This document shows positions 1 to 64,000 of a stretch of 64,000 nucleotides of DNA, in pieces. This DNA comes from Salipiger pentaromativorans (GTDB lineage: Bacteria; Pseudomonadota; Alphaproteobacteria; Rhodobacterales; Rhodobacteraceae). The position numbers were made by a program, and so were the translations under genes. The stretch spans positions 209,862 through 273,861 of the forward strand of contig NZ_JAMDHK010000004.1 of NCBI RefSeq assembly GCF_024721115.1. Direction: 5' to 3'. The notes beneath the pieces are model-generated. The model had not been told where the DNA came from. It worked only from the letters and a program-made list of their open reading frames with translations, and searched no databases. The first letter of the stretch is position 1. Every line of letters begins with the position of its first letter.

Positions 1-607
1 GCCCTCGATGCTGATGCTGGCCAATCTCGATCATGTGGTGTCGGCCCGCGTGCCGCTCGAGACGGCCGAGAACGCGCGGTTGCATATCTTCCGCCCGGCG
101 GACGGATCGGAAGAGCATTACGCGGTCGAGGTGGGCCGTCCGGACCGCCATGCGCCGGTGCTGGCGCGGCTGCATTCGGCCTGTTTCACCGGCGATGTCC
201 TGGGGTCGTTGAAATGCGATTGCGGTCCGCAGCTTCACGCGGCGCTGGCGCGCATGGGTGAAGAGGGGGCGGGGGTGCTGCTCTATCTCAACCAGGAAGG
301 TCGGGGCATCGGGCTTGCTAACAAGATGCGCGCCTATGCGTTGCAGGATCAGGGCTTCGACACGGTCGAGGCCAACCACCGGCTGGGCTTCGAGGACGAC
401 GAGCGCGATTTCCGGCTGGGCGCCGAGATCCTGCGCAAGATGGGCTTTACCTCGGTGCGGCTGCTGACCAACAACCCCAACAAGCTCGCGATGATGGAGC
501 GGTGCGGTATCGCCGTGGCGGAACGGGTGCCGCTGAAGGTCGGCAAGACCGCGTTCAACGCGCATTACCTTGCCACCAAGGCGGCGAAATCGGGGCATCT
601 TCTGTAG
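1..607 (+). CDS. ribA: GTP cyclohydrolase II, 5'-truncated by the window edge
   Basis: Opens the imidazole ring of GTP in the first step of riboflavin synthesis (cytoplasm). The three zinc-binding cysteines are visible as CFTGDVLGSLKCDC (C59, C70 and C72 counted from the ATG at base 8). They are followed by the LNQEGRGIGL block and the LLTNNPNKL substrate loop, all typical of RibA. The reading frame is open to the left edge, and alphaproteobacterial RibA usually has more N-terminal sequence, so the true start lies outside the window. No DHBP-synthase domain is visible, but the missing N-terminus could hide one. The TAG stop lies inside the first arm of a palindromic repeat (604-668). Confidence 0.93.
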   Translation, partial: PSMLMLANLDHVVSARVPLETAENARLHIFRPADGSEEHYAVEVGRPDRHAPVLARLHSACFTGDVLGSLKCDCGPQLHAALARMGEEGAGVLLYLNQEGRGIGLANKMRAYALQDQGFDTVEANHRLGFEDDERDFRLGAEILRKMGFTSVRLLTNNPNKLAMMERCGIAVAERVPLKVGKTAFNAHYLATKAAKSGHLL

Positions 608-668
608 GGTGGGCAATCTGCCCACCCTGTTTTTCGACAAGGAACGGTGGGCAGATTGCCCACCCTAC
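604..668. repeat. Paired inverted palindromic repeat (REPIN-like)
   Basis: Two 23-bp arms at 604-626 and 646-668 are perfect reverse complements separated by 19 bp. Each arm contains its own small hairpin, GGTGGGCA-N3-TGCCCACC. A single further arm occurs at 55068-55090. Nested palindromes of this kind are typical of REP/REPIN elements. The element covers the ribA stop codon and ends just before the GGAGG ribosome site of the next gene. Confidence 0.8.
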
Positions 669-678
669 GGAGGTTCTG

Positions 679-1179
679 ATGGAGATGGTTCTGACGCCTT
701 TGGGCCTGCGCTTCTCAGGGCAGCTCTGGCCCTGTTCGGTGGGGCGGGGCGGCATCCGGAGCGACAAGCGCGAAGGCGACGGGGCGACGCCGGTCGGCAT
801 ACACCGGATCGTCGGCACGCTTTATCGTCCCGACCGTGTGGCGCGGCCCGCGCCCTGGGCCGATCCGATCCTGCCGGGCGATCTGTGGTCGGACGATGCC
901 GGAGATCCCGCCTATAACACGATGGTGCGGGCGCCCTACGCGCCCAGCCACGAGCGGATGCGCCGCGCCGATCCGCTTTACGACATCGTGCTGCTGACCG
1001 ACTGGAACTGGCCCCTCGCCGAGCCGGGGCACGGCTCGGCGATCTTTCTGCACCAGTGGCGGCGGCCGGGCTTTCCCACCGAGGGCTGCATCGCCTTCCG
1101 CCGCGATCATCTGCGCCAGATCGCGGCGCTGGCTGTCCCCGGCACCCGGCTCATCGTGCCGGAGACCATGGCGGGGTAA
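679..1179 (+). CDS. L,D-transpeptidase (YkuD) family protein
   Basis: A 166-residue protein with the YkuD catalytic signature: His125 in the IFLHQW stretch and Cys137 in TEGCIAF, at the usual spacing for the H...(S/T)xGC nucleophile motif. The family cross-links peptidoglycan peptides or attaches proteins to them through a cysteine acyl-enzyme. No signal peptide or membrane segment is visible, which is common for short stand-alone members of this family. The ATG at 679 is chosen because GGAGG (669-673) precedes it at good spacing and similarity starts here; the upstream open frame runs through the repeat. The exact substrate cannot be told. Confidence 0.8.
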   Translation: MEMVLTPLGLRFSGQLWPCSVGRGGIRSDKREGDGATPVGIHRIVGTLYRPDRVARPAPWADPILPGDLWSDDAGDPAYNTMVRAPYAPSHERMRRADPLYDIVLLTDWNWPLAEPGHGSAIFLHQWRRPGFPTEGCIAFRRDHLRQIAALAVPGTRLIVPETMAG

Positions 1180-1200
1180 GGCGCTGCCGGTTCCGCCGGG

Positions 1201-1587
1201 CTATTCGGGATAGGCGCGCCGGGCCTTGGCCGTGCCCACGACCTTGTTTCCCGCCTTCGCGGTTGCGGTCCATTCATAGGTGTGGCTGCCGCCGGGCGGG
1301 CAGGGGCTCTTGTATTTGAACGTGCCGAAAGGCAGCTTGCCGCTGCCGGAGATCTTCACCTTTCCGCCGCCGTGGTTGTAGCTCGGCACGTCGAGATCCT
1401 TGAGCCGGAATTCGACCGTGGTCGTGCCGGCGGGCAGATCCTTGATCGTGAAGGCCGGGGCGCCGACCCGGTTGGGCCGCCCGGTGGTGCAAAGCGGGAT
1501 GTCGCCCCAGGTGAAGGAAATGGCAAATTCAGCGCTTGCGGTGCCGGCGGAGAGCAGCAGCGCGGCGACGATTGGCAGGACTCGCAT
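1201..1587 (-). CDS. Secreted PEBP-like (YbhB/YbcL type) protein
   Basis: A 128-residue protein with a clear Sec signal peptide (MRVLPIVAALLLSAGTASA). The mature part reads like a phosphatidylethanolamine-binding-protein fold: a PAF..LPAGTTTVEFRLKDLDVP block, then the SPCPPGGSHTYEWTATA block that matches the family's GPCPPxGxHxYxFxxxA motif. Bacterial members are periplasmic proteins with poorly defined ligands. The internal ATG at 1587 is chosen over the longer frame because it starts the signal peptide. It converges with the L,D-transpeptidase gene across about 20 bp. Confidence 0.75.
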   Translation of the reverse strand: MRVLPIVAALLLSAGTASAEFAISFTWGDIPLCTTGRPNRVGAPAFTIKDLPAGTTTVEFRLKDLDVPSYNHGGGKVKISGSGKLPFGTFKYKSPCPPGGSHTYEWTATAKAGNKVVGTAKARRAYPE

Positions 1588-1658
1588 GGATACACCCTTT
1601 CTTGTGAGGTGCCGGAGCGTCGCCGGGAATGCAGAACAGATCAAGCGATAGATCGGAC

Positions 1659-2297
1659 TTACGACATCCGCCGGACGCTCATCGAGATATGGGCGCGGCG
1701 GATGAGGGCCGCAGCCTGGGTGTCGCCCGCGCGCAGCGCCGTCCGGGTTTCACGCATCTCGCTGAGAAAGATCGCGCATTCGTCGGCCAGATCCATATGG
1801 GGGATGGATTTCAGCCAGATCCGCGCGGTGCGGTAATACAGCCGTTCGCTGATCTCGCGCAGCGCGGGGTTGCCGGTCAGCGACAGGCCGAAACCGTGAT
1901 AGTCCATATTGAGCTGGGCAAAGGCGCGGGCCTCCGGCGTGGCCAGAAGGGCCTGGCCCCGACGCACAAAGCTTTGCATCTCGTTCAGAACATGGGGGGT
2001 TACCGGCAGCGGGTCGAGCGTGCCCGCAAGCTGCGCCAGTTCCAGCCGCAGCGCATAGACCTGCGCCATCTCGCCGATCTCGACATCGGTGACCAGCGTG
2101 CCGACGCCGTGGCGGCTTTCCAGCAGCCCCTCGTCTTCCAGCCGGGCCAGCACCCGGCGCAGCGGCGTGCGCGAGGTGCCGAATTCCTCGGCCAGCGCGG
2201 CCTCGGAGAGCCGCGTGGCCGGCGGGTAGTCGAGCAGGCAGATACGCGCGCGCAGCTCCGCGTGCAGACGCTGGAACCGCAGCGTGGCACCGCTCAC
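1659..2297 (-). CDS. GntR-family transcriptional regulator with FCD domain
   Basis: A DNA-binding repressor or activator of about 212 residues. The N-terminal winged helix includes ARICLLDYPPATRLSEAALAEEF followed by GTSRTPLRRVLARLEDEGLL, the textbook GntR helix-turn-helix. The C-terminal half is a helical FCD ligand domain. The GTG at 2297 overlaps the TGA of the upstream argE-type gene (GTGA), so the two are translationally coupled; an upstream ATG at 2339 would overlap more. As the last gene of a hydrolase operon it is the natural candidate to regulate that operon and the divergent importer, probably through the TTGTGTACAA site at 4686-4695. Confidence 0.85.
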   Translation of the reverse strand: MSGATLRFQRLHAELRARICLLDYPPATRLSEAALAEEFGTSRTPLRRVLARLEDEGLLESRHGVGTLVTDVEIGEMAQVYALRLELAQLAGTLDPLPVTPHVLNEMQSFVRRGQALLATPEARAFAQLNMDYHGFGLSLTGNPALREISERLYYRTARIWLKSIPHMDLADECAIFLSEMRETRTALRAGDTQAAALIRRAHISMSVRRMS

Positions 2298-3448
2298 GCG
2301 GCGACGCTCCGCGCCACGCCCTCCAGCATGGTCAGACATTGCGAGAGCTGGTCGCGCGAGACGTATTCGTCGGGCTTGTGCGCCTCGTGGATCGAACCGG
2401 GGCCGCAGACCACGACCGACATGCCCATCTCCTGGAACAGCCCCGCCTCGGTGCCGAAGGGCACCACGTCGCAGGTCTCGTTGCCGGTGAGCTGCGCCAC
2501 CAGATCGCGCGCGGCGTTTTCGGGCAGCGGCTCCAGACCGGCGACCTCGCCGATCACCTGGGTTTCGATGCGGGCGGCAGGGTTCACCTTGCGCATGGCG
2601 GGCAGCAGCTCGGTCTCGACATAAGCGTGCAGCGCCTCCTTGACGAAACCGGCGTCGGCCTCCTGCATCGGGCGCATTTCCCAGTCGACCTCGGCGAAAC
2701 CGGGGATCACGTTATGCGCGACACCGCCGTAAAGCCGGCCGACATTGACCGTGGTCCAGGGCGGATCGAAGCGCGAATTCGCGGGCACGCGGGTTTTCAG
2801 CTGCTCCGCCAGCGCCATGAGGCGCGTGACATAGCGCACCGCGTATTCCACCGCGTTCACCCCGCGCTCGGGCGCCGAGCCATGGCCCTCCATCCCGTGG
2901 AACCGGCAGGTATATTCGCAGCAGCCCTTGTGGCCCTCGATGATCCGCATCTCGGTGGGCTCGCCGACGATGGCCATGCGCGGCGCGTAGCCGCGTTTCT
3001 GCAACTCGGGCACCAGCGCGCGGGCGCCCATGCAGCCCACCTCCTCGTCATGGGTGAAGCAGAGATGCACGGGGCGTTTCAGCGGCGTTTCGGCCAGCGG
3101 ATCGGCCATGGCGATGGCGGCGGCGATGAACCCCTTCATGTCGCAGGCGCCGCGCCCGTGCAGCCGGTCGTCGCGCTCGCTGAGCTGGAACGGGTTGGAA
3201 TGCCAGACCTGATCGGTGACCGGCACAACATCGGAATGGCCCGAAAGCACCACGCCGCCCGGCACGTCCGGGCCGATGGTGGCGAACATGTTGGCCTTGG
3301 CGCCGGAGCTGTCGGCAAACAGCTCGACCCTGGCGCCGTGATGCTCCAGCCGGTCGGCCATCCAGGCCATCATGTCGAGATTGCTGTCGCTCGACACGGT
3401 GGGAAAGGAGATGAGCTCGGCGAGGATCGCTTCGGTGGCTTTCAGCAT
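2294..3448 (-). CDS. argE: M20-family deacetylase, acetylornithine deacetylase (ArgE) type
   Basis: A zinc metallohydrolase of 384 residues. Visible M20 landmarks are LSGHSDVVPV (first metal His/Asp), GRGACDMKGF, THDEEVGCMGA (catalytic Glu pair), IVGEPTEM and the C-terminal GPGSIHEAHKPDEYV histidine. The dimerisation domain EGHGSAPERGVNAVEY lies between them. ArgE proteins remove the N-acetyl group from ornithine or related diamino acids. Its place directly after a DoeA-like hydrolase and opposite a diamine-type importer suggests a catabolic role, such as deacetylating N-acetyl-diaminobutyrate, rather than arginine synthesis. That substrate is an inference. Confidence 0.85.
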   Translation of the reverse strand: MLKATEAILAELISFPTVSSDSNLDMMAWMADRLEHHGARVELFADSSGAKANMFATIGPDVPGGVVLSGHSDVVPVTDQVWHSNPFQLSERDDRLHGRGACDMKGFIAAAIAMADPLAETPLKRPVHLCFTHDEEVGCMGARALVPELQKRGYAPRMAIVGEPTEMRIIEGHKGCCEYTCRFHGMEGHGSAPERGVNAVEYAVRYVTRLMALAEQLKTRVPANSRFDPPWTTVNVGRLYGGVAHNVIPGFAEVDWEMRPMQEADAGFVKEALHAYVETELLPAMRKVNPAARIETQVIGEVAGLEPLPENAARDLVAQLTGNETCDVVPFGTEAGLFQEMGMSVVVCGPGSIHEAHKPDEYVSRDQLSQCLTMLEGVARSVAA

Positions 3449-3452
3449 GGCG

Positions 3453-4649
3453 TCAGTCCTTCACGAACATCTTGCGCGGGCGGTTGCAGAAACATTCCGC
3501 CGGGCCGTCTTCGGTGATGAGGATGGATTCGGTGATCTCCAGCCCCCAATCCGACATCCAGAGGCCGGGCATGAAGTGAAAGGTCATGCCGGGTTGCAGC
3601 ACGGTCTCGTCCTCGGAGCGCAGCGAGATGGTCCGTTCGCCCCAGTCCGGCGGGTAGGAAAGGCCGATGGGATAGCCGCAGCGGGCGCCGCGCTCGATGC
3701 CCGCGCGCTCCAGCGGCGCGGCCAGCGCATTGGCGATGTCGCAGGCACGGTTGCCCGCGCGGGCAACCTCCAGCCCGGCCTCCAGACCCTCGACCAGCGC
3801 CGCCTCGGCGCTGCGGAAGATCTCCGGCGGTTCGCCGAGGAAAATCGTGCGGCAGAAGGGGGTGTGGTAGCGGCGGTAACAGCCGGCGATCTCGAAGAAG
3901 GTGGCCTCGCCCTTGTTGAAGGGGCGCCCGTCCCAGGTGAGATGCGGCGCGGCGGCGTCGGAGCCCGAGGGCAGCAGCGGCACGATGGCGGCGTAATCGC
4001 CCCAGTCGTCGCCCACCCCGAGGATCGCGTCGCGCTGGATCTCGGCCACCACCTGGTTTTTCGGCACGCCGGGCTCGACCCGCTCCAGCAGCCCGTCGAC
4101 GATCTTTTCCGAGATCCGCGCCGCCTTGCGCATGAAGGCGATCTCTTCGGCGGATTTGACGGTGCGCTGCCAGTTCACCAGCGCGGTGGTGTCGATCAGC
4201 GTGGCTTGCGGCAGGCTCTCGGAGAGCGACTGAAAGGCCTTGGCGGAGAAATAGTAATTGTCCATCTCGACGCCCAGCCGGGCGCCGTCCTGACCCATGC
4301 CGATCAGCCGCTGGGCGAGATCCTGCATCGGGTGACGCTCGGTCGATTGCACGTAGTTGTCGGCGTAGCCGATCACCCGGTCGTCGCCCATCCAGACCGT
4401 GCGCACCGCGCCGTTGGTGTCCTGATTGCGGCCCCACCAGACCGGATCGGCGTCGTGAAACACCAGCACGCCCTGATGCACATAGAAGGACCAGCCGTCA
4501 TAGCCGGTCAGCCAGGCCATGTTCGACGGGTCGGTCACCAGCAGCACCTCGATGCCCGCGCGCTCCATCGCGGCGCGGGTCAGGGCGAGGCGGCGTTCGT
4601 ATTCGGCCTCGGAGAAGGGCAGGTCTTTCTGGAATCGGTGCTGGCGCAT
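3453..4649 (-). CDS. doeA: M24-family hydrolase, ectoine hydrolase (DoeA/EutD) type
   Basis: A 398-residue creatinase/prolidase-fold protein. The C-terminal stretch GYPIGLSYPPDWGERTISL and the PGMTFHFMPGLWMSDWGLEI segment look like ectoine hydrolases, which open the ectoine ring to N-acetyl-diaminobutyrate. Canonical M24 metal ligands appear altered (FEIAG instead of a D-x-G motif, GYPIG instead of GHGIG), as in non-metallo creatinase-like members. The ATG at 4649 follows GGAG at 6 bp; the longer frame starts in AT-rich intergenic DNA. The next gene, an M20 deacetylase, starts 4 bp downstream. Ectoine as substrate is plausible, but the usual UehABC or EhuABCD transporter and DoeB are not beside it. 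Confidence 0.75.
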   Translation of the reverse strand: MRQHRFQKDLPFSEAEYERRLALTRAAMERAGIEVLLVTDPSNMAWLTGYDGWSFYVHQGVLVFHDADPVWWGRNQDTNGAVRTVWMGDDRVIGYADNYVQSTERHPMQDLAQRLIGMGQDGARLGVEMDNYYFSAKAFQSLSESLPQATLIDTTALVNWQRTVKSAEEIAFMRKAARISEKIVDGLLERVEPGVPKNQVVAEIQRDAILGVGDDWGDYAAIVPLLPSGSDAAAPHLTWDGRPFNKGEATFFEIAGCYRRYHTPFCRTIFLGEPPEIFRSAEAALVEGLEAGLEVARAGNRACDIANALAAPLERAGIERGARCGYPIGLSYPPDWGERTISLRSEDETVLQPGMTFHFMPGLWMSDWGLEITESILITEDGPAECFCNRPRKMFVKD

Positions 4650-5065
4650 GAGAGTCTCCGGTCTCGTCTCGCCCCAGCTAGCCACTTGTGTACAACTGGA
4701 GCTGTCAAAAACCGACATTCGGCGTCGTTTGCAGAGTTCATTGATGAAAAACGCTGCTTTTGCCGCGAAGTTGTGCATCTTTGTGGGAAATTATCCCGAT
4801 CTTCTGCGGTTTTAATGGTCGAAACGACCGAAAATTGAGGTTGACGCCACGTCCGGTTCGCAAAATTTTGCAGTCCATTTTCCCGAATTGCTGCATTACA
4901 GTGACGTTTTCGTCTGTAGAGTGCCGCTTTTGTGCCCGGCTTTCCTGTGTTCCGAGGCTTAGCCTTGGTTTTGCCTCTAGACGGTTGCAAGACGGGGGCT
5001 GACGCGGTTTAGTTTGGACACAAGACAGCGGGGCCAATCCGCGAGACATCAACGGGGAGCCGGAT
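4650..5065. promoter_or_regulatory. Divergent promoter region between the DoeA-like operon and the ABC importer
   Basis: 416 bp without a convincing gene, clearly more AT-rich than its surroundings. It holds the GntR-type palindrome at 4686-4695. A weak sigma-70-like promoter on the plus strand is TTGCAA (4985-4990), 17 bp, TTTAGT (5008-5013), about 50 bp before the importer ATPase gene. Confidence 0.5.
4686..4695. promoter_or_regulatory. Candidate GntR/FCD operator TTGTGTACAA
   Basis: A TTGT-N2-ACAA palindrome 37 bp upstream of the DoeA-like start codon. GntR regulators of the FCD class often bind TTGTATACAA-like sites (for example MatR). A GntR/FCD gene is the last gene of this operon. Confidence 0.45.
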
Positions 5066-6169
5066 TTGCCAGATACCGGGACAAGCGACGCATTCGTCGC
5101 CTTCGAACGCGTTCAGAAAAGCTACGACGGCGAGACACTCGTCGTGAAGGATCTGAACCTCACTTTGCCAAAGGGCGAGTTCCTGACCATGCTGGGACCG
5201 TCCGGATCGGGCAAGACGACTTGTCTGATGATGCTGGCGGGGTTCGAAACCGCCACCCATGGCGAGATCAAGCTCGACGGGGTCAGCATCAACAACATCC
5301 CGCCCCACAAGCGCGGCATCGGGATGGTCTTCCAGAACTACGCGCTTTTCCCGCACATGACCGTGGCCGAGAACCTCGCCTTCCCGCTGGAAGTGCGCAA
5401 GATCGGCAAATCGGAGCGTGAGAAAAAGGTCAAGCGCGCGCTCGACATGGTCGAGATGGGTGCCTTCGGCGGCCGCCGCCCGGCGCAGCTTTCGGGCGGT
5501 CAGCAGCAGCGGATCGCTTTGGCCCGCGCGCTGGTCTTCGAGCCCGAGCTGGTGCTGATGGACGAGCCGCTCGGCGCGCTCGACAAGCAGCTTCGCGAGA
5601 AGATGCAGTTCGAGATCACCAACCTCGCGCATAGCCTCGGCATCACCACGGTCTATGTGACCCACGACCAGACCGAAGCGCTGACCATGTCCGACCGCGT
5701 CGCCGTGTTCAACGACGGCCGCATTCAGCAGCTTGCGCCGCCGGATGAGCTTTACGAGGCGCCGCAGAACAGCTTCGTGGCGCAGTTCATCGGCGAGAAC
5801 AACACGCTGGAAGGCGTGGTGACCGAGGTCAAGGGCGACGTCTGCACCGTCAAGCTCGACGATGGCGAGATCATCGAGGCGCAGCCGGTCAATGTCAGCA
5901 AGGTCGGCGAACGCACCCGGGTGTCGATCCGTCCCGAGCGGGTCGAGGTGAACAAGGAGCGCCTTCAGGAAGGCGCCCATACGCTCAAGGCGAAGGTGCT
6001 GGAATTCATCTACATGGGCGACATCTTCCGCACCCGGCTGAGCGTGGCGGGCAACAACGATTTCGTCATCAAGACCCGGAACGCCCCCGACCAGATCCGC
6101 CTGAAACCGGGCGAAGAGATCGAGATCGGCTGGCTGCCGCAGGATTGCCGGGCGCTCGACGCGCCATAG
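5066..6169 (+). CDS. ABC importer ATPase, PotA-like (spermidine/putrescine family)
   Basis: A 367-residue ATPase that energises the importer encoded downstream. Walker A is GPSGSGKT, followed by the Q-loop FQNYALFPHMTV, the signature LSGGQQQ, Walker B LVLMDEPLGALD and the switch His in VTHDQTEA. A C-terminal TOBE domain (about residues 280-360) is typical of PotA/PotG proteins. Translation must start at TTG (5066): GGGGAG lies just upstream and no in-frame ATG precedes the nucleotide-binding core. It is first in a four-gene operon with a binding protein and two permeases. Confidence 0.9.
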   Translation: MPDTGTSDAFVAFERVQKSYDGETLVVKDLNLTLPKGEFLTMLGPSGSGKTTCLMMLAGFETATHGEIKLDGVSINNIPPHKRGIGMVFQNYALFPHMTVAENLAFPLEVRKIGKSEREKKVKRALDMVEMGAFGGRRPAQLSGGQQQRIALARALVFEPELVLMDEPLGALDKQLREKMQFEITNLAHSLGITTVYVTHDQTEALTMSDRVAVFNDGRIQQLAPPDELYEAPQNSFVAQFIGENNTLEGVVTEVKGDVCTVKLDDGEIIEAQPVNVSKVGERTRVSIRPERVEVNKERLQEGAHTLKAKVLEFIYMGDIFRTRLSVAGNNDFVIKTRNAPDQIRLKPGEEIEIGWLPQDCRALDAP

Positions 6170-6294
6170 GTTAAGTCATAGCGCGCGGCGCGGGACCGGA
6201 CAGACCGGGCCCGGCGCCGTGGCTACTCAACGGAGCCGGTGCCGCTACCCGGGGCCCGGCCCTGAACCAAAACGGGTTTACAAGGGAGTAACCA

Positions 6295-7401
6295 ATGAAA
6301 CTGACCAAAACCCTTCTGGCCTCGACGGCACTCACCGTCGCCGCCGGTGCGGTGGCCGCGCAGGACATGACCGACAGCATGACGCTCGTCTCCTGGGGCG
6401 GCGCTTATCAGCGCAGCCAGGACGAGGCCTATGCCAAGCCCTATATCGCGATGCACCCCGAGGTGAGCGTCTCCTGGGACGAAAGCTCGAACGAGGCCGT
6501 GGCCAAGCTGCGCGCCATGAACGAAGCGGGCAACATCACCTGGGATCTCGTCGATGTGGTGGCCGCAGACGCGATGCGTCTCTGCGACGAGGGCCTCGCC
6601 ATGGAATACGACCCCGACGAGCTGCTGGCGCCCGCGCCCGATGGCACCTCGGCGTCTGACGATTTCGGCGACATGATCGTGTCGGACTGCTTCATCCCGC
6701 AGATCGTTTACTCGACCACCGTGGGCTACCGCACCGACCTCGTGGGCGACACCCCGCCGACGGACATCTGCGCGATCTTCGACCTGGACGCCTATCCGGG
6801 CAAGCGGTCGCTCGAAAAGCGTCCGATCAACAACATGGAATGGGCGCTTTACTGCGACGGCGTGGCCAAGGACGACATCTATGACGTCCTGGAAACCCCG
6901 GAAGGTCAGGACCAGGCGCTCGCCAAGCTCGACACCATCAAGGACAGCGTTGTCTGGTGGTCGGCCGGTGCCGACACGCCGCAGCTTCTGGCCGATGGCG
7001 AAGTCATCATGGGCTCGACCTATAACGGCCGTCTGTTCTCGGTGATCGAAGAGCAGAAACAGCCGGTTGCGATGCTCTGGGACATGCAGGTGTTCGACCT
7101 CGACGGCTGGATCATTCCGACGGGCCTGTCGGACGAGGCGCTCGCCCGCGTGAAGGACTTCGTCTATTTCGCCACCGACACCCAGCGTCTGGCGGATCAG
7201 GCCAAGTACATCTCCTACGGCCCGGCGCGCGTGTCCTCGGCGCCGCTGGTCGGCCAGCACGAAGAGCTGGGCATCGACATGGCGCCGCACATGCCGACCG
7301 ATCCGGAGAACGCCTCCAACACGCTGCTCTACAACTATGAGTTCTGGGCCGACTATCGCGACGACATCGACGCGAAATTCCAGGCCTGGCTGGCTCAATA
7401 A
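6295..7401 (+). CDS. Periplasmic substrate-binding protein, PotD-like (family 1)
   Basis: A 368-residue binding protein with a Sec signal peptide MKLTKTLLASTALTVAAGAVAA. The mature protein starts QDMTDSMTLVSWGGAYQRSQ, the usual opening of polyamine/opine-type solute-binding proteins, and later shows the SYGPARVSS and MPTDPENA segments near the C-terminus. It captures the substrate for the ATPase and permeases of the operon. Spermidine or putrescine are only family-level guesses; the divergent DoeA-like and ArgE genes suggest an acylated diamino acid or similar compound. Confidence 0.9.
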   Translation: MKLTKTLLASTALTVAAGAVAAQDMTDSMTLVSWGGAYQRSQDEAYAKPYIAMHPEVSVSWDESSNEAVAKLRAMNEAGNITWDLVDVVAADAMRLCDEGLAMEYDPDELLAPAPDGTSASDDFGDMIVSDCFIPQIVYSTTVGYRTDLVGDTPPTDICAIFDLDAYPGKRSLEKRPINNMEWALYCDGVAKDDIYDVLETPEGQDQALAKLDTIKDSVVWWSAGADTPQLLADGEVIMGSTYNGRLFSVIEEQKQPVAMLWDMQVFDLDGWIIPTGLSDEALARVKDFVYFATDTQRLADQAKYISYGPARVSSAPLVGQHEELGIDMAPHMPTDPENASNTLLYNYEFWADYRDDIDAKFQAWLAQ

Positions 7402-7411
7402 GACGGCTACG

Positions 7412-7433
7412 GGGGCGGGCACTCGTCCGCCCC
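7412..7433 (+). other. Hairpin after the binding-protein gene
   Basis: GGGGCGG (7412-7418) pairs with CCGCCCC (7427-7433) directly after the stop codon and before the permease gene. Such hairpins commonly keep binding-protein mRNA more abundant than permease mRNA in ABC operons. Confidence 0.5.
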
Positions 7434-7513
7434 TTCGCTTTCCGGGACGGGCGAGGGCGCCCGTTCCACGACGATCCGAAGAGATCGCGGCACAATCAAC
7501 CAACGGGGACATC

Positions 7514-9151
7514 ATGACCGACGCAACCGGAGACGGCAGCCAGTCCGGCCCGATGCTGGCCGCAGACGGCACACCGCTGAAAAAAAGCCTGGCCCGCGCC
7601 CTGCGCATGCAGAAGATGCGCGCGCTGATGCTGATCGCGCCGCTGCTGCTCTTTGTGCTCGTCACATTCATCGCCCCGATCGCGGACATGCTGTTCCGCT
7701 CGGTCGAGAACCAGATCGTCTCGGACACGATCCCCAACACCACCGCCGTTCTGGAAGAGTGGGATGGCGAGGGTCTGCCCCCCGAGGCGGCGTTCGAAGC
7801 GGCCTATTACGACATTTTCCTCGCGGCGGAGCGCAAGGAGCATACCAAGCTCGGCACCCGCCTGAACTACGAGCTGACCGGCGCCTCCTCGCTGTTCCGC
7901 AAATCGGGCCGCGGGCTCGACGACATCGGCGAGGTCTATCAGGACCAGTTCAAGGATCTCGACCGCGACTGGGACGAGGCAGAACCCTGGGCCGAGCTGA
8001 TGGGCGATCCCGCCTGGCTTTCCGCACAGGCCGCCTGGACGAAAGGCGAGCGACAGCCGGCCTTCGCCCTGCGTGACGGGGTTTCCGACATCCTGCCCAA
8101 GACGGCCCGCGAATATGCCGTCTTCGCCCGCTATCAGCAGACCGAAGAGAACAAGAGCCCGCTCAAGGAAGAGCCTTGGACGGCGGTGCATACCGCGCTT
8201 TACGAAGACCTGAAGGCAGGCGACCTGTCGGGCTATACCGGCCCGCGCGCCGAGATGCTCAAGGCCGCCGACGCGCTGGTCGACAGCCCGGATTTCGAAA
8301 CCATCACCTTCCAGGCCGGGTTCGAGGACATCGACGAGGACTGGCTGGCGCCGGACATCTGGCGCACCATCAAACTTTACAGCTCCAGCTACACTTCGGG
8401 CTACTTCCTGAACTCGGTGGACATGCAGTTGACCCCGGACGGCCCTGAGGCGCGTCCCGAGAACGAGCGGATCTATATGCTGCTCTTCCAGCGCACGCTG
8501 TTCATGTCGCTGGTGATCACGTTCAGCTGCATCCTGCTGGGCTATCCGGTCGCCTATATCCTGTCGAACCTGCCGTCGCGCACCGCCAACCTGCTGATGA
8601 TCCTGGTGCTTCTGCCCTTCTGGACCTCGCTGCTGGTGCGGACCTCGGCCTGGAAGGTCATGCTGCAGCAGCAGGGCGTCATCAACGACGTGCTGGTCTG
8701 GCTGGGGCTGGTCGCCGACGATGCCCGTCTGGCGATGATCAACAACCAGTTCGGCACCATCGTGGCGATGACCCACATCCTGCTGCCCTTCATGATCCTG
8801 CCGATGTTCTCGGTGATGTCTACCATTCCGCATTCTTACGTGCGGGCCGCGAAATCGCTGGGCGCGACCAACTGGACGACCTTCTGGCGGGTCTATTTCC
8901 CGCAGTCGGTGCCGGGGATCGGCGCGGGGTCGATCCTCGTGTTCATCCTCTCCATCGGTTACTACATCACGCCCGAGATCGTCGGCGGCACCACCGGGAC
9001 GTTCATCTCGAACCGGATCGCCTATCACATCTCCTCGTCGCTGAACTGGGGCCTCGCGGCCGCGCTGGGGGCGATCCTTCTGGCGGTGGTTCTGCTGCTC
9101 TACTGGGCCTACGACAAGATCGTCGGCATCGACAACGTGAAGCTGGGGTAA
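7514..9151 (+). CDS. ABC importer permease, PotB-like, with a large periplasmic insertion
   Basis: A 545-residue inner-membrane permease. Transmembrane segment 1 is at about 38-60 and the remaining segments lie between about 328 and 535. The coupling EAA motif is SYVRAAKSLGATNWTTFWRVYFPQSVPGI-like (441-469). Between segment 1 and the core is a charged, helix-rich stretch of about 265 residues (61-325) that ordinary PotB proteins of about 280-300 residues lack; topology places it in the periplasm. The ATG at 7514 is preceded by a purine-rich ACGGGGA site; the longer upstream frame crosses the intergenic hairpin. It works with the PotC-like partner 4 bp downstream. Confidence 0.88.
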   Translation: MTDATGDGSQSGPMLAADGTPLKKSLARALRMQKMRALMLIAPLLLFVLVTFIAPIADMLFRSVENQIVSDTIPNTTAVLEEWDGEGLPPEAAFEAAYYDIFLAAERKEHTKLGTRLNYELTGASSLFRKSGRGLDDIGEVYQDQFKDLDRDWDEAEPWAELMGDPAWLSAQAAWTKGERQPAFALRDGVSDILPKTAREYAVFARYQQTEENKSPLKEEPWTAVHTALYEDLKAGDLSGYTGPRAEMLKAADALVDSPDFETITFQAGFEDIDEDWLAPDIWRTIKLYSSSYTSGYFLNSVDMQLTPDGPEARPENERIYMLLFQRTLFMSLVITFSCILLGYPVAYILSNLPSRTANLLMILVLLPFWTSLLVRTSAWKVMLQQQGVINDVLVWLGLVADDARLAMINNQFGTIVAMTHILLPFMILPMFSVMSTIPHSYVRAAKSLGATNWTTFWRVYFPQSVPGIGAGSILVFILSIGYYITPEIVGGTTGTFISNRIAYHISSSLNWGLAAALGAILLAVVLLLYWAYDKIVGIDNVKLG

Positions 9152-9155
9152 GGCC

Positions 9156-10346
9156 ATGAATGACGTCGTCCTGACACCCGTGGGCAAAAAGCCCCTCTCC
9201 TTCACCCTGCCGGTGCTGGCCGCGGCCGGCGGCTTTGCCGGGATCTTCGTCGGCGCCGCCAACGGCTCGGTACTCCTCGGCATCCTGATCGGCGCCGTGG
9301 TCATGGCGGTGATCGGCTTCCTCGCCGCCGAGATGCTGGGCGAGGCGCAGGAAAAGCCGGTTCGCTGGGGGCTGATCGTCCTCTTCGGCATCGCCGGATA
9401 CCTGTTCGGCGGGCTGCCCGGCGCCGTGGTCGGCCTGCTTTTCGGCTGGTTCTTCGGCTGGTTCGCCTACTGGATCGCCTTCGGTCGCTACCGGGCCAAG
9501 CTGCTGCCTTATCTCACCTCGGGGCAGGTGCTGTGGCATTACGGGTTCCGGGTGATCTGTGGTGCGATCTTCGTCTTCCTGATCACGCCGATCATCGTGG
9601 TGATGCCGCTCAGCTTCAACGCCGAGAACTTCTTCACCTTCACGCCCGAGATGCTGCGCTTCGATCCCGCAGGCTATTCGCTGCGCCATTACCGCGACTT
9701 CCTGACCAACCCGGAATGGACCCGCGCGGTGAAGAACTCCCTTCTGGTGGCGCCGGTCGCGACGATCATCTCGGTGAGCCTCGGCACGCTGGCGGCCATC
9801 GGCCTGTCGCAAAGCCATGTGCCCGGCAAGCGCGCGATCATGGCCATCCTGATCTCGCCGATGATTGTGCCGCTGATCATCTCGGCCACGGGGATGTATT
9901 TCTTCTACTCCAAGATCGGCCTGCAGGGCGAATATATCGGCATCGTGCTGGCCCATGCGGTGCTGGGCATCCCCTTCGTCATCATCACCGTGACCGCGAC
10001 GCTGGTGGGCTTCGACCGCTCGCTGACCCGCGCGGCGGCGAATATGGGCGCCGATCCGGTCACCACCTTCTTCCGGGTGCAGATGCCGCTGATCCTGCCG
10101 GGCGTGATCTCGGGCGGTCTCTTCGCCTTCATCACCTCCTTCGACGAGGTGGTGGTGGTGCTTTTCGTCGGCTCCTCGGAATGGCAGACGCTGCCCTGGC
10201 AGATGTTCACCGGCCTGCGCGAGCAGATCTCGCCGACGATCCTTGCCGCGGCGACGATCCTGGTGGGCATCTCGATCCTGCTGCTGGCCTCGGTCGAGAT
10301 GCTGCGGCGGCGCTCCGAGCGGCTGCGCGGCATGAGCCCGAGCTGA
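9156..10346 (+). CDS. ABC importer permease, PotC-like, with extended N-terminus
   Basis: A 396-residue inner-membrane permease. An extra N-terminal region (about residues 16-100) contains several hydrophobic, glycine-rich helices and precedes the usual six-segment PotC core. The core holds the LTRAAANMGADPVTTFFRVQMPLILPGVISG coupling motif, split across about residues 287-317. Canonical PotC proteins are about 260-280 residues, so the N-terminal block is an addition. It follows the first permease by 4 bp and ends the importer operon at the hairpin at 10363. Confidence 0.88.
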   Translation: MNDVVLTPVGKKPLSFTLPVLAAAGGFAGIFVGAANGSVLLGILIGAVVMAVIGFLAAEMLGEAQEKPVRWGLIVLFGIAGYLFGGLPGAVVGLLFGWFFGWFAYWIAFGRYRAKLLPYLTSGQVLWHYGFRVICGAIFVFLITPIIVVMPLSFNAENFFTFTPEMLRFDPAGYSLRHYRDFLTNPEWTRAVKNSLLVAPVATIISVSLGTLAAIGLSQSHVPGKRAIMAILISPMIVPLIISATGMYFFYSKIGLQGEYIGIVLAHAVLGIPFVIITVTATLVGFDRSLTRAAANMGADPVTTFFRVQMPLILPGVISGGLFAFITSFDEVVVVLFVGSSEWQTLPWQMFTGLREQISPTILAAATILVGISILLLASVEMLRRRSERLRGMSPS

Positions 10347-10362
10347 TCCGGAAAAGGCAATG

Positions 10363-10394
10363 ACACGGGCGGAATATCCGCCCGTGTTCAGCTT
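10363..10394 (+). terminator. Probable intrinsic terminator of the importer operon
   Basis: A perfect 11-bp stem (10363-10373 with 10377-10387, loop ATA) is followed shortly by TTTT (10393 region). It lies between the PotC-like gene and the PAS gene. Confidence 0.6.
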
Positions 10395-10454
10395 TTGGAA
10401 AGGGTGCAGCGTGCATGGTCGGGCGAGAGTCGCATCTGACCGCACGAGGCCCCG

Positions 10455-11705
10455 ATGTCCCAGCACGATCCGCAACTGATTTCGCAGACCCGCAACTCCG
10501 GGCTGGGCGAGGTTCCGTTCGAAGCGTCGAGCATGTTCTACTCGCGCACCGACGAACGCGGGGTCATCATCGAGGGCAACAGCATCTTCCGCCGGATCTC
10601 GGGCTATGGCTGGGCCGAGCTGAAGGGCGCGCCGCACAAGATCATCCGCCATCCCGATATGCCCAAGGGGGTGTTCCACCTCTATTGGGAGCGGCTGAAG
10701 AACGGCCAGCAGGTCGCCGCCTATGTCAAGAACCGGGCCAAGGACGGGCGCCATTACTGGGTGCTGGCGATCGCCTGGCCGATTGCGGGGGGCTATCTGT
10801 CGGTGCGCGTCAAGCCGCACACGCAGCTCTTCGCACAGGTGCGCGAGCTTTATGCCGAGCTGCGCCAGGCCGAGCTGGAAGAGGGGGTGACCCCGGCCAA
10901 GAGCGCGGAAATGCTGCAAGCGCGTCTCGCCGAACAGGGGTTCGAGCATTACGAGGCTTTCATGGCGGGGGCCCTCTCGCTTGAACTGGAAGAACGGGCG
11001 CGGCGGATGGGCGTGCCGCTGGATCAGCGTCAGCAGCGGTTCCTGACCATGGTGCGCACCATCGCCCAGATCAAGCAGGAGACCGACGAGATGACCGAGG
11101 TCATCAAGGCGATCCGCACGGTGCCGATGAACATGCGCATCCTCGCCTCGCGGCTGGAGAATGCGGGTGGCCCGATCAGCGCGATTTCGGTCAATTACGG
11201 CTCTATGCTGGACGAGATGGCAAGCTGGGTCCGCGGGTTTGTCGAGGGCAGGGACAGCACCTATGTCCGGATGCGCGAGACCATCCAGCGCGGCCAGTTC
11301 CTGATGGCAGCCGCGATCATGCAGCGCGAGATGTCCTCGCTGTTCGAGGAGGACATGAAGGGCGCGCCGGACACAAGCGCACTTGTCGAGGACCGGATGA
11401 CGCTGCAAAGCCAGGCCACGGCCTTCAGCACGCTGGCGGGCGAGGCGCTGAAGGTCGTCGAGACCGAGGCGACGCGGCTGGGCCGTAGCGTGCTCGACAT
11501 GAAGCGCTATGTGACCGGCCTCAGTTCGACGCGCATGATGTGCAAGATCGAAAGCGCAGCGCTGAGCGGGTCGGGGGATTCGCTCTCGGGGATTGTCGAT
11601 CAGCTCGACGCGGGGCAGGACGAGATCGAGGCGCGTCTGGCCAAGATCGTCGAGCTGAACACGGTGATCCAGTCGAACACGGCGATGCTGCGCGCGATCA
11701 CCTGA
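10455..11705 (+). CDS. PAS-domain sensory protein (Aer-like PAS, unknown output)
   Basis: A 416-residue soluble protein. Residues about 20-120 form an Aer-type PAS domain (ISGYGWAELKGAPHKIIRHPDMPKGVF, then the NRAKDGRHYWV block), which in relatives binds FAD and reads redox state. The remaining 290 residues look helical and coiled-coil-like, with repeated heptad-style stretches (for example the final DQLDAGQDEIEARLAKIVELN). I see no canonical methyl-accepting hairpin tip, kinase, GGDEF or HTH. No membrane segment is present. It may be a soluble chemotaxis-like signal adaptor; the output is not recognised. Confidence 0.78.
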   Translation: MSQHDPQLISQTRNSGLGEVPFEASSMFYSRTDERGVIIEGNSIFRRISGYGWAELKGAPHKIIRHPDMPKGVFHLYWERLKNGQQVAAYVKNRAKDGRHYWVLAIAWPIAGGYLSVRVKPHTQLFAQVRELYAELRQAELEEGVTPAKSAEMLQARLAEQGFEHYEAFMAGALSLELEERARRMGVPLDQRQQRFLTMVRTIAQIKQETDEMTEVIKAIRTVPMNMRILASRLENAGGPISAISVNYGSMLDEMASWVRGFVEGRDSTYVRMRETIQRGQFLMAAAIMQREMSSLFEEDMKGAPDTSALVEDRMTLQSQATAFSTLAGEALKVVETEATRLGRSVLDMKRYVTGLSSTRMMCKIESAALSGSGDSLSGIVDQLDAGQDEIEARLAKIVELNTVIQSNTAMLRAIT

Positions 11706-11717
11706 GCGTTGTGGGCG

Positions 11718-12203
11718 TCAGCCCGCGCGCAGCCCGGTCTCGACCAGCATGCCGCGGCGCTTGGCCTCGTAATAATAGCCGCGGGCGTACCACATGATCG
11801 CCTGATCGTGGCTGCCATCCGACAGCAGCCAGGCGCCGCGCAGGTATTTGACGCCGTATTTCAGGTTGGTATCCGCATCCAGAAGATCCGAGGGCGCGCC
11901 GCGAAATCCCATGGTCCGGGCGGTCTGCGGCAGGATTTGCAGCAGACCGTAATAGGGGCCGTTGCGGGCGCCGGGATTGTGTGTGCTTTCGCGGATCGCC
12001 AGCCGGTGCACCAGCTTGCGGGGCACCTCGTAGTGATCGGCCCATTTGTTGATCTGCGCGCGCAGCTCCGGTGTCTCGTTCGGATAGAGCGGCGGGCTGA
12101 AGCGGCCGGATGTGGCGATCTCCGGCGCCTCGCGCCGGGTGCCACAGGCGGCAAGCGCCCCCAGCGTCAGCAGCAGGCTCGCGCGGCGTGTCAGGCGGAT
12201 CAT
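11718..12203 (-). CDS. Lipoprotein lytic transglycosylase (SLT domain)
   Basis: A 161-residue cell-wall hydrolase that cleaves glycan strands with 1,6-anhydro product formation. The N-terminus MIRLTRRASLLLTLGALAAC is a lipoprotein signal with lipobox LAAC. The SLT core shows the catalytic Glu in IRESTHNPGARNGPYYGLLQILPQTAR and the LKYGVKYLRGAW motif. The ATG at 12203 is chosen for the lipoprotein signal; the longer frame adds non-conserved residues. It is small for a transglycosylase, about a minimal SLT domain. Confidence 0.85.
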   Translation of the reverse strand: MIRLTRRASLLLTLGALAACGTRREAPEIATSGRFSPPLYPNETPELRAQINKWADHYEVPRKLVHRLAIRESTHNPGARNGPYYGLLQILPQTARTMGFRGAPSDLLDADTNLKYGVKYLRGAWLLSDGSHDQAIMWYARGYYYEAKRRGMLVETGLRAG

Positions 12204-12341
12204 CGGCGGTCTCTCGTCAGGGGATCTGTGTCCTGAATAGCCCAAGGGCGCGGGGCTGCCCATCCCGGCGATGCATTGTGGGCGCTTCCCCGCTCAGCGC
12301 GGGCCCTTGCAAAACGCCCGGCACCCGCCCAGTCTGCGCCC

Positions 12342-13199
12342 ATGCAGAAGACGCTTCTTTCGCTCGGACACGGCTATTCCGCACAGGCGCTCGCAGAGCG
12401 CCTGCTGCCGCAGGGCTGGCGTGTTCTGGGAACGACCCGCAACGCCGACAAGGCCGAAACATTGCGCGCCTTGGGTGTCGCGCCCGTGCCCTGGGAGCGC
12501 GAGGCGGTGACAGAGGCGCTTGGCGAGGCAACCCACCTGCTGGTCTCGGCGGCTCCGGACGGCGAGGGCGACCCGGCGTTGCGCCTCTGCGGCGGGGCGA
12601 TCGCGGCGCGGGCGCCGCAGCTCGCCTGGGCGGGGTATCTGTCGACCACCGGCGTCTATGGCGACCATGGCGGCGGCTGGGTGGACGAGCGCACACCGCT
12701 GACCCCGGACACGCGGCGCGGCCGCCTGCGGGCCGGGGCCGAGGCCGCCTGGGGGGCGGTGCCCGGCCTGCCTCTGCATATCTTCCGTCTGGCGGGGATC
12801 TACGGGCCGGGGCGCGGCCCCTTCGCCAAGGTGCGCCAGGGCACCGCGCGGCGCATCGTGAAACCGGGGCAGGTGTTCTCGCGCATCCATGTGGCGGACA
12901 TCGCGCAGGTGCTCGAGGCGTCGATCCGGCAGCCGAATCCCGGTGCCGCCTACAATCTCTGCGACGACGACCCGGCCCCGCCGCAGGACGTGCTGCTTTT
13001 TGCCGCCCAGCTTCTGGACGTGCCACCGCCGCCCGAAGAGCCTTTCGAGACGGCCGAGATGACGCCGATGGCACGCAGCTTCTATGCCGAGAACAAGCGC
13101 GTTTCGAACCGGCGCATCAAGGAAGAGCTCGGGGTCGCGCTGCTCTATCCCGATTACCGCGCGGGGCTGCGCGCGCTGCTTGCGGCGGAAGTTGGCTAG
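12342..13199 (+). CDS. SDR/NAD-dependent epimerase-like protein
   Basis: A 285-residue Rossmann protein. The N-terminus MQKTLLSLGHGYSAQALAERL carries a dinucleotide-binding GxGxxA-type loop; a YLSTTGVYGDHGG stretch corresponds to the catalytic YxxxK region of extended SDRs, although the lysine is not evident. An RLAGIYGPGRGPF segment is typical of the YeeZ-like group. The substrate is unknown. It is divergent from the transglycosylase gene and converges tail-to-tail with dxs across 5 bp. Confidence 0.78.
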   Translation: MQKTLLSLGHGYSAQALAERLLPQGWRVLGTTRNADKAETLRALGVAPVPWEREAVTEALGEATHLLVSAAPDGEGDPALRLCGGAIAARAPQLAWAGYLSTTGVYGDHGGGWVDERTPLTPDTRRGRLRAGAEAAWGAVPGLPLHIFRLAGIYGPGRGPFAKVRQGTARRIVKPGQVFSRIHVADIAQVLEASIRQPNPGAAYNLCDDDPAPPQDVLLFAAQLLDVPPPPEEPFETAEMTPMARSFYAENKRVSNRRIKEELGVALLYPDYRAGLRALLAAEVG

Positions 13200-13204
13200 C
13201 GGGG

Positions 13205-15130
13205 TCAGGCGCGGCGGCTGATCACATCGACGCCCAGCACCGTGAGCACCTTTTCCTCGATCTGCTGCGCGTCGAGCCCGGCGCTCTTGTACATGTCGTC
13301 GGGGCTGGCGTGGTCGATGAACGTATCGGGCAGCACCATGGAGCGGAATTTCAGCCCGTGGTCGAACACCCCCTCGTCGGAGAGCAGTTGCGCCACATGG
13401 CTGCCGAAGCCGCCGACAGAGCCCTCCTCGATGGTGATCAGCGCCTCGTGCTCTGCCGCCAGCCGTAGGATCAGGTCGCGGTCGAGCGGCTTGGCAAAGC
13501 GGGCATCCGCGACGCTGGGCGAAACCCCCCGCGCTTCGAGCGCCTCGCAGGCTTTCAGCACCTCCGACAGCCGCGTGCCGAAACTCAGGATCGCGACGCG
13601 TGCGCCCTCGCGGATCATCCGGCCCTTGCCGATTTCCAGCACTTCGCCCCGTTCCGGCATCTCGACCCCCACGCCCTCTCCGCGCGGATAGCGGAAGGCG
13701 ATGGGGCCACCGTCATGGGCGGCGGCGGTGGCGACCATATGCATCAGCTCCGCCTCGTCGGCGGCGGCCATCACCACCATGCCCGGCAGGTTGGCCATGA
13801 AGGCGATGTCAAACGCACCCGCATGGGTGGCGCCGTCGGCGCCGACCAGCCCCGCGCGGTCGATGGCAAAGCGCACGGGCAGGCGCTGGATCGCGACATC
13901 ATGCACCACCTGATCGTATCCGCGTTGCAGGAAGGTCGAGTACATCGCGCAGAACGGGCGCATTCCGCCGGCGGCGAGCCCCGCCGAGAAGGTCACACCA
14001 TGCTGTTCGGCAATGCCCACATCGAAGACGCGCGAGGGGTAGCGCTCGGCCATCAGGTCGAGCCCGGTGCCGTCGGGCATGGCAGCGGTGACGGCGCAGA
14101 TGCGTTGATCGGCCGCGGCGAGGCGGGTCAGTTCCCGCGCAAAGACCTTGGTGTAGGAGGGCGCGTTGGACGGTGCCTTTTTCTGCTCGCCGGTGGCCAC
14201 GTCGAACTTTGCCCGGGCATGGCCTCGGTCGGCGGCGCCCTCGGCGGGGGCATAGCCCTTGCCCTTCTTGGTCACCACATGCAGCAGGATCGGGCCGGTG
14301 GCGCGGGATTTGACCATGCGCAGCACCGGCAGAAGCTGGTGCAGGTCGTGCCCGTCCATCGGGCCGATATACGAGAACCCCATCTCCTCGAAAAGCGTGC
14401 CGCCCACCGCCATGCCCTTGAGCATCTCCTTGGCGCGCTTGGCGCCTTCGCGGAAAGGTTCGGGCAGGAGCGAGACGGCGCCCTTGGCGGCGGCCTTGAG
14501 GTCCTGAAACGGCGCCTCGGCATAGAGCCGCGAGAGATAGGAGGACATGGCGCCGGTGGGCGGCGCGATGGACATCTCGTTGTCGTTCAGGATGACGATC
14601 AGGCGCTTTTTCAGGTGGCCCGCATTGTTCATCGCCTCATAGGCCATGCCCGCCGACATCGCGCCGTCGCCGATCACCGCAATCGCATCGCCCGCGCCGG
14701 TGTCGCAGACCCCACCCAGATCGCGCGCCACGGCAAAGCCGAGCGCGGCGGAGATCGAGGTCGAGCTGTGCCCGGCGCCGAACGGGTCGAAGGGGCTTTC
14801 GCTGCGTTTGGTGAAGCCCGAGAGCCCGTCCTTCTGGCGGATGGTCCGGATACGCTCGCGGCGCCCGGTGAGGATCTTGTGCGGATAGGCCTGGTGGCTC
14901 ACATCCCAGATGATCTTGTCGCGCGGAGCGTCGAACACCGCGTGCAGCGCCACCGTCAGTTCGACCACCCCCAGCCCGGCGCCCAGATGGCCACCGGTTT
15001 CCGATACCGCCGAAATGGTCTCGGCCCGCAGCTCATGGGCGAGCTGCTCCAGCTCGGCATCCGAAAAGCGCTTGAGATCGGCAGGGGTGGCGACCCGGTC
15101 GAGCAGCGGCGTTTGGGGCTTGTGAGGCAT
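13205..15130 (-). CDS. dxs: 1-deoxy-D-xylulose-5-phosphate synthase
   Basis: A thiamine-diphosphate enzyme of 641 residues that condenses pyruvate and glyceraldehyde-3-phosphate, the entry step of the MEP isoprenoid pathway. The ThDP motif is visible as [22 protein letters not shown], with the N-terminal [13 protein letters not shown] and the pyrimidine-domain [17 protein letters not shown] block. Length and order match the family. It lies 15 bp downstream of ispA, so dxs, ispA and xseB form one isoprenoid-linked operon, as in many proteobacteria. Confidence 0.96.
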
Positions 15131-15145
15131 GGTGTCCCTCGGCTC

Positions 15146-16015
15146 TCAGTTCCGGCGGGAGATAACGAAACGGGCGGCCTCCCGCAAGGTATCGGCCCGC
15201 GTACCATAGGGAGATAGGGCGTCACAGGCCTCGGTCACAAGGGTTTGCGCACGGGACTTTGCGCCATCGAGGCCGAGATGCGACACAAAGGTCGCCTTGC
15301 CGCGATCCGCGTCCTTGCCCACGGCCTTGCCGACCTCTGCCGCATCGCCTTCGACATCGAGAATGTCGTCGGCGATCTGGAAGGCGAGGCCGAGCCGCTG
15401 CGCATAGGCGGTGAGCGGCGCGAGCTCGGCCTCAGCCAGCCGCGCGCCGGCCTGCGCCGACCAGAGGATCAGCGCGCCGGTCTTGCCGGCCTGAAGCGCG
15501 GTGATCTCATCCAGCGTGAGCGGCGCTGTGGCGCTTTCGGCGGCCATGTCGAGCGCCTGACCCAGCACCATGCCGCGCGCTCCTGCCGCTTGCGCGAGGC
15601 TCAGCGTCAGATCGGCGCGCACCTCGGCACGGTCGTGGCATCGCGGATCGGCCAGCATTTCAAAACCGAGCGCCTGAAGCGCGTCGCCCGCCAGCACGGC
15701 GGTGGCCTCGTCCCATTTGCGGTGCACTGTCGGCAGACCCCGGCGCAGATCGTCGTCGTCCATGCAGGGCAGGTCGTCATGCACGAGGCTGTAGGCATGA
15801 ATGGCCTCGATGGCGCAGGCGGGCCAGAGGGCCCGCGCCTCCGACACCTCATGCAGCCGCGCGCTTTCCAGCACCAGCCAGCCGCGCAGCCCCTTGCCGC
15901 CGGTCACCGCGTAGCGCATCGCCCGGCTCACCGGCAGATCGGCGAAACCGCTCAGCACCACGTCGAAATGCGCGGCCACGGCGCCCGCGCCGGCCTCCAG
16001 AGAGCTGCGGAACAT
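15146..16015 (-). CDS. ispA: Polyprenyl (farnesyl/geranylgeranyl) diphosphate synthase
   Basis: A 289-residue trans-prenyltransferase that extends allylic diphosphates with isopentenyl diphosphate. Both aspartate-rich motifs are present: LVHDDLPCMDDDDLRRG (first DDxxD type) and FQIADDILDVEGD (second). GGKGLRGWLVLESARL near the N-terminus carries the basic diphosphate-binding residues. Product length (C15 or C20) cannot be read from sequence with certainty. It sits 6 bp after xseB and upstream of dxs. Confidence 0.93.
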   Translation of the reverse strand: MFRSSLEAGAGAVAAHFDVVLSGFADLPVSRAMRYAVTGGKGLRGWLVLESARLHEVSEARALWPACAIEAIHAYSLVHDDLPCMDDDDLRRGLPTVHRKWDEATAVLAGDALQALGFEMLADPRCHDRAEVRADLTLSLAQAAGARGMVLGQALDMAAESATAPLTLDEITALQAGKTGALILWSAQAGARLAEAELAPLTAYAQRLGLAFQIADDILDVEGDAAEVGKAVGKDADRGKATFVSHLGLDGAKSRAQTLVTEACDALSPYGTRADTLREAARFVISRRN

Positions 16016-16021
16016 GGGGTG

Positions 16022-16264
16022 TCAGAGCCCTTCGGCGGCTTTCAGGCCGGCGGGCTGGCCGTCGGCGTCGAGGGTGATCTGGGCGACCTTCTCCTCGGCT
16101 TCCTTGAGCTTTTTCTCGCAACGGGCCTTGAGCGCCGCGCCGCGTTCGTAGAGCGCGATGGACTGCTCCAGCGGCACCTCGCCGCGTTCGAGCTGCCCCA
16201 CCACCTGTTCCAGCTCGGCCATGGCCTGCTCGAAACTCATCTCCTCGACCGGCGTGTCGCTCAT
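16022..16264 (-). CDS. xseB: Exodeoxyribonuclease VII small subunit
   Basis: An 80-residue protein with the XseB pattern: SFEQAMAELEQVVGQLERGEVPLEQSIALYERGAAL, followed by a charged helix KARCEKKLKEAEEKV. It forms a complex with XseA, which digests single-stranded DNA; xseA is not in the window. Its ATG overlaps the stop of the upstream deacetylase-family gene by 4 bp (ATGA), showing coupling. Confidence 0.93.
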   Translation of the reverse strand: MSDTPVEEMSFEQAMAELEQVVGQLERGEVPLEQSIALYERGAALKARCEKKLKEAEEKVAQITLDADGQPAGLKAAEGL

Positions 16265-17187
16265 TTTCCTGCCTCGATCAGTTCTTCCACATGCGCCTTG
16301 GCCGACGCGGCCAGCGCGGAAAGATCATAGCCGCCTTCCAGCAGGGAGACCACCCGCCCGCGCGCATGTTCCGCCGCGATCCGGCAGAGCTCGTGGGTGA
16401 GCCAGCGGTAATCGGCCGCCGACCATGTGAGCTGCGCCAGCGGGTCGTCCTGATGCGCGTCGAAGCCCGCGGAGAGGATGATCAGATTGGGGCGGAAGGC
16501 GGCGAGGCGGGGAAAGGCCTGGCGGGTATAGGCGGCGCGCATCTCGTCGCCGCCGCTGCCGGGGCGCAGCGGGATGTTCAGCACATTGTCATGGCCGCCG
16601 CGCTCGGTGGCGGCGCCGCTGCCGGGCCAGAGCGGGAATTGCTGCGACGAGACCAGCAGCGCGCGCGGTTCGTCCCAGAGCAGATCCTGCGTGCCATTGC
16701 CGTGATGCACGTCGAAATCCACCACCGCCACCCGGTCGATTCCGTGCCGGTCGAGCGCGTATTTCGCCGCCAGCGCGGCATTGCCGAAGAGACAGAACCC
16801 CATGGGTTTCTCGCGCTCGGCATGGTGGCCCGGCGGGCGCGTGGCGCAGAAGGCATTCGCCACCTCGCGCGAGATCACCGCATCCACGGCGCGAATCGCG
16901 GCCCCCGCCGCGCGCCGCGCCGCTTGCATCGAGCCGGGTGACATCCAGGTGTCCTCGTCGAGGGCGATCTGCCCGTCCTCGGGCTCCGCCGCCTTGATCC
17001 GGTCGATATAGCTTTGCGGGTGGACGCGGGCGAGATCTTCGTCGCTGGCGGGCGGGGCGGCGAGGCGCATGAGGTCGAGCGGCGCCAGTGCGTGCAGCAC
17101 ATGATCGAGCCGCGCCACCCGTTCGGGATGGTCCGGCGGGGTCACATGGTCCAGACAATCGGCATGGGTGATCAGCGCGGTGGTCAT
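16261..17187 (-). CDS. Histone deacetylase family protein (acetylpolyamine amidohydrolase-like)
   Basis: A 308-residue arginase-deacetylase fold hydrolase. Characteristic motifs are RPPGHHAE, VAVVDFDVHHGNGTQDL (zinc Asp/His and the HH pair) and ILSAGFDAHQDDPLAQL. Bacterial members remove acetyl groups from acetylpolyamines or small acetylated amines. It is first in the cluster with xseB, ispA and dxs and overlaps xseB by 4 bp; this gene order recurs in Rhodobacterales. The physiological substrate is unknown. Confidence 0.9.
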   Translation of the reverse strand: MTTALITHADCLDHVTPPDHPERVARLDHVLHALAPLDLMRLAAPPASDEDLARVHPQSYIDRIKAAEPEDGQIALDEDTWMSPGSMQAARRAAGAAIRAVDAVISREVANAFCATRPPGHHAEREKPMGFCLFGNAALAAKYALDRHGIDRVAVVDFDVHHGNGTQDLLWDEPRALLVSSQQFPLWPGSGAATERGGHDNVLNIPLRPGSGGDEMRAAYTRQAFPRLAAFRPNLIILSAGFDAHQDDPLAQLTWSAADYRWLTHELCRIAAEHARGRVVSLLEGGYDLSALAASAKAHVEELIEAGK

Positions 17188-17305
17188 GACGGAGCCTCCC
17201 TGACGTCATATCGCGACAGGATTCCCCGAAAGGTTGTGCCGGGCAAGCGGGGATTGCCGGGGATTTGAACCGGATTGGCGGATCGCCGGAATTTGACGCG
17301 GAGGC

Positions 17306-18007
17306 TCAGTCCGGTGCCAGCATATAGCCCGCGCCGCGCACCGTTTGCAGGTAGCGGGGCTGCTTCGGGTCCGACTCGATCTTGCGCCGCAGCCGGGTGA
17401 TCTGCACATCCACCGCGCGTTCCTGCGCCTGCCCCTTGTCGCGGCCCAGCTCCTCGACCAGCTTGGCGCGGCTCAGCGCCTCGCCGGGGCGGGCGGAAAA
17501 GATGCGCATGAGCTGGCTTTCGGTGGCGGTCAGCCGCACCAGATCCTCGCCCTTCCACATCTCGCCACGCTCGATGTCATAGCGGATGGGGCCGAGGCTC
17601 AGCAGTTTGGGGGCGGCTTCCTCTGCGCGGGTGTCGGGCATCCGGCGCAGGATCGCGTTGATGCGCAGCAGCAATTCCTTGGGCTCGAAGGGCTTGGCGA
17701 GATAGTCGTCCGCCCCGGCCTCCAGCCCCTTGATCCGGTCTTCGGTCTCGCCGCGCGCGGTGAGCAGCATGATCGGCGTGGTGCTGGTCTCGCGGATGGC
17801 GCGGGTCAGGCTGATACCGTCTTCGCCGGGCATCATCACGTCGAGCACGATCATGTCGAATTCCAGCCCGTCCAGCAGCCGGCGGGCATGGGCGGCGTCG
17901 CGCGCGGCGCTGACCAGGAAACCGTGGCGGATCAGGAATTTCTGAAGCAGGCCGCGAATCCGCTCGTCATCGTCGACGATCAGGAGATGGGCGTCGGGAT
18001 CGGTCAT
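17306..18007 (-). CDS. petR: OmpR-family response regulator, PetR type
   Basis: A 233-residue two-domain regulator. The receiver domain has acidic residues in LLIVDDDERIR, phospho-acceptor Asp in MIVLDVMMPGEDG, and switch residues LLTARGE and DYLAKPFEP. The C-terminal winged helix ends RRKIESDPKQPRYLQTVRGAGYML. In Rhodobacter the PetR gene sits next to the MarR-type PetP gene and was found near the cytochrome bc1 genes; here the same pair is present without petABC. It overlaps petP by 4 bp. No sensor kinase gene is adjacent. Confidence 0.85.
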   Translation of the reverse strand: MTDPDAHLLIVDDDERIRGLLQKFLIRHGFLVSAARDAAHARRLLDGLEFDMIVLDVMMPGEDGISLTRAIRETSTTPIMLLTARGETEDRIKGLEAGADDYLAKPFEPKELLLRINAILRRMPDTRAEEAAPKLLSLGPIRYDIERGEMWKGEDLVRLTATESQLMRIFSARPGEALSRAKLVEELGRDKGQAQERAVDVQITRLRRKIESDPKQPRYLQTVRGAGYMLAPD

Positions 18008-18516
18008 CCGCGGATCTCCCGAAGCCCGGAGTAATGCCGGTGCATCTCCGGATCCATCATCGCCTCGAGCACCTTGCGGAACCCGGCCACCGCCTCGGGG
18101 CCGACCTGCCGATAGGCGGCCCGCATCCGGGCGCGCTGCGCGTCCGACAGCCGCCGTTCGAGCTCTGCGCCCTCTTCGGTCAGGAAGAGATGCCGCTCGC
18201 GCTTGTCGGCGCGTCCGACGCGGCTTTCGACCAGCCCGTCCTCGATCAGCGCGCGCAGCACACGGTTCAGCGACTGCTTTGTGACCCCCAGGATCGACAG
18301 AAGATTGTTGACCGTCGTGCCCGGCGCGCAGTTAATGAAATGGATGGCGCGGTGATGCGCCCGTCCGTAATGCATGCCTTGCAGGATCCGGTCGGGATCG
18401 GCGGTAAAGGCCCGGTAGGCAAAGAACATTGCCTCGATCCCTTGCCGCAATTGTTCGTCCGTCAGGTAGAGCAGCGACTCGCCGCTGTGCCCCTGGGTTC
18501 CCGGCCCGTCTGCCAT
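18004..18516 (-). CDS. petP: MarR-family transcriptional regulator, PetP type
   Basis: A 170-residue regulator. The winged-helix core runs through GRAHHRAIHFINCAPGTTVNNLLSILGVTKQSLNRVLRALIEDGLV, followed by the wing GRADKRERHLFLTEEG, both MarR features. The ATG at 18516 is chosen because similarity begins there and an AGAGG site lies 8 bp upstream; the longer frame runs into the divergent promoter. It is translated just before petR (ATGA overlap). Confidence 0.85.
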   Translation of the reverse strand: MADGPGTQGHSGESLLYLTDEQLRQGIEAMFFAYRAFTADPDRILQGMHYGRAHHRAIHFINCAPGTTVNNLLSILGVTKQSLNRVLRALIEDGLVESRVGRADKRERHLFLTEEGAELERRLSDAQRARMRAAYRQVGPEAVAGFRKVLEAMMDPEMHRHYSGLREIRG

Positions 18517-18688
18517 CTCCTTGCCTCTCGTCTCCCGTCTTTTGCGGCACTTTAAGTCAGCCTTGTTGACATTCCAATACCAAACTGGTAGCGAGTCGCA
18601 GTTTTTCCGCAATATTATGTCCAGTTCGGACGTAAGATGCGCAACAAATGAAAAACGAAAATGCACGAGCGCCGAAAAGGAGACTGAG
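18517..18688. promoter_or_regulatory. Divergent promoter region of petPR and the aminotransferase gene
   Basis: AT-rich 172 bp. It contains a consensus-like TTGACA (18566-18571) and, shortly after, the operator-like inverted repeat TACCA-N3-TGGTA (18578-18590). No strong -10 is seen at ideal spacing. A MarR-type protein such as PetP could bind the repeat. Confidence 0.35.
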
Positions 18689-19558
18689 ATGGAAGGTGCA
18701 TATGACGACCGCGACGGTAAGATCTGGCTGGATGGCAAGCTGGTGGAGTGGCGGGATGCGCAGGTGCACGTACTGACCCACGCGCTGCACTATGCCAGCT
18801 CGGTCTTCGAGGGCGAACGGGCTTACAACGGCAAGATCTTTCTGGGTCACGAGCATTCCGAGCGTCTGCATTTCTCGGCGGGCGAACTGGATTTCCAGAT
18901 CCCCTTCACCGCCGACGAGATCGACGCGGCCAAGGAAGCGGTGCTGACGGCCAACGGCTTTACCAATGCCTATGTGCGTGCGGTGGCCTGGCGCGGCGCG
19001 GGGCCGGACATGGGGGTCGCGTCGTCGCGCAACCCGGTGCGTCTGGCGATCGCGGCCTGGGAATGGGGCAACTACTATGGCGATGCCAAGATGAAGGGCG
19101 CCAAGCTCGACATCGCGAAATGGAAGCGCCCGAGCCCCGAGACCATCCCGGTGCACGCCAAGGCGGCGGGTCTCTACATGATCTGCACCATGTCCAAGCA
19201 CGCGGCCGAGGCCAAGGGCTGCTCGGACGCGCTGTTCATGGATTACCGCGGCTACGTGGCCGAGGCGACGGGCGCCAACATCTTCTTCGTCAAGGATGGC
19301 GAGGTGCACACGCCCGATGCCGACTGCTTCCTCAACGGGCTGACCCGTCAGACCGTGATCGGGATGCTGAAGGAGCGCCAGATCAAGGTGCATGAGCGTC
19401 ACATCATGCCCGAGGAGATGGAAGGCTTCGAGCAGTGCTGGTTGACCGGCACCGCCGCCGAGGTCACCCCGGTGGGCCAGATCGGCGATTACAATTTCGA
19501 GGTCGGGGCGATGACCAAGGAGATCGCCGGCGCCTACGAAAAGCTGGTGCGCAGCTAA
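18689..19558 (+). CDS. ilvE: Branched-chain amino acid aminotransferase
   Basis: A class IV PLP aminotransferase of 289 residues. It interconverts leucine, isoleucine and valine with their 2-oxo acids. Landmarks are THALHYASSVFEGERAYNGKIF at the N-terminus, the PLP lysine region PVHAKAAGLYMICTMSKHAAEAKG, and the GTAAEVTPVGQIGDY block near the C-terminus. AAGGAG lies 6 bp before the ATG at 18689; the earlier in-frame start is in the promoter region. It is transcribed alone and ends at a strong terminator. Confidence 0.9.
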   Translation: MEGAYDDRDGKIWLDGKLVEWRDAQVHVLTHALHYASSVFEGERAYNGKIFLGHEHSERLHFSAGELDFQIPFTADEIDAAKEAVLTANGFTNAYVRAVAWRGAGPDMGVASSRNPVRLAIAAWEWGNYYGDAKMKGAKLDIAKWKRPSPETIPVHAKAAGLYMICTMSKHAAEAKGCSDALFMDYRGYVAEATGANIFFVKDGEVHTPDADCFLNGLTRQTVIGMLKERQIKVHERHIMPEEMEGFEQCWLTGTAAEVTPVGQIGDYNFEVGAMTKEIAGAYEKLVRS

Positions 19559-19578
19559 CAGCGGTTTTATCGACAGTG

Positions 19579-19609
19579 GGGGAGGGCAGCGATGCCCTCC
19601 CCTTTTTTT
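19579..19609 (+). terminator. Intrinsic terminator after ilvE
   Basis: A stem GGGGAGGGCA/TGCCCTCCCC (19579-19588 with 19593-19602) with a GNRA-type GCGA loop is followed by seven T residues. Confidence 0.9.
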
Positions 19610-19810
19610 ATGCCCGATCCAAGGGCGCCGCACGCCTTGTGCCGTCCAGAGGCGTGGGGATTGAAGGACACATCAAGGGGCTGGCTCCTGCCTCTCATGT
19701 CCGGCAGCCCGCCCTCGGCCCCCTCTTTCCGCAGCGTGCCCTTCGGGCGCCGCTTGAACCCGCCCGTCCTTGGTGTCACCCTGCGGCAAAAGCAGCGTCG
19801 AGAGGCAAGG

Positions 19811-21295
19811 ATGCAGGACAGTCAGGCACCGCTGGAAATCGTCTCGCCCGAGGCGCCGGAACCGGAGGTCTTTTCGGATGCCGCCGCCGCCGTGGACCGG
19901 CTTTGCGCGCTCTATCAGAGCTCTGTGCAGTTTCTGCACGACCGGTTTCTCGACGCGATGGCCAAGGGCCATCCCGGGGTGCGTATTCGCGCCTATTACC
20001 CCGAGGTGCGCATCACCACGGCGACCCACGCCAAGGTCGACAGCCGCCTGAGCTTTGGCCATGTGCCCGCACCCGGCACCCATGCCACCAGCATCACCCG
20101 GCCGGATCTCTTCCGCCATTATCTCAAGCAGCAGATCGGCCTGCTGCTCACCAATCACGGCGTGCCGGTGCAGGTGGGATTCTCGACGACCCCGATGCCG
20201 GTGCATTTCGCGGTGGCGAATTATCCCGATCTTTCGGTGCCGCAGGAGGGGGCAGGCCGTTTCATCCTGCGCGATGTCTTCGATGTGCCCGACCTGAGCG
20301 TCACCAATGACGACATCGTCAACGGTGTGGCCAAACCCGCCGAGGACGGCGCCGGGCCGCTCGCCCCCTTTACCGCGCAGCGAGTGGATTATTCGCTGGC
20401 CCGGCTGGCACATTACACCGCCACCGATCCGGCGCATTTCCAGAACCATGTGTTGTTCACCAACTACCAGTTCTATGTCAGCGAGTTCGAGGCCTATGCC
20501 CGCGAGCAGCTCGCCGACCCGGAAAGCGGCTACACGAGCTTTGTCTCGACGGGCAATGTCGAGATCACCGAAGCCGGGGCAGAGATTCCGCTCAGCCCGA
20601 AGATGCCGCAGATGCCGACCTATCACCTCAAGCGTCCGAACGGCTCAGGCATCACACTGGTGAATATCGGCGTGGGGCCGTCGAACGCCAAGACCGCGAC
20701 CGACCACATCGCCGTGCTGCGCCCGCATGCCTGGCTGATGGTGGGCCATTGCGCGGGCCTGCGGAATTCGCAGTCGCTGGGGGATTTCGTTCTGGCGCAT
20801 GCCTATCTGCGCGAGGACAAGGTGCTCGACGACGACCTGCCGGTCTGGGTGCCGATTCCGGCGCTGGCCGAGATCCAGGTCGCGCTGGAAACCGCGGTGG
20901 CCGAGGAAACCCAGCTCGACGGCTACGACCTCAAGCGGATCATGCGCACGGGCACGGTGGCCAGTGTCGACAACCGCAACTGGGAACTGCGCGACCAGTC
21001 CGGCCCGGTGCAGCGCCTGTCGCAATCCCGCGCCGTGGCGCTGGACATGGAAAGCGCCACCATCGCCGCCAATGGCTTTCGGTTCCGCGTGCCTTACGGC
21101 ACCCTGCTCTGCGTCAGCGACAAGCCGCTGCATGGCGAGCTGAAACTGCCCGGCATGGCGAGCGATTTCTATAAAACGCAGGTTGCGCGTCACCTGATGA
21201 TCGGTATACGCGCCATGGAAAGATTGCGCGGCATGCCACTGGAACGGCTGCACAGCCGGAAGTTGCGCAGCTTCGAGGAAACCGCATTCCTCTGA
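19811..21295 (+). CDS. amn: AMP nucleosidase
   Basis: A 494-residue enzyme that splits AMP into adenine and ribose-5-phosphate. Length matches the family (about 480-500). An N-terminal regulatory-like domain is followed by the nucleosidase fold with LVNIGVGPSNAKTATDHIAVLRPHAWLMVGHCAGLR and the ALDMESATIAANGFRF segment, whose DMES motif is the nucleoside-phosphorylase-type catalytic/base-binding signature. The ATG at 19811 follows AAGG. The preceding 200 bp (19610-19810) show no gene. Confidence 0.93.
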   Translation: MQDSQAPLEIVSPEAPEPEVFSDAAAAVDRLCALYQSSVQFLHDRFLDAMAKGHPGVRIRAYYPEVRITTATHAKVDSRLSFGHVPAPGTHATSITRPDLFRHYLKQQIGLLLTNHGVPVQVGFSTTPMPVHFAVANYPDLSVPQEGAGRFILRDVFDVPDLSVTNDDIVNGVAKPAEDGAGPLAPFTAQRVDYSLARLAHYTATDPAHFQNHVLFTNYQFYVSEFEAYAREQLADPESGYTSFVSTGNVEITEAGAEIPLSPKMPQMPTYHLKRPNGSGITLVNIGVGPSNAKTATDHIAVLRPHAWLMVGHCAGLRNSQSLGDFVLAHAYLREDKVLDDDLPVWVPIPALAEIQVALETAVAEETQLDGYDLKRIMRTGTVASVDNRNWELRDQSGPVQRLSQSRAVALDMESATIAANGFRFRVPYGTLLCVSDKPLHGELKLPGMASDFYKTQVARHLMIGIRAMERLRGMPLERLHSRKLRSFEETAFL

Positions 21296-21361
21296 CGTAG
21301 CGGAAACCGGCTCAAACCACCACTAAATGCGCAGTTTTCACTTGCAAACCGCCCCTAATCG

Positions 21362-21391
21362 TTGTGATTGAACTCCACATGATGTTATATT
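21362..21391 (+). promoter_or_regulatory. Probable sigma-70 promoter of the HU gene
   Basis: TTGTGA (21362-21367), an 18-bp spacer and TATATT (21386-21391, 5 of 6 consensus), about 45 bp upstream of the HU start codon. Confidence 0.5.
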
Positions 21392-21436
21392 CCAGCGATG
21401 AGGCCCAATCTTTCGGGCAGTGAAGGAGACCATGAA

Positions 21437-21724
21437 ATGGCGAAACCGATGACCAAGACCCAGCTTGTGGCAGCTCTGGCCGAAGAGATGGGCGCTGACA
21501 AGAAAACCGCGACCACCGCGCTGGACGCGATCACCGGCATCATCACCAAGGAAGTGGCCGCCGGCGGCGCCGTGACCCTGCCGGGTGTCGGCAAGATCTA
21601 CTGCCGCGAGCGCCCCGAGCGTATGGTGCGCAACCCCGCCACCGGCGAACAGTTCAAGAAAGAGGCCGACAAGCAGGTCAAGATGACCATTGCCAAGGCT
21701 CTGAAGGACAGCGTGAACGGCTGA
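21437..21724 (+). CDS. hup: HU-family DNA-binding protein
   Basis: A 95-residue nucleoid protein that binds and bends DNA as a dimer. The sequence MTKTQLVAALAEEMGADKKTATTALDAI, the VTLPGVGKIYCRERPERMVRNPATGEQ arm region and the final helix are standard HU/IHF features. The arm reads RNPATGE, as in HU. AGGAG (21424-21428) precedes the ATG at 21437 by 8 bp; an ATG at 21432 is out of frame. It has its own promoter and terminator, consistent with a highly expressed monocistronic gene. Confidence 0.93.
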   Translation: MAKPMTKTQLVAALAEEMGADKKTATTALDAITGIITKEVAAGGAVTLPGVGKIYCRERPERMVRNPATGEQFKKEADKQVKMTIAKALKDSVNG

Positions 21725-21750
21725 GCCGTCCCGCATCCGAGGACTGCGAA

Positions 21751-21778
21751 GGGTCGCTTTCGGCGGCCCTTTTCTTTT
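21751..21778 (+). terminator. Intrinsic terminator after HU
   Basis: A 7-bp stem (21751-21757 with 21763-21769, one G-U pair) with loop TTTCG is followed by a T-rich run TTTTCTTTT. Confidence 0.8.
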
Positions 21779-21789
21779 GCTCGAAGGTC

Positions 21790-22602
21790 TCAGGAGATCT
21801 CGTCGGTCCAGACCTCGAACCCGGTGAGCGTATTGCGCCCGAAACTGTGGATCAGCGGCACATCCGCCGCGTCCCGTCCGCGCGCGACCAGCAGGCGCCC
21901 GATACGCGGCATCGAGGCGTTGTTGCGCGGGTCGAAGACCCACCAGGCGCCGCCCAGAAAGACCTCCATCCAGGCCGAGAAATCCCCCGGCGCGTAGGGC
22001 GGCGGCATACCGATGTCGCCCAGATAGCCGGTGCAATAGCGCGCGGGAATGTTCATGCAGCGGCAGAGCGTGATGGCGAGATGGGTGAAATCGCGGCACA
22101 CGCCGCGCGCCTCGGCAAAGGTCTGCGAGGCGGTGCGGGTGGCGCGGGCATGTTCGTAACCGAACTGCACATGCCGGTTGGTGAAATCGCAGATCGCCTG
22201 TACCCGCATGGTCCCCGAGGGCACGGTTTCGAACATTCGCCAGGCCTCTTCCGACAGGAGGTCGGTGTCGCAATACCGGCTGCCCAGAAGATAGGGCAGC
22301 GTGTCCTCGGGCAGCGCCTCGACCGGCGTTTGCGGAATGTCGGGCGGCACCGCGTCGGGCAGGCCATTGTCGTAAAGGACGCTGCCGCTGCCGATGCTGA
22401 AGGCACCCGCAGGGGCGACCAGCTTGGTGCACCAGTTGCCGAACCCGTCGCGATAGGCGGTGAGCGGGACGGAGGGGGAGGTGGTGATGTGGTCGGGGCG
22501 CTCCAGATCGCCCGCGCGCGAATAATGCACGTTGAGCAGCGCGATCATCGGCGTGGGCTGCGGCAGGTCGAGGTGAAAGCGGCAGCCGAATTTGATGCGC
22601 AT
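21790..22602 (-). CDS. Transglutaminase-like family protein
   Basis: A 270-residue protein of the bacterial transglutaminase-like cysteine protease group. The nucleophile region is ARGVCRDFTHLAITLCR (Cys169) and the Asp region is WWVFDPRNN (Asp224). The catalytic histidine normally found in the (F)HAW motif is replaced by serine (GDFSAWMEV, Ser209). The IGRLLVARGRDAADVPL tail is typical of this subfamily. No signal peptide. The start at 22602 is chosen because MRIKFGC begins family similarity. Role unknown; relatives often accompany circularly permuted ATP-grasp genes, which are absent here. Confidence 0.82.
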   Translation of the reverse strand: MRIKFGCRFHLDLPQPTPMIALLNVHYSRAGDLERPDHITTSPSVPLTAYRDGFGNWCTKLVAPAGAFSIGSGSVLYDNGLPDAVPPDIPQTPVEALPEDTLPYLLGSRYCDTDLLSEEAWRMFETVPSGTMRVQAICDFTNRHVQFGYEHARATRTASQTFAEARGVCRDFTHLAITLCRCMNIPARYCTGYLGDIGMPPPYAPGDFSAWMEVFLGGAWWVFDPRNNASMPRIGRLLVARGRDAADVPLIHSFGRNTLTGFEVWTDEIS

Positions 22603-22721
22603 AACGCGTGGCCCTCCGGTTGGGGCGCAGGCGGCGCGCCCGCTCTCCCTCTTAGGCGATGGCACGGCCTTTGTCGAAACATGGCGGCGGATCGGCGCAA
22701 GGTTTCGCGCATCTTCGAGCT

Positions 22722-22742
22722 GGCGGGCAAAAACTGCCCGCC
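22722..22742. repeat. Short palindrome, GGCGGGCA/TGCCCGCC type
   Basis: GGCGGGCA (22722-22729) and TGCCCGCC (22735-22742) flank AAAAC. It resembles the hairpins at 604-668, 39781-39810 and 55068-55090, which share a GGCA...TGCC core. Confidence 0.5.
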
Positions 22743-22757
22743 CCTTCGGCACTCACC

Positions 22758-22796
22758 CATTCATCTTTCCGGAAAATACTCCCGCCGGAGGCGTCC
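22758..22796 (-). repeat. Dispersed intergenic element with GGAGTATTTTCCGGAAAG tail
   Basis: On the minus strand it reads GGCGGGAGTATTTTCCGGAA followed by AGATGAA. A variant with GGAGTTTATCGGGAAAGATG is at 34154-34173. From general experience this tail recurs between genes in Rhodobacteraceae. Confidence 0.5.
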
Positions 22797-22813
22797 ATGC
22801 CCCTCCGCAGCGT

Positions 22814-23515
22814 TCAGCCCAGACTGCCGAGCGCTGCCCTCTGCGTACCGTCCTCGGCGAAATTCTCCGGTGCGAGCCAGGCTTCGAGCCGCGCCTTCAC
22901 CGTCGGCCATTCCTCGTCGATGATCGAGAACCAGGCGGTGTCGCGGTTGCGCCCCTTGACGATCACCGCCTGCCGGAAGGTGCCCTCGTATTTGAAGCCC
23001 AGCCGCTGCGCCGCCCGGCGCGACGGCGTGTTCAGCGCGTCGCATTTCCATTCATAACGGCGATAGCCCAACTCGTCGAAGGCGCGGGACATCATCAGAT
23101 ACATGGCCTCGGTCGCGGCCGCCTGCTTTTGAAGACGCGGCGCGAAATGGATATTGCCGACCTCGATCACGCCATTGGCCGGGTCGATGCGCAGATAGGA
23201 GCAAAACCCCAGCGGCGTGCCCTCGGGGGTGCAGATGGCAAAGAAGAGCGGGTCGGTGCTTTGCGCGGCCTCTGCCGCCCAATGCTCCGCATCGGCCAGA
23301 TCGGCGAAGGGGCCGCGCGGCAGATAGGTCCAGTTGCGGCCCAGCGTGTCTTCGGCAAAGGCCTCGTAAAGCCCCGCCGCATGCGAGGGGGTCAGAGGTT
23401 CGAGGCGCACGAGGCGGCCTTCGAGCGGCGCGTGCGGCGGGCGGGGGCGCGGAAAAGACCCGCCGACCGGAAGGCCGACGGGCTGACCGAGATCGTTGAT
23501 CCTGTTGTGGGACAT
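22814..23515 (-). CDS. GNAT-family N-acetyltransferase (RimJ/RimL type)
   Basis: A 233-residue acetyl-CoA-dependent acetyltransferase. It contains GRLVRLEPLTPSHAAGLYEAF at the N-terminal side, IEVGNIHFAPRLQKQAAATEAMYLMMSRAFDELGYRRYEW in the core, and the RRAAQRLGFKYEGTFRQAVIVKGR segment typical of GNATs that modify protein N-termini or small amines. It starts 3 bp after tpa, so it is co-transcribed with the taurine aminotransferase, but the substrate is unknown. Confidence 0.85.
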   Translation of the reverse strand: MSHNRINDLGQPVGLPVGGSFPRPRPPHAPLEGRLVRLEPLTPSHAAGLYEAFAEDTLGRNWTYLPRGPFADLADAEHWAAEAAQSTDPLFFAICTPEGTPLGFCSYLRIDPANGVIEVGNIHFAPRLQKQAAATEAMYLMMSRAFDELGYRRYEWKCDALNTPSRRAAQRLGFKYEGTFRQAVIVKGRNRDTAWFSIIDEEWPTVKARLEAWLAPENFAEDGTQRAALGSLG

Positions 23516-23518
23516 GGG

Positions 23519-24904
23519 TCAGGCAAAGACTTTCGTAAGGCTCTGGTCCACCGCGTCGATGATCTGGTCGATGTCGTCCTTGGTGGCGATCAGCGCGGGC
23601 GCGAAGCAGAGCGTGTTGTTGAGGCCGGGCACCGAGCGGTTGGTGGCCCCGATGATGACACCCGCCGCGTTGCAGCCCGCGACCACGGCGCCCACCTCTT
23701 TCTCCGAGACGGGCTCCTTGGTGGCGCGGTCGGCAACCAGTTCGGCGCCGAGGAACAGGCCCTTGCCGCGCACATCGCCGATCACGGCGTGCTTGTCCTT
23801 CAGTTCGGACAGGCGGTCGAGCATGTAATCCCCCATGGCGACGGTGTTGTCGAGCAGCCCTTCATCTTCGATAATCCGCATGTTTTCAAGCGCCGCCGCC
23901 GGCCCGGCGGTGCAGCCGCCAAAGGTCGAAATGTCGCGGAAATAGTTCATCGGATCGCTGGCATCGTCCTTGAAAAGATCGAAGACGCGTTCGGAGGTGA
24001 CGCAGCAGGCGATGGCGGCGTAGCCCGAGGCCACACCCTTGGCCATGGTCACGAAATCCGGCTCGACGCCGTAATGCTGATAGCCGAACCAGGTGCCGGT
24101 GCGGCCCACGCCGCAGACGACCTCGTCGATATGCAGCAGCACGTCGTATTTGCGGCAGATCTCCTGCACCCGCTCCCAGTAGCCGGGGGGCGGGACGATC
24201 ACGCCGCCGCCGGCGGTCACCGGCTCCAGACAGAGCGCGCCCACGGTGTCGGGGCCCTCGCGCAAAATAACTTCCTCAATCGCATCGGCGGCCTTTTGGC
24301 CATAGGCCTCGCCCGTCAGATCCCATTGCGCGCGGTATTCCAGGCAATGCGGCACCTCGACAAAGCCCGGCGCGAAGGGGCCGTATTGCGCGTTGCGCTC
24401 CAGTTGCCCGCCCGCCGAAAGCGCGCCGATGGTGGTGCCGTGGTAATCGCGCTCGCGGTAGAGGATCTTGTGCTTCTTGCCGCCATAGCGCTTGTGGGCG
24501 ATCTGGCGGACCATCTTGAAGGCCTTCTCATTCGCCTCGGACCCGGAGTTGGTGTAATAGACCCGGCTCATGCCCGGCATCTTCTCGATGAGCTTCTCGG
24601 CGAAGAGCGCGCCGGGCACGGAACCCAGAGCCCCGGCAAAATAGTTGAGCTTCAGAAGCTGTTCGCTGATCGCATCGACAATGGTCTTGCGACCGTAGCC
24701 CACGTTCACCGTCCAGACCGCGCCCGACACCGCGTCGAGCGCCTCGCGGCCGTGCTGGTCCCAGACGCGCATGCCCTTGCCCTCGACGATGATGCGCGGG
24801 TCGGTGGTCTCGAAGGTCTTGTGCTGCACCAGATGGTGCCAGACATGGGCCTTGTCCGCCTCGACAACGTGGCTCAGATCGTTCTGCGAAAGGGTGCCGT
24901 CCAT
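23519..24904 (-). CDS. tpa: Taurine-pyruvate aminotransferase
   Basis: A class III PLP aminotransferase of 461 residues that converts taurine and pyruvate to sulfoacetaldehyde and alanine. The sequence closely follows known Tpa proteins: VWHHLVQHKTFE, DAVSGAVWTVNVGYGRK, KMPGMSRVYYTNSGSEANEKAFK and YRERDYHGTTIGALSAGGQ. The PLP lysine lies in TMAKGVASGYA. The gene is divergent from tauABC, which supports the assignment. GGGAG lies 9 bp before the ATG. The next pathway enzymes, Xsc and Pta, are not in the window. Confidence 0.9.
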   Translation of the reverse strand: MDGTLSQNDLSHVVEADKAHVWHHLVQHKTFETTDPRIIVEGKGMRVWDQHGREALDAVSGAVWTVNVGYGRKTIVDAISEQLLKLNYFAGALGSVPGALFAEKLIEKMPGMSRVYYTNSGSEANEKAFKMVRQIAHKRYGGKKHKILYRERDYHGTTIGALSAGGQLERNAQYGPFAPGFVEVPHCLEYRAQWDLTGEAYGQKAADAIEEVILREGPDTVGALCLEPVTAGGGVIVPPPGYWERVQEICRKYDVLLHIDEVVCGVGRTGTWFGYQHYGVEPDFVTMAKGVASGYAAIACCVTSERVFDLFKDDASDPMNYFRDISTFGGCTAGPAAALENMRIIEDEGLLDNTVAMGDYMLDRLSELKDKHAVIGDVRGKGLFLGAELVADRATKEPVSEKEVGAVVAGCNAAGVIIGATNRSVPGLNNTLCFAPALIATKDDIDQIIDAVDQSLTKVFA

Positions 24905-25218
24905 CTTCCAAATCTCCCGGAAAAGCGAGTCTCCGGCACGCGTGCCGGTTCGGTCAGGATGTTAGCACACGTATGGAAGCCGGACGCAACTCTCCACCGT
25001 AGGGACGCAAGGGCATTCCGGCACGGTTGCGGCGAAAGGCGGCGGTTGAGAGTGCCCGGCAATCGGGCCGATGCCCGGTTTGCGGGCGGCAATCCGGGCG
25101 GGTTCGGGGATTAACCGTTGATCGTCTGCCGGTTTTCCGCTCGGATTGAGGCGTGGCCAGAGGCCGCCGAAGAGTACCGCCCTTCCGGAGCGGACCGTGT
25201 AAACAGGGGAGTGACAAG
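24905..25218. promoter_or_regulatory. Divergent promoter region between tpa and tauABC
   Basis: 314 bp without a gene. It contains a GC-rich stretch with repeated GCCCGG/CGGGC and GGCAATC motifs (about 25050-25105), such as CCCGGCAATCGGG and GGCGGCAATCCGGGC, which could be regulator sites. I cannot assign a -10/-35 pair with confidence. Confidence 0.4.
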
Positions 25219-26211
25219 ATGACGATGACCAAGCGCCTTTTGGGAGCCGTTGCCGGCACCGCGCTGCTGGCCGGCGCCGCCAGTGCCGAGACGATCACGG
25301 TGGGCTATTTCCTCGAATGGCCGATGCCTTTCGAATATGCCAAGGCCGAGGGCCTGTACGAAGAGGCGATGGGCGTCGAGATCAACTGGGTGAGTTTCGA
25401 CACCGGCACCGCGATGAGTGCGGCCATGGCCTCGGGCGATGTGCAGCTCTCGGTCAGCCAGGGCGTGCCGCCCTTTGTCGTGGCGGCCTCGGCGGGGCAG
25501 GATCTCCAGATCCTGGACGTGGCGGTGAGCTATGCGGACAATGACAACTGTGTCGTGGCCGAAGCGCTGGAGATCGACAAGGACTCCGCCGGCGAGCTGG
25601 CGGGCAAGAAGGTGGCGGTGCCGCTCGGTACGGCGGCGCATTACGGATTCCTCAAGCAGATGAGCCATTTCGGCGTGGATCTGGCGAGCCTCGAGATCGT
25701 CGATATGGCGCCGCCGGACGGGGCGGCGGCCATCGCGCAGGGGGCTGTGGACATGGCCTGCGGCTGGGGCGGCTCGCTGCGCCGGATGAAGGAGCATGGC
25801 AATGTGCTGCTGACCGGGGCCGAAAAGGAAGAGCTGGGCATTCTGGTCTTCGACGTGACCTCGGGGCCTGCGGGCTGGGTCGCGGAAAACGCCGATCTGG
25901 TGGCGGAATTCCTGAAGGTGACGGCGGAGGCCAACGCCATGTGGTCGGATGAGGCGAACCATGCCAAGATGCTGCCGGTGATCGCCAAGGATGCGGGCAT
26001 GGATGAAACCGCCACCGCCGAGACGCTGGCGAGCTTCGTCTTCCCGACGGTTGCGGATCAGCTCTCGGCGAAATGGCTGGGCGGCGGCGCGCAGGAGTTC
26101 ATGAAGGGTGTGGCGGATGTGTTCGTGGAGGCGGGCTCCATCGACGCGGCGCTAGATAGCTATGCCGATCACGTGAACATCGGGCCGCTGACCGCCGCCT
26201 CGGGCATGTGA
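25219..26211 (+). CDS. tauA: Taurine ABC transporter substrate-binding protein
   Basis: A 330-residue periplasmic binding protein with signal peptide MTMTKRLLGAVAGTALLAGAASA. The mature sequence ETITVGYFLEWPMPFEYAK, the WVSFDTGTAMSAAMASGDVQ block and the VAVPLGTAAHYGFLKQM segment are characteristic of roseobacter TauA proteins. It delivers taurine to TauBC. An AGGGGAG site precedes the ATG at 25219; an alternative ATG two codons later would change little. First gene of the tauABC operon. Confidence 0.92.
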   Translation: MTMTKRLLGAVAGTALLAGAASAETITVGYFLEWPMPFEYAKAEGLYEEAMGVEINWVSFDTGTAMSAAMASGDVQLSVSQGVPPFVVAASAGQDLQILDVAVSYADNDNCVVAEALEIDKDSAGELAGKKVAVPLGTAAHYGFLKQMSHFGVDLASLEIVDMAPPDGAAAIAQGAVDMACGWGGSLRRMKEHGNVLLTGAEKEELGILVFDVTSGPAGWVAENADLVAEFLKVTAEANAMWSDEANHAKMLPVIAKDAGMDETATAETLASFVFPTVADQLSAKWLGGGAQEFMKGVADVFVEAGSIDAALDSYADHVNIGPLTAASGM

Positions 26212-26239
26212 CCGGCGGGGCCGCTCATCGGCCCGGGCG

Positions 26240-26261
26240 GGCCTCTTCGCGAGGAGAGGCC
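26240..26261 (+). other. Hairpin between tauA and tauB
   Basis: GGCCTCT (26240-26246) pairs with AGAGGCC (26255-26261) in the 100-bp gap after the binding-protein gene. It likely adjusts tauA mRNA level relative to the downstream genes. Confidence 0.5.
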
Positions 26262-26311
26262 GCAAGGGCTCGAGGAGCGGTCGCCGTCGCGCGATTTTTA
26301 AGCGGGATGTC

Positions 26312-27118
26312 ATGACCGGGCTCGTCCTCGAAAACCTCTCCATGCGCTTCGACCTGCCCAACGGAACGTCGGTTCAGGCGCTGAAGGATGTCTCGCTCGA
26401 TCTGGCGGCGGGCGAGCTTCTGTCGGTGCTGGGCCCCTCGGGCTGCGGCAAGACCACGCTTCTGAACATCGTCGCGGGGTTTCTCGCGCCGACCGAGGGC
26501 AGGGTGCTTCTGAACGGCCACGCCGTGACCGGCCCCGCCGCCGAGCGGGGCATGGTGTTCCAGCAGGGCGCGCTCTTCGAATGGATGGATGTGCGGGCCA
26601 ATGTGAGCTTTGGCCCGCGCATGGCGGGCAAGCGCGAACGCGACTGGGGCGCGCATGTGGACCATCTGCTCGATGTGGTGGGTCTGCGCGAGTTCAAGGA
26701 AAAGGCGGTTTACGAGCTTTCGGGCGGCATGCAGCAGCGCGTGGCGCTGGCACGCTGTCTCGCCAACGACCCGGATGTGATCCTGATGGACGAACCTCTG
26801 GGCGCGCTCGACGCGCTGACCCGCGAGAAGATGCAGAGCCTTGTGCTGAAGCTCTGGAAGGAGACCGGCAAGACCATCATCCTCATCACCCACTCGGTGG
26901 AGGAGGCGCTGCTGCTGGGCGAGCGGCTGCTGGTCATGGCGCCGCGTCCGGGCCGCATCCACAAGGAATACCGCCTGCCCTTTGCCGATCTCGGCGTGGG
27001 CGAGGATCTGCGGGCGGTGAAGAAACACCCCGATTTCGCGGCGACCCGCGAAGAGATCCTCGGCATGATCTGGAACATGGAGGAAGAGATCATGGGCCGC
27101 ACCGAGGCGGCGCAATGA
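26312..27118 (+). CDS. tauB: Taurine ABC transporter ATP-binding protein
   Basis: A 268-residue ATPase of the nitrate/sulfonate/taurine importer family. Walker A is GPSGCGKT, signature LSGGMQQR, Walker B VILMDEPLGALD, switch His ITHSVEEA. The FQQGALFEWMDVRANVSFGP Q-loop region is typical of this family. Its TGA overlaps the ATG of tauC by 4 bp (ATGA). Confidence 0.92.
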   Translation: MTGLVLENLSMRFDLPNGTSVQALKDVSLDLAAGELLSVLGPSGCGKTTLLNIVAGFLAPTEGRVLLNGHAVTGPAAERGMVFQQGALFEWMDVRANVSFGPRMAGKRERDWGAHVDHLLDVVGLREFKEKAVYELSGGMQQRVALARCLANDPDVILMDEPLGALDALTREKMQSLVLKLWKETGKTIILITHSVEEALLLGERLLVMAPRPGRIHKEYRLPFADLGVGEDLRAVKKHPDFAATREEILGMIWNMEEEIMGRTEAAQ

Positions 27119-28380
27119 TCGTTTTCCTCATCTACATCGCCATCTTCGTGGCCTCCTTCCTGCTGGTGAAGCTGCTGGTGCACCGCAGCACGCGCGATTT
27201 CACCGCGCGCAAGACGGTGACCTTCGGCGACGAGAGCGCGGTGCGCCCGAACCGCGTCGCCGGTGTCGTCTCGGTGCTGACCATCTTCCTGCTCTGGGGG
27301 GCGTTCACCGGCTCGAAATGGGTGCCGGGGGTCCTGCACGCGCCGGGGCCGTTCATCGGAGACGCGACGTTCACCTATACCGCCGAGGCCGAGGGCGTGG
27401 CGCCCGACGACGCCACGGTGACGATCCGCGTCTTTCCGGTGGGCGAGGAGGTCACGGCACCCGAGGTCGCGCCCGGCGAGGGCTGGGCGAAGAACGACGC
27501 CGATACGGTGGGCGCCTGGCGCTCGGGGCTCGTGCGGGTGGACCGGAACGATGATCACGGCCGCGATCAGGGGCACCGGGTGGTGGCGGTGAACGGCACG
27601 CCCATCGCGCCCGGCGGCGAGGTGATGACCGCGTTCGGACGGGTCGGCATGTCGCCCAAGGGCACGCTGAATTTCGAGCCCAGCAAGGGCTTGCAGATGG
27701 AGCCGATCTGGCTGCCGCCGCCCGAGGCGGTGCTGGCGCGGCTGAGGGAGATCGCGCGGGAAGGCTATCGCGACAGCACGCTCTGGGAGCATCTGGGCTG
27801 GTCGCTTTTCCGGGTGATCGCCGGGTTCTTCTTCGGCGCGCTCATCGGCATCCCGCTGGGCTATGCGATGGGGCTATCGGACTGGTTCCGGGGCTGGTTC
27901 GACCCGATCGTCGAATTCATGCGGCCCGTCCCGCCGCTGGCGCTGATCCCGCTGGTGATCATCTGGGCGGGGATCGGCGAGCCGGGCAAGATCATCCTGC
28001 TCTTCCTCGCGGCGCTCTGGATCATGGCCATCGCCGCGCGCGCGGGCGTGTCGGGGGTGAAGATCTCCAAGGTGCACGCGGCCTATTCGCTGGGCGCGAG
28101 CAAATGGCAGATCATGCGCCATGTGATCATCCCCAATTCGCTGCCCGACATCTTCACCGGCGCGCGGGTGGCAATGGGGGTCTGCTGGGGCACCGTGGTG
28201 GCCGCCGAGCTGGTGGCTGCCGAAAAGGGCGCGGGCATGATGATCATGGTGGCGTCGAAGTTTCAGCTCACCGATATCGTGATCATGGGGATCATCCTGA
28301 TCGGCGTTATCGGCTTTGGCATCGACATCCTGATGCGGCTGGCGGAGAAGGCGCTTGTGCCGTGGAAAGGCCGCGGCTGA
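27115..28380 (+). CDS. tauC: Taurine ABC transporter permease with inserted periplasmic domain
   Basis: A 421-residue inner-membrane permease. Two transmembrane segments at about 2-20 and 47-64 are followed by about 130 mostly hydrophilic residues (66-195), including the TFTYTAEAEGVAPDDATVTI stretch that looks beta-rich. The usual TauC core begins at WLPPPEAVLARL (about 199). It has the coupling motif AAYSLGASKWQIMRHVIIPNSLPDI (322-346, split here by length). TauC proteins are typically about 260-280 residues, so the N-terminal third is an addition. Translationally coupled to tauB. Confidence 0.9.
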   Translation: MIVFLIYIAIFVASFLLVKLLVHRSTRDFTARKTVTFGDESAVRPNRVAGVVSVLTIFLLWGAFTGSKWVPGVLHAPGPFIGDATFTYTAEAEGVAPDDATVTIRVFPVGEEVTAPEVAPGEGWAKNDADTVGAWRSGLVRVDRNDDHGRDQGHRVVAVNGTPIAPGGEVMTAFGRVGMSPKGTLNFEPSKGLQMEPIWLPPPEAVLARLREIAREGYRDSTLWEHLGWSLFRVIAGFFFGALIGIPLGYAMGLSDWFRGWFDPIVEFMRPVPPLALIPLVIIWAGIGEPGKIILLFLAALWIMAIAARAGVSGVKISKVHAAYSLGASKWQIMRHVIIPNSLPDIFTGARVAMGVCWGTVVAAELVAAEKGAGMMIMVASKFQLTDIVIMGIILIGVIGFGIDILMRLAEKALVPWKGRG

Positions 28381-28471
28381 GCCTCTGCGACGCGGAGCGG
28401 GAGAGGGGCGGCGCTGCGGTTCGCCGATCCGGCGCCGGCGACGCATCGCTCTGCGGGCCGGCAAGACAAGG

Positions 28472-28494
28472 CCGGGCGGTCTGATCCCGCCCGG
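28472..28494. other. GC-rich hairpin between convergent tauC and the zinc-ribbon gene
   Basis: CCGGGCGG (28472-28479) pairs with CCGCCCGG (28487-28494). There is no T-run, so an intrinsic terminator is uncertain. Confidence 0.35.
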
Positions 28495-28503
28495 GAGGCC
28501 GGC

Positions 28504-29394
28504 TCAGTCGCCGGGCGCCTCGGAGCTCATCCCGTCAAGCATTTGCAGCAGCGCGGTGATCTGACCGTCGAGCCAGAGGCGCAGCACATCGACCTTGGCC
28601 ACATAGGCCGCCATGATCGGGCCCGCGCCGGGGAACATCTCGGCGATCTTGGGGGCGAGCATGTAGAGCGCTATGGCGAAGATCGCGAGCGCCAGCACCA
28701 GCCGGAACCCGTTCGAGAACCCGCTGCGCTGCGCCTTCTCTTCCTCTTCGACGGCGGCACGGCCCTGCGGGGTTTCCATGCTCCGGCGCTCGGAGGAGGC
28801 GCGCAGCGTCTGGTTGATCTCTTCGATGTCGGGCAAAAGCTCGCGCCGCGATCCGGCCGCCGCCGCCGCCGCTGCGGTCTCGGCAGCCTGCTGCTGCGGC
28901 GACTCGTCTTCCTCGAATTCGCCGCGCATCCGCGCCATGCGCTCGCGCGCCTCGCGCGAGCGGCGGGCGGCCTCGTCCTCGCTGGGCTCTTCGAGCCCCA
29001 GTTCCGGCTGGCTTTCCAGGGTTTCGGCCTCGGCGGCGCGCTGGCGCGTCTCGCGCTCGGCCTCCTCGCGCAGGACCTCGGCCACCGACGGGTCGAGACC
29101 GCGCGGGCGGCGCGTTTCGGGCTGCGCCTGTTCCTCGGAGGGGGCCGGTTCCGGTTCGGGGATCGGTTCGGGCTCCGGGTCCGGCGGCGTTTCGGGCTCG
29201 GCGTCCGGCTCGGGCTGCCAGTCTTCGTCGGGCAGCGTGCGGCCCAGTTCCAGCGCCAGTTCGGGATCGTCGTCGGGGTGGGCCTGGAACCACGTATGGC
29301 CGCAACTCGAGCACTGCACGTCGCGCCCGCCCTCGGGAATAACATTCGAAGGCACTTCGTACTGCGCGCCGCAATTTGGGCAAATCAGCCGCAT
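28504..29394 (-). CDS. MJ0042-type zinc-ribbon membrane protein
   Basis: A 296-residue protein. The N-terminus carries a zinc ribbon with CxxC pairs CPNC (5-8) and CSSC (28-31) in the MJ0042 layout MRLICPNCGAQYEVPSNVIP. A long acidic, proline-rich disordered middle (about 40-210; repeated PEPEP stretches) follows. One transmembrane helix is near the C-terminus (GFRLVLALAIFAIALYMLAP). Such proteins are common next to ftsE in Rhodobacterales, but their function is unknown. Divergent from ftsEX. Confidence 0.82.
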   Translation of the reverse strand: MRLICPNCGAQYEVPSNVIPEGGRDVQCSSCGHTWFQAHPDDDPELALELGRTLPDEDWQPEPDAEPETPPDPEPEPIPEPEPAPSEEQAQPETRRPRGLDPSVAEVLREEAERETRQRAAEAETLESQPELGLEEPSEDEAARRSREARERMARMRGEFEEDESPQQQAAETAAAAAAAGSRRELLPDIEEINQTLRASSERRSMETPQGRAAVEEEEKAQRSGFSNGFRLVLALAIFAIALYMLAPKIAEMFPGAGPIMAAYVAKVDVLRLWLDGQITALLQMLDGMSSEAPGD

Positions 29395-29553
29395 ATGGCT
29401 CTCATCTTCCTGCGTGTGTTCGGCGGGTCCTTCTTGCGGGACAATAGGTTACCGCGATTGCATGCGAAAGCCCAATTTCCGCGCCCCCGGCGGATTGCAT
29501 CTGCGGCGCGGCTCATGCACAACAGGGCTTGTTTCCGCAAGGGTGGTCTGGGC

Positions 29554-30231
29554 GTGATCGAGCTGGAAAATGTGGCCTACAGCTATGGCGGCGGAGAGCT
29601 GCTGTCCGATCTCTCGCTGCAACTGGCGCCGGGCTCATTCCATTTCCTGACCGGACCCTCCGGGGCGGGCAAGACCACGCTGCTCAAGCTCTGCTACGGC
29701 GCGCTGCGCCCCACTGCGGGCTATGCCCGGCTTTTCGGCCAGGACGTGCGTCAGATGGACCGGGACGCGGTGGCGCTGTGCCGGCGGCGGATCGGGGTGG
29801 TGCATCAGGATTGCCAGTTTCTCGATCACCTGCCGCTGAACGAGAACGTGGCGCTGCCGCTGACAGTGGCCGGGCAGGACAGCGCCGGCCAGGCCGAGAA
29901 CCTGCGCGAGCTGCTCGCCTGGGTCGGGCTGACCGAACGCGGAGAGGCGCTTCCGCCCGAGTTGTCGGGCGGCGAGCGCCAGCGCGCGGCGCTGGCCCGC
30001 GCGGTGATCATGTCACCCGAGGTGGTGCTTGCCGACGAACCCACCGGCAACGTCGATTGGGAGATGTCGCAGCGGCTGCTGCGGCTGCTGGTCGAACTCA
30101 ACCGGATGGGCAAGACGATCCTCATCGCCACCCACGATCTGCAGCTTATCCGCGCGGCCAAGGCGCAGGTGCAGGCGCGGGTGTTGCGGATCTCGAACCG
30201 CCGGTTGCAGACGGCGGGGGCGGATCTGTGA
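29554..30231 (+). CDS. ftsE: Cell-division ATP-binding protein FtsE
   Basis: A 225-residue ABC ATPase that with FtsX controls septal peptidoglycan hydrolysis. Walker A GPSGAGKTTLLKL, signature LSGGERQRAALARA, Walker B VVLADEPTGNVD, switch ATHDL. The start is GTG at 29554, giving MIELENVAYSYGGGELLSD as in related FtsE; an in-frame ATG at 29515 would add 13 non-conserved residues. Its TGA overlaps the GTG of ftsX (GTGA). Confidence 0.9.
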   Translation: MIELENVAYSYGGGELLSDLSLQLAPGSFHFLTGPSGAGKTTLLKLCYGALRPTAGYARLFGQDVRQMDRDAVALCRRRIGVVHQDCQFLDHLPLNENVALPLTVAGQDSAGQAENLRELLAWVGLTERGEALPPELSGGERQRAALARAVIMSPEVVLADEPTGNVDWEMSQRLLRLLVELNRMGKTILIATHDLQLIRAAKAQVQARVLRISNRRLQTAGADL

Positions 30232-31133
30232 GACTGTCTTTCGAAACCGTCCGGGCGCTCGGGCGCGGGGATACGGCCGCCGACCGGGTTGTCCCGCCGA
30301 CCGGCTTCACCGCGCGTCTGACGCTGTTCGTCGCGGCGGCCATGGCATTTCTGGCGGTCTTCGCGCTGGCGCTGTCGCTGGCGGCCGGGCGGCTGGCGAC
30401 AAGCTGGGGAAACGAACTGGCCCGGGCCTCGACGGTGCGGATCTCGGCCCCCGACGGCCAGCGCGCGGCGCAGACCGCCGCGGCGCTGCGGCTGTTGCAG
30501 CAGACGCCGGGGATCGCTTCGGCCCGGGCGCTGAGCGAGGCCGAGCAGCAGGCGTTGCTCGAACCCTGGTTCGGGCCCGATCTGCCGGTGGCCTCGCTGC
30601 CGGTGCCGCAGCTCATCGAGGTGATCGAGACGCCCGGAGGGTACGATCCGACGGGGTTGCGGCTGCGGCTTCAGGCCGAGGTGCCGGGGGCGGTGCTGGA
30701 CGATCACGCGCGCTGGCGCAAGCCGCTGGTGGCGGCAGCGGCGCGGCTGAAGATGCTGGGCTGGGTGTCGGCGCTGCTGATCGCGGCGGCGGTTGGGGCG
30801 ATGGTGACGCTGGCGGCCAATGCGGCGCTGGCGGCGAATGCGCAGGTGATCGCCGTGCTGCGTCTGGTGGGGGCCACCGACAATTATATCGCCCGCGCCT
30901 TTGTGCGCCGCTTCACCCTGCGGGCGCTCACCGGCGCGGCGGCGGGCACGGTGCTGGGGGTCGTCGCGGTGTTCCTGATGCCGTCGGGCGGCGAGACGGC
31001 GGGTTTTCTGACCGGGCTGGGCTTTCGCGGCTGGCACTGGCTGATTCCGCTGCTGGTGCCGCCGCTGGCGGCGGCTGTCGCCTTTGTTGCCACGGCGGTG
31101 GCGGCGCGGCGCGTGCTGGGAGGGTTGAGCTGA
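30228..31133 (+). CDS. ftsX: Cell-division membrane protein FtsX
   Basis: A 301-residue inner-membrane partner of FtsE. Topology fits FtsX: one N-terminal transmembrane segment (LTLFVAAAMAFLAVFALALSL), a periplasmic domain of about 120 residues, then three C-terminal segments including MLGWVSALLIAAAVGAMVTL and the LRLVGATDNYIARAFV cytoplasmic loop. The GTG start is shared with the ftsE stop (GTGA), and its TGA overlaps the ATG of the acyltransferase gene by 1 bp. Confidence 0.9.
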   Translation: MRLSFETVRALGRGDTAADRVVPPTGFTARLTLFVAAAMAFLAVFALALSLAAGRLATSWGNELARASTVRISAPDGQRAAQTAAALRLLQQTPGIASARALSEAEQQALLEPWFGPDLPVASLPVPQLIEVIETPGGYDPTGLRLRLQAEVPGAVLDDHARWRKPLVAAAARLKMLGWVSALLIAAAVGAMVTLAANAALAANAQVIAVLRLVGATDNYIARAFVRRFTLRALTGAAAGTVLGVVAVFLMPSGGETAGFLTGLGFRGWHWLIPLLVPPLAAAVAFVATAVAARRVLGGLS

Positions 31134-31858
31134 TGGCATATGCGGTGCAATGGCTGCGGTCGCTGATCTTTGTCGGGCAGATGTATGGCGCGATGGCGGT
31201 TCTGGGGATCCTGTTCTTTCCCTGGGCGATGGTCTCGCGCCGGGGCGCGCGCCTGGCCTGTCTTCTCTGGTGCCGCTGGGCGCGCTGGACCGCGCACTGG
31301 ATGGTCGGGTTGAAATCCGAGATCCGTGGCACGCCGCCCGAGGGCGAGGTGCTGATCGCCGCCAAGCATCAGAGCTTTTTCGACATCATCATGATCTTCT
31401 CGGCGGTGCCGGCGGGCAAGTTCATCATGAAGCGCGAATTGCTCTGGGCGCCGGTGCTGGGGCAATATGCGCTGCGCATCGGCTGCGTGCCGGTCGACCG
31501 GGGCAAGCGCGGGGCGGCGATCGCAAAGATGTTGCAGGATGTGGACCGCGGAACGGCCGAGCCGGGCCAACTGATCATCTATCCGCAGGGCACCCGCGTC
31601 GCGCCGGGGGTGCACAAGCCTTACAAGGTGGGGGCGGCGCTGCTCTATGAACAGACCGGCCAGCCCTGCGTGCCGGCGGCCACCAATGTCGGGGCGTTCT
31701 GGCCGCGCACGGGTATCTACCGCAAGCCGGGGCTGGCGGTGGTGGAGTTCCTGCCGGTCATCGCGCCGGGGCTGCCCAAGGACGCGTTCCTCAAGCAGCT
31801 TGCCGAGGAGGTCGAAACCGCAAGCGACGCGCTCTATGCAGAGGCGACGGGGGCGTGA
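31133..31858 (+). CDS. plsC: 1-acyl-sn-glycerol-3-phosphate acyltransferase family protein
   Basis: A 241-residue membrane-associated acyltransferase that makes phosphatidic acid or a related lipid. The H-x4-D motif is KHQSFFD (His79, Asp84); the acceptor-binding motif is YPQGTR (about 150-155). A hydrophobic N-terminus (residues 10-35) anchors it. It follows ftsX with TGATG overlap, so lipid and division genes are co-transcribed. Confidence 0.88.
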   Translation: MAYAVQWLRSLIFVGQMYGAMAVLGILFFPWAMVSRRGARLACLLWCRWARWTAHWMVGLKSEIRGTPPEGEVLIAAKHQSFFDIIMIFSAVPAGKFIMKRELLWAPVLGQYALRIGCVPVDRGKRGAAIAKMLQDVDRGTAEPGQLIIYPQGTRVAPGVHKPYKVGAALLYEQTGQPCVPAATNVGAFWPRTGIYRKPGLAVVEFLPVIAPGLPKDAFLKQLAEEVETASDALYAEATGA

Positions 31859-32457
31859 GGCGGATCGAGAGCATCGAGGCGCTGGAAGCGCTCTACGGGA
31901 CACCGGGAGAGGCGGCACTGCGCAAGGTGGCGCGGCGTCTGACGCCTGCCTATCGCCGCTGGATCGCCGCCTCGCGGTTCTGCGTGGTCTCGACCGTGGG
32001 CCCCGAGGGGACCGATGGCACGCCGCGCGGCGATGACGGGCCGGTGGTGCTCGAGCTCGATCCGGGCACGCTGGCGCTGCCGGACTGGCGCGGCAACAAC
32101 CGGCTGGATTCCCTGCGCAACATCGTGCGCGATGCGCGGATCGCGCTGATGTTCATGGTGCCGGGCGAGAACACGGTGGTGCGGGTCAATGGCACCGCCT
32201 TTCTGACCGACGACGCGGATCTGCGCGCGCGCTTCGAGCGCAAGGGGCGTCAGCCCGCCACGGTGGCGGTGATCGCCATCGCGGAGATCTATTCGCAATG
32301 TCCCAAGGCGTTGCTGCGTTCGGGGCTCTGGGGGCGCGACGACAGCGCGGAGGTGCCCAGCCTCGGCGAAATCCTGTCCGAGATGACGCGCGGCGACATC
32401 GAGGCCGGGGCGTGGGACCGGAGCTATCCGGAGCGGGCGCAGCGCACGCTCTGGTAG
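31855..32457 (+). CDS. Pyridoxamine 5'-phosphate oxidase-like flavin-binding protein
   Basis: A 200-residue split-barrel protein of the FMN-dependent PNPOx-like group (MSMEG_1061-like). Landmarks: SRFCVVSTVGPEGTDGTPRGD, LPDWRGNNRLDSLRNIVRD and VRVNGTAFLTDDADL. These bind flavin or F420-type cofactors in relatives; no specific reaction can be assigned. The start is GTG in GTGA overlap with the acyltransferase stop. Confidence 0.83.
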   Translation: MRRIESIEALEALYGTPGEAALRKVARRLTPAYRRWIAASRFCVVSTVGPEGTDGTPRGDDGPVVLELDPGTLALPDWRGNNRLDSLRNIVRDARIALMFMVPGENTVVRVNGTAFLTDDADLRARFERKGRQPATVAVIAIAEIYSQCPKALLRSGLWGRDDSAEVPSLGEILSEMTRGDIEAGAWDRSYPERAQRTLW

Positions 32458-32587
32458 CCGCGGGGTGACGCGCGCCCATGGGCCGGGGTGCCTGCAAGGG
32501 TCGGGCCTGCGCCTGTCCGGGAGCGTCGGTCCGCCACCCGTGGGCCGTGCCGAGGTGGTCTGCGCCGGCGCATCCGGTTGGGCCGGG

Positions 32588-32632
32588 GCAAATTCCTTTG
32601 AAGGAATTTGCAAAAGCCTTCGAAGGCTTTTG
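32588..32632. repeat. Two abutting palindromes between convergent genes
   Basis: Palindrome 1 has 11-bp arms (32588-32598 and 32601-32611) around TG. Palindrome 2 is a perfect 22-bp palindrome (32611-32632) centred on TTCGAA. They share base 32611 and lie between the PNPOx-like gene and lpd. They may form a cruciform or a bidirectional transcription block. The rest of the 235-bp gap shows no gene. Confidence 0.75.
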
Positions 32633-32640
32633 ACGCGAAA

Positions 32641-32664
32641 GGCCCCCGCGTTGGGCGGGGGGCC
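32641..32664 (-). terminator. Possible terminator of lpd
   Basis: GGCCCCCGC (32641-32649) pairs with GCGGGGGGCC (32655-32664, one bulged G) just after the lpd stop. The T-run is only three bases, so this is tentative. Confidence 0.45.
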
Positions 32665-32692
32665 TCTGACGGGTCCGCTGGGGACCGGCGGA

Positions 32693-34081
32693 TTACGCGT
32701 GGATCGGTCCGTCGCCGCAGGCCAGCGCCGCCTCGCGCACCGCTTCGGAATAGGTCGGGTGCGCGTGGCAGGTCAGGGCCACATCCTCGGCGGAGGCGCC
32801 GAATTCCATCGCCACGCAGATCTCGTGGATCAGATCGCCGGCGCCCGGTCCGATGATGTGGCAGCCGAGGATGCGGTCGGTTTCCTTATCGGCGAGGATC
32901 TTGACGAAGCCCTCGCCGGCAAAGACCGCCTTGGCGCGCCCATTGCCCATGAAGGAGAACTTGCCGGTCTTGTAGGCGCGGCCCTCGTTCTTCAGATCCT
33001 GCTCGGTGGCGCCGACCGAGGCAACCTCGGGCCAGGTGTAGATCACGCCGGGGATCACGCCATAGTTCACATGGCCGTGCTTGCCCGCCAGGACCTCGGC
33101 ACAGGCCATGCCCTCGTCCTCGGCCTTATGCGCCAGCATCGGCCCGGCGATGGCGTCGCCGATGGCGTAGATGCCGGGCACATTGGTCTGCCAATGGGCG
33201 TCGGTCTTGATCTGGCCGCGCTCGGTGGTGGCGATGCCCAGCTTGTCGAGCCCCAGCCCCTCGGTGAAGGGACGGCGGCCGGTGGCGACGAGCACCACAT
33301 CCGCCTCGACCGTGTGTTCGCTGTCGTCCTTGCGCAGCTTGTAGGTGACCTTGGCCTTGGTCTTGGACGCCTCGACCTTCTGCACGGCGGCACCGAGGGT
33401 AAACTCCAGCCCCTGCTTGGTCAGCATCTTCTGCAGCCCGCGCTGCACCTCGGCATCCATGCCGGGGGTGATGACATCGAGGAATTCGATGACCGAGACC
33501 TCGGAGCCCAGCCGCTTGTAGACCGAGCCCAGTTCCAGCCCGATCACGCCGGCGCCGATCACGACCAGCTTCTTCGGCACTTTCGGCAGCTCCAGCGCGC
33601 CGGTGGAACTGACCACCACCTTCTCGTCGATCTCGACGCCGGGCAGGGTGCTGGGCTCGGAGCCACTGGCGATCAGGATGTTCTTGGTCTCATAGGTCTC
33701 GTCCCCGACCTGGACCTTGCCGGCCTCGGGGATCGTCGCCCAGCCCTTGATCCAGTCGATCTTGTTCTTCTTGAAGAGGAACTCGACGCCCTTGGTGTTC
33801 TGGCCGATCACGTCGTCCTTGTAGGCGAGCATCTGTTTCCAATCGACCGACGGCGCCTTGCCCTTGAGCCCCATCTTGGCAAAGTTGTGCTCTGCCTCAT
33901 GCAGCTGGTGGGAGGCGTGCAGCAGCGCCTTGGAGGGGATGCAGCCGACGTTCAGGCAGGTGCCGCCGAGCGTGTCGCGGCCCTCGACGCAGGCGGTTTT
34001 CAGGCCGAGCTGGGCGCAGCGGATGGCGGCGACGTAGCCGCCGGGGCCCGAGCCGATGACGATGACGTCGTATTGTGCCAT
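32693..34081 (-). CDS. lpd: Dihydrolipoyl dehydrogenase (E3)
   Basis: A 462-residue FAD/NAD flavoprotein that reoxidises lipoyl groups of 2-oxo acid dehydrogenase complexes. The redox disulfide is [16 protein letters not shown], the FAD motif [15 protein letters not shown], the NAD motif [16 protein letters not shown], and the C-terminal base motif [11 protein letters not shown]. It is the last gene of the suc cluster and is likely the E3 of the 2-oxoglutarate dehydrogenase. Confidence 0.96.
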
Positions 34082-34108
34082 ATGGGTGGTCCTCTTGGTT
34101 GGCGGGGC

Positions 34109-34176
34109 GGGGGCGCTGCCCCCTTCGCGAGCCGGGGCTCGCTTGTCCCCCGGAGTTTATCGGGAAAGATGAAAGG
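34109..34176 (+). repeat. Composite intergenic repeat: two hairpins plus conserved tail
   Basis: Hairpin 1 GGGGGC-GCT-GCCCCC (34109-34123), hairpin 2 GCGAGC-CGGG-GCTCGC (34127-34142), then a tail CCCCGGAGTTTATCGGGAAA and AGATGAAA. The tail matches the element at 22758-22796. It lies between lpd and the MAPEG gene. Confidence 0.55.
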
Positions 34177-34566
34177 TCATATGAGCGTGGCGATGAGCAT
34201 GACGGCGGTGGCGAAGAACCCCGCGAGCCAGATGAGCGAGCGCCAGGGAGTCCAGCCGAAGAGATAGGCGGGAATATAGAGCAGGCGCGCCAGCAGATGG
34301 GTGACGGCGGCGATGGTGGTGACGGCGCTGGTCTGGTCGGTGAAGGTGACGATCAGCACGGCGGGGGCGAACATCACCAGGCTTTCGAAGGAGTTGTTCA
34401 CGGTGCGCGAGAGCCGCCCGGTGAGGGTCGAGGGCTGTTTCGGCGGCGGTGTATCGCGGGGGCCGGCGGCCCAGTCGCCCAGTTCGCCGGCGCGGGTGCC
34501 CATGTAGATCATCAGTGCGCAATGCAGCAGCAGCGCAAGGGTGAGGGCGGTGAGTTCGGGGGTCAT
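34177..34566 (-). CDS. MAPEG-family membrane protein
   Basis: A 129-residue four-helix membrane protein. Hydrophobic segments are at about 5-22, 62-80, 83-102 and 108-128, and the NSFESLVMFAPAVL motif follows the family pattern (NxxE-xxxxF). Eukaryotic MAPEG members act in glutathione and eicosanoid metabolism; bacterial roles are unknown. Coupled by ATGA overlap to the upstream hypothetical gene and lies before lpd. Confidence 0.85.
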   Translation of the reverse strand: MTPELTALTLALLLHCALMIYMGTRAGELGDWAAGPRDTPPPKQPSTLTGRLSRTVNNSFESLVMFAPAVLIVTFTDQTSAVTTIAAVTHLLARLLYIPAYLFGWTPWRSLIWLAGFFATAVMLIATLI

Positions 34567-35063
34567 GCGGTCTTTTCCTCGTGCCAGCGGGCCAGGAGGG
34601 TTTCGGCCTGCGCCTGTTCGGCTTCGGTCAGAAAACCGGGAATGGGGTCCGAGAGGGCGGTGTTGATCAGGCTCCAGTCACTCTCGTTGCGGATTCGGCC
34701 GCGTTTGAGAAGCGCGCGGACCTGCCGGGCCGGGGGTTTGACGTCGGACCAGAGGTTGCGGCCGGTGCGGCGCTTGTATTCCTCGGTCGCCCAGTCGGCG
34801 GCTTGCGGGTCGCGGTGGCGGATGTCCTCGATGGCGTAGGTCATGGAGGTCAGCTCTTCGCGCGCGCCAGCGAGAATCTGCGAAGCGCTCGCCTTGCCCT
34901 CGGTCACGAGGGCACGCATCGAAGCGGCCGGTATGGCGCCGTCGGTCAGGTAGGTCGGATTGTCCGGTTCGATGATCGGCCCGAGGATTGCAAAGAGATG
35001 GTCCAGGGCCGCGCGGGTGCGGTCATGGTCAGCCAGGATCTCTTCGGTGCTGCGGCGGGGCAT
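34563..35063 (-). CDS. Hypothetical protein in the suc-lpd operon
   Basis: A 166-residue soluble protein that I do not recognise. It is mainly helical and charged, with no signal peptide or membrane segment. A basic region TGRNLWSDVKPPARQVRALLKRGRIRNESDW lies near the middle-to-end. It lies between sucB and the MAPEG gene, overlaps the latter by 4 bp, and is codirectional with the suc genes, so co-expression with 2-oxoglutarate dehydrogenase is likely. Confidence 0.7.
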   Translation of the reverse strand: MPRRSTEEILADHDRTRAALDHLFAILGPIIEPDNPTYLTDGAIPAASMRALVTEGKASASQILAGAREELTSMTYAIEDIRHRDPQAADWATEEYKRRTGRNLWSDVKPPARQVRALLKRGRIRNESDWSLINTALSDPIPGFLTEAEQAQAETLLARWHEEKTA

Positions 35064-35085
35064 CTTCCGGCTCCGGGGTGGGATG

Positions 35086-35109
35086 CGGGCGGGCCTTGGG
35101 GCCCGCCCG
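35086..35109 (-). other. GC-rich hairpin after sucB
   Basis: A perfect 10-bp stem (35086-35095 with 35100-35109) and loop TTGG downstream of the sucB stop. No T-run follows on the minus strand, so it may stabilise sucAB mRNA or attenuate read-through to the next genes. Confidence 0.5.
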
Positions 35110-35152
35110 GCATGTCAGAACGCTGATGGTGGTCGGGGGATTATCCCACCGA

Positions 35153-36673
35153 TCACAGATCCATCAGCAGCCGGCGCGGATCTTCCAGCGCTTCCTTGAC
35201 GCGCACGAGGAAGGTCACGGCGCCCTTGCCGTCGACGATGCGGTGATCGTAGGAGAGCGCCAGATACATCATCGGGCGGATCTTGATCTCGCCGTTGACG
35301 ACCATCGGACGGTCCTGGATCTTGTGCATGCCGAGGATGCCCGATTGCGGCGGGTTCAGGATCGGCGAGGACATCAGCGAGCCGTAGACACCGCCGTTCG
35401 AGATGGTGAAGGTGCCGCCCTGCATCTCGGCCATCGAGAGCTTGCCGTCGCGGGCGCGGCGGCCCTTCTCGGCGATCTCGGCCTCGATCTCGGCAAAGCT
35501 CTTGGCATCGACATCGCGCAGCACCGGCACCACGAGACCCTGCGGGGTGCCCGCGGCGATGCCCATGTGCACGAAGTTCTTGTAGACCACATCGGTGCCG
35601 TCGATCTCGGCGTTCACCTCGGGGACTTCCTTCAGCGCGTGCACGCAGGCCTTGGTGAAGAAGGACATGAAGCCCAGGCGCACGCCGTGCTTCTTCTCGA
35701 AAAGGTCCTTGTACTGGTTCCGCAGCGCCATCACCTCGGTCATGTCCACCTCGTTATAGGTGGTGAGCATGGCGGCGGTGTTCTGCGCGTCCTTGAGGCG
35801 GCGCGCGATGGTCTGGCGCAGGCGGGTCATCTTGACGCGCTCTTCGCGGGCGGCATCCTCGGCGGGTGAGGGGGCGCGCGGCGCGGCGGCGGGCGCGGCA
35901 GCGGCGGCCGGTGCCGATTTCGCGGCGGAGATGGCGGCGGAGACATCTTCTTTCATGATGCGACCGTCCTTGCCGGTGCCCTGCACGGCCTTGGGGTCGA
36001 GACCCGCTTCGGCCATGGCCTTCTTGGCCGAGGGGGCATCCTCGACATCCTTGCCGGACGATGCGGCCGGCGCCGGGGCGGGCGCGGCTGCGGGGGCCGC
36101 GGCAGAGGCGGAGGCGGAGGCACCGCCCGACATCACCGCGAGCTTGCCGCCGGCTTCCACCGTGGCACCCTCTTCTGCGAGGATCTGGGTCAGCACGCCG
36201 GAGGCGGGGGCCGGAACCTCGACCGACACCTTGTCGGTTTCCAGCTCGCAGAGCATCTCGTCCTGGGTCACCTGATCGCCGACCTTCTTGAACCAGGTCG
36301 AAACGGTGGCCTCGGTCACCGATTCACCCAGCGTCGGCACCATCACATCGACGGGCGCGGCATCGCCGGCATCGGTGAGCGTTTCGGGCTTGGTGGCGGA
36401 GGGGCGCAGCTCCACATCCGCCGAACCGGCCTCGCCCGCCGGGGCGATATTGGCCAGAAGCGCATCGACGCCGACCGTATCGCCTTCCTGCGCGACGATG
36501 TCCTCGAGCACGCCTTCGACCGGAGACGGCACCTCGACGGTCACCTTGTCGGTTTCCAGTTCGCAGAGCATCTCGTCCACGTCCACGCTGTCGCCCGGCT
36601 TCTTGAACCAGGTCGCCACCGTTGCCTCGGTCACGGATTCCCCGAGCGTGGGGACTCGCACTTCGGTCGTCAT
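35153..36673 (-). CDS. sucB: Dihydrolipoyllysine succinyltransferase (E2) with two lipoyl domains
   Basis: The E2 core of the 2-oxoglutarate dehydrogenase complex, 506 residues. Two lipoyl domains are visible, each with the [13 protein letters not shown] motif (lysine at about 43 and 147), separated by an Ala/Pro linker. They are followed by the E3-binding domain ([26 protein letters not shown]) and the catalytic domain ending with [20 protein letters not shown], the HxxxD motif. Single-lipoyl E2o is the classic form in enterobacteria. Starts 4 bp after the sucA stop. Confidence 0.95.
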
Positions 36674-36677
36674 TGTC

Positions 36678-39650
36678 TCAGTTCCCTTCGATGCTCAGCG
36701 CCTCGTTCACGAGCGCTTCTTGTTGTGCTTTGTGCTGGCTGGCCAGACCCGTGGCGGGCGAGGCCGAGGTGGCGCGGCCCACGTATCGCGGCCGCTTGTG
36801 GGTGGCGTCGATGCGCCCCAGCACCCATTCGATATTGGGCTCGATGAAGGTCCAGGCGCCCTGGTTCTTGGGCTCTTCCTGGCACCAGATCATCTCGGCG
36901 CCCTTGAAGCGTTCCAGCTCCTTGACCAGCGACAGCGCCGGGAAGGGGTAGAACTGTTCGATCCGCAGAAGATAGACATCGTCGATGCCGCGCGCGTCGC
37001 GCTCTTCCAGCAGGTCGTAATAGACCTTGCCCGCGCACATCACCACGCGCTTGATCTCGGCGTCCGGCTTCAGCTGCGTGTCCGAATGGCCTTTTTCCGC
37101 ATCGTCCCAGAGGACGCGGTGGAAGGAGGAGCCGGTGGTGAAATCCTCGGCATCCGAAACCGCCAGCTTGTGGCGCAGAAGCGATTTCGGCGTCATCAGG
37201 ATCAGAGGCTTGCGGTAGGAGCGGTGAAGCTGACGGCGCAGGATGTGGCAGTAGTTGGCCGGCGTCGAGCAGTTGGCGACGATCCAGTTGTCCTGACCGC
37301 ACATTTGCAGGAAGCGCTCCAGACGGGCGGAGGAGTGCTCCGGTCCCTGGCCCTCGAAGCCGTGCGGCAGCAGGCAGACCAAGCCCGACATCCGCAGCCA
37401 CTTCGATTCACCCGACGAGATGAACTGGTCGAACATGATCTGCGCGCCGTTGGCGAAATCGCCGAACTGGGCCTCCCACAGAACCAGCGCGTTGGGCTCG
37501 GCCAGCGAGTAGCCGTATTCGAAGCCCGACACCGCGTATTCCGAGAGCGCCGAGTCGATGACCTCATAGCGCGCCTGACCTTCGCGGATGTTGTTGAGCG
37601 GGTAGTACCGCTCTTCGTCATCCTGGTTCACGAGACCGGAATGGCGCTGCGAGAAGGTGCCGCGCGTGCTGTCCTGCCCGGCCAGACGCACCGGGTAGCC
37701 CTCGGTCAGCAGCGAGCCGAAGGCGATGCTTTCGGCGGTCGCCCAGTCAAAGCCTTTGCCCTCTTCGAACATCTTCTTGCGGTGTTCGAGGAAGCGGCCC
37801 ACGGTCTTGTGCAGCGGGAAGCCCTCGGGAACGGTGGTCAGGCCCTTGCCGATCTCGGCCAGCGTCTCGGGCTTGATCGCGGTTTCGCCGCGCTGGTAGT
37901 TGCCCTCTTTCTGCTTGTCGAGATGCGACCAGCGGCCATCCAGCCAGTCGGCCTTGTTAGGCTTGTAGGTTTTCCCGGCCTCGAACTCTTCGTTCAGATG
38001 CGCCTGGAACGCGGCCTTCATATCCTCGATTTCGCCTTCGGGGATCAGGCCGTCCTTGACCAGCCGCTCGGTATAGAGCGTCAGCGTGGTTTTCTGCTTC
38101 TTGATGGCCTTGTACATCACCGGGTTGGTGAACATGGGCTCATCGCCTTCGTTGTGACCGAAGCGGCGGTAGCAGAAGATGTCGATGACCACGTCCTTGC
38201 CGAATTTCTGGCGGAACTCGGTGGCCACCTTGGCGGCGTGCACCACGGCCTCCGGGTCGTCGCCGTTGACGTGGAAGATCGGCGCCTCGACCACCAGCGC
38301 GTTGTCGGTGGGGTAGGGCGAGGAGCGCGAGAAGTGCGGCGCGGTGGTAAAGCCGATCTGGTTGTTCACCACGATATGGATCGTGCCGCCGGTGCGGTGA
38401 CCGCGCAGACCCGACAGCGCAAAGCATTCCGCCACGACGCCCTGGCCGGCAAAGGCCGCGTCGCCGTGCAGCAGGATCGGCAGCACCTGTCTGCGCTCGG
38501 TATCGCCGAACTGGTCCTGCTTGGCGCGGACCTTGCCCAGAACCACCGGGTTCACCGCCTCGAGGTGCGAGGGGTTGGCGGTCAGCGACAGGTGCACCTT
38601 GTTGCCGTCGAATTCGCGGTCGGAGGAGGCGCCGAGGTGGTATTTCACATCGCCCGAGCCGTCCACGTCCTCGGGCTTGAACGAGCCGCCCTGGAATTCG
38701 TTGAAGATCGCGCGATAGGGCTTCTGCATCACGTTGGCCAGCACCGAGAGGCGGCCGCGGTGGGGCATGCCCACGACGATTTCCTTGAGGCCGAGATTGC
38801 CGCCGCGCTTGATGATCTGCTCCATCGCGGGGATCAGCGATTCACCGCCATCGAGGCCGAAGCGCTTGGTGCCCATGTATTTCACATGGAGGAATTTCTC
38901 GAAGCCCTCGGCCTCGACCATCTTGTTGAGGATCGCCTTGCGGCCCTCGCGGGTGAATTTCACCTCTTTGCCGTAGCCCTCGATCCGCTCTTTCAGCCAG
39001 GAGGATTCCTCGGGGTTCGAGATATGCATGTATTGCAGCGCGAAGGTGCCGCAATAGGTGCGTTTCAGCACGCCCATGATCTCGCGCAGCGAAGCGATTT
39101 GCAGGCCCAGCACGTTGTCGATGAAGATCGGCCGGTCCATGTCGGCCTCGGTGAAGCCATAGGCCTTCGGGTCGAGCTCGGGATGCGGTTCGCGGCCATG
39201 CAGCGCCAGCGGGTCGAGATCGGCGGCCAGATGGCCCCGGATCCGGTAGGCACGGATGATCATCAGCGCGCGGATCGAATCGAGCACGGCGCGCTTGACC
39301 TGATCGTCGGTGAGGCTCACGCCCTTCTCGGCGGCCTTTTCGGCGATCTTCTTGCCGGCGCCCCTGGCCTCTTTCGGCGGCACGGGCATCGGCCATTCGC
39401 CGGTCAGCGCGGCGGTCAGGTCGTCATTGGGGCTCGGCGGCCAGTCGGCGCGCTCCCACGAGGCGCCTTGGGCCTCTTTCTTGACGCTGGTCTCGTCGTC
39501 GCCGAGCGCGGCAAAGAACTCGGCCCAGGCCGCGTCGACCGCATTGGGGTCCTCGGCATAGCGGGCGTACATCTGTTCGAGATATTCCGCGTTCGCCCCC
39601 TGCATGAAGCTGGAGGCATGGAACTGATCGTTCGGGCTTTGATCCGTCAT
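36678..39650 (-). CDS. sucA: 2-oxoglutarate dehydrogenase E1 component
   Basis: A 990-residue ThDP-dependent E1 that decarboxylates 2-oxoglutarate and transfers succinyl groups to SucB. Landmarks: the N-terminal [56 protein letters not shown] (ThDP Mg site with the NNQIGFTT segment) and the C-terminal YPFP region. Length is typical. AGGA lies about 9 bp upstream of the ATG. It is separated from sucD by 170 bp containing a strong hairpin. Confidence 0.97.
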
Positions 39651-39780
39651 CGCGCGTCTTCCTTTCAGACCGATCGGTGAAGCAGCAGGAAAGGGACCTT
39701 GGCCTCAGGGCCCCTTTCGCGATGCTCCTCTTCCGGTTTGCGGGGGGCAAGGCAAGGCCCCGCCCGACCACGAATTCGTG

Positions 39781-39810
39781 TGCGTGGCAGGCAAAACTGC
39801 CTGCCACGCA
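39781..39810 (-). other. Strong hairpin between sucD and sucA
   Basis: A perfect 13-bp stem (39781-39793 with 39798-39810) with loop AAAC, in the sucD-sucA gap, 10 bp after the sucD stop on the minus strand. It could terminate, attenuate or protect sucCD mRNA. The core GGCAGGCA/TGCCTGCC resembles other palindromes in the window. Confidence 0.65.
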
Positions 39811-39820
39811 AGGATATAGC

Positions 39821-40705
39821 TCAACCCTTGATCGCTGCCATGACGGCTTCGCCCAGCGTTGCGGGGCTATCGGCCACCACGATGCCGGCGGATTTCATCG
39901 CTTCGATCTTCGACTCCGCGTCGCCCTTGCCACCGGCGACGATGGCGCCCGCGTGGCCCATGCGGCGGCCCGGAGGGGCGGTGCGGCCGGCGATGAAACC
40001 GGCGGTCGGTTTCCAGCGGCCCTTTTTCTTCTGCTCGGCGAGGAAAGCGGCGGCTTCCTCTTCGGCGGAGCCGCCGATTTCACCGATCATGATGATCGCT
40101 TCGGTCTCGTCGTCGTCGAGGAACATGTCCAGCACGTCGATATGCTCGGTGCCCTTGATCGGGTCGCCGCCGATGCCCACGGCCGAGGACTGGCCAAGGC
40201 CCAGATCGGTGGTCTGCTTCACGGCCTCATAGGTCAGCGTGCCCGAGCGGGACACGACGCCCACCTTGCCGCGCTTGTGGATGTGGCCGGGCATGATGCC
40301 GATCTTGCAGGCGTCCGGCGTGATGACACCGGGGCAGTTCGGGCCGATCAGCCGCGAGCCGGAATCGACGAGGGCGCGCTTCACGGTCATCATGTCGAGG
40401 ACGGGGATGCCCTCGGTGATGCAGATGATCAGCTCGACCTTGGCGTCGATGGCTTCGAGGATCGAATCCGCGGCGAAGGGCGGCGGAACGTAGATCACCG
40501 AGGCATTGGCACCGGTCACATGCACGGCCTCGTGGACCGAGTTGAAGACCGGCAGGCCGAGATGCTCGGTGCCGCCTTTGCCGGGGGTCACGCCGCCGAC
40601 CATCTTGGTGCCGTAGGCGATGGCCTGTTCGGAGTGGAAGGTGCCCTGCGAGCCGGTGAAGCCCTGACAGATGACTTTGGTATTTGCGTCTACGAGGACA
40701 GCCAT
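39821..40705 (-). CDS. sucD: Succinyl-CoA synthetase alpha subunit
   Basis: A 294-residue subunit carrying the phosphorylated active-site histidine ([12 protein letters not shown]) and the CoA-binding Rossmann fold ([20 protein letters not shown]). With SucC it converts succinyl-CoA to succinate with nucleotide triphosphate formation. A small membrane-protein gene separates it from sucC, which is unusual. Confidence 0.97.
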
Positions 40706-40714
40706 TGCGGCCTC

Positions 40715-41074
40715 CTATTTTGCAGTTTCAAGTTTCGAAGCGGCGCGTTTGCGGGCTTCGATCCATAATCTGATGCTCAGGCCCAGCACGCTGATCGCGC
40801 CGGTCGCCAGAAAGGCGTGCATTCCGAAAAGCAGGGCCACCGCGCCGATGCCCCCCGGTCCGTCGACCTCGCCCGTGGCGAGACCCTGCCGGATCGGAAA
40901 GGTGACGCGCTGCCAGACCTGCCAGAGCAGAGCCAGAGCGGCGATAGAAGAGAACGGGATCGAGACGCGCGTCGCCTTCGCAAGCAGAGCGGCCAGAATC
41001 ATGAGTACGCCGGCGGACACTGCGCCCGCAATCGCGCCCAGACAGACCGCTATGCCATAGATGAAGACCAACAC
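40715..41074 (-). CDS. Small membrane protein between sucC and sucD
   Basis: A 119-residue protein with about three hydrophobic helices (about 2-34, 42-55 weak, 76-105) and a basic C-terminus. It has no match I recognise. The frame opens with GTG (41072-41074), 12 bp after the sucC stop, and it ends 9 bp before the sucD start, so it is expressed in the succinyl-CoA synthetase operon. The codon pattern looks like a real gene (strong GC3). Function unknown. Confidence 0.65.
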
Positions 41075-41086
41075 GCACGGAGTCTC

Positions 41087-42280
41087 TTAGCCCTTCACAG
41101 CCTTCACGATCTTCTCGGCGCCATCGGCGAGGTTGTCGGCGGCGATCACGTCCAGACCGGACTCGTTGATGATCTTCTTGCCGAGATCCACGTTGGTGCC
41201 TTCGAGACGCACGACCAGCGGAACCTGGAGGCCGACCTCTTTCACCGCGGCGATCACGCCCTCGGCGATCACGTCGCAGCGCATGATGCCGCCGAAGATG
41301 TTCACCAGGATGCCTTTGACGTTCTCGTCCGAGGTGATGATCTTGAACGCCTCGGTCACCTTCTCCTTGGTCGCGCCGCCGCCCACGTCGAGGAAGTTGG
41401 CCGGTTCCGCACCGTAGAGCTTGATGATGTCCATGGTCGCCATGGCCAGGCCCGCGCCGTTCACCATGCAGCCGATCTCACCGTCGAGCGCGATGTAGTT
41501 CAGGTCGTGCTGGGAGGCGGCGAGTTCCTTGGGGTCTTCCTCGGTCTCGTCGCGCAGGCCGACGATGTCGGGGTGACGGTAAAGCGCGTTGCTGTCGAAC
41601 CCGGCCTTGCAGTCGAGGCACTTGATCTCGCCGTCGGTGGTCAGGATCAGCGGGTTGATCTCCAGCATCTCCATGTCTTTCTCGACGAACATCCGGTAGA
41701 GGTTGCCGATCAGGTTGGAACACTGGCGGACGGCCTTGCCTTCCAGACCCAGCGCAAAGGCGACGCGGCGGCCGTGGAAGCCCTGGTAGCCGACAGCGGG
41801 GTCGATGGAGAAGGAGAGGATTTTCTCAGGCGTCGAGGCCGCGACCTCTTCGATGTCCATGCCGCCCTCGGTCGAGCAGACGATGGAGATGCGGCTGGAC
41901 TGACGGTCCACCAGCAGGGCGAGGTAGAATTCGGAGGTGATGTCCGAGCCGTCCTCGATATAGATGCGGTTCACCTGCTTGCCGGCGGGGCCGGTCTGGT
42001 GCGTCACCAGCGTGTGGCCGAGCATGCGATTGGCTTCCTCGGCGGCTTCTTCCACCGATTTGGCCAGGCGCACACCGCCTTTTTCACCGGCTTCCGATTC
42101 CTTGAAGGAGCCCTTGCCGCGGCCGCCTGCATGGATCTGAGCCTTGACCACCCAGAGCGGGCCGTCGAGCTCGCCCGCTGCGGTCTTGGCGTCGTTGGCG
42201 GTCAGAACGATACGACCGTCCGAGACCGGGCAGCCATAGTCGCGCAGAAGCGCCTTCGCCTGATATTCATGGATGTTCAT
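41087..42280 (-). CDS. sucC: Succinyl-CoA synthetase beta subunit
   Basis: A 397-residue ATP-grasp subunit. Begins [22 protein letters not shown], then [46 protein letters not shown] (grip/metal) and [17 protein letters not shown] near the end. Length equals E. coli-type SucC. The longer frame to 42331 lacks support; similarity starts at 42280. First gene of the sucCD-AB-lpd cluster, preceded by the paired TGTGATCACA palindromes. Confidence 0.97.
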
Positions 42281-42550
42281 GAAAGAATCTTCCCGTCTTG
42301 CTGCGATTTCGTTGCCGGTATACCCATGCATAGCGGCCTGCGTTAAACGAAATATCGCGAGGTCCCTCGAATTGCGAGGAAATTCTGCCTTTTGTGATCA
42401 CGCTTTTCGGAGCTGTGATCACAAAATCAAATCGTGTTTGTCTGATGTTAGCGGCGTCACGGAAGAATCACCGTTCCGCTGCGCTTCGGCCCCACCGTTT
42501 GGTGCATGGCGGAGGGCGGGAACGAAGGAAAAACGGGCGGAGGGCGCTGC
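42281..42550. promoter_or_regulatory. Divergent region between sucC and the glycosyltransferase gene
   Basis: 270 bp with no gene, AT-rich in 42300-42460. It carries the paired GTGATCAC operator (42390-42426). A -10/-35 pair for sucC is not obvious. Confidence 0.5.
42390..42426. promoter_or_regulatory. Paired TGTGATCAC palindromes upstream of sucC
   Basis: Two copies, TGTGATCACG (42393-42402) and TGTGATCACA (42414-42423), with centres 21 bp apart. They lie within a 12-bp inverted repeat (TTTTGTGATCAC and GTGATCACAAAA) separated by 13 bp. Almost the same arrangement lies before sdhC (48560-48589). Confidence 0.7.
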
Positions 42551-43603
42551 GTGGACTATCTCGAGAGATCGGGACCGGACCGGATAGACCGGGAGGCGGT
42601 GCCGGTGGTGGCGCTGGTGCACAACGAGGCGAATATCCTGCCGGCGTTCCTGGCGCATTATCGCGGTCTGGGCCGGGTCACCTTTCTGATCGTCGACGAC
42701 CGCTCGACCGATGGCACGGCCGCGCTTTTGGCGGCGCAGCCGGATGTCACGGTTTTCCGTCCGGTCGAGGGGTCGAGCTATCGTGCGCACAAGGCGCTGT
42801 GGCGGTCGCAGCTTCTGGATCGCTATGCGGATGGGCGCTGGTGTCTGGTGCCCGATCTCGACGAGCATTTCGTCTTCGCGGGCCAGCCCGGGCTGTCGCT
42901 GGAGGGCTATATCGCAGCGCTCGAAGGCGAGGGGGCGCAGGCGGTGGCGACGCTGATGATCGACATGTATGACGACCGGCCGCTGGGCGAGCACATCTTT
43001 CCGGACGGTCAGGGGCGCAGCCTGACTGAGAGCTTTCCCTATTTCGATGGCCCGGCGCCGTTCCCCGAAGGCTATGCCCTGCGCCCGGTGACGCGCGCGA
43101 CGCTGAAACGGTTTCCGACGCCGCCGGTGGCCTTTGTCGGCGGGGCCCGGCACCGTCTGTTCTATCCGCGACCCACCCCGTCCGGTCCGGTCTCGCGCTG
43201 GGTCGCGTCGCATCGGTTCGGTTTTGACGGGGCGGTGAATGCCCGGCCGGGGCGGCTGGCGCGTTCGGTGGCGAAACGGCTCTTCGCGGGCACGCTGAAC
43301 TGCACGAAGCTGGGGCTGCTGCGCTGGCGGCGGGGCTGGCAGTTCAACGGCGGCGCGCACAAGCTGGATGCGGCGATCCCGATGTCCGAGAGCATCGCGG
43401 CCTTTCTGCATTACCCCTTCACCCGCGGGCGCGAGGGGATCGAATATATCGCGAAACGGGGGCAGCACGCCGATGGTTCGGGCCATTACAAGCGGTTGCT
43501 GGATGGGGAGGGGCTGGCGCAGTCGCCGGTCTATGCCGGATCCAAGCGCTATACCGGGCCCGAGGCGCTGGCCGGGCTGATCCGGGGCGTGCCGGGGCGC
43601 TAG
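42551..43603 (+). CDS. Glycosyltransferase family 2-like protein
   Basis: A 350-residue protein with VPVVALVHNEANILPAFLAHYR, the nucleotide-binding LIVDDRSTDGTAALLAAQ block and the PDLDEHFVFAG segment (DxD-like), as in GT2-type (Glyco_tranf_2_4) enzymes that act on cell-surface glycans. The start is taken as GTG 42551 because GGAGGG lies 6 bp upstream; an in-frame ATG at 42506 has no ribosome site. Acceptor and donor sugars are unknown. It converges with mdh. Confidence 0.8.
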   Translation: MDYLERSGPDRIDREAVPVVALVHNEANILPAFLAHYRGLGRVTFLIVDDRSTDGTAALLAAQPDVTVFRPVEGSSYRAHKALWRSQLLDRYADGRWCLVPDLDEHFVFAGQPGLSLEGYIAALEGEGAQAVATLMIDMYDDRPLGEHIFPDGQGRSLTESFPYFDGPAPFPEGYALRPVTRATLKRFPTPPVAFVGGARHRLFYPRPTPSGPVSRWVASHRFGFDGAVNARPGRLARSVAKRLFAGTLNCTKLGLLRWRRGWQFNGGAHKLDAAIPMSESIAAFLHYPFTRGREGIEYIAKRGQHADGSGHYKRLLDGEGLAQSPVYAGSKRYTGPEALAGLIRGVPGR

Positions 43604-43615
43604 GCGCGCCCCGGC
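43591..43615. terminator. Bidirectional hairpin between the glycosyltransferase gene and mdh
   Basis: A perfect 10-bp GC stem (43591-43600 with 43606-43615) and loop TAGGC. It includes the stop codon of the plus-strand gene and lies 9 bp past the mdh stop. No T-run follows, so it is a tentative terminator. Confidence 0.4.
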
Positions 43616-43623
43616 GAAAGCTC

Positions 43624-44607
<984 letters not shown>

Positions 44608-44858
44608 TCATGAATTCCGCCGCTTGCGTAAGGGTTTGCCCGGGCGCGCGCAAGGGCGCTGCGGGGCAGCGATGCGCGGGGGCGCCGGGGGGCAGGCGGA
44701 AATGATGGCGCTAAAGACAAGAAAATCGAGAGCTTAGCCCACGCCGGGCCCGGCGATGCGCGGGATCTGTTTTCAGCCCGCCAAAGGCGGGTGGGCGGGG
44801 GCCGGATCCGCAAATCCGCCGCTTGTGCGGCGGGGCTGTCGATTCTCGCGGTGGCCGG

Positions 44859-45176
44859 TCAGGCATCGCTTTCGGGGGCGGGAAGCGCCTCGGCCAGCGG
44901 CTCGAACGCCTGACCGCTGGCGACCAGACAGGTCAGCCCCGCCGGAGAGGTGACGGTGATCGTCCAGGTGCCGGTCTCGGCCGAGGCGAACACCTCCATC
45001 ACCGCGTTGTTGCTGCCCAGCCCGATGCTCTGCCGCGTTTCGCCGTATTTCGAGGCCAGCTTCTCGATCACCTGCGCGCGGGGGGCACAGGTCGCGGTCT
45101 GCGCGCGGGCCTGCCCCGCGGGCACCGCCCCCAAACAGGCCACCAAACCCGCCATGACTGCCATCGTCCGTTTCAT
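44859..45176 (-). CDS. Small secreted hypothetical protein
   Basis: 105 residues with signal peptide MKRTMAVMAGLVACLGAVPAGQARAQ. The mature part carries two cysteines (CAPRAQVIEKLASKYGETR and LTCLVASG) and reads GTWTITVTSPAGLTC, which suggests a small periplasmic domain. I do not recognise the family. The ATG at 45176 is preceded by AAAGGG-like sequence; the longer frame contains basic non-conserved residues. It is divergent from mcl2. Confidence 0.7.
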   Translation of the reverse strand: MKRTMAVMAGLVACLGAVPAGQARAQTATCAPRAQVIEKLASKYGETRQSIGLGSNNAVMEVFASAETGTWTITVTSPAGLTCLVASGQAFEPLAEALPAPESDA

Positions 45177-45483
45177 CGCTTTGCCCTTTCGGCTGTCGCG
45201 CCAGGAGGTCGCGCGGGCTTTGCCGCGCCTCCCGCGCCGGTCGTGCCCTCGGCTCTGGGTTGGCTTCGCTCCCCGGGGATGCGAACGCAGGTCCGAACCC
45301 CTGTCAAAAGCCTGCGGAGAAAACCCAAAGGATTGGTTAAGGCACCGGGACAGCCGTGCCGGTCGCGCCGGAAACGCGTCGGAAACCGGCTTTTTTCTGC
45401 GACGCGGCGCTTCTCCTCTTGCACTTTTCGCAAAAAACTGGCCTCTACCGCGCAACATTATTTCTTCGAAACGGAGGAGACTC
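45177..45483. promoter_or_regulatory. Intergenic region upstream of mcl2
   Basis: 307 bp between divergent genes. It shows no clear ORF or motif. The only obvious signal is the ACGGAGGAG ribosome site at 45470-45478 before mcl2. Confidence 0.3.
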
Positions 45484-46335
45484 ATGGATCTCACGATGCG
45501 CCCCTACCGCTCGGTGCTCTATATTCCCGGTTCCAAGGACCGTGCTCTGGACAAGGCGCGCGGCCTGCCGGTGGATGCGATCATCTTCGATCTCGAAGAC
45601 GCGGTCTCGCCCGGCGAAAAGCCCGCGGCGCGTGCCACCCTGGCCGCTGCGCTGGCGCAGGGCGGCTATGGCAAGCGGACCAAGATCGTGCGGATCAACG
45701 GGTTCGACACCGAATGGGGCGAGGCCGATGCCAAGGCCGCCAACGATATGGACTGCGACGCGGTGCTGCTGCCCAAGGTGGAAAGTACCGATCAACTCGA
45801 CGCGCTGGCCAGGCTGACGGACAAGCCGCTCTGGGCGATGATGGAGACGCCCAAGGGCATGCTCAATGCCGCCAGTATCGGCGCGCATCCACAGCTCATG
45901 GGCATGGTGATGGGCACCAACGATCTGGCCAAGGAGCTGAACTCGCGCTTCCGCGCCGACCGGCTGCCGATGATGGCCTCGCTGGGCATGTGCCTGCTGG
46001 CAGCCAAGGCCACCGGCTGCGTGATCGTCGACGGCGTCTATAACGCCTTCAAGGACGACGCGGGGCTCAAGGCGGAATGCGATCAGGGCCGCGACATGGG
46101 TTTTGACGGCAAGACGCTGATTCACCCCGCGCAGGTCGAGATCACCAACGCCGCCTTTGCGCCGACCGAAGCCGAAATCGAGCTGGCCAAGCGCCAGATC
46201 GCCGCCTTTGAAGAGGCCGAGAAGGCCGGGCAGGGCGTTGCCGTGGTCGATGGCAAGATCGTCGAGAATCTGCATGTGGCGACCGCGCAAAGCCTGCTGG
46301 CCAAGGCGGATGCCATTGCCGCGCTGAGCGAATAA
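45484..46335 (+). CDS. mcl2: (3S)-malyl-CoA thioesterase, CitE/HpcH family
   Basis: A 283-residue TIM-barrel protein of the CitE family. MRPYRSVLYIPGSKDRALDKARGLPVDAIIFDLEDAVSPGEK is the CoA- and Mg-binding start; LLPKVESTDQLD and MMETPKGMLNAASIG supply metal residues. It is shorter and different in the start motif from malyl-CoA lyase Mcl1, and fits Mcl2 of Rhodobacter sphaeroides, which hydrolyses malyl-CoA made from acetyl-CoA and glyoxylate. Location near mch and sdh supports this. A plain citrate-lyase-beta-like activity cannot be excluded. Confidence 0.82.
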   Translation: MDLTMRPYRSVLYIPGSKDRALDKARGLPVDAIIFDLEDAVSPGEKPAARATLAAALAQGGYGKRTKIVRINGFDTEWGEADAKAANDMDCDAVLLPKVESTDQLDALARLTDKPLWAMMETPKGMLNAASIGAHPQLMGMVMGTNDLAKELNSRFRADRLPMMASLGMCLLAAKATGCVIVDGVYNAFKDDAGLKAECDQGRDMGFDGKTLIHPAQVEITNAAFAPTEAEIELAKRQIAAFEEAEKAGQGVAVVDGKIVENLHVATAQSLLAKADAIAALSE

Positions 46336-46383
46336 AGGCAGTCTGGCCGGGTATCGACACGCAAGGCACCAAAGGAGTTCTTT

Positions 46384-46929
46384 ATGGTCCTGCTGATCCT
46401 CGGCGTGCTGCTCTGGGCGGGCGCGCATCTGTTCAAACGGGCCGCGCCCGCGCAGCGCGCGGCGCTTGGCGACAAGGGCAGGGGCGCCGTTGCGCTGGCG
46501 CTGCTCGTCTCCGTCCTGCTGATGATCTTCGGCTATCGCATGGCCGATGGCGCGGCGTTCTGGGGCCGGGATCCGGCAACGGTGGGCATCAACAATCTGC
46601 TGATGCTGGCGGCGCTCTATTTCACCTCGCCTGGGCCGAAGAAAGGCGCGCTGTTCTACCGGATGCGCCACCCGATGCTGACCGGGTTCCTGCTCTGGAC
46701 GGTGGCGCATCTGCTGGTCAACGGCGACGTGCCGAGCTTTGTGCTGTTCGGCGGGCTGGGGCTCTGGGCCATTGTCGAGATGGGGGTCATCAACCGCGCC
46801 GAACCGGACTGGACCCCGCCGGAAAAGGGGCCGATCCGGAAAGACCTGATCTTTCTGGCCGCCAGCCTTGTCCTGCTTTTCGTCATTGGCTGGGTGCACA
46901 CCTGGCTTGGCTACCCCACCTTCGGATAA
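46384..46929 (+). CDS. NnrU-family membrane protein
   Basis: A 181-residue protein with about five transmembrane helices and the NnrU signature RHPMLTGFLLWTVAHLLVNGD. NnrU-type proteins were first noted near nitric-oxide reduction genes and resemble steroid-reductase/methyltransferase membrane folds; the reaction is unknown. The gene lies 48 bp after mcl2. Its TAA overlaps an in-frame alternative ATG of the DUF1737 gene. Confidence 0.85.
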   Translation: MVLLILGVLLWAGAHLFKRAAPAQRAALGDKGRGAVALALLVSVLLMIFGYRMADGAAFWGRDPATVGINNLLMLAALYFTSPGPKKGALFYRMRHPMLTGFLLWTVAHLLVNGDVPSFVLFGGLGLWAIVEMGVINRAEPDWTPPEKGPIRKDLIFLAASLVLLFVIGWVHTWLGYPTFG

Positions 46930-46943
46930 TGTCTGGGACCGCT

Positions 46944-47147
46944 ATGAAACTCTACCGCTTTCTGACCGAGGACGACACCTCGGCCTTCTGCCACAAGGTC
47001 ACCGCCGCGCTGAACAAGGGCTGGGAGCTGCACGGCCAGCCGACCTATGCCTTTGACGCCGCCAACGGGGTGATGCGCTGCGGTCAGGCCGTGGTGAAAG
47101 AGGTGGAGGGCACCTACACCCCCGAGACCAAACTGGGAGAGCACTGA
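46944..47147 (+). CDS. DUF1737 small protein
   Basis: 67 residues, matching the DUF1737 pattern MKLYRFLTEDDTSAFCHKVTAALNKGWELHGQP, then MRCGQAVVKEV. Function unknown. The ATG at 46944 starts the family pattern; an ATG at 46929 would add five residues. Its TGA shares one base with the mch ATG (TGATG), implying coupling. Confidence 0.8.
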   Translation: MKLYRFLTEDDTSAFCHKVTAALNKGWELHGQPTYAFDAANGVMRCGQAVVKEVEGTYTPETKLGEH

Positions 47148-48178
47148 TGGCCAAGACCAATCCGGGACGTTTCTTCGAAGATTATGCCATCGGTCAGGTG
47201 ATCGACCACGCGGTGCCGCGCACCGTCTCCACGGGCGAGCGGGCGCTTTATCACGCGCTCTACCCGGCGCGGCATGCGCTTTATTCCTCGGACGAATTCG
47301 CGCGTGCCAGCGGGCTGCCGGAAAGCCCGATCGACGATCTTGCGGCCTTCCATGTGGTGTTCGGCAAGACCGTGCCCGACATCTCGCTGAACGCGGTGGC
47401 CAATCTGGGCTATGCCGAAGGGCGCTGGCTGACCCCGATCTATGCGGGCGACACGCTGCGGTCGTCGTCCGAGGTGATCGGGCTCAAGCAGAACTCCAAC
47501 GGCAAGAGCGGCGTGGTCTATGTGCGCACCACCGGCACCAACCAGCGCGGCGAGACCGTGATGGACTATTGCCGCTGGGTGATGGTGAAGAAAAACGATC
47601 TCGACGCGCCCGCGCCCGAAACGGTGATCCCCGAGCTGAAGACGGTGCTGACGCCCGAGGATCTGGCAGTGCCCGAGGGGCTGAGCTTCGAGAATTACGA
47701 TTTCACCCTGGCGGGCGAGCCGCATCGCTGGGGCGATTATCAGGTGGGCGAGACCATCGACCATGTGGACGGCGTGACCATCGAAGAGGCCGAGCACATG
47801 ATGGCGACTCGGCTCTGGCAGAACACATCCAAGGTGCATTTCGATTCCACGATCCGGCCCGACGGGCAGCGGCTGATCTATGGCGGGCATGTGATCTCCA
47901 TGGCGCGCGCGCTGAGCTTCAACGGGCTGGCCAATGCGCAGATGATCGTGGGGCTGAACGGCGGGGCGCATGCCAACCCCTGCTTCTCGGGCGATACGGT
48001 CCGCGCCTGGACCGAGGTGCTGGACAAGGCCGACACCCCGGCGCCGGGCGTGGGGGCCATCCGCCTGCGGCTGGTCGCGACCAAGGGCGGGGCGCCGTTC
48101 GAGCTGAAAGGCGAGGACGGGAAATACCTGCCTAACGTGCTGCTGGACCTCGATTATTGGGCGCTTATGCCGCAGTGA
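47147..48178 (+). CDS. mch: Mesaconyl-CoA hydratase (MaoC-type)
   Basis: A 343-residue double hot-dog-fold dehydratase. The first MaoC-like half is GRFFEDYAIGQVIDHAVPRTVSTGERALYHALYPARHALY; the second has GGHVISMARALSFNGLANAQMIVGLNGGAHANPCFSGDTV. Length and motifs match the mesaconyl-C1-CoA hydratase of the ethylmalonyl-CoA pathway, which hydrates mesaconyl-CoA to methylmalyl-CoA. The neighbouring mcl2 and sdh genes support it. Translation is coupled to the DUF1737 gene. Confidence 0.88.
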   Translation: MAKTNPGRFFEDYAIGQVIDHAVPRTVSTGERALYHALYPARHALYSSDEFARASGLPESPIDDLAAFHVVFGKTVPDISLNAVANLGYAEGRWLTPIYAGDTLRSSSEVIGLKQNSNGKSGVVYVRTTGTNQRGETVMDYCRWVMVKKNDLDAPAPETVIPELKTVLTPEDLAVPEGLSFENYDFTLAGEPHRWGDYQVGETIDHVDGVTIEEAEHMMATRLWQNTSKVHFDSTIRPDGQRLIYGGHVISMARALSFNGLANAQMIVGLNGGAHANPCFSGDTVRAWTEVLDKADTPAPGVGAIRLRLVATKGGAPFELKGEDGKYLPNVLLDLDYWALMPQ

Positions 48179-48275
48179 TCGGCGCCCCGGCGTTAACGAT
48201 TTCGTCGCAAATGCGACCCCGCTCCGGTACACTTGGAGCGGGAGGAGATTCGTTTCTGCCATCAGAGGGTTCGCC

Positions 48276-48479
48276 ATGCCTGCCACCGATCTGCCGCACG
48301 GAACCGAAGACGTTCTGGCCCTGCCTGTCCGGGACATTCCCGATACGATCAGCGATCTGGTCAAGTGCCGCAAATTCAGCGGGCTGGTCAGCAGCATCCA
48401 CCGCGACATCCGCTCGCCGGATCCGGCGCTGCGCGACAAGGGCGCGCTGGCGCTGAAGCGGCTGGGGTTTCCCGACTGA
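48276..48479 (+). CDS. Small hypothetical protein
   Basis: 67 residues, soluble, no recognised domain. It begins MPATDLPHGTEDVLALPVRD and ends KRLGFPD, with a helical centre (SIHRDIRSPDPALRDKGALALKRL). AGAGGG lies 8 bp before the ATG. It is followed by the region with the sdh operators. Function unknown. Confidence 0.6.
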   Translation: MPATDLPHGTEDVLALPVRDIPDTISDLVKCRKFSGLVSSIHRDIRSPDPALRDKGALALKRLGFPD

Positions 48480-48707
48480 GCCGCCGTCCTGTCGCATCTC
48501 GCAGCGACAGAATCAAATTCCGGCACATATTCTGCACTGCGGAATGTTAGCGTCCGATATGTGATCACACTTTTTCGGGTGTGATCACATTTTTGCTTAT
48601 TTTTTCAAAAAGCGATCAAAAAACGCGCCTGCCATGCATGCACCGGCGTGACATGAGGCCCGGAAACCCGCTAGAACCCTGCCACGAGGGAACCGAAAGG
48701 ACACGCC
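48480..48707 (+). promoter_or_regulatory. Promoter/operator region of the sdh operon
   Basis: 228 bp. It holds the hairpin CTGTCGC/GCGACAG (48489-48510), the paired operators (48560-48589), and an AT-rich run (48590-48625) that is probably the promoter. I cannot choose a specific -10. Confidence 0.55.
48560..48589. promoter_or_regulatory. Paired TGTGATCACA palindromes upstream of sdhC
   Basis: Two identical perfect palindromes TGTGATCACA (48560-48569 and 48580-48589), centres exactly 20 bp apart, about two helical turns. The spacer CTTTTTCGGG resembles the CTTTTCGGAG spacer between the sucC copies. Confidence 0.75.
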
Positions 48708-49103
48708 ATGGCCGAAGAGACCCGGATCGAGCGCCCGCTCTCCCCCTTCATGATCGGGCCGTATTATCGACCGCAGCTCACTTCGATGAGCTCCATCCTC
48801 ACTCGCATCACCGGAAACGCTCTGATCGTCGGCACGCTGCTGATGGTCTGGTGGTTCCTGGCGCTTGCCGCGGGGCCGGAATACTTTGAAACCGCCGAAT
48901 GGTGGATTACCTCCTGGGTGGGCAATCTCATCATGTTCGGCTCGCTCTGGGCCATCTGGTATCACTACCTGGCCGGGCTGCGTCACCTGATCTTCGACGC
49001 GGGCAAGGGGCTCGACATCAAGACCGCCGAAAAACTCGGCTGGGCCTGCATTTACGGCTCCGTGGCGCTGACCGTCGCGACCGTGATCATCTACTGGATC
49101 TGA
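48708..49103 (+). CDS. sdhC: Succinate dehydrogenase cytochrome b556 subunit
   Basis: A 131-residue membrane anchor with three transmembrane helices (about 29-50, 66-88, 110-130). The motif RPLSPFMIGPYYRPQLTSMSSILTRITG matches the RPLSPHL.IYR...TS..SI.HRITG quinone-site region, and the conserved heme-ligand-type HYLAGLRHLIFDAG is present. Note FM instead of HL in the first motif. AAAGGA precedes the ATG. First gene of sdhCDA-(two lipoproteins)-sdhB. Confidence 0.94.
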   Translation: MAEETRIERPLSPFMIGPYYRPQLTSMSSILTRITGNALIVGTLLMVWWFLALAAGPEYFETAEWWITSWVGNLIMFGSLWAIWYHYLAGLRHLIFDAGKGLDIKTAEKLGWACIYGSVALTVATVIIYWI

Positions 49104-49117
49104 GGGAGGCATCGGAT

Positions 49118-49489
49118 ATGCGTTACCTGACCGACCGCAAGCGCGCCGTTGGCAAGGGCTCGGCCCATACCGGCGCCGAACATCACTGGTACATGATGGT
49201 CAGCTCCGTGGCGCTGGCGTTCATGGTGCCCACCTTCCTCATCATCTTCGGCCGGGCGCTGGGCTCGGGCTACGAGAGCGCGCTCGCCACGTTCGAGCGG
49301 CCCTTTCCGGCGATCCTCGCGGGGCTCACGCTCTTCGTCGGCATGCAACACTTTCACAAGGGCGCCCGCGTGATGCTGGAGGATTACACCAGCGGCACCA
49401 CCCGGAAGCTGCTGATCATGCTGGTTGTGGGTCTGACCTATGCGCTCACCGCCGCCGGAATCTTCGGCATCGCCAAGATTGCCCTCTGA
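49118..49489 (+). CDS. sdhD: Succinate dehydrogenase membrane anchor subunit
   Basis: A 123-residue three-helix anchor. [30 protein letters not shown] carries the G-A/S-x-H..G..H-W-x-x-R/Q-type quinone region, and [16 protein letters not shown] the heme-ligand helix. GAGGGAGG lies 8 bp before the ATG at 49118. Confidence 0.93.
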
Positions 49490-49508
49490 GACAGAAAGAC
49501 CCGGAAAA

Positions 49509-51314
49509 ATGGCTGCATACGAATACGAGACGCATGATTATGACGTCGTGGTGGTCGGGGCAGGGGGCGCTGGCCTTCGCGCCACGCTCGGCATGGCGGA
49601 GCAGGGGCTGCGCACGGCCTGCGTGACCAAGGTCTTCCCGACGCGTTCGCACACCGTCGCCGCGCAGGGCGGCATCGCGGCGTCGCTGTCGAACATGGGC
49701 CCGGACAACTGGCAGTGGCACATGTACGACACCGTCAAGGGCTCGGACTGGCTCGGCGACACCGACGCGATGGAATATCTCGCCCGTTCGGCGCCCGCCG
49801 CCGTCTACGAGCTGGAGCATTACGGCGTGCCCTTCTCGCGCACCGAAGAGGGCAAGATCTATCAGCGCCCGTTCGGCGGCCACACCACCGAATTCGGCGA
49901 AGGCCCGCCCGTGCAGCGCACCTGCGCCGCGGCCGACCGCACCGGCCACGCCATCCTGCACACGCTTTATGGCCAGTCGCTCAAGAACAACGCCGAGTTC
50001 TACATCGAATATTTCGCCATCGACCTGATCATGTCCGATGACGGCGTGTGTCAGGGCGTGGTCTGCTGGAAACTCGACGACGGCACCTTCCACGTCTTCA
50101 ACGCCAAGATGGTCGTGCTGGCCACCGGCGGTTATGGCCGCGCCTATTTCTCGGCGACCTCGGCCCACACCTGCACCGGCGACGGCGGCGGCATGGTGGC
50201 CCGTGCGGGGCTCGCGCTTCAGGACATGGAATTCGTGCAGTTCCACCCGACCGGCATCTACGGCTCGGGCTGCCTGATCACCGAAGGCGCGCGCGGCGAG
50301 GGCGGTTACCTCACCAACTCCGAGGGCGAGCGCTTCATGGAGCGTTACGCGCCGACCTACAAGGACCTCGCACCGCGCGACTATGTCTCGCGCTCGATGA
50401 CCATGGAGATCCGCGAGGGCCGTGGCGTGGGCGAGCATGGTGATCACATTCACCTGAACCTGTCGCACCTGCCCGCCGAAGCGCTGGCCGAACGCCTGCC
50501 GGGCATCTCGGAAAGCGCCAAGATCTTTGCCGGTGTGGACGTGACCAAAGAGCCGATCCCGGTTCTGCCGACGGTGCACTACAACATGGGCGGCATCCCG
50601 ACCAACTACTGGGGCGAGGTGCTGAACCCGACCGCCGACAACCCGAACGCCGTGGTTCCGGGTCTGATGGCCGTGGGCGAGGCGGGCTGCGCCTCGGTGC
50701 ACGGGGCCAACCGTCTCGGCTCCAACTCGCTGATCGACCTCGTGGTCTTTGGCCGCGCCGCCGCCATTCGTGCCGGCAAGGTGGTCGACAAGGACGCACC
50801 GAAGCACGCGCTGAACCAGCCGTCGGTGGATGCAGCCTTTGACCGGTTCGACGGGCTGCGCAACGCCAATGGCAGCACGCCGACCGCCGAGCTGCGGCTT
50901 GAGATGCAGCGTACCATGCAGTCCGATGCGGCGGTGTTCCGCACCGACAAGACCCTCAAGGAAGGCGTCGTGAAGATGACCGAGATCGCCGGCAAGATGG
51001 GCGACCTCAAGGTCACCGACCGCTCGCTGATCTGGAACTCGGATCTGATGGAAACGCTGGAGCTGACCAACCTCATGCCCAACGCGCTGGCCACCATCGT
51101 GGGCGCCGAGGCGCGCAAGGAATCCCGCGGGGCGCATGCCCACGAGGATTATCCGACGCGCGACGACGAGAATTGGCGGGTCCACACCATCAGCCGCGTC
51201 GAGGGCACCGAGGTCACGCTGAGCCATCGTCCGGTGATCCTCGATCCGCTGACCACCGAGGAGCAGGGCGGCATCAGCCAGGCCAAGATCGCGCCGAAGG
51301 CCCGGACCTTCTGA
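49509..51314 (+). CDS. sdhA: Succinate dehydrogenase flavoprotein subunit
   Basis: A 601-residue subunit with covalently bound FAD. The N-terminal [20 protein letters not shown] is the FAD motif; [17 protein letters not shown] has the FAD-linked His. The active-site motifs [25 protein letters not shown] and [21 protein letters not shown] follow. It oxidises succinate at the cytoplasmic face. The ATG at 49509 begins [12 protein letters not shown]; the longer frame overlaps sdhD. Its stop overlaps the next lipoprotein ATG (CTGATG). Confidence 0.97.
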
Positions 51315-51631
51315 TGCGGATCGGTCTCGCCCTGGGGATGCTTCTTGCCGGCTGCTCGGTTCTCGAGCCGCTGCCGGCAGGGGATCTTGCGCGCGAGACC
51401 GCCCGCGATGCGGTTGCGCCGGTGCTGATGGAAAAGGCGCCGGGGGTCGAGATTGGCCGTGCGGTCGATTGCACGCTCGATTACGCCAGCCGTGGCCAGA
51501 TCGAGGCGCTGTCGCTTGCCTCGGCCAGCGGCCAGCCCGAGCTGATCGACGATATCGTCACCGATATCCTATACAAGAGAGGCACCCGCGATTGTATGCG
51601 CGGCGGCCTCGCCTACTGGCTGTTCCACTAG
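51314..51631 (+). CDS. Small lipoprotein embedded in the sdh operon (copy 1)
   Basis: 105 residues with a lipoprotein signal [14 protein letters not shown] (lipobox LLAGC). The mature part reads ARETARDAVAPVLMEKAPGVEIGRAVDCTLDYASRGQIEAL, with a DC motif and a second cysteine (RDCMRGG). It is clearly paralogous to the next gene. Starts at the A of the sdhA stop (TGATG), so it is coupled to sdhA. Role unknown; it might assist complex II assembly or simply be anchored in a periplasmic membrane face. Inference only. Confidence 0.78.
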   Translation: MRIGLALGMLLAGCSVLEPLPAGDLARETARDAVAPVLMEKAPGVEIGRAVDCTLDYASRGQIEALSLASASGQPELIDDIVTDILYKRGTRDCMRGGLAYWLFH

Positions 51632-51642
51632 GAGATCCCGTC

Positions 51643-51951
51643 TTGCGCAAAGCCCTCCTTCTCACGCTGCTCCTCGCCGCCTGTTCGCAGGAAAGCCAGG
51701 ATCAGATCGCACGCGAGGCCGCGCGGTCGACCGTGTCGAAGGTGGTGGCCGAGCGCTTTCCGGGCGTGCCTGTGCAGCCGGCCATCGACTGCGTCATCGA
51801 CAATGCGTCGTCCACGCAGATCTATGCGCTGGCGGCGGACAGCATCACCGGTCCGACGGAAAGCACCGTGCAGATCGTCAGCGAGATCGTCTCGAAGCCC
51901 GAGACCCTAACCTGCCTGGCAGCCGAGGGGCTCCCGGCCCTCATCCGATAG
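51643..51951 (+). CDS. Small lipoprotein embedded in the sdh operon (copy 2)
   Basis: 102 residues, lipoprotein signal MRKALLLTLLLAAC (lipobox LLAAC). The start must be TTG at 51643, with GGAG 8 bp upstream, because no in-frame ATG precedes the signal. The mature part AREAARSTVSKVVAERFPGVPVQPAIDCVIDNASSTQIYAL matches copy 1 in pattern (AREtAR...V...PGV...DC..D.AS..QI.AL). The stop lies 9 bp before sdhB. Function unknown. Confidence 0.75.
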   Translation: MRKALLLTLLLAACSQESQDQIAREAARSTVSKVVAERFPGVPVQPAIDCVIDNASSTQIYALAADSITGPTESTVQIVSEIVSKPETLTCLAAEGLPALIR

Positions 51952-51960
51952 GAGAGCGAT

Positions 51961-52740
51961 ATGGTTCAATTCACACTCCCCAAGAACTCCAAGATCCGTA
52001 CGGGCAAGACCTGGCCGAAGCCCGAGGGCGCGACCAATGTCCGGGCGTTTAAGATCTACCGCTGGGATCCCGATACCGGCGAGAATCCCCGTGTCGATAC
52101 CTACTATCTCGACATGGACAAATGCGGGCCGATGGTGCTGGACGCGCTGATCAAGATCAAGAACGAGATCGACACGACCCTGACCTTCCGTCGTTCCTGC
52201 CGTGAAGGCATCTGCGGCTCCTGCGCGATGAACATCGACGGGATCAACACGCTGGCCTGTATCTACGGGCTGGACGAGATCAAGGGCGATGTGAAGATCT
52301 ACCCGCTGCCGCATATGCCGGTGGTCAAGGACCTGATCCCCGATCTCACGCATTTCTATGCGCAGCACGCCAGCATCATGCCCTGGCTTGAAACCAAGAC
52401 CAACCGCCCCGAGAAGGAGTGGAAGCAGTCCATCGAGGACCGCAAGAAGCTCGACGGTCTTTATGAATGTGTGATGTGCGCGTCGTGCTCGACCGCCTGC
52501 CCGAGCTACTGGTGGAACTCCGACCGCTATCTCGGCCCGGCGGCACTGCTGCACGCCTACCGCTGGATCATCGACTCGCGCGACGAGGCGACGGGCGAGC
52601 GTCTGGACGGGCTGGAAGACCCGTTCAAGCTCTATCGCTGCCACACGATCATGAACTGCACCAAGACCTGCCCGAAAGGTCTGAACCCGGCGAAGGCCAT
52701 CGCCGAGATCAAGAAGATGATGCTGAACCGCCACGTGTGA
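51961..52740 (+). CDS. sdhB: Succinate dehydrogenase iron-sulfur subunit
   Basis: A 259-residue electron-transfer subunit. The 2Fe-2S ligands are in [16 protein letters not shown](I)NTLAC; the 4Fe-4S and 3Fe-4S ligands are in [16 protein letters not shown] and [21 protein letters not shown]. It links SdhA to the membrane quinone site. It is the last gene of the operon and is followed by a terminator. Confidence 0.97.
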
Positions 52741-52764
52741 TTTCCGCGTTCAGCGACCGACAAG

Positions 52765-52793
52765 CGCCGCGCCCTCCCGGGTGCGGCGTTTTT
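52765..52793 (+). terminator. Intrinsic terminator of the sdh operon
   Basis: A 10-bp stem (52765-52774 with 52779-52788, one G-T pair), loop TCCC, followed by TTTTT (52789-52793). Confidence 0.85.
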
Positions 52794-53133
52794 CTATGGC
52801 CCGCCGTGCGCCCGCTCTCGGGCGCCTGCGTGACCGGATGCTTTGCGGCATCCGTGTTGTAGACCGGCAGCCGCCACGGGTTTTGCACTGGCAGTTGTGT
52901 TGCCCATCAGGATCGAGACCGGTCCAATCGCCGCGCCTTATCGAAGAGGTTGGGCATGTGGGCTGGGCGATGGCTGGGGCCGGGGGGGGCTCTACAAGGC
53001 GCGTGAGTGACCTTGGGGAACCATGCAAAAGATGCATTTCGCATTTGCAGCATCGTGGGATGTGCTGCGGTGCAGCAAAGTATATGTCGGTATGCAAGGG
53101 GGGGATGACGGCACAGAACCGAAAGGCCACCCG
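52794..53133. other. Intergenic region after sdh with no convincing gene
   Basis: 340 bp. I see small inverted repeats, such as TGCAAA...TTTGCA (53024-53049 region) and GCTGC-GGT-GCAGC (about 53068-53080), that could be regulator sites or leader structures of the next small gene. There is no strong promoter pair. Confidence 0.3.
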
Positions 53134-53292
53134 ATGCAAGAGCAGACCAAATCCCAGATCGACGCGCAGGACGCGCTTGCCATCCTCGAGCAAGCCTATG
53201 CCTATTACCAGCCCGAGCCGGTGCTGGTGCATGTGAACGCCCGCGAGCTGAACGAAGACAAAGACGGCTTCGCCTATTACCGCGCGGCCTGA
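53134..53292 (+). CDS. Small hypothetical protein
   Basis: 52 residues, acidic and aromatic: MQEQTKSQIDAQDALAILEQ, then AYAYYQPEPVLVHVNARELN, ending FAYYRAA. No recognised domain or signal. AAAGG lies 8 bp before the ATG. An in-frame ATG at 53092 would add 14 residues. Its unusual compact composition and clean ribosome site support a real gene; function unknown. Confidence 0.55.
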   Translation: MQEQTKSQIDAQDALAILEQAYAYYQPEPVLVHVNARELNEDKDGFAYYRAA

Positions 53293-53364
53293 GGCACTGG
53301 TCCCGCAGGCACGGCGGGCTAGGGTTTTCCTCATGACACAGGTGATTTTTGAACGGAGCCGGCG

Positions 53365-53562
53365 ATGATCTTTGCTGCCGGCTTCGTTTTCGTTTTTGTG
53401 ATCTTGTTGTTTTACAATATGAAATTCCGCGACAGACGGCTTTGCCGCTGGCGTGAGTACCGGCAGGGCGGCGTCTCGCGCTGGACTTGCATTCACTGCG
53501 GTGCCGAGACCGAAGGCACACCGGGCACCCCGCCGAAACTGTGTTTGCGCGATCACATCTGA
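53365..53562 (+). CDS. Small membrane protein with CxxC motif
   Basis: 65 residues. One N-terminal helix (MIFAAGFVFVFVILLFYNM), then a basic stretch and WTCIHCGAETEG with a CxxC, followed by KLCLRDHI. It looks like a membrane-tethered mini zinc ribbon. ACGGAG-like sequence (AACGGAGCC) precedes the ATG. No function can be assigned. Confidence 0.6.
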   Translation: MIFAAGFVFVFVILLFYNMKFRDRRLCRWREYRQGGVSRWTCIHCGAETEGTPGTPPKLCLRDHI

Positions 53563-53777
53563 CCGGCCCGGAAAATTTTTTGCAGAGCGCAAAAATTCCC
53601 TCTTGATCGAATCCGGGCGTGGCCTCATATGCCCGCTCATAGACGCCAACGCACGCGCCTCTGTCGAGGTGGGCAATCACAAACCCACGCGGTTACGTAG
53701 CGACGGTAACGTCTCCCTTGGAACTGAGCGGTCTGCGCCGGGAAACCGGAATGGCCGGGTCTGATTGGAGATGACCA
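53563..53777 (+). promoter_or_regulatory. Structured leader of the ornithine decarboxylase gene
   Basis: 215 bp upstream of the decarboxylase. It contains the hairpin AATTTTT...AAAAATT (about 53573-53597), the arginine-rich mini-ORF (53629-53700), CCGG-GAAA-CCGG (53738-53749, GNRA loop) and a GGTC...GACC pairing (about 53758-53775) that would enclose the GGAG ribosome site. The speF RNA motif is known upstream of alphaproteobacterial ornithine decarboxylase genes; this leader is in the right place, but I cannot confirm the consensus by eye. Confidence 0.5.
53629..53700 (+). CDS. Candidate leader peptide, arginine-rich (23 residues)
   Basis: ATG to TAG reading MPAHRRQRTRLCRGG followed by QSQTHAVT. 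Five arginines fall within the first 13 residues. It ends 77 bp before the decarboxylase start. Gammaproteobacterial speF is controlled by an ornithine-sensing leader peptide containing an HIRR stretch; an analogous role is possible here. There is no strong ribosome site, so expression is uncertain. Confidence 0.4.
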   Translation: MPAHRRQRTRLCRGGQSQTHAVT

Positions 53778-54986
53778 ATGAACGCATACGTGACCGGGCT
53801 TGCCGCCCGCCAAACCCCTGTCTTTGCCGCACCCGCTCCGGAAGCGCCCGTCGAGCAGCACCTGTCGCGTGCCGAGGCCTATATCCGCGCCCATGATTTC
53901 GCGCGTCCGACCCTGGTGATCGACACCCAGGCGGTGGCCCGTCAATACGCCGCGCTGGCGCAGGGGCTGGGCCGTGCCCGCATCCACTATGCGGTCAAGG
54001 CCAACCCGGCGCCGGAAATCCTGCGCCTGCTGGCCCGCCTCGGCTCGAATTTCGACGCCGCGTCGCGCACCGAGATCGCCATGTGCCTGGCCGCCGGGGC
54101 CACGGCCGACCGCATCTCCTTCGGCAACACGGTCAAGAAAGTGTCGGACATCGCCTGGGCGCATGCGCAGGGCGTGAGCCTCTTTGCCGCCGACGCCGAG
54201 GAAGAGCTGGCAAAGCTGGCCGAGCACGCGCCGGGCGCCCGCGTCTACATTCGCGTGATCGTCGAGAACACCGAGGCCGACTGGCCGCTGACCCGCAAGT
54301 TCGGCTGTGCCCGCGACAAGGCGCTGGAGCTCATCGCGCTGTCCAAGACGCTGGGGCTCGACCCGGTGGGCCTGTCCTTCCACGTGGGCTCGCAGACCCG
54401 CCGCGCACAGATGTGGGCGCCGGTTCTGGATCAGGTCGCGGCCATCTGGCACGCCGCTGGCGACGCAGGCCACGCGCTGACCCTGCTGAACATCGGCGGC
54501 GGTTTCCCGGCCTTCTATGGCGAGGCCATCGAGGCGCCGATGAACTATGCCGCCGACGTGATGGGGCTGGTGCATGAGCGCTTTGGCGATGTGGCCGAGA
54601 TCATGGCCGAGCCGGGCCGTGGCCTGGTGGCCGAGGCCGGCGCGATTGCCGCCGAAGTGCTTCTGGTGTCGAAGAAATCCGACAACGACCTGCACCGCTG
54701 GGTGTATCTCGACATCGGCAAGTTCTCGGGCCTGGCAGAGACCATGGAAGAGGCGATCCGCTACCAGTTCCTGACCGACCGCGACGGCGACGATCTCGGC
54801 GCCTGCATCCTCGCCGGCCCGTCCTGCGACAGCGCCGACGTGCTCTACGAAAAGCGCCCGGTCGAGCTGCCGCTGGGGCTGAAGGCGGGGGACCGTATCA
54901 TCATCCGCAACTGCGGCGCCTATACATCGACCTATGCCTCGGTCGGTTTCAACGGCTTCCCGCCGCTGGATGTCGTGGCGATCTAG
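53778..54986 (+). CDS. odc: Ornithine decarboxylase, fold-III PLP type
   Basis: A 402-residue alanine-racemase-fold decarboxylase that makes putrescine from ornithine. Lys in HYAVKANPAPEILRLL binds PLP; the FHVGSQTRRA, NIGGGFPAFY and AEPGRGLVAEAG motifs hold the cofactor; GPSCDSADVLYEK contains the active-site cysteine. Lysine or mixed ornithine/lysine activity is possible in this family. GGAG lies 7 bp before the ATG. Monocistronic, with a long leader and a strong terminator. Confidence 0.88.
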   Translation: MNAYVTGLAARQTPVFAAPAPEAPVEQHLSRAEAYIRAHDFARPTLVIDTQAVARQYAALAQGLGRARIHYAVKANPAPEILRLLARLGSNFDAASRTEIAMCLAAGATADRISFGNTVKKVSDIAWAHAQGVSLFAADAEEELAKLAEHAPGARVYIRVIVENTEADWPLTRKFGCARDKALELIALSKTLGLDPVGLSFHVGSQTRRAQMWAPVLDQVAAIWHAAGDAGHALTLLNIGGGFPAFYGEAIEAPMNYAADVMGLVHERFGDVAEIMAEPGRGLVAEAGAIAAEVLLVSKKSDNDLHRWVYLDIGKFSGLAETMEEAIRYQFLTDRDGDDLGACILAGPSCDSADVLYEKRPVELPLGLKAGDRIIIRNCGAYTSTYASVGFNGFPPLDVVAI

Positions 54987-55010
54987 GCTCTACCGCCTTG
55001 CTCACGGACC

Positions 55011-55041
55011 AAAGGCCGGCCCCATCGGGGTCGGCCTTTTT
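55011..55041 (+). terminator. Intrinsic terminator after the decarboxylase gene
   Basis: A 13-bp stem (55011-55023 with 55027-55039, one G-T pair), loop ATC, followed by a T-run. Confidence 0.9.
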
Positions 55042-55067
55042 CTTTGAAGTGGCGAACAGGCGGGAAT

Positions 55068-55126
55068 GGTGGGCAGATTGCCCACCCTACGGATCGCGCG
55101 GGTCCCGCCCCGGACCTGGTCCGGGG
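55068..55126. repeat. Single REP-like arm followed by a second palindrome
   Basis: 55068-55090 is identical to the second arm of the 604-668 element, including the following GG. It is followed by CCCCGGACC-T-GGTCCGGGG (55108-55126), another palindrome of a type often seen between alphaproteobacterial genes. The rest of 55042-55380 shows no gene. Confidence 0.65.
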
Positions 55127-55380
55127 CCTCATCGTTTGAGCCGCCGGTGCGATTTTCCCGCGCCGTGCTTCAATCTCCACTCTGCCGGAGCTGGCTCGCG
55201 TTTCGGCTGTGGCCATGGCGCGCCCGTCCCGGTCTTCTGGCATGTCCCCGACCTTCTGGCGTCTCTCACAGCGCTGTCCCTTCAACCGCATGGACATCCC
55301 CGGCAATTCCGGTAACCGTAGCGCCGTCGCCGGGCGCAGATCCGGCAGGGGATACCAGGGATAAGACAGGGAGTTCCGCA

Positions 55381-56517
55381 ATGTCCGTGAAAACGCTTCT
55401 CGCCGCCGCGAGCCTGGTGGCAATGGCCGCCGCCGCGCAGGCCGAGGTCAAGGTCGGTCTGATCACCACGCTTTCGGGCGGCGGCGCGAGCCTCGGGATC
55501 GACACGCGCGACGGGTTCCTGCTGGCGATGGACGCGGCGGGGCGCGACGATGTCGAGGTGATCGTCGAGGACGACCAGCGCAAGCCGGATGTGGCGGTGC
55601 AGATCGCCGACAAGATGATCCAGTCCGACAAGGTCGATATCCTGACCGGCATCGTCTGGTCGAACCTCGCCATGGCCGTGGTGCCCGCCGCCACCGCGCA
55701 GGGCAAATTCTACCTCTCGACCAATGCCGCCCCCGCGCAACTCGCGGGCAAGGGCTGCAACCCGAATTACTTCTCGGTCTCCTATCAGAACGACAACCTG
55801 CACGAGGCCGCTGGCGCCTATGCCAAATCTGAGGGCTATACCAAGCCCTTCATCATGGCGCCCAACTATCCTGCCGGCCATGACAGCCTGAACGGGTTCA
55901 AACGCTTCTATGGCGGCGAGCTGGCGGGCGAGGTCTTTACCCAGCTCGGACAGACCGATTACGCCGCCGAGCTGGCGCAGATCCGGGCCAGCGGCGCCGA
56001 CAGCATCTTCTTCTTCCTGCCCGGCGGCATGGGGATCTCCTTCCTCAAGCAATATGCCGACAGCGGCATCGAGCTGCCGGTGATGGGCCCCGCCTTCTCC
56101 TTCGATCAGGCGATCCTTCAGGCGGTGGGCGACGCCGCACTTGGCGTCAAGAACGGCTCCAACTGGTCCAAGGATCTCGACGTGCCGGCCAACGCCGCCT
56201 TCGTCAGCGCATTCGAGGAGAAATACGGCCGGCTGCCCTCGCTCTACGCCGCCTATGGCTATGACACCGCGAACCTGATGCTCTCGGCGCTGGACAAAGC
56301 CGAGCCCTCGGATGCCGATGCCTTCCGCGCGGCGCTGAAGGCTGCCGATTTCGACAGCGTGCGGGGCAAGTTCTCCTTCGACACCAACAATCACCCGATC
56401 CAGGACATCTATATCCGCGAGGTGATCAAGGAGGGCGACATCTACACCAACAAGATCGTCGCCACCGCGATCGAGGACCGGTCGAGCGCCTATGTCGCCG
56501 ACTGCCCGATGCAGTAA
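55381..56517 (+). CDS. Branched-chain amino acid-type ABC substrate-binding protein
   Basis: A 378-residue periplasmic binding protein with signal peptide MSVKTLLAAASLVAMAAAAQA. The mature EVKVGLITTLSGGGASLGIDTRDGFLLAMD start and the DDQRKPDVAVQIADKMIQSDKVD block are typical of LivJ-like (family 5/6) proteins. The ligand may be an amino acid, amide or aromatic acid; it cannot be read from sequence. First gene of a complete five-gene liv-type operon. Confidence 0.9.
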   Translation: MSVKTLLAAASLVAMAAAAQAEVKVGLITTLSGGGASLGIDTRDGFLLAMDAAGRDDVEVIVEDDQRKPDVAVQIADKMIQSDKVDILTGIVWSNLAMAVVPAATAQGKFYLSTNAAPAQLAGKGCNPNYFSVSYQNDNLHEAAGAYAKSEGYTKPFIMAPNYPAGHDSLNGFKRFYGGELAGEVFTQLGQTDYAAELAQIRASGADSIFFFLPGGMGISFLKQYADSGIELPVMGPAFSFDQAILQAVGDAALGVKNGSNWSKDLDVPANAAFVSAFEEKYGRLPSLYAAYGYDTANLMLSALDKAEPSDADAFRAALKAADFDSVRGKFSFDTNNHPIQDIYIREVIKEGDIYTNKIVATAIEDRSSAYVADCPMQ

Positions 56518-56526
56518 ACCCGGCAG

Positions 56527-56544
56527 GGGCCGCCCCGGCGGCCC
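56527..56544 (+). other. Hairpin after the liv-type binding-protein gene
   Basis: GGGCCGCC and GGCGGCCC (56527-56534 and 56537-56544) form a tight hairpin 10 bp after the stop codon, before the permease gene. Confidence 0.5.
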
Positions 56545-56564
56545 GCCCGAGACGAGCGCCCGCA

Positions 56565-57485
56565 ATGTCCCCGATCCTGCTTGCTGAACAGGTCCTGAAC
56601 GGCCTGCAATCCGGTGTCATGCTGTTTCTCATGGCCGCCGGGCTGACGCTGATCTTCGGCGTCATGGGGCTCATCAACCTGGCGCATGGTTCGCTCTACA
56701 TGGTGGGGGCCTTTGCCGCCGCCGCGGTCGCGGGGCTCACCGGCTCGTTCCTGCTGGCGCTGGTGGCGGCGCTGGCCGCCGCCGCTGCCGCCGGTGCGCT
56801 GGTCGAGCTGCTGGTCATCCGCAGGCTTTATGCCAAGGACCATCTCGACCAGGTGCTCGCCACTTTCGCGCTGATCCTGATCTTTTCCGAAGGCACGCGC
56901 TGGCTTTTCGGCTCCTTCCCGCTCTATCTCGACATTCCCGAGGCGCTCTCGGGCACCGTGACCCTGCCCGGAGGGATCGCCTATCCCGCCTACCGGCTGG
57001 CGCTGATCGGGGTGGGGATTGCCGTGGCGCTGGGGCTCTGGTGGCTGAACGCCCGCACCCGGCTCGGCATCCGCATCCGCGCGGGCGAGAACGACCGCGA
57101 GATGATCGCGGCGCTGGGGGTGGATATTTCCAAGCTCTACACGCTGGTGTTTGCGCTCGGCGCGGCGCTGGCGGGGCTCGCGGGCGCGCTGGTGGGGGCG
57201 ATCCAGTCGGTGCAGGTGGGTATGGGCGAGCCGGTGCTGATCCTCGCCTTCGTGGTGATCGTGATCGGCGGCATCGGCTCAATCAAGGGCGCGCTGATCG
57301 GCGCGCTGCTGGTCGGGCTCACCGATACGCTGGGCGGCGTGCTGCTGCCCGAGCTCTTCAAGCTCTTCACCGACCCGGCCAGCGCCGCCGCCAGCGGTTC
57401 GGCCTTTGCCTCCATGGCGATCTATATCCTGATGGCGGCGGTGCTGATCTGGCGGCCCACCGGATTGTTCGGGGCAAGGGCATGA
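56565..57485 (+). CDS. livH: Branched-chain amino acid-type ABC permease (LivH)
   Basis: A 306-residue inner-membrane permease with about eight helices. The LTLIFGVMGLINLAHGSLYMVGAFAAA start and the GIRIRAGENDREMIAALGVDISKLY loop (EAA-like coupling motif) are LivH features. Overlaps livM by 4 bp (ATGA). Confidence 0.9.
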   Translation: MSPILLAEQVLNGLQSGVMLFLMAAGLTLIFGVMGLINLAHGSLYMVGAFAAAAVAGLTGSFLLALVAALAAAAAAGALVELLVIRRLYAKDHLDQVLATFALILIFSEGTRWLFGSFPLYLDIPEALSGTVTLPGGIAYPAYRLALIGVGIAVALGLWWLNARTRLGIRIRAGENDREMIAALGVDISKLYTLVFALGAALAGLAGALVGAIQSVQVGMGEPVLILAFVVIVIGGIGSIKGALIGALLVGLTDTLGGVLLPELFKLFTDPASAAASGSAFASMAIYILMAAVLIWRPTGLFGARA

Positions 57486-58462
57486 GCCGGGAAAGCTGGC
57501 TCAACACCGCGCTGCTGCTGGCGCTGGTGGCGGTGCCGGGATGGGCGCTCTGGGCGGACGAGCCCTTTACCATCACGCTTGCCACCCGCGCGGTGATCTT
57601 TGCGCTGGCGGCGGTGGGGCTGAACATCGCGCTGGGGATGGGCGGGCTGGTGAGCCTCGGCCATGCGGTGTTTTTCGGCATCGGCGGCTATGCGATGGGG
57701 ATCCTTGCGAGCCATGCGCAGACCTATACCGCGCTGATGGAGTGGCCCTTTGTGATCGAGGGCACAAAATCCATGCCGGTGATCTGGCTTGTGGCGGTGG
57801 CGGCCTCTTCCTGCGCTGCGCTTGTCATCGGGTTGTTGAGTCTGCGCACCTCGGGGGTCTATTTCATCATGATCACGCTGGCCTTCGGTCAGATGATGTA
57901 TTTCTTCGCGATCTCCTGGCCGGCCTATGGCGGCGAGGACGGCCTGTCGATCTATGTGCGCAACGGCTTTCCGGGGCTGAACACGCTTGTTCCGATCCAG
58001 TTCTACGGCATCTGCCTCGTCTGGCTCTGCATCGCGCTTTTGCTTTACGCCCGGCTGATGCGCTCGCCCTTCGGGCTGGCGCTGAACGCGGCGCGGCAGG
58101 TGCCGGCGCGGGTGCGGGCGGTGGGGCTCGACCCGAGGCGGCTGCAACTGGTGGCGCTGGTGATCTCGGGCGGCATCACCGGGCTTGCCGGGGCGCTCTT
58201 TGCCGATCTCAACCGCTTTGTGAGCCCTTCCATGCTGAGCTGGCAGATGTCGGGTGAGATCATGGTGTTCGTCATCATCGGCGGCGTGGCGCGGCTTTTC
58301 GGCCCGGTGGCGGGGGCGGGGTTCTATGTGCTGCTGGAGCATCTTCTGGGCGGGGTCAGCGAGTTCTGGCAGATCTTCCTCGGGCTCTTCCTGCTGGCGG
58401 TGGTGCTGTTCGGCAAGGGCGGTCTGGTGGGGATGATCGCGGGGAGGCGGGGTAATGGCTGA
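57482..58462 (+). CDS. livM: Branched-chain amino acid-type ABC permease (LivM)
   Basis: A 326-residue permease partner. LNIALGMGGLVSLGHAVFFGIGGYAMGIL is the LivM opening; FGLALNAARQVPARVRAVGLDPRRLQLVALVISG is the coupling loop. The ATG lies in the livH stop. Its end overlaps livG by 8 bp. Confidence 0.9.
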   Translation: MSRESWLNTALLLALVAVPGWALWADEPFTITLATRAVIFALAAVGLNIALGMGGLVSLGHAVFFGIGGYAMGILASHAQTYTALMEWPFVIEGTKSMPVIWLVAVAASSCAALVIGLLSLRTSGVYFIMITLAFGQMMYFFAISWPAYGGEDGLSIYVRNGFPGLNTLVPIQFYGICLVWLCIALLLYARLMRSPFGLALNAARQVPARVRAVGLDPRRLQLVALVISGGITGLAGALFADLNRFVSPSMLSWQMSGEIMVFVIIGGVARLFGPVAGAGFYVLLEHLLGGVSEFWQIFLGLFLLAVVLFGKGGLVGMIAGRRGNG

Positions 58463-59200
58463 GCCGGTTCTGGCCACGCATGGGCTCAGCAAGGCCTTTG
58501 GCGCACTTCAGGCGAGCGACGGGATTTCCATCGACCTGCGGCCGGGCGAGATCCACGCCATCATCGGGCCGAACGGCGCGGGGAAATCCACGCTGATCGC
58601 GCAGATCTGCGGTGCGCTTGCCCCCGATGCCGGGCGGGTGGAGTTCCTCGGGCGCGACGTGACGCGCGAGAGCACCGAGGCGCGGGCGGCGCGCGGGCTG
58701 GCGCGGACCTTCCAGACCTCGGCGCTGGCGATGGAGGACACGGTTCTGCAAAACGCGCTGCTCGGCGCGCTTGGGGCCAGCGGGCGGCCATGGCGGTTCT
58801 TTGCGCGGGCGGATCGGGATGCAAGCCTGCGCGCCCGTGCCGAGGCGGCGCTGGAGGCGGTGGGGCTTGCCGATCTGGCCGAGCTGCGCACCGCCGAGCT
58901 GAGCCATGGCCAGCGCCGGCAGCTTGAGGTGGCAGTCGCGCTGACGCTGGCGCCCAAGGCCTTTGTCATGGACGAGCCGATGGCCGGGCTGGGGCAGGAG
59001 GGCTCTAAACGTCTGACCGGGTTCCTTGACGGGCTGCGGGCGCAGGCGCCGATCCTGCTGGTGGAGCACGATATGGACGCGGTCTTTGCGCTGGCCGACC
59101 GGATCAGCGTGCTGGTCTATGGAAAGGTGATCGCCACCGGCAGCGTCGAGGAGATCCGCCGCGACCCGCAGGTGCGCGACGCCTATCTGGGAGAGGAGGC

Positions 59201-59204
<4 letters not shown>
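58455..59204 (+). CDS. livG: Branched-chain amino acid-type ABC ATPase (LivG)
   Basis: A 249-residue ATPase. Walker A GPNGAGKSTL, signature LSHGQRRQLE (in place of LSGGQ), Walker B KAFVMDEPMAGLG, switch LVEHDMDAVF, consistent with LivG. The SHGQ signature is common in this family. Overlaps livF by 4 bp. Confidence 0.9.
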
Positions 59205-59887
<683 letters not shown>

Positions 59888-60222
59888 GCGCGCGGCAGGC
59901 CCTGCCGGTGCGATTCGCGCTGGCGTGCCTGCCAGGGGCATTTGCTCAAAACAGACACAAATCGGGCATTTTTTCGGATTTGTCGCCATATGGCGATCAG
60001 CGCATCCGTTCGGTCGGGTTTCTGGGTTCCCATAGGTAAACCTATGGCCAGACAGCTTTTCTCTGCCGCGTGTGAAGGAGGCTGTCACTGTTTCCAAAAT
60101 GGATACACAAAGTTTCTGCCGGTTTTTCGCCGCAAAGGGCTTAGGTTGCGCAAGCTGCAGTGCACGCTGCTGGGAAGGGTGCAGTTTGGTTGGCTCTTCC
60201 CGTTTCTGGTAGAGGATCCGCA
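59888..60222 (+). promoter_or_regulatory. Upstream region of the PIG-L fusion gene with operator-like palindromes
   Basis: 335 bp without a gene. It holds TCGCCATATGGCGA (59983-59996), an 8-bp inverted repeat CCATAGGT-AA-ACCTATGG (60030-60047) and GACAGC...GCTGTC (60051-60084 area). A clear -10/-35 is not seen. These are probably regulator sites. Confidence 0.4.
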
Positions 60223-62682
60223 ATGCCCACATTCGACCCGAACGCCGCTCTCGGCGATGTGGAGGATATCCATGGCGCCTTCGAGATCGAGGTGGTCGCC
60301 CGTTTCGACGATGTTCTCGCCGGCTATTGGCAGCGGGTTCTCGACCTCGGCGACGGCCCGGCGACGAACAACATCCTTCTGGCGCAGGTCGAGAACACCA
60401 CCGACATGGTGTTTGCCATCTACCAGAACGGCGAGAACTACCGGGTTACCGCGCCCGATGCGATCGTCGAGGGGGAAACGGCGACCTGGAATGTCGGTGT
60501 CGATCCGGATGGGCTGATGTGGATCGCCAAGGACGGCGTGCGGCTGGGCGAGGCGCAGGGGGTGGTGCCGTCCGACACCTCGCGGCTGAACGAATTGCTG
60601 GGAGAGTCCAACTGGGCGGACGACGCCCCGCTGGAAGGGGCGGTTCTGGGCATCGACGTGACCAATGCGGCCGAAACCCCGGATGGCGGTTTTCTGAACG
60701 AGCCCGCGCAGATCGGCGGGGCGTTCCGGCTCGATGTCGCGGCGCGCTATGACGATCTGTCGGGGCGCTCCTGGCAGGGGGTGTTCGATTTCGCGGACGA
60801 TGCGGGCACCAGCAGCATTGCGCTGACCCAGGTCGGCGCGACCGGGGACATGATGTTCGCCATCGTGCAGGATGGCGTGACCTATTCGGTCACCGCGCCC
60901 GACGCCATCGAAGAGGGCGAGATGGCGCATTGGGCGGTCGGCATCGAGGCGGACGGCACCATGTGGCTGGAAAAGGACGGCGCGCGGCTGGCGGAAGGTC
61001 AGGGCGTGGTGCCCGCCGATGTGAGCCGCGACGATCTGCTGATCGGCGACAGCGGCCAGTCCGGCGGCGATCCGCTGGACGGGGTCGTGCTCGACCTCAC
61101 GGTCACAGGCGGCGATCCGGTGGAAGATCCGGTGGTGCCCGAAGATCCGACCGCTCCGGAGGACCCGGCGGTCCCGGAGGATCCCGTTGTTCCCGAGGAA
61201 CCGGTGGATCCTGTCGACCCCGATCCGACGCCGGCGGAGGAACTGCCGCAGATCGACGGCGCTTTCCGGCTGGATGTGACGGCGCGGTTCGACGATGTGC
61301 AGGGCGCCTATTGGCAGCGGGTGGTGGATTTCGGCGACGGCCCTGCCACGAACAACATCATTCTGGGGCAGATCGAGAATACCTCGGACATGATGTTCGA
61401 GATCTGGCAGGACGGCAGCGTCTACCGGGCCATCGCGCCGGACTCGATCGTGCAGGGGGAAACCGCCGACTGGAGCGCCGGAGTCGATCCGGACGGGCTG
61501 ATGTGGCTCGAGAAGGACGGCGTGCGGCTGGCCGAGGCCGATGGCGTGGTGCCCGAGGACACCGACCGCGAAAATCTGCTGGTGGGCGAATCCAACTGGC
61601 CCGGAGACGATCCGCTTGTCGGCGAGGTCACGGAGATTTCGGTCACGGCGCTGACCGAACCGGCCGACCCCGGAGAGGATCCGCCGGTGGAAGACCCGGT
61701 GGTGACCGATCCCACGGACCCAACCGATCCCACCGATCCGACCGACCCCACGGATCCGACCGACCCGGTGGCCGCCGGCGCCGGCGACATGATCTTTGTG
61801 GCGCATCAGGACGACGACCTGCTGTTCATGAACCCCACGATCAGCGAGTTGATCGACGCGGATGAACCGGTGACGACGGTCTATCTGACCTCGGGCGATT
61901 TCGGTCTGGACGAATCCTATTGGGGGGCACGGGAACAGGGCGAAAAGGATGCCTATGCCCATATGGCGGGGTCGAACGACTGGGTCGATGAAACCGTAAG
62001 CGTCTCGGCCGGCGGGCAGGAGTACGAGATCGCCAGCTCCTATCTTGCCAGCCAGCCCGAGATCCGGCTCTATTTCATGCGTCTTCCCGACGGCTTCTCG
62101 GGCACCGGCTCGGACACTTACGGGCTCGAAAGTCTGGAAAAGCTGTGGGACGGCTCGATCGAGACCATGACCGCGGTCGATGACAGCGCCACCTATTCGC
62201 GTGACGAGCTGCTGAATGTCCTGACGGCGTTGATGGATCGGCATCAGCCCGACCAGATCCATATCCAGGATCACAGCAGCGAACATGTCGATCTGGAGCA
62301 TTCCGATCACGTACATGCCTCGGAATTCGCCGCTTCCGCCGCGGCGGATTACAGCGGCGACCTGACGGTCACGAGCTATTACGGCTATGCCACCTGGGGC
62401 TTCGAGGAGAACGTGGTCGGCGCCGAGCACGAAGAGATGCGCGATACTTTCCTGGAGTATGCTGGCCACGACCCGCAGGTCTGGGGCGGCGACGGCCAGT
62501 TGATCGACGCCTACGAAGAGTGGCTACAGCGCGAATACGTGGCCGAGGAATACACGCAGGGCGCCACGCCGCAGGCCGCGCTGGCGGCGCTGATGCTCGT
62601 GTCCGACACGGTGGTGGAGGAAGAGGCGCAGCAGCTTCTCGATGCCGAGGCGGAGGCCGCCGACGAGGTGCTGGTCGCCTGA
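60223..62682 (+). CDS. Large protein: three LamG-like modules plus PIG-L deacetylase domain
   Basis: An 819-residue acidic protein. Three tandem modules (about 16-148, 163-296 and 343-478) share FDD..YWQRV.DFGDGPATNNI.LGQ and GLMWLEKDGVRLAE motifs and look like concanavalin/LamG folds. Proline/aspartate linkers lie at 297-342 (PEDP-rich) and 479-516 (seven TDP repeats, DNA 61705-61767). The C-terminal domain (about 521-770) is PIG-L/LmbE-like: AHQDDD (527-532) and HSDH (693-696) replace the usual AHPDDE and HxDH metal motifs. No signal peptide or RTX repeat is visible, so the route out of the cell, if any, is unclear. AGAGGA lies before the ATG. Expected function: hydrolysis of an N-acetyl group on a surface or extracellular glycan; this is inference. 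Confidence 0.8.
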   Translation: MPTFDPNAALGDVEDIHGAFEIEVVARFDDVLAGYWQRVLDLGDGPATNNILLAQVENTTDMVFAIYQNGENYRVTAPDAIVEGETATWNVGVDPDGLMWIAKDGVRLGEAQGVVPSDTSRLNELLGESNWADDAPLEGAVLGIDVTNAAETPDGGFLNEPAQIGGAFRLDVAARYDDLSGRSWQGVFDFADDAGTSSIALTQVGATGDMMFAIVQDGVTYSVTAPDAIEEGEMAHWAVGIEADGTMWLEKDGARLAEGQGVVPADVSRDDLLIGDSGQSGGDPLDGVVLDLTVTGGDPVEDPVVPEDPTAPEDPAVPEDPVVPEEPVDPVDPDPTPAEELPQIDGAFRLDVTARFDDVQGAYWQRVVDFGDGPATNNIILGQIENTSDMMFEIWQDGSVYRAIAPDSIVQGETADWSAGVDPDGLMWLEKDGVRLAEADGVVPEDTDRENLLVGESNWPGDDPLVGEVTEISVTALTEPADPGEDPPVEDPVVTDPTDPTDPTDPTDPTDPTDPVAAGAGDMIFVAHQDDDLLFMNPTISELIDADEPVTTVYLTSGDFGLDESYWGAREQGEKDAYAHMAGSNDWVDETVSVSAGGQEYEIASSYLASQPEIRLYFMRLPDGFSGTGSDTYGLESLEKLWDGSIETMTAVDDSATYSRDELLNVLTALMDRHQPDQIHIQDHSSEHVDLEHSDHVHASEFAASAAADYSGDLTVTSYYGYATWGFEENVVGAEHEEMRDTFLEYAGHDPQVWGGDGQLIDAYEEWLQREYVAEEYTQGATPQAALAALMLVSDTVVEEEAQQLLDAEAEAADEVLVA
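61705..61767 (+). repeat. In-frame TDP tandem repeat
   Basis: Seven TDP tripeptide repeats (9-bp units ACCGAYCCN) in the linker before the PIG-L domain. Unit number may vary between strains. Confidence 0.8.
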
Positions 62683-62783
62683 TGTCGGGCAGGCCGGTCG
62701 CAGACCCTGCCGGCGGTCTGAACGGTGTCTTGTCCCGGGCGGCGCTTTGGGGTTCAGTCGGGCTTTCGATAGGAGAGCCGCCG

Positions 62784-63629
62784 ATGACCCAAGCGCCCCC
62801 CGATGCCGATGCCCGCCGTGCCATTCCGCCGGTGGTCGCCTATCCGCCCGACACGCTGCCGCGCCCCGATCTGGCGCTTTATGCCGGCGCGCTGGCGGGG
62901 GCGACCCTTGTCGGGTCCGCAACCGCCGCTCCGCGTGAGGCGTGCAGCTTTCGCGTCGCCGCCGGGCAGTTCTTCCGCATCCGCAGCGTCGACGGGCCGC
63001 AGGTGGGGGACCTGAACCTCTGGCATGACGGCGATCTGAGCGAGCGGTTCTATTCCGGCAAGACCCGCGCTTTGCACGGCACCCATGTAAGCACGGGAGA
63101 ACGGCTCTGGTCGTCCTTTCCGCATCTGCGCCCGATGGCCACCATCGTCGAGGATACGCTCGACTGGTACGGGATCGACACCTTTGGCGGCGCGGTGCAC
63201 GATGTGATCGGCACGCGCTGCGATCCCTATACCGGCAATCTCCTGTCGGGGACGCAATATCATCACTGCTGCCATTCGAACCTGACACGGGCGCTCGCCG
63301 ACGCGCTGGAGATCCCGCTGGCCGAGGCCGAACCGCATGTGCATGACGTGCTGAACGTCTTCATGTGTACTGGGTTCACCCGCGACACCGGGCAGTATTT
63401 CATGAAAGCGAGCCCCGTGCGGCCCGGCGATCACCTGACGGTTTTCGCCGAGATCGACCTGCTGGGCGCACTCAGCGCCTGTCCCGGCGGCGATTGCTCG
63501 TCCGAGCACAGCTCGGACGAGGCGCGGTGCTACCCGTTGCAGGTGGAGATCCTCGCCCCCGCCGTCGGGGCGCTGGAGGGCTGGCAGCCGCCGGCGCGCA
63601 GCGGCTATGACGGCAGCCACGGGCGCTAG
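62784..63629 (+). CDS. DUF1989 urea carboxylase-associated-type protein
   Basis: A 281-residue protein matching DUF1989: VAAGQFFRIRSVDGPQVGDLNLWHDGDLSERFYSGKTRALHGTHVSTGERLWS, GTQYHHCCHSNLTRAL and the ending GGDCSSEHSSDEARCYPLQVEI. Clustered Cys/His residues suggest metal binding. Members occur beside urea amidolyase or guanidine/amine catabolism genes; none is present here. AGGAG lies before the ATG at 62784. About 100 bp separate it from the PIG-L gene. Confidence 0.82.
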   Translation: MTQAPPDADARRAIPPVVAYPPDTLPRPDLALYAGALAGATLVGSATAAPREACSFRVAAGQFFRIRSVDGPQVGDLNLWHDGDLSERFYSGKTRALHGTHVSTGERLWSSFPHLRPMATIVEDTLDWYGIDTFGGAVHDVIGTRCDPYTGNLLSGTQYHHCCHSNLTRALADALEIPLAEAEPHVHDVLNVFMCTGFTRDTGQYFMKASPVRPGDHLTVFAEIDLLGALSACPGGDCSSEHSSDEARCYPLQVEILAPAVGALEGWQPPARSGYDGSHGR

Positions 63630-63635
63630 CCGCGC

Positions 63636-64000
63636 TCAGCCATGCACGAAATGCACCCGGTCGAAGCTCTGCCGCCACGCGGCGACTTCGGGGGCGAGAC
63701 TTTCCGGGTCGTTGGCGCGCAGCGCCTCGGCGATGAGCTTGGCAAGCCTGGGCGCATCGGCGGCGGTCATGCCCCAGCGCACCAGCTCGGGCGTGCCCAG
63801 CCGCAGCCCGTTCATATCGCCGGGCACCGGCGCGCCGGGCAGGCCGATGCCGCAGGCGAGAAACCCGGCGCGGCGCAGCGTCTGCGCCGCCGCCTGACCG
63901 CCGCCCAGCGGCGCCGCCTCGAGGGCGAACTGATGCGAGAGCGTCGGAGCTATTGCGGCGCCATGAACCGCCAGCCCCTCGGCTTGCAGCGCCGAGGAAA
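63636..64000 (-). CDS. Serine hydroxymethyltransferase-like enzyme, 3' part only
   Basis: The frame is open to the right window edge; only the C-terminal 120 or so residues are seen. GLPGAPVPGDMNGLRLGTPELVRWGM is the SHMT C-terminal signature, in a form less conserved than in GlyA (which reads GIRxGTPAxTTRGF). The protein is probably a glyA paralogue or related PLP aldolase. It is convergent with the DUF1989 gene, 6 bp apart. Confidence 0.72.
   Translation of the reverse strand, partial: SSALQAEGLAVHGAAIAPTLSHQFALEAAPLGGGQAAAQTLRRAGFLACGIGLPGAPVPGDMNGLRLGTPELVRWGMTAADAPRLAKLIAEALRANDPESLAPEVAAWRQSFDRVHFVHG

Follow-up and report, generated by a model that had tools for sequence, protein, structure and literature searches.

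Paired palindromes ahead of sucC and sdhC in Salipiger pentaromativorans, a probable operator for AkgR in two TCA cycle operons

The window analysed here, a 64-kb stretch of Salipiger pentaromativorans DNA taken as a whole, carries suc genes on the minus strand and sdh genes on the plus strand, and the first gene of each set, sucC and sdhC, is preceded by a pair of short palindromes (Table 1). The palindrome is the 10-bp TGTGATCACA, with GTGATCAC as its core and GATC at its centre. Ahead of sdhC there are two perfect copies with centres 20 bp apart, whereas the sucC pair joins one copy to the variant TGTGATCACG at a centre-to-centre distance of 21 bp and is enclosed by a 12-bp inverted repeat, TTTTGTGATCAC...GTGATCACAAAA (42390-42401 and 42415-42426). 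The nearer GTGATCAC lies 113 bp from the start codon of sucC and 119 bp from that of sdhC. The palindromes and their spacing had been described in the original prediction and were recovered on re-reading both sites (for sucC, 42390-42426). Its further remark that even the spacers are alike holds on the plus strand only: sucC is read from the minus strand, so that, followed along the genes, one spacer approximates the reverse complement of the other, and across genera the central spacers are variable, with an A+T content of 66% at sdhC and 77% at sucC. The copy of GTGATCAC within sdhA (50440-50447) is likewise present, but it is not the only other one in the window, a second being found at 8513-8520. 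Both forms of the motif are in excess: allowing up to one mismatch, TGTGATCACA occurs five times in the window against 0.96 expected, a count reached in none of 100 shuffles, and the bare core occurs six times against 0.94 expected (six reached in 1 of 100 shuffles).

Table 1. Genes, palindromes and putative promoter elements at the suc and sdh loci (window coordinates)
Feature	Position	Strand	Basis or remark
sucA (2-oxoglutarate dehydrogenase E1)	36678..39650	-	name by sequence reading
sucD	39821..40705	-	name by sequence reading
sucC, succinyl-CoA synthetase beta, 397 aa	41087..42280	-	name by sequence reading
putative sucC -10-like TATACC	42317..42322	-	sequence; putative, weak
putative sucC upstream promoter element TTTAAC	42342..42347	-	~46 bp past pair; putative
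promoter-proximal palindrome TGTGATCACG, sucC pair	42393..42402	.	sequence and genome scan
distal palindrome TGTGATCACA, sucC pair	42414..42423	.	sequence and genome scan
glycosyltransferase-like gene, divergent from sucC	42506..43603	+	name by sequence reading
distal palindrome TGTGATCACA, sdhC pair	48560..48569	.	sequence and genome scan
promoter-proximal palindrome TGTGATCACA, sdhC pair	48580..48589	.	sequence and genome scan
putative sdhC -35 GTGACA	48648..48653	+	59 bp past last GTGATCAC; putative function
putative sdhC -10 region GCTAGAAC	48670..48677	+	sequence; putative
sdhC	48708..49103	+	name by sequence reading
sdhA	49509..51314	+	name by sequence reading; likely start at a Met inside the listed ORF
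sdhB	51961..52740	+	name by sequence reading

The intergenic region that holds the sucC pair is also the 5' region of the divergent glycosyltransferase-like gene, so the pair might also affect that gene, the place of which is taken by mdh in several relatives.

A search of the 5.28-Mb genome for GTGATCAC-N8..13-GTGATCAC returned two places only, those before sucC and sdhC, and the reversed-pattern control returned none. The full TGTGATCACA occurs at six places genome-wide, of which three belong to the pairs, two lie within coding sequences (by reading, a maf-like gene and an ABC-2-type permease gene) and one lies 10 bp before the ATG of a GntR gene, P0001. This last copy is the only one in the genome outside both the pairs and coding sequence. 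P0001 encodes a protein of 217 residues with a GntR DNA-binding domain (PF00392, 48.6 bits against a cut-off of 27) and an FCD domain (PF07729, 64.6 bits against 24.3), and is on a different contig from sdh (C2, positions 10389-11042). Another GntR gene (L070, ~2091-2270 of the window, minus strand) had been a candidate regulator and was dropped because the isolated TGTGATCACA precedes P0001 instead.

The counterpart of P0001 is most probably RSP_0981 of Rhodobacter sphaeroides, which we take to be the gene known as AkgR; Imam, Noguera and Donohue (2015, mBio 6:e02461-14) reportedly described RSP_0981 under that name as a direct activator of TCA genes. One paper lists GTGATCAC with the sites bound by AkgR, termed a transcriptional activator of R. 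sphaeroides (PMC6365646), and another gives the GntR regulator RSP_0981 predicted control of suc, odh and sdh, the genes of succinyl-CoA synthetase, 2-oxoglutarate dehydrogenase and succinate dehydrogenase (PMC4344238). The original prediction had known of no established regulator for the site, a statement that these sources overturn. One of the genomes analysed, G051, was identified as R. sphaeroides by a 24-base ChIP site at 2222951, the published range being chromosome 1 2222600-2223600 (PMC4344238). Its orthologue is 78% identical to P0001 over residues 6-215 and lies ~0.75 kb behind sdhB, and pairs stand before its sucC and sdhC; the tag RSP_0981 was given to this orthologue by its position beside sdh and its GntR family. 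The two systems thus share the palindrome GTGATCAC, the targets suc, odh and sdh and an orthologous regulator, and three features of the AkgR regulon recur in S. pentaromativorans: GTGATCAC in the target promoters, suc/odh and sdh as putative targets, and an RSP_0981 orthologue in the genome. They differ in that akgR is on a contig other than that of sdh here and lies behind sdhB in R. sphaeroides, and in that akgR here has a site of its own whereas the R. sphaeroides gene lacks one. The earlier observation that no regulator gene lies beside the pairs is true of the window, and the R. sphaeroides gene order places one nearby.

The distribution of the pairs was followed in 295 genomes of the family, representing 294 genera. 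The pair is present in 266, and the reversed-pattern control gave no match in any of the 295. By hand tally, about 205 genomes have exactly two pairs, 49 have one and 12 have three or four; among ten genomes with three or four pairs, three (G135, G191 and G285) have three sites in a row with a 21-bp period before sucC. A further draw, made across the class, took in five genomes of the same family and 380 others, 385 in all; the pair was found in 5/5 and 5/380 respectively, and the control matched in a single outside-family genome (G367), five times. One of the outsider loci (L039) has a 21-bp-spaced pair ~0.15 kb before a GntR gene whose product is 28% identical to AkgR.

Fetched family loci yielded 119 distinct pair places (120 by script, one being doubled at a locus edge). 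Among those with a gap of 12-13 bp, 110 of 114 lie within 300 bp before sucC (60), sdhC (49) or sucA (1, in the rearranged cluster of G177); the other four comprise one before a fumC-like gene (G042), one in a coding frame and two that are unexplained. Pairs with a gap of 8 or 10 bp had a suc or sdh neighbour in none of five cases. Of 105 distinct suc and sdh regions, counted with mismatches permitted for G040, 93 have a 13-bp gap and the other 12 a 12-bp gap, which sets the centres 21 or 20 bp apart. When the 29 pair-negative genomes were searched with two mismatches allowed, 24 gave matches and one (G172) matched the reversed control; among the matches listed, those other than G040 have the appearance of scattered chance matches.

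The presence of the regulator follows that of the pairs. At an orthologue threshold of E<=1e-70, and with counts tallied by hand from two tables, an akgR orthologue is found in 259/266 pair-positive and 6/29 pair-negative family genomes (Fisher p 8e-23, a value that overstates the evidence because genera are non-independent samples). The six pair-negative genomes with an orthologue are soft counter-examples: pairs carrying a single mismatch occur in G040 and G291, no sucC match at E<=1e-100 was obtained from G061 or G155, and completeness is 73% for G147 and 71% for G166. Seven of the 266 have a pair and no clear orthologue, namely G033, G096, G264 and G273, which are 73-77% complete, and G019, G114 and G256, at 91%, 100% and 93%. 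In the class draw an orthologue at the same threshold occurs in 5/5 family genomes and 0/380 others, the best of the others being ~38-41% identical. Upstream DNA was fetched for 15 such distant homologues from outside the family: six carry GTGATCAC no more than 400 bp before the aligned start, two of them (L323 and L325) at 36-40 bp.

At sdhC the pair is followed, in most regions, by a conserved putative promoter. Of 50 sdhC upstream regions, 43 contain a -35-like GTGAC[AT] and seven lack it; in the first set examined it was present in 22/24, against 6% of shuffled sequences. It has a -10-like partner in 37/50 regions and none in 13/50. The partnered -35 starts 57-60 bp past the pair in 32 of the 37, which leaves the pair clear of the promoter, and the other five, at 48, 69, 78, 79 and 80 bp, are displaced by about -1, +1 or +2 helical turns. 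Three extra copies that lack a partner fall out of phase, at 15, 51 and 86 bp, and every region with one of them contains an in-phase copy as well. This phasing (post hoc figure 0.008) is what would be expected if an activator had to be turned towards RNA polymerase, with the qualification that a first, narrower promoter pattern had captured 8/24 sdhC promoters and was widened after the sequences had been seen. The sucC promoter is weakly resolved, a CGTTT cluster at 44-46 bp being found in 18 of 55 upstream regions.

The site before akgR is arranged differently, being single in all but one of the cases seen. It is present in 40 of 49 orthologues: in 30/30 of the closest, and in 10/19 of a further group chosen for gene order or from farther down the list, the nine without it including R. 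sphaeroides. G187, counted among the 40, carries a second site 13 bp from the first. In a search of named loci, comprising the closest relatives in that search, 79/80 have the site. A TTGAC element begins 17 bp before the start of the site in 31/40 and 70/79 of the two sets, which may overlap in species. This position suggests autorepression, as judged from promoter-like sequence: an AkgR dimer on the single site, at the likely promoter, would block transcription of akgR, so that AkgR would limit its own level.

Several other explanations of the pairs can be weighed against these data. A GATC tetranucleotide centred in each palindrome invites the idea of chance occurrence or of a structural feature such as a GATC methylation site, an idea that is scarcely credible given pairs in 266/295 genomes with an empty control and 110/114 fetched places of 12-13 bp gap before sucC, sdhC or sucA. 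A CRP/FNR-family dimer might be proposed on the ground that CRP uses the half-sites TGTGA and TCACA, its operator being TGTGA-N6-TCACA with a usual gap of about 6 bp. In the palindromes here, however, the half-sites abut with a 0-bp gap, and no two half-sites in a pair stand at CRP spacing, in agreement with the earlier view that this spacer misfits a normal CRP dimer; moreover, R. sphaeroides is reported to have no predicted CRP-analogous proteins (PMC4344238). Such a dimer is accordingly a highly improbable binder. The main binder could instead be another GntR/FCD paralogue, since a search for the GntR DNA-binding family returned 39 matches in the genome, a related Pseudomonas regulator is proposed to use GTGATCAC (PMC6365646), and the distant homologues outside the family with GTGATCAC upstream point the same way. 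A paralogue is nevertheless very unlikely, because the sole non-pair, non-coding TGTGATCACA precedes P0001, and it is the P0001 orthologue that tracks the pairs and is linked to sdh in R. sphaeroides.

It is also conceivable that AkgR binds the pairs and represses suc and sdh, through a mechanism such as DNA looping or obstruction of an upstream promoter. Repression is common among other FCD/GntR regulators, and the single akgR site is placed where a repressor would act. Against this, the pair ends 57-60 bp before the -35 in 32 of 37 sdhC regions and about whole turns away in the other five, and AkgR is called a transcriptional activator (PMC6365646); repression of the two operons is on balance unlikely, if the least implausible of these alternatives. 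Co-regulation by CceR was considered and dropped, although the window contains precisely two copies of ATGTTAGCG, one next to each pair. Among relatives GTTAGCG/CGCTAAC lies within 150 bp upstream in 2/50 sdhC and 3/55 sucC regions and downstream in 5/50 and 4/55, each against ~3% of whole-stretch shuffles, and the full CceR consensus gave one match with three mismatches, elsewhere and at chance level.

The favoured reading, which we regard as very probable on the sequence comparisons, is that the pairs are AkgR operators, serving upstream activation of suc and sdh, with autorepression of akgR from the single site. We infer that AkgR would bind in S. pentaromativorans as one dimer per 10-bp palindrome, in response to whatever signal it may sense, and that two dimers would occupy one face of the helix, two turns from each other, ahead of the sucC and sdhC promoters. 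The 20/21 bp spacing suggests, as the original prediction had it, that the two dimers cooperate. From there the pair would activate sucC and sdhC in a class-I-like position. That the number and place of the sites set opposite outcomes, phased double or triple sites activating suc and sdh while a single site shuts akgR, is a proposal with even chances of being right; the layout of double or triple sites against single ones is kept across most of the family.

Comparable arrangements are known. PccR and ScfR, short-chain acyl-CoA regulators of R. sphaeroides, also have paired short palindromes before carbon-metabolism genes, and differ from the pairs here in palindrome, spacing and protein family. 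The GntR regulator PS417_07240 of the Pseudomonas simiae deoxyribonate cluster, 32% identical to AkgR, is the proposed user of the same palindrome GTGATCAC; its target is a catabolic cluster and not the TCA cycle, and the passage on it describes one site, at -47 to -40 (PMC6365646). The literature searched, itself partly accessible and with the 2015 description of AkgR outside its reach, makes no mention of a doubled AkgR site.

By sequence, then, a paired operator is common to both TCA operons, and the pairs are a real, well-conserved operator, very probably of an already described regulator; what is added here, relative to the literature searched, is the doubling and phasing of the sites, their spread through the family and the probable site of autoregulation before akgR. 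An apparently orphan operator thereby receives a named regulator. Control of the TCA cycle by AkgR, known from one model species, is indicated to be common throughout the family and, as far as the sampled genomes go, limited to it. The layout also offers a design rule, in which paired phased upstream sites would mean activation and a single promoter site would mean autorepression.

The window contains just two copies of the 9-bp sequence ATGTTAGCG, against 0.17 expected, and each copy adjoins one of the paired operators. The sequence is similar to one half of a CceR-type (LacI) site; its enrichment in relatives is weak. The intergenic region that holds the sucC pair is shared with a glycosyltransferase-like gene. 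Elsewhere in the window, the original prediction had missed an additional lone GTGATCAC, and a GntR-family gene (L070) is present, yet about 40 kb away from the operators.

Features in the window and at two fetched loci
Feature	Sequence	Position	Strand	Context
ATGTTAGCG copy 1	window	42445-42453		beside sucC pair
ATGTTAGCG copy 2	window	48544-48552		beside sdhC pair
Glycosyltransferase-like gene	window	42506-43603	+	between mdh and sucC
GntR-family gene (L070)	window	about 2091-2270	-	
Lone GTGATCAC	window	8513-8520		
21-bp-spaced pair	L039 (outside Rhodobacteraceae)	991-1021		GntR gene about 0.15 kb downstream
Extra 21-bp pair	L139 (G042:C16)	about 3293-3323		immediately upstream of fumC-like gene

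Outside the Rhodobacteraceae, GTGATCAC lies within 400 bp upstream of 6 of 15 distant AkgR homologues; the non-family GntR genes with such an upstream site are those of loci L323, L325, L326, L327, L331 and L339, the distance being 36-40 bp in L323 and L325. The GntR gene behind the L039 pair shows 28% identity to AkgR. Within the family, the region upstream of akgR in genome G187 (locus L125) carries two GTGATCAC sites, 13 bp apart, rather than a single one. Because the extra pair in genome G042 directly precedes a fumC-like gene, its placement suggests that fumarase belongs to the regulon in some genera.
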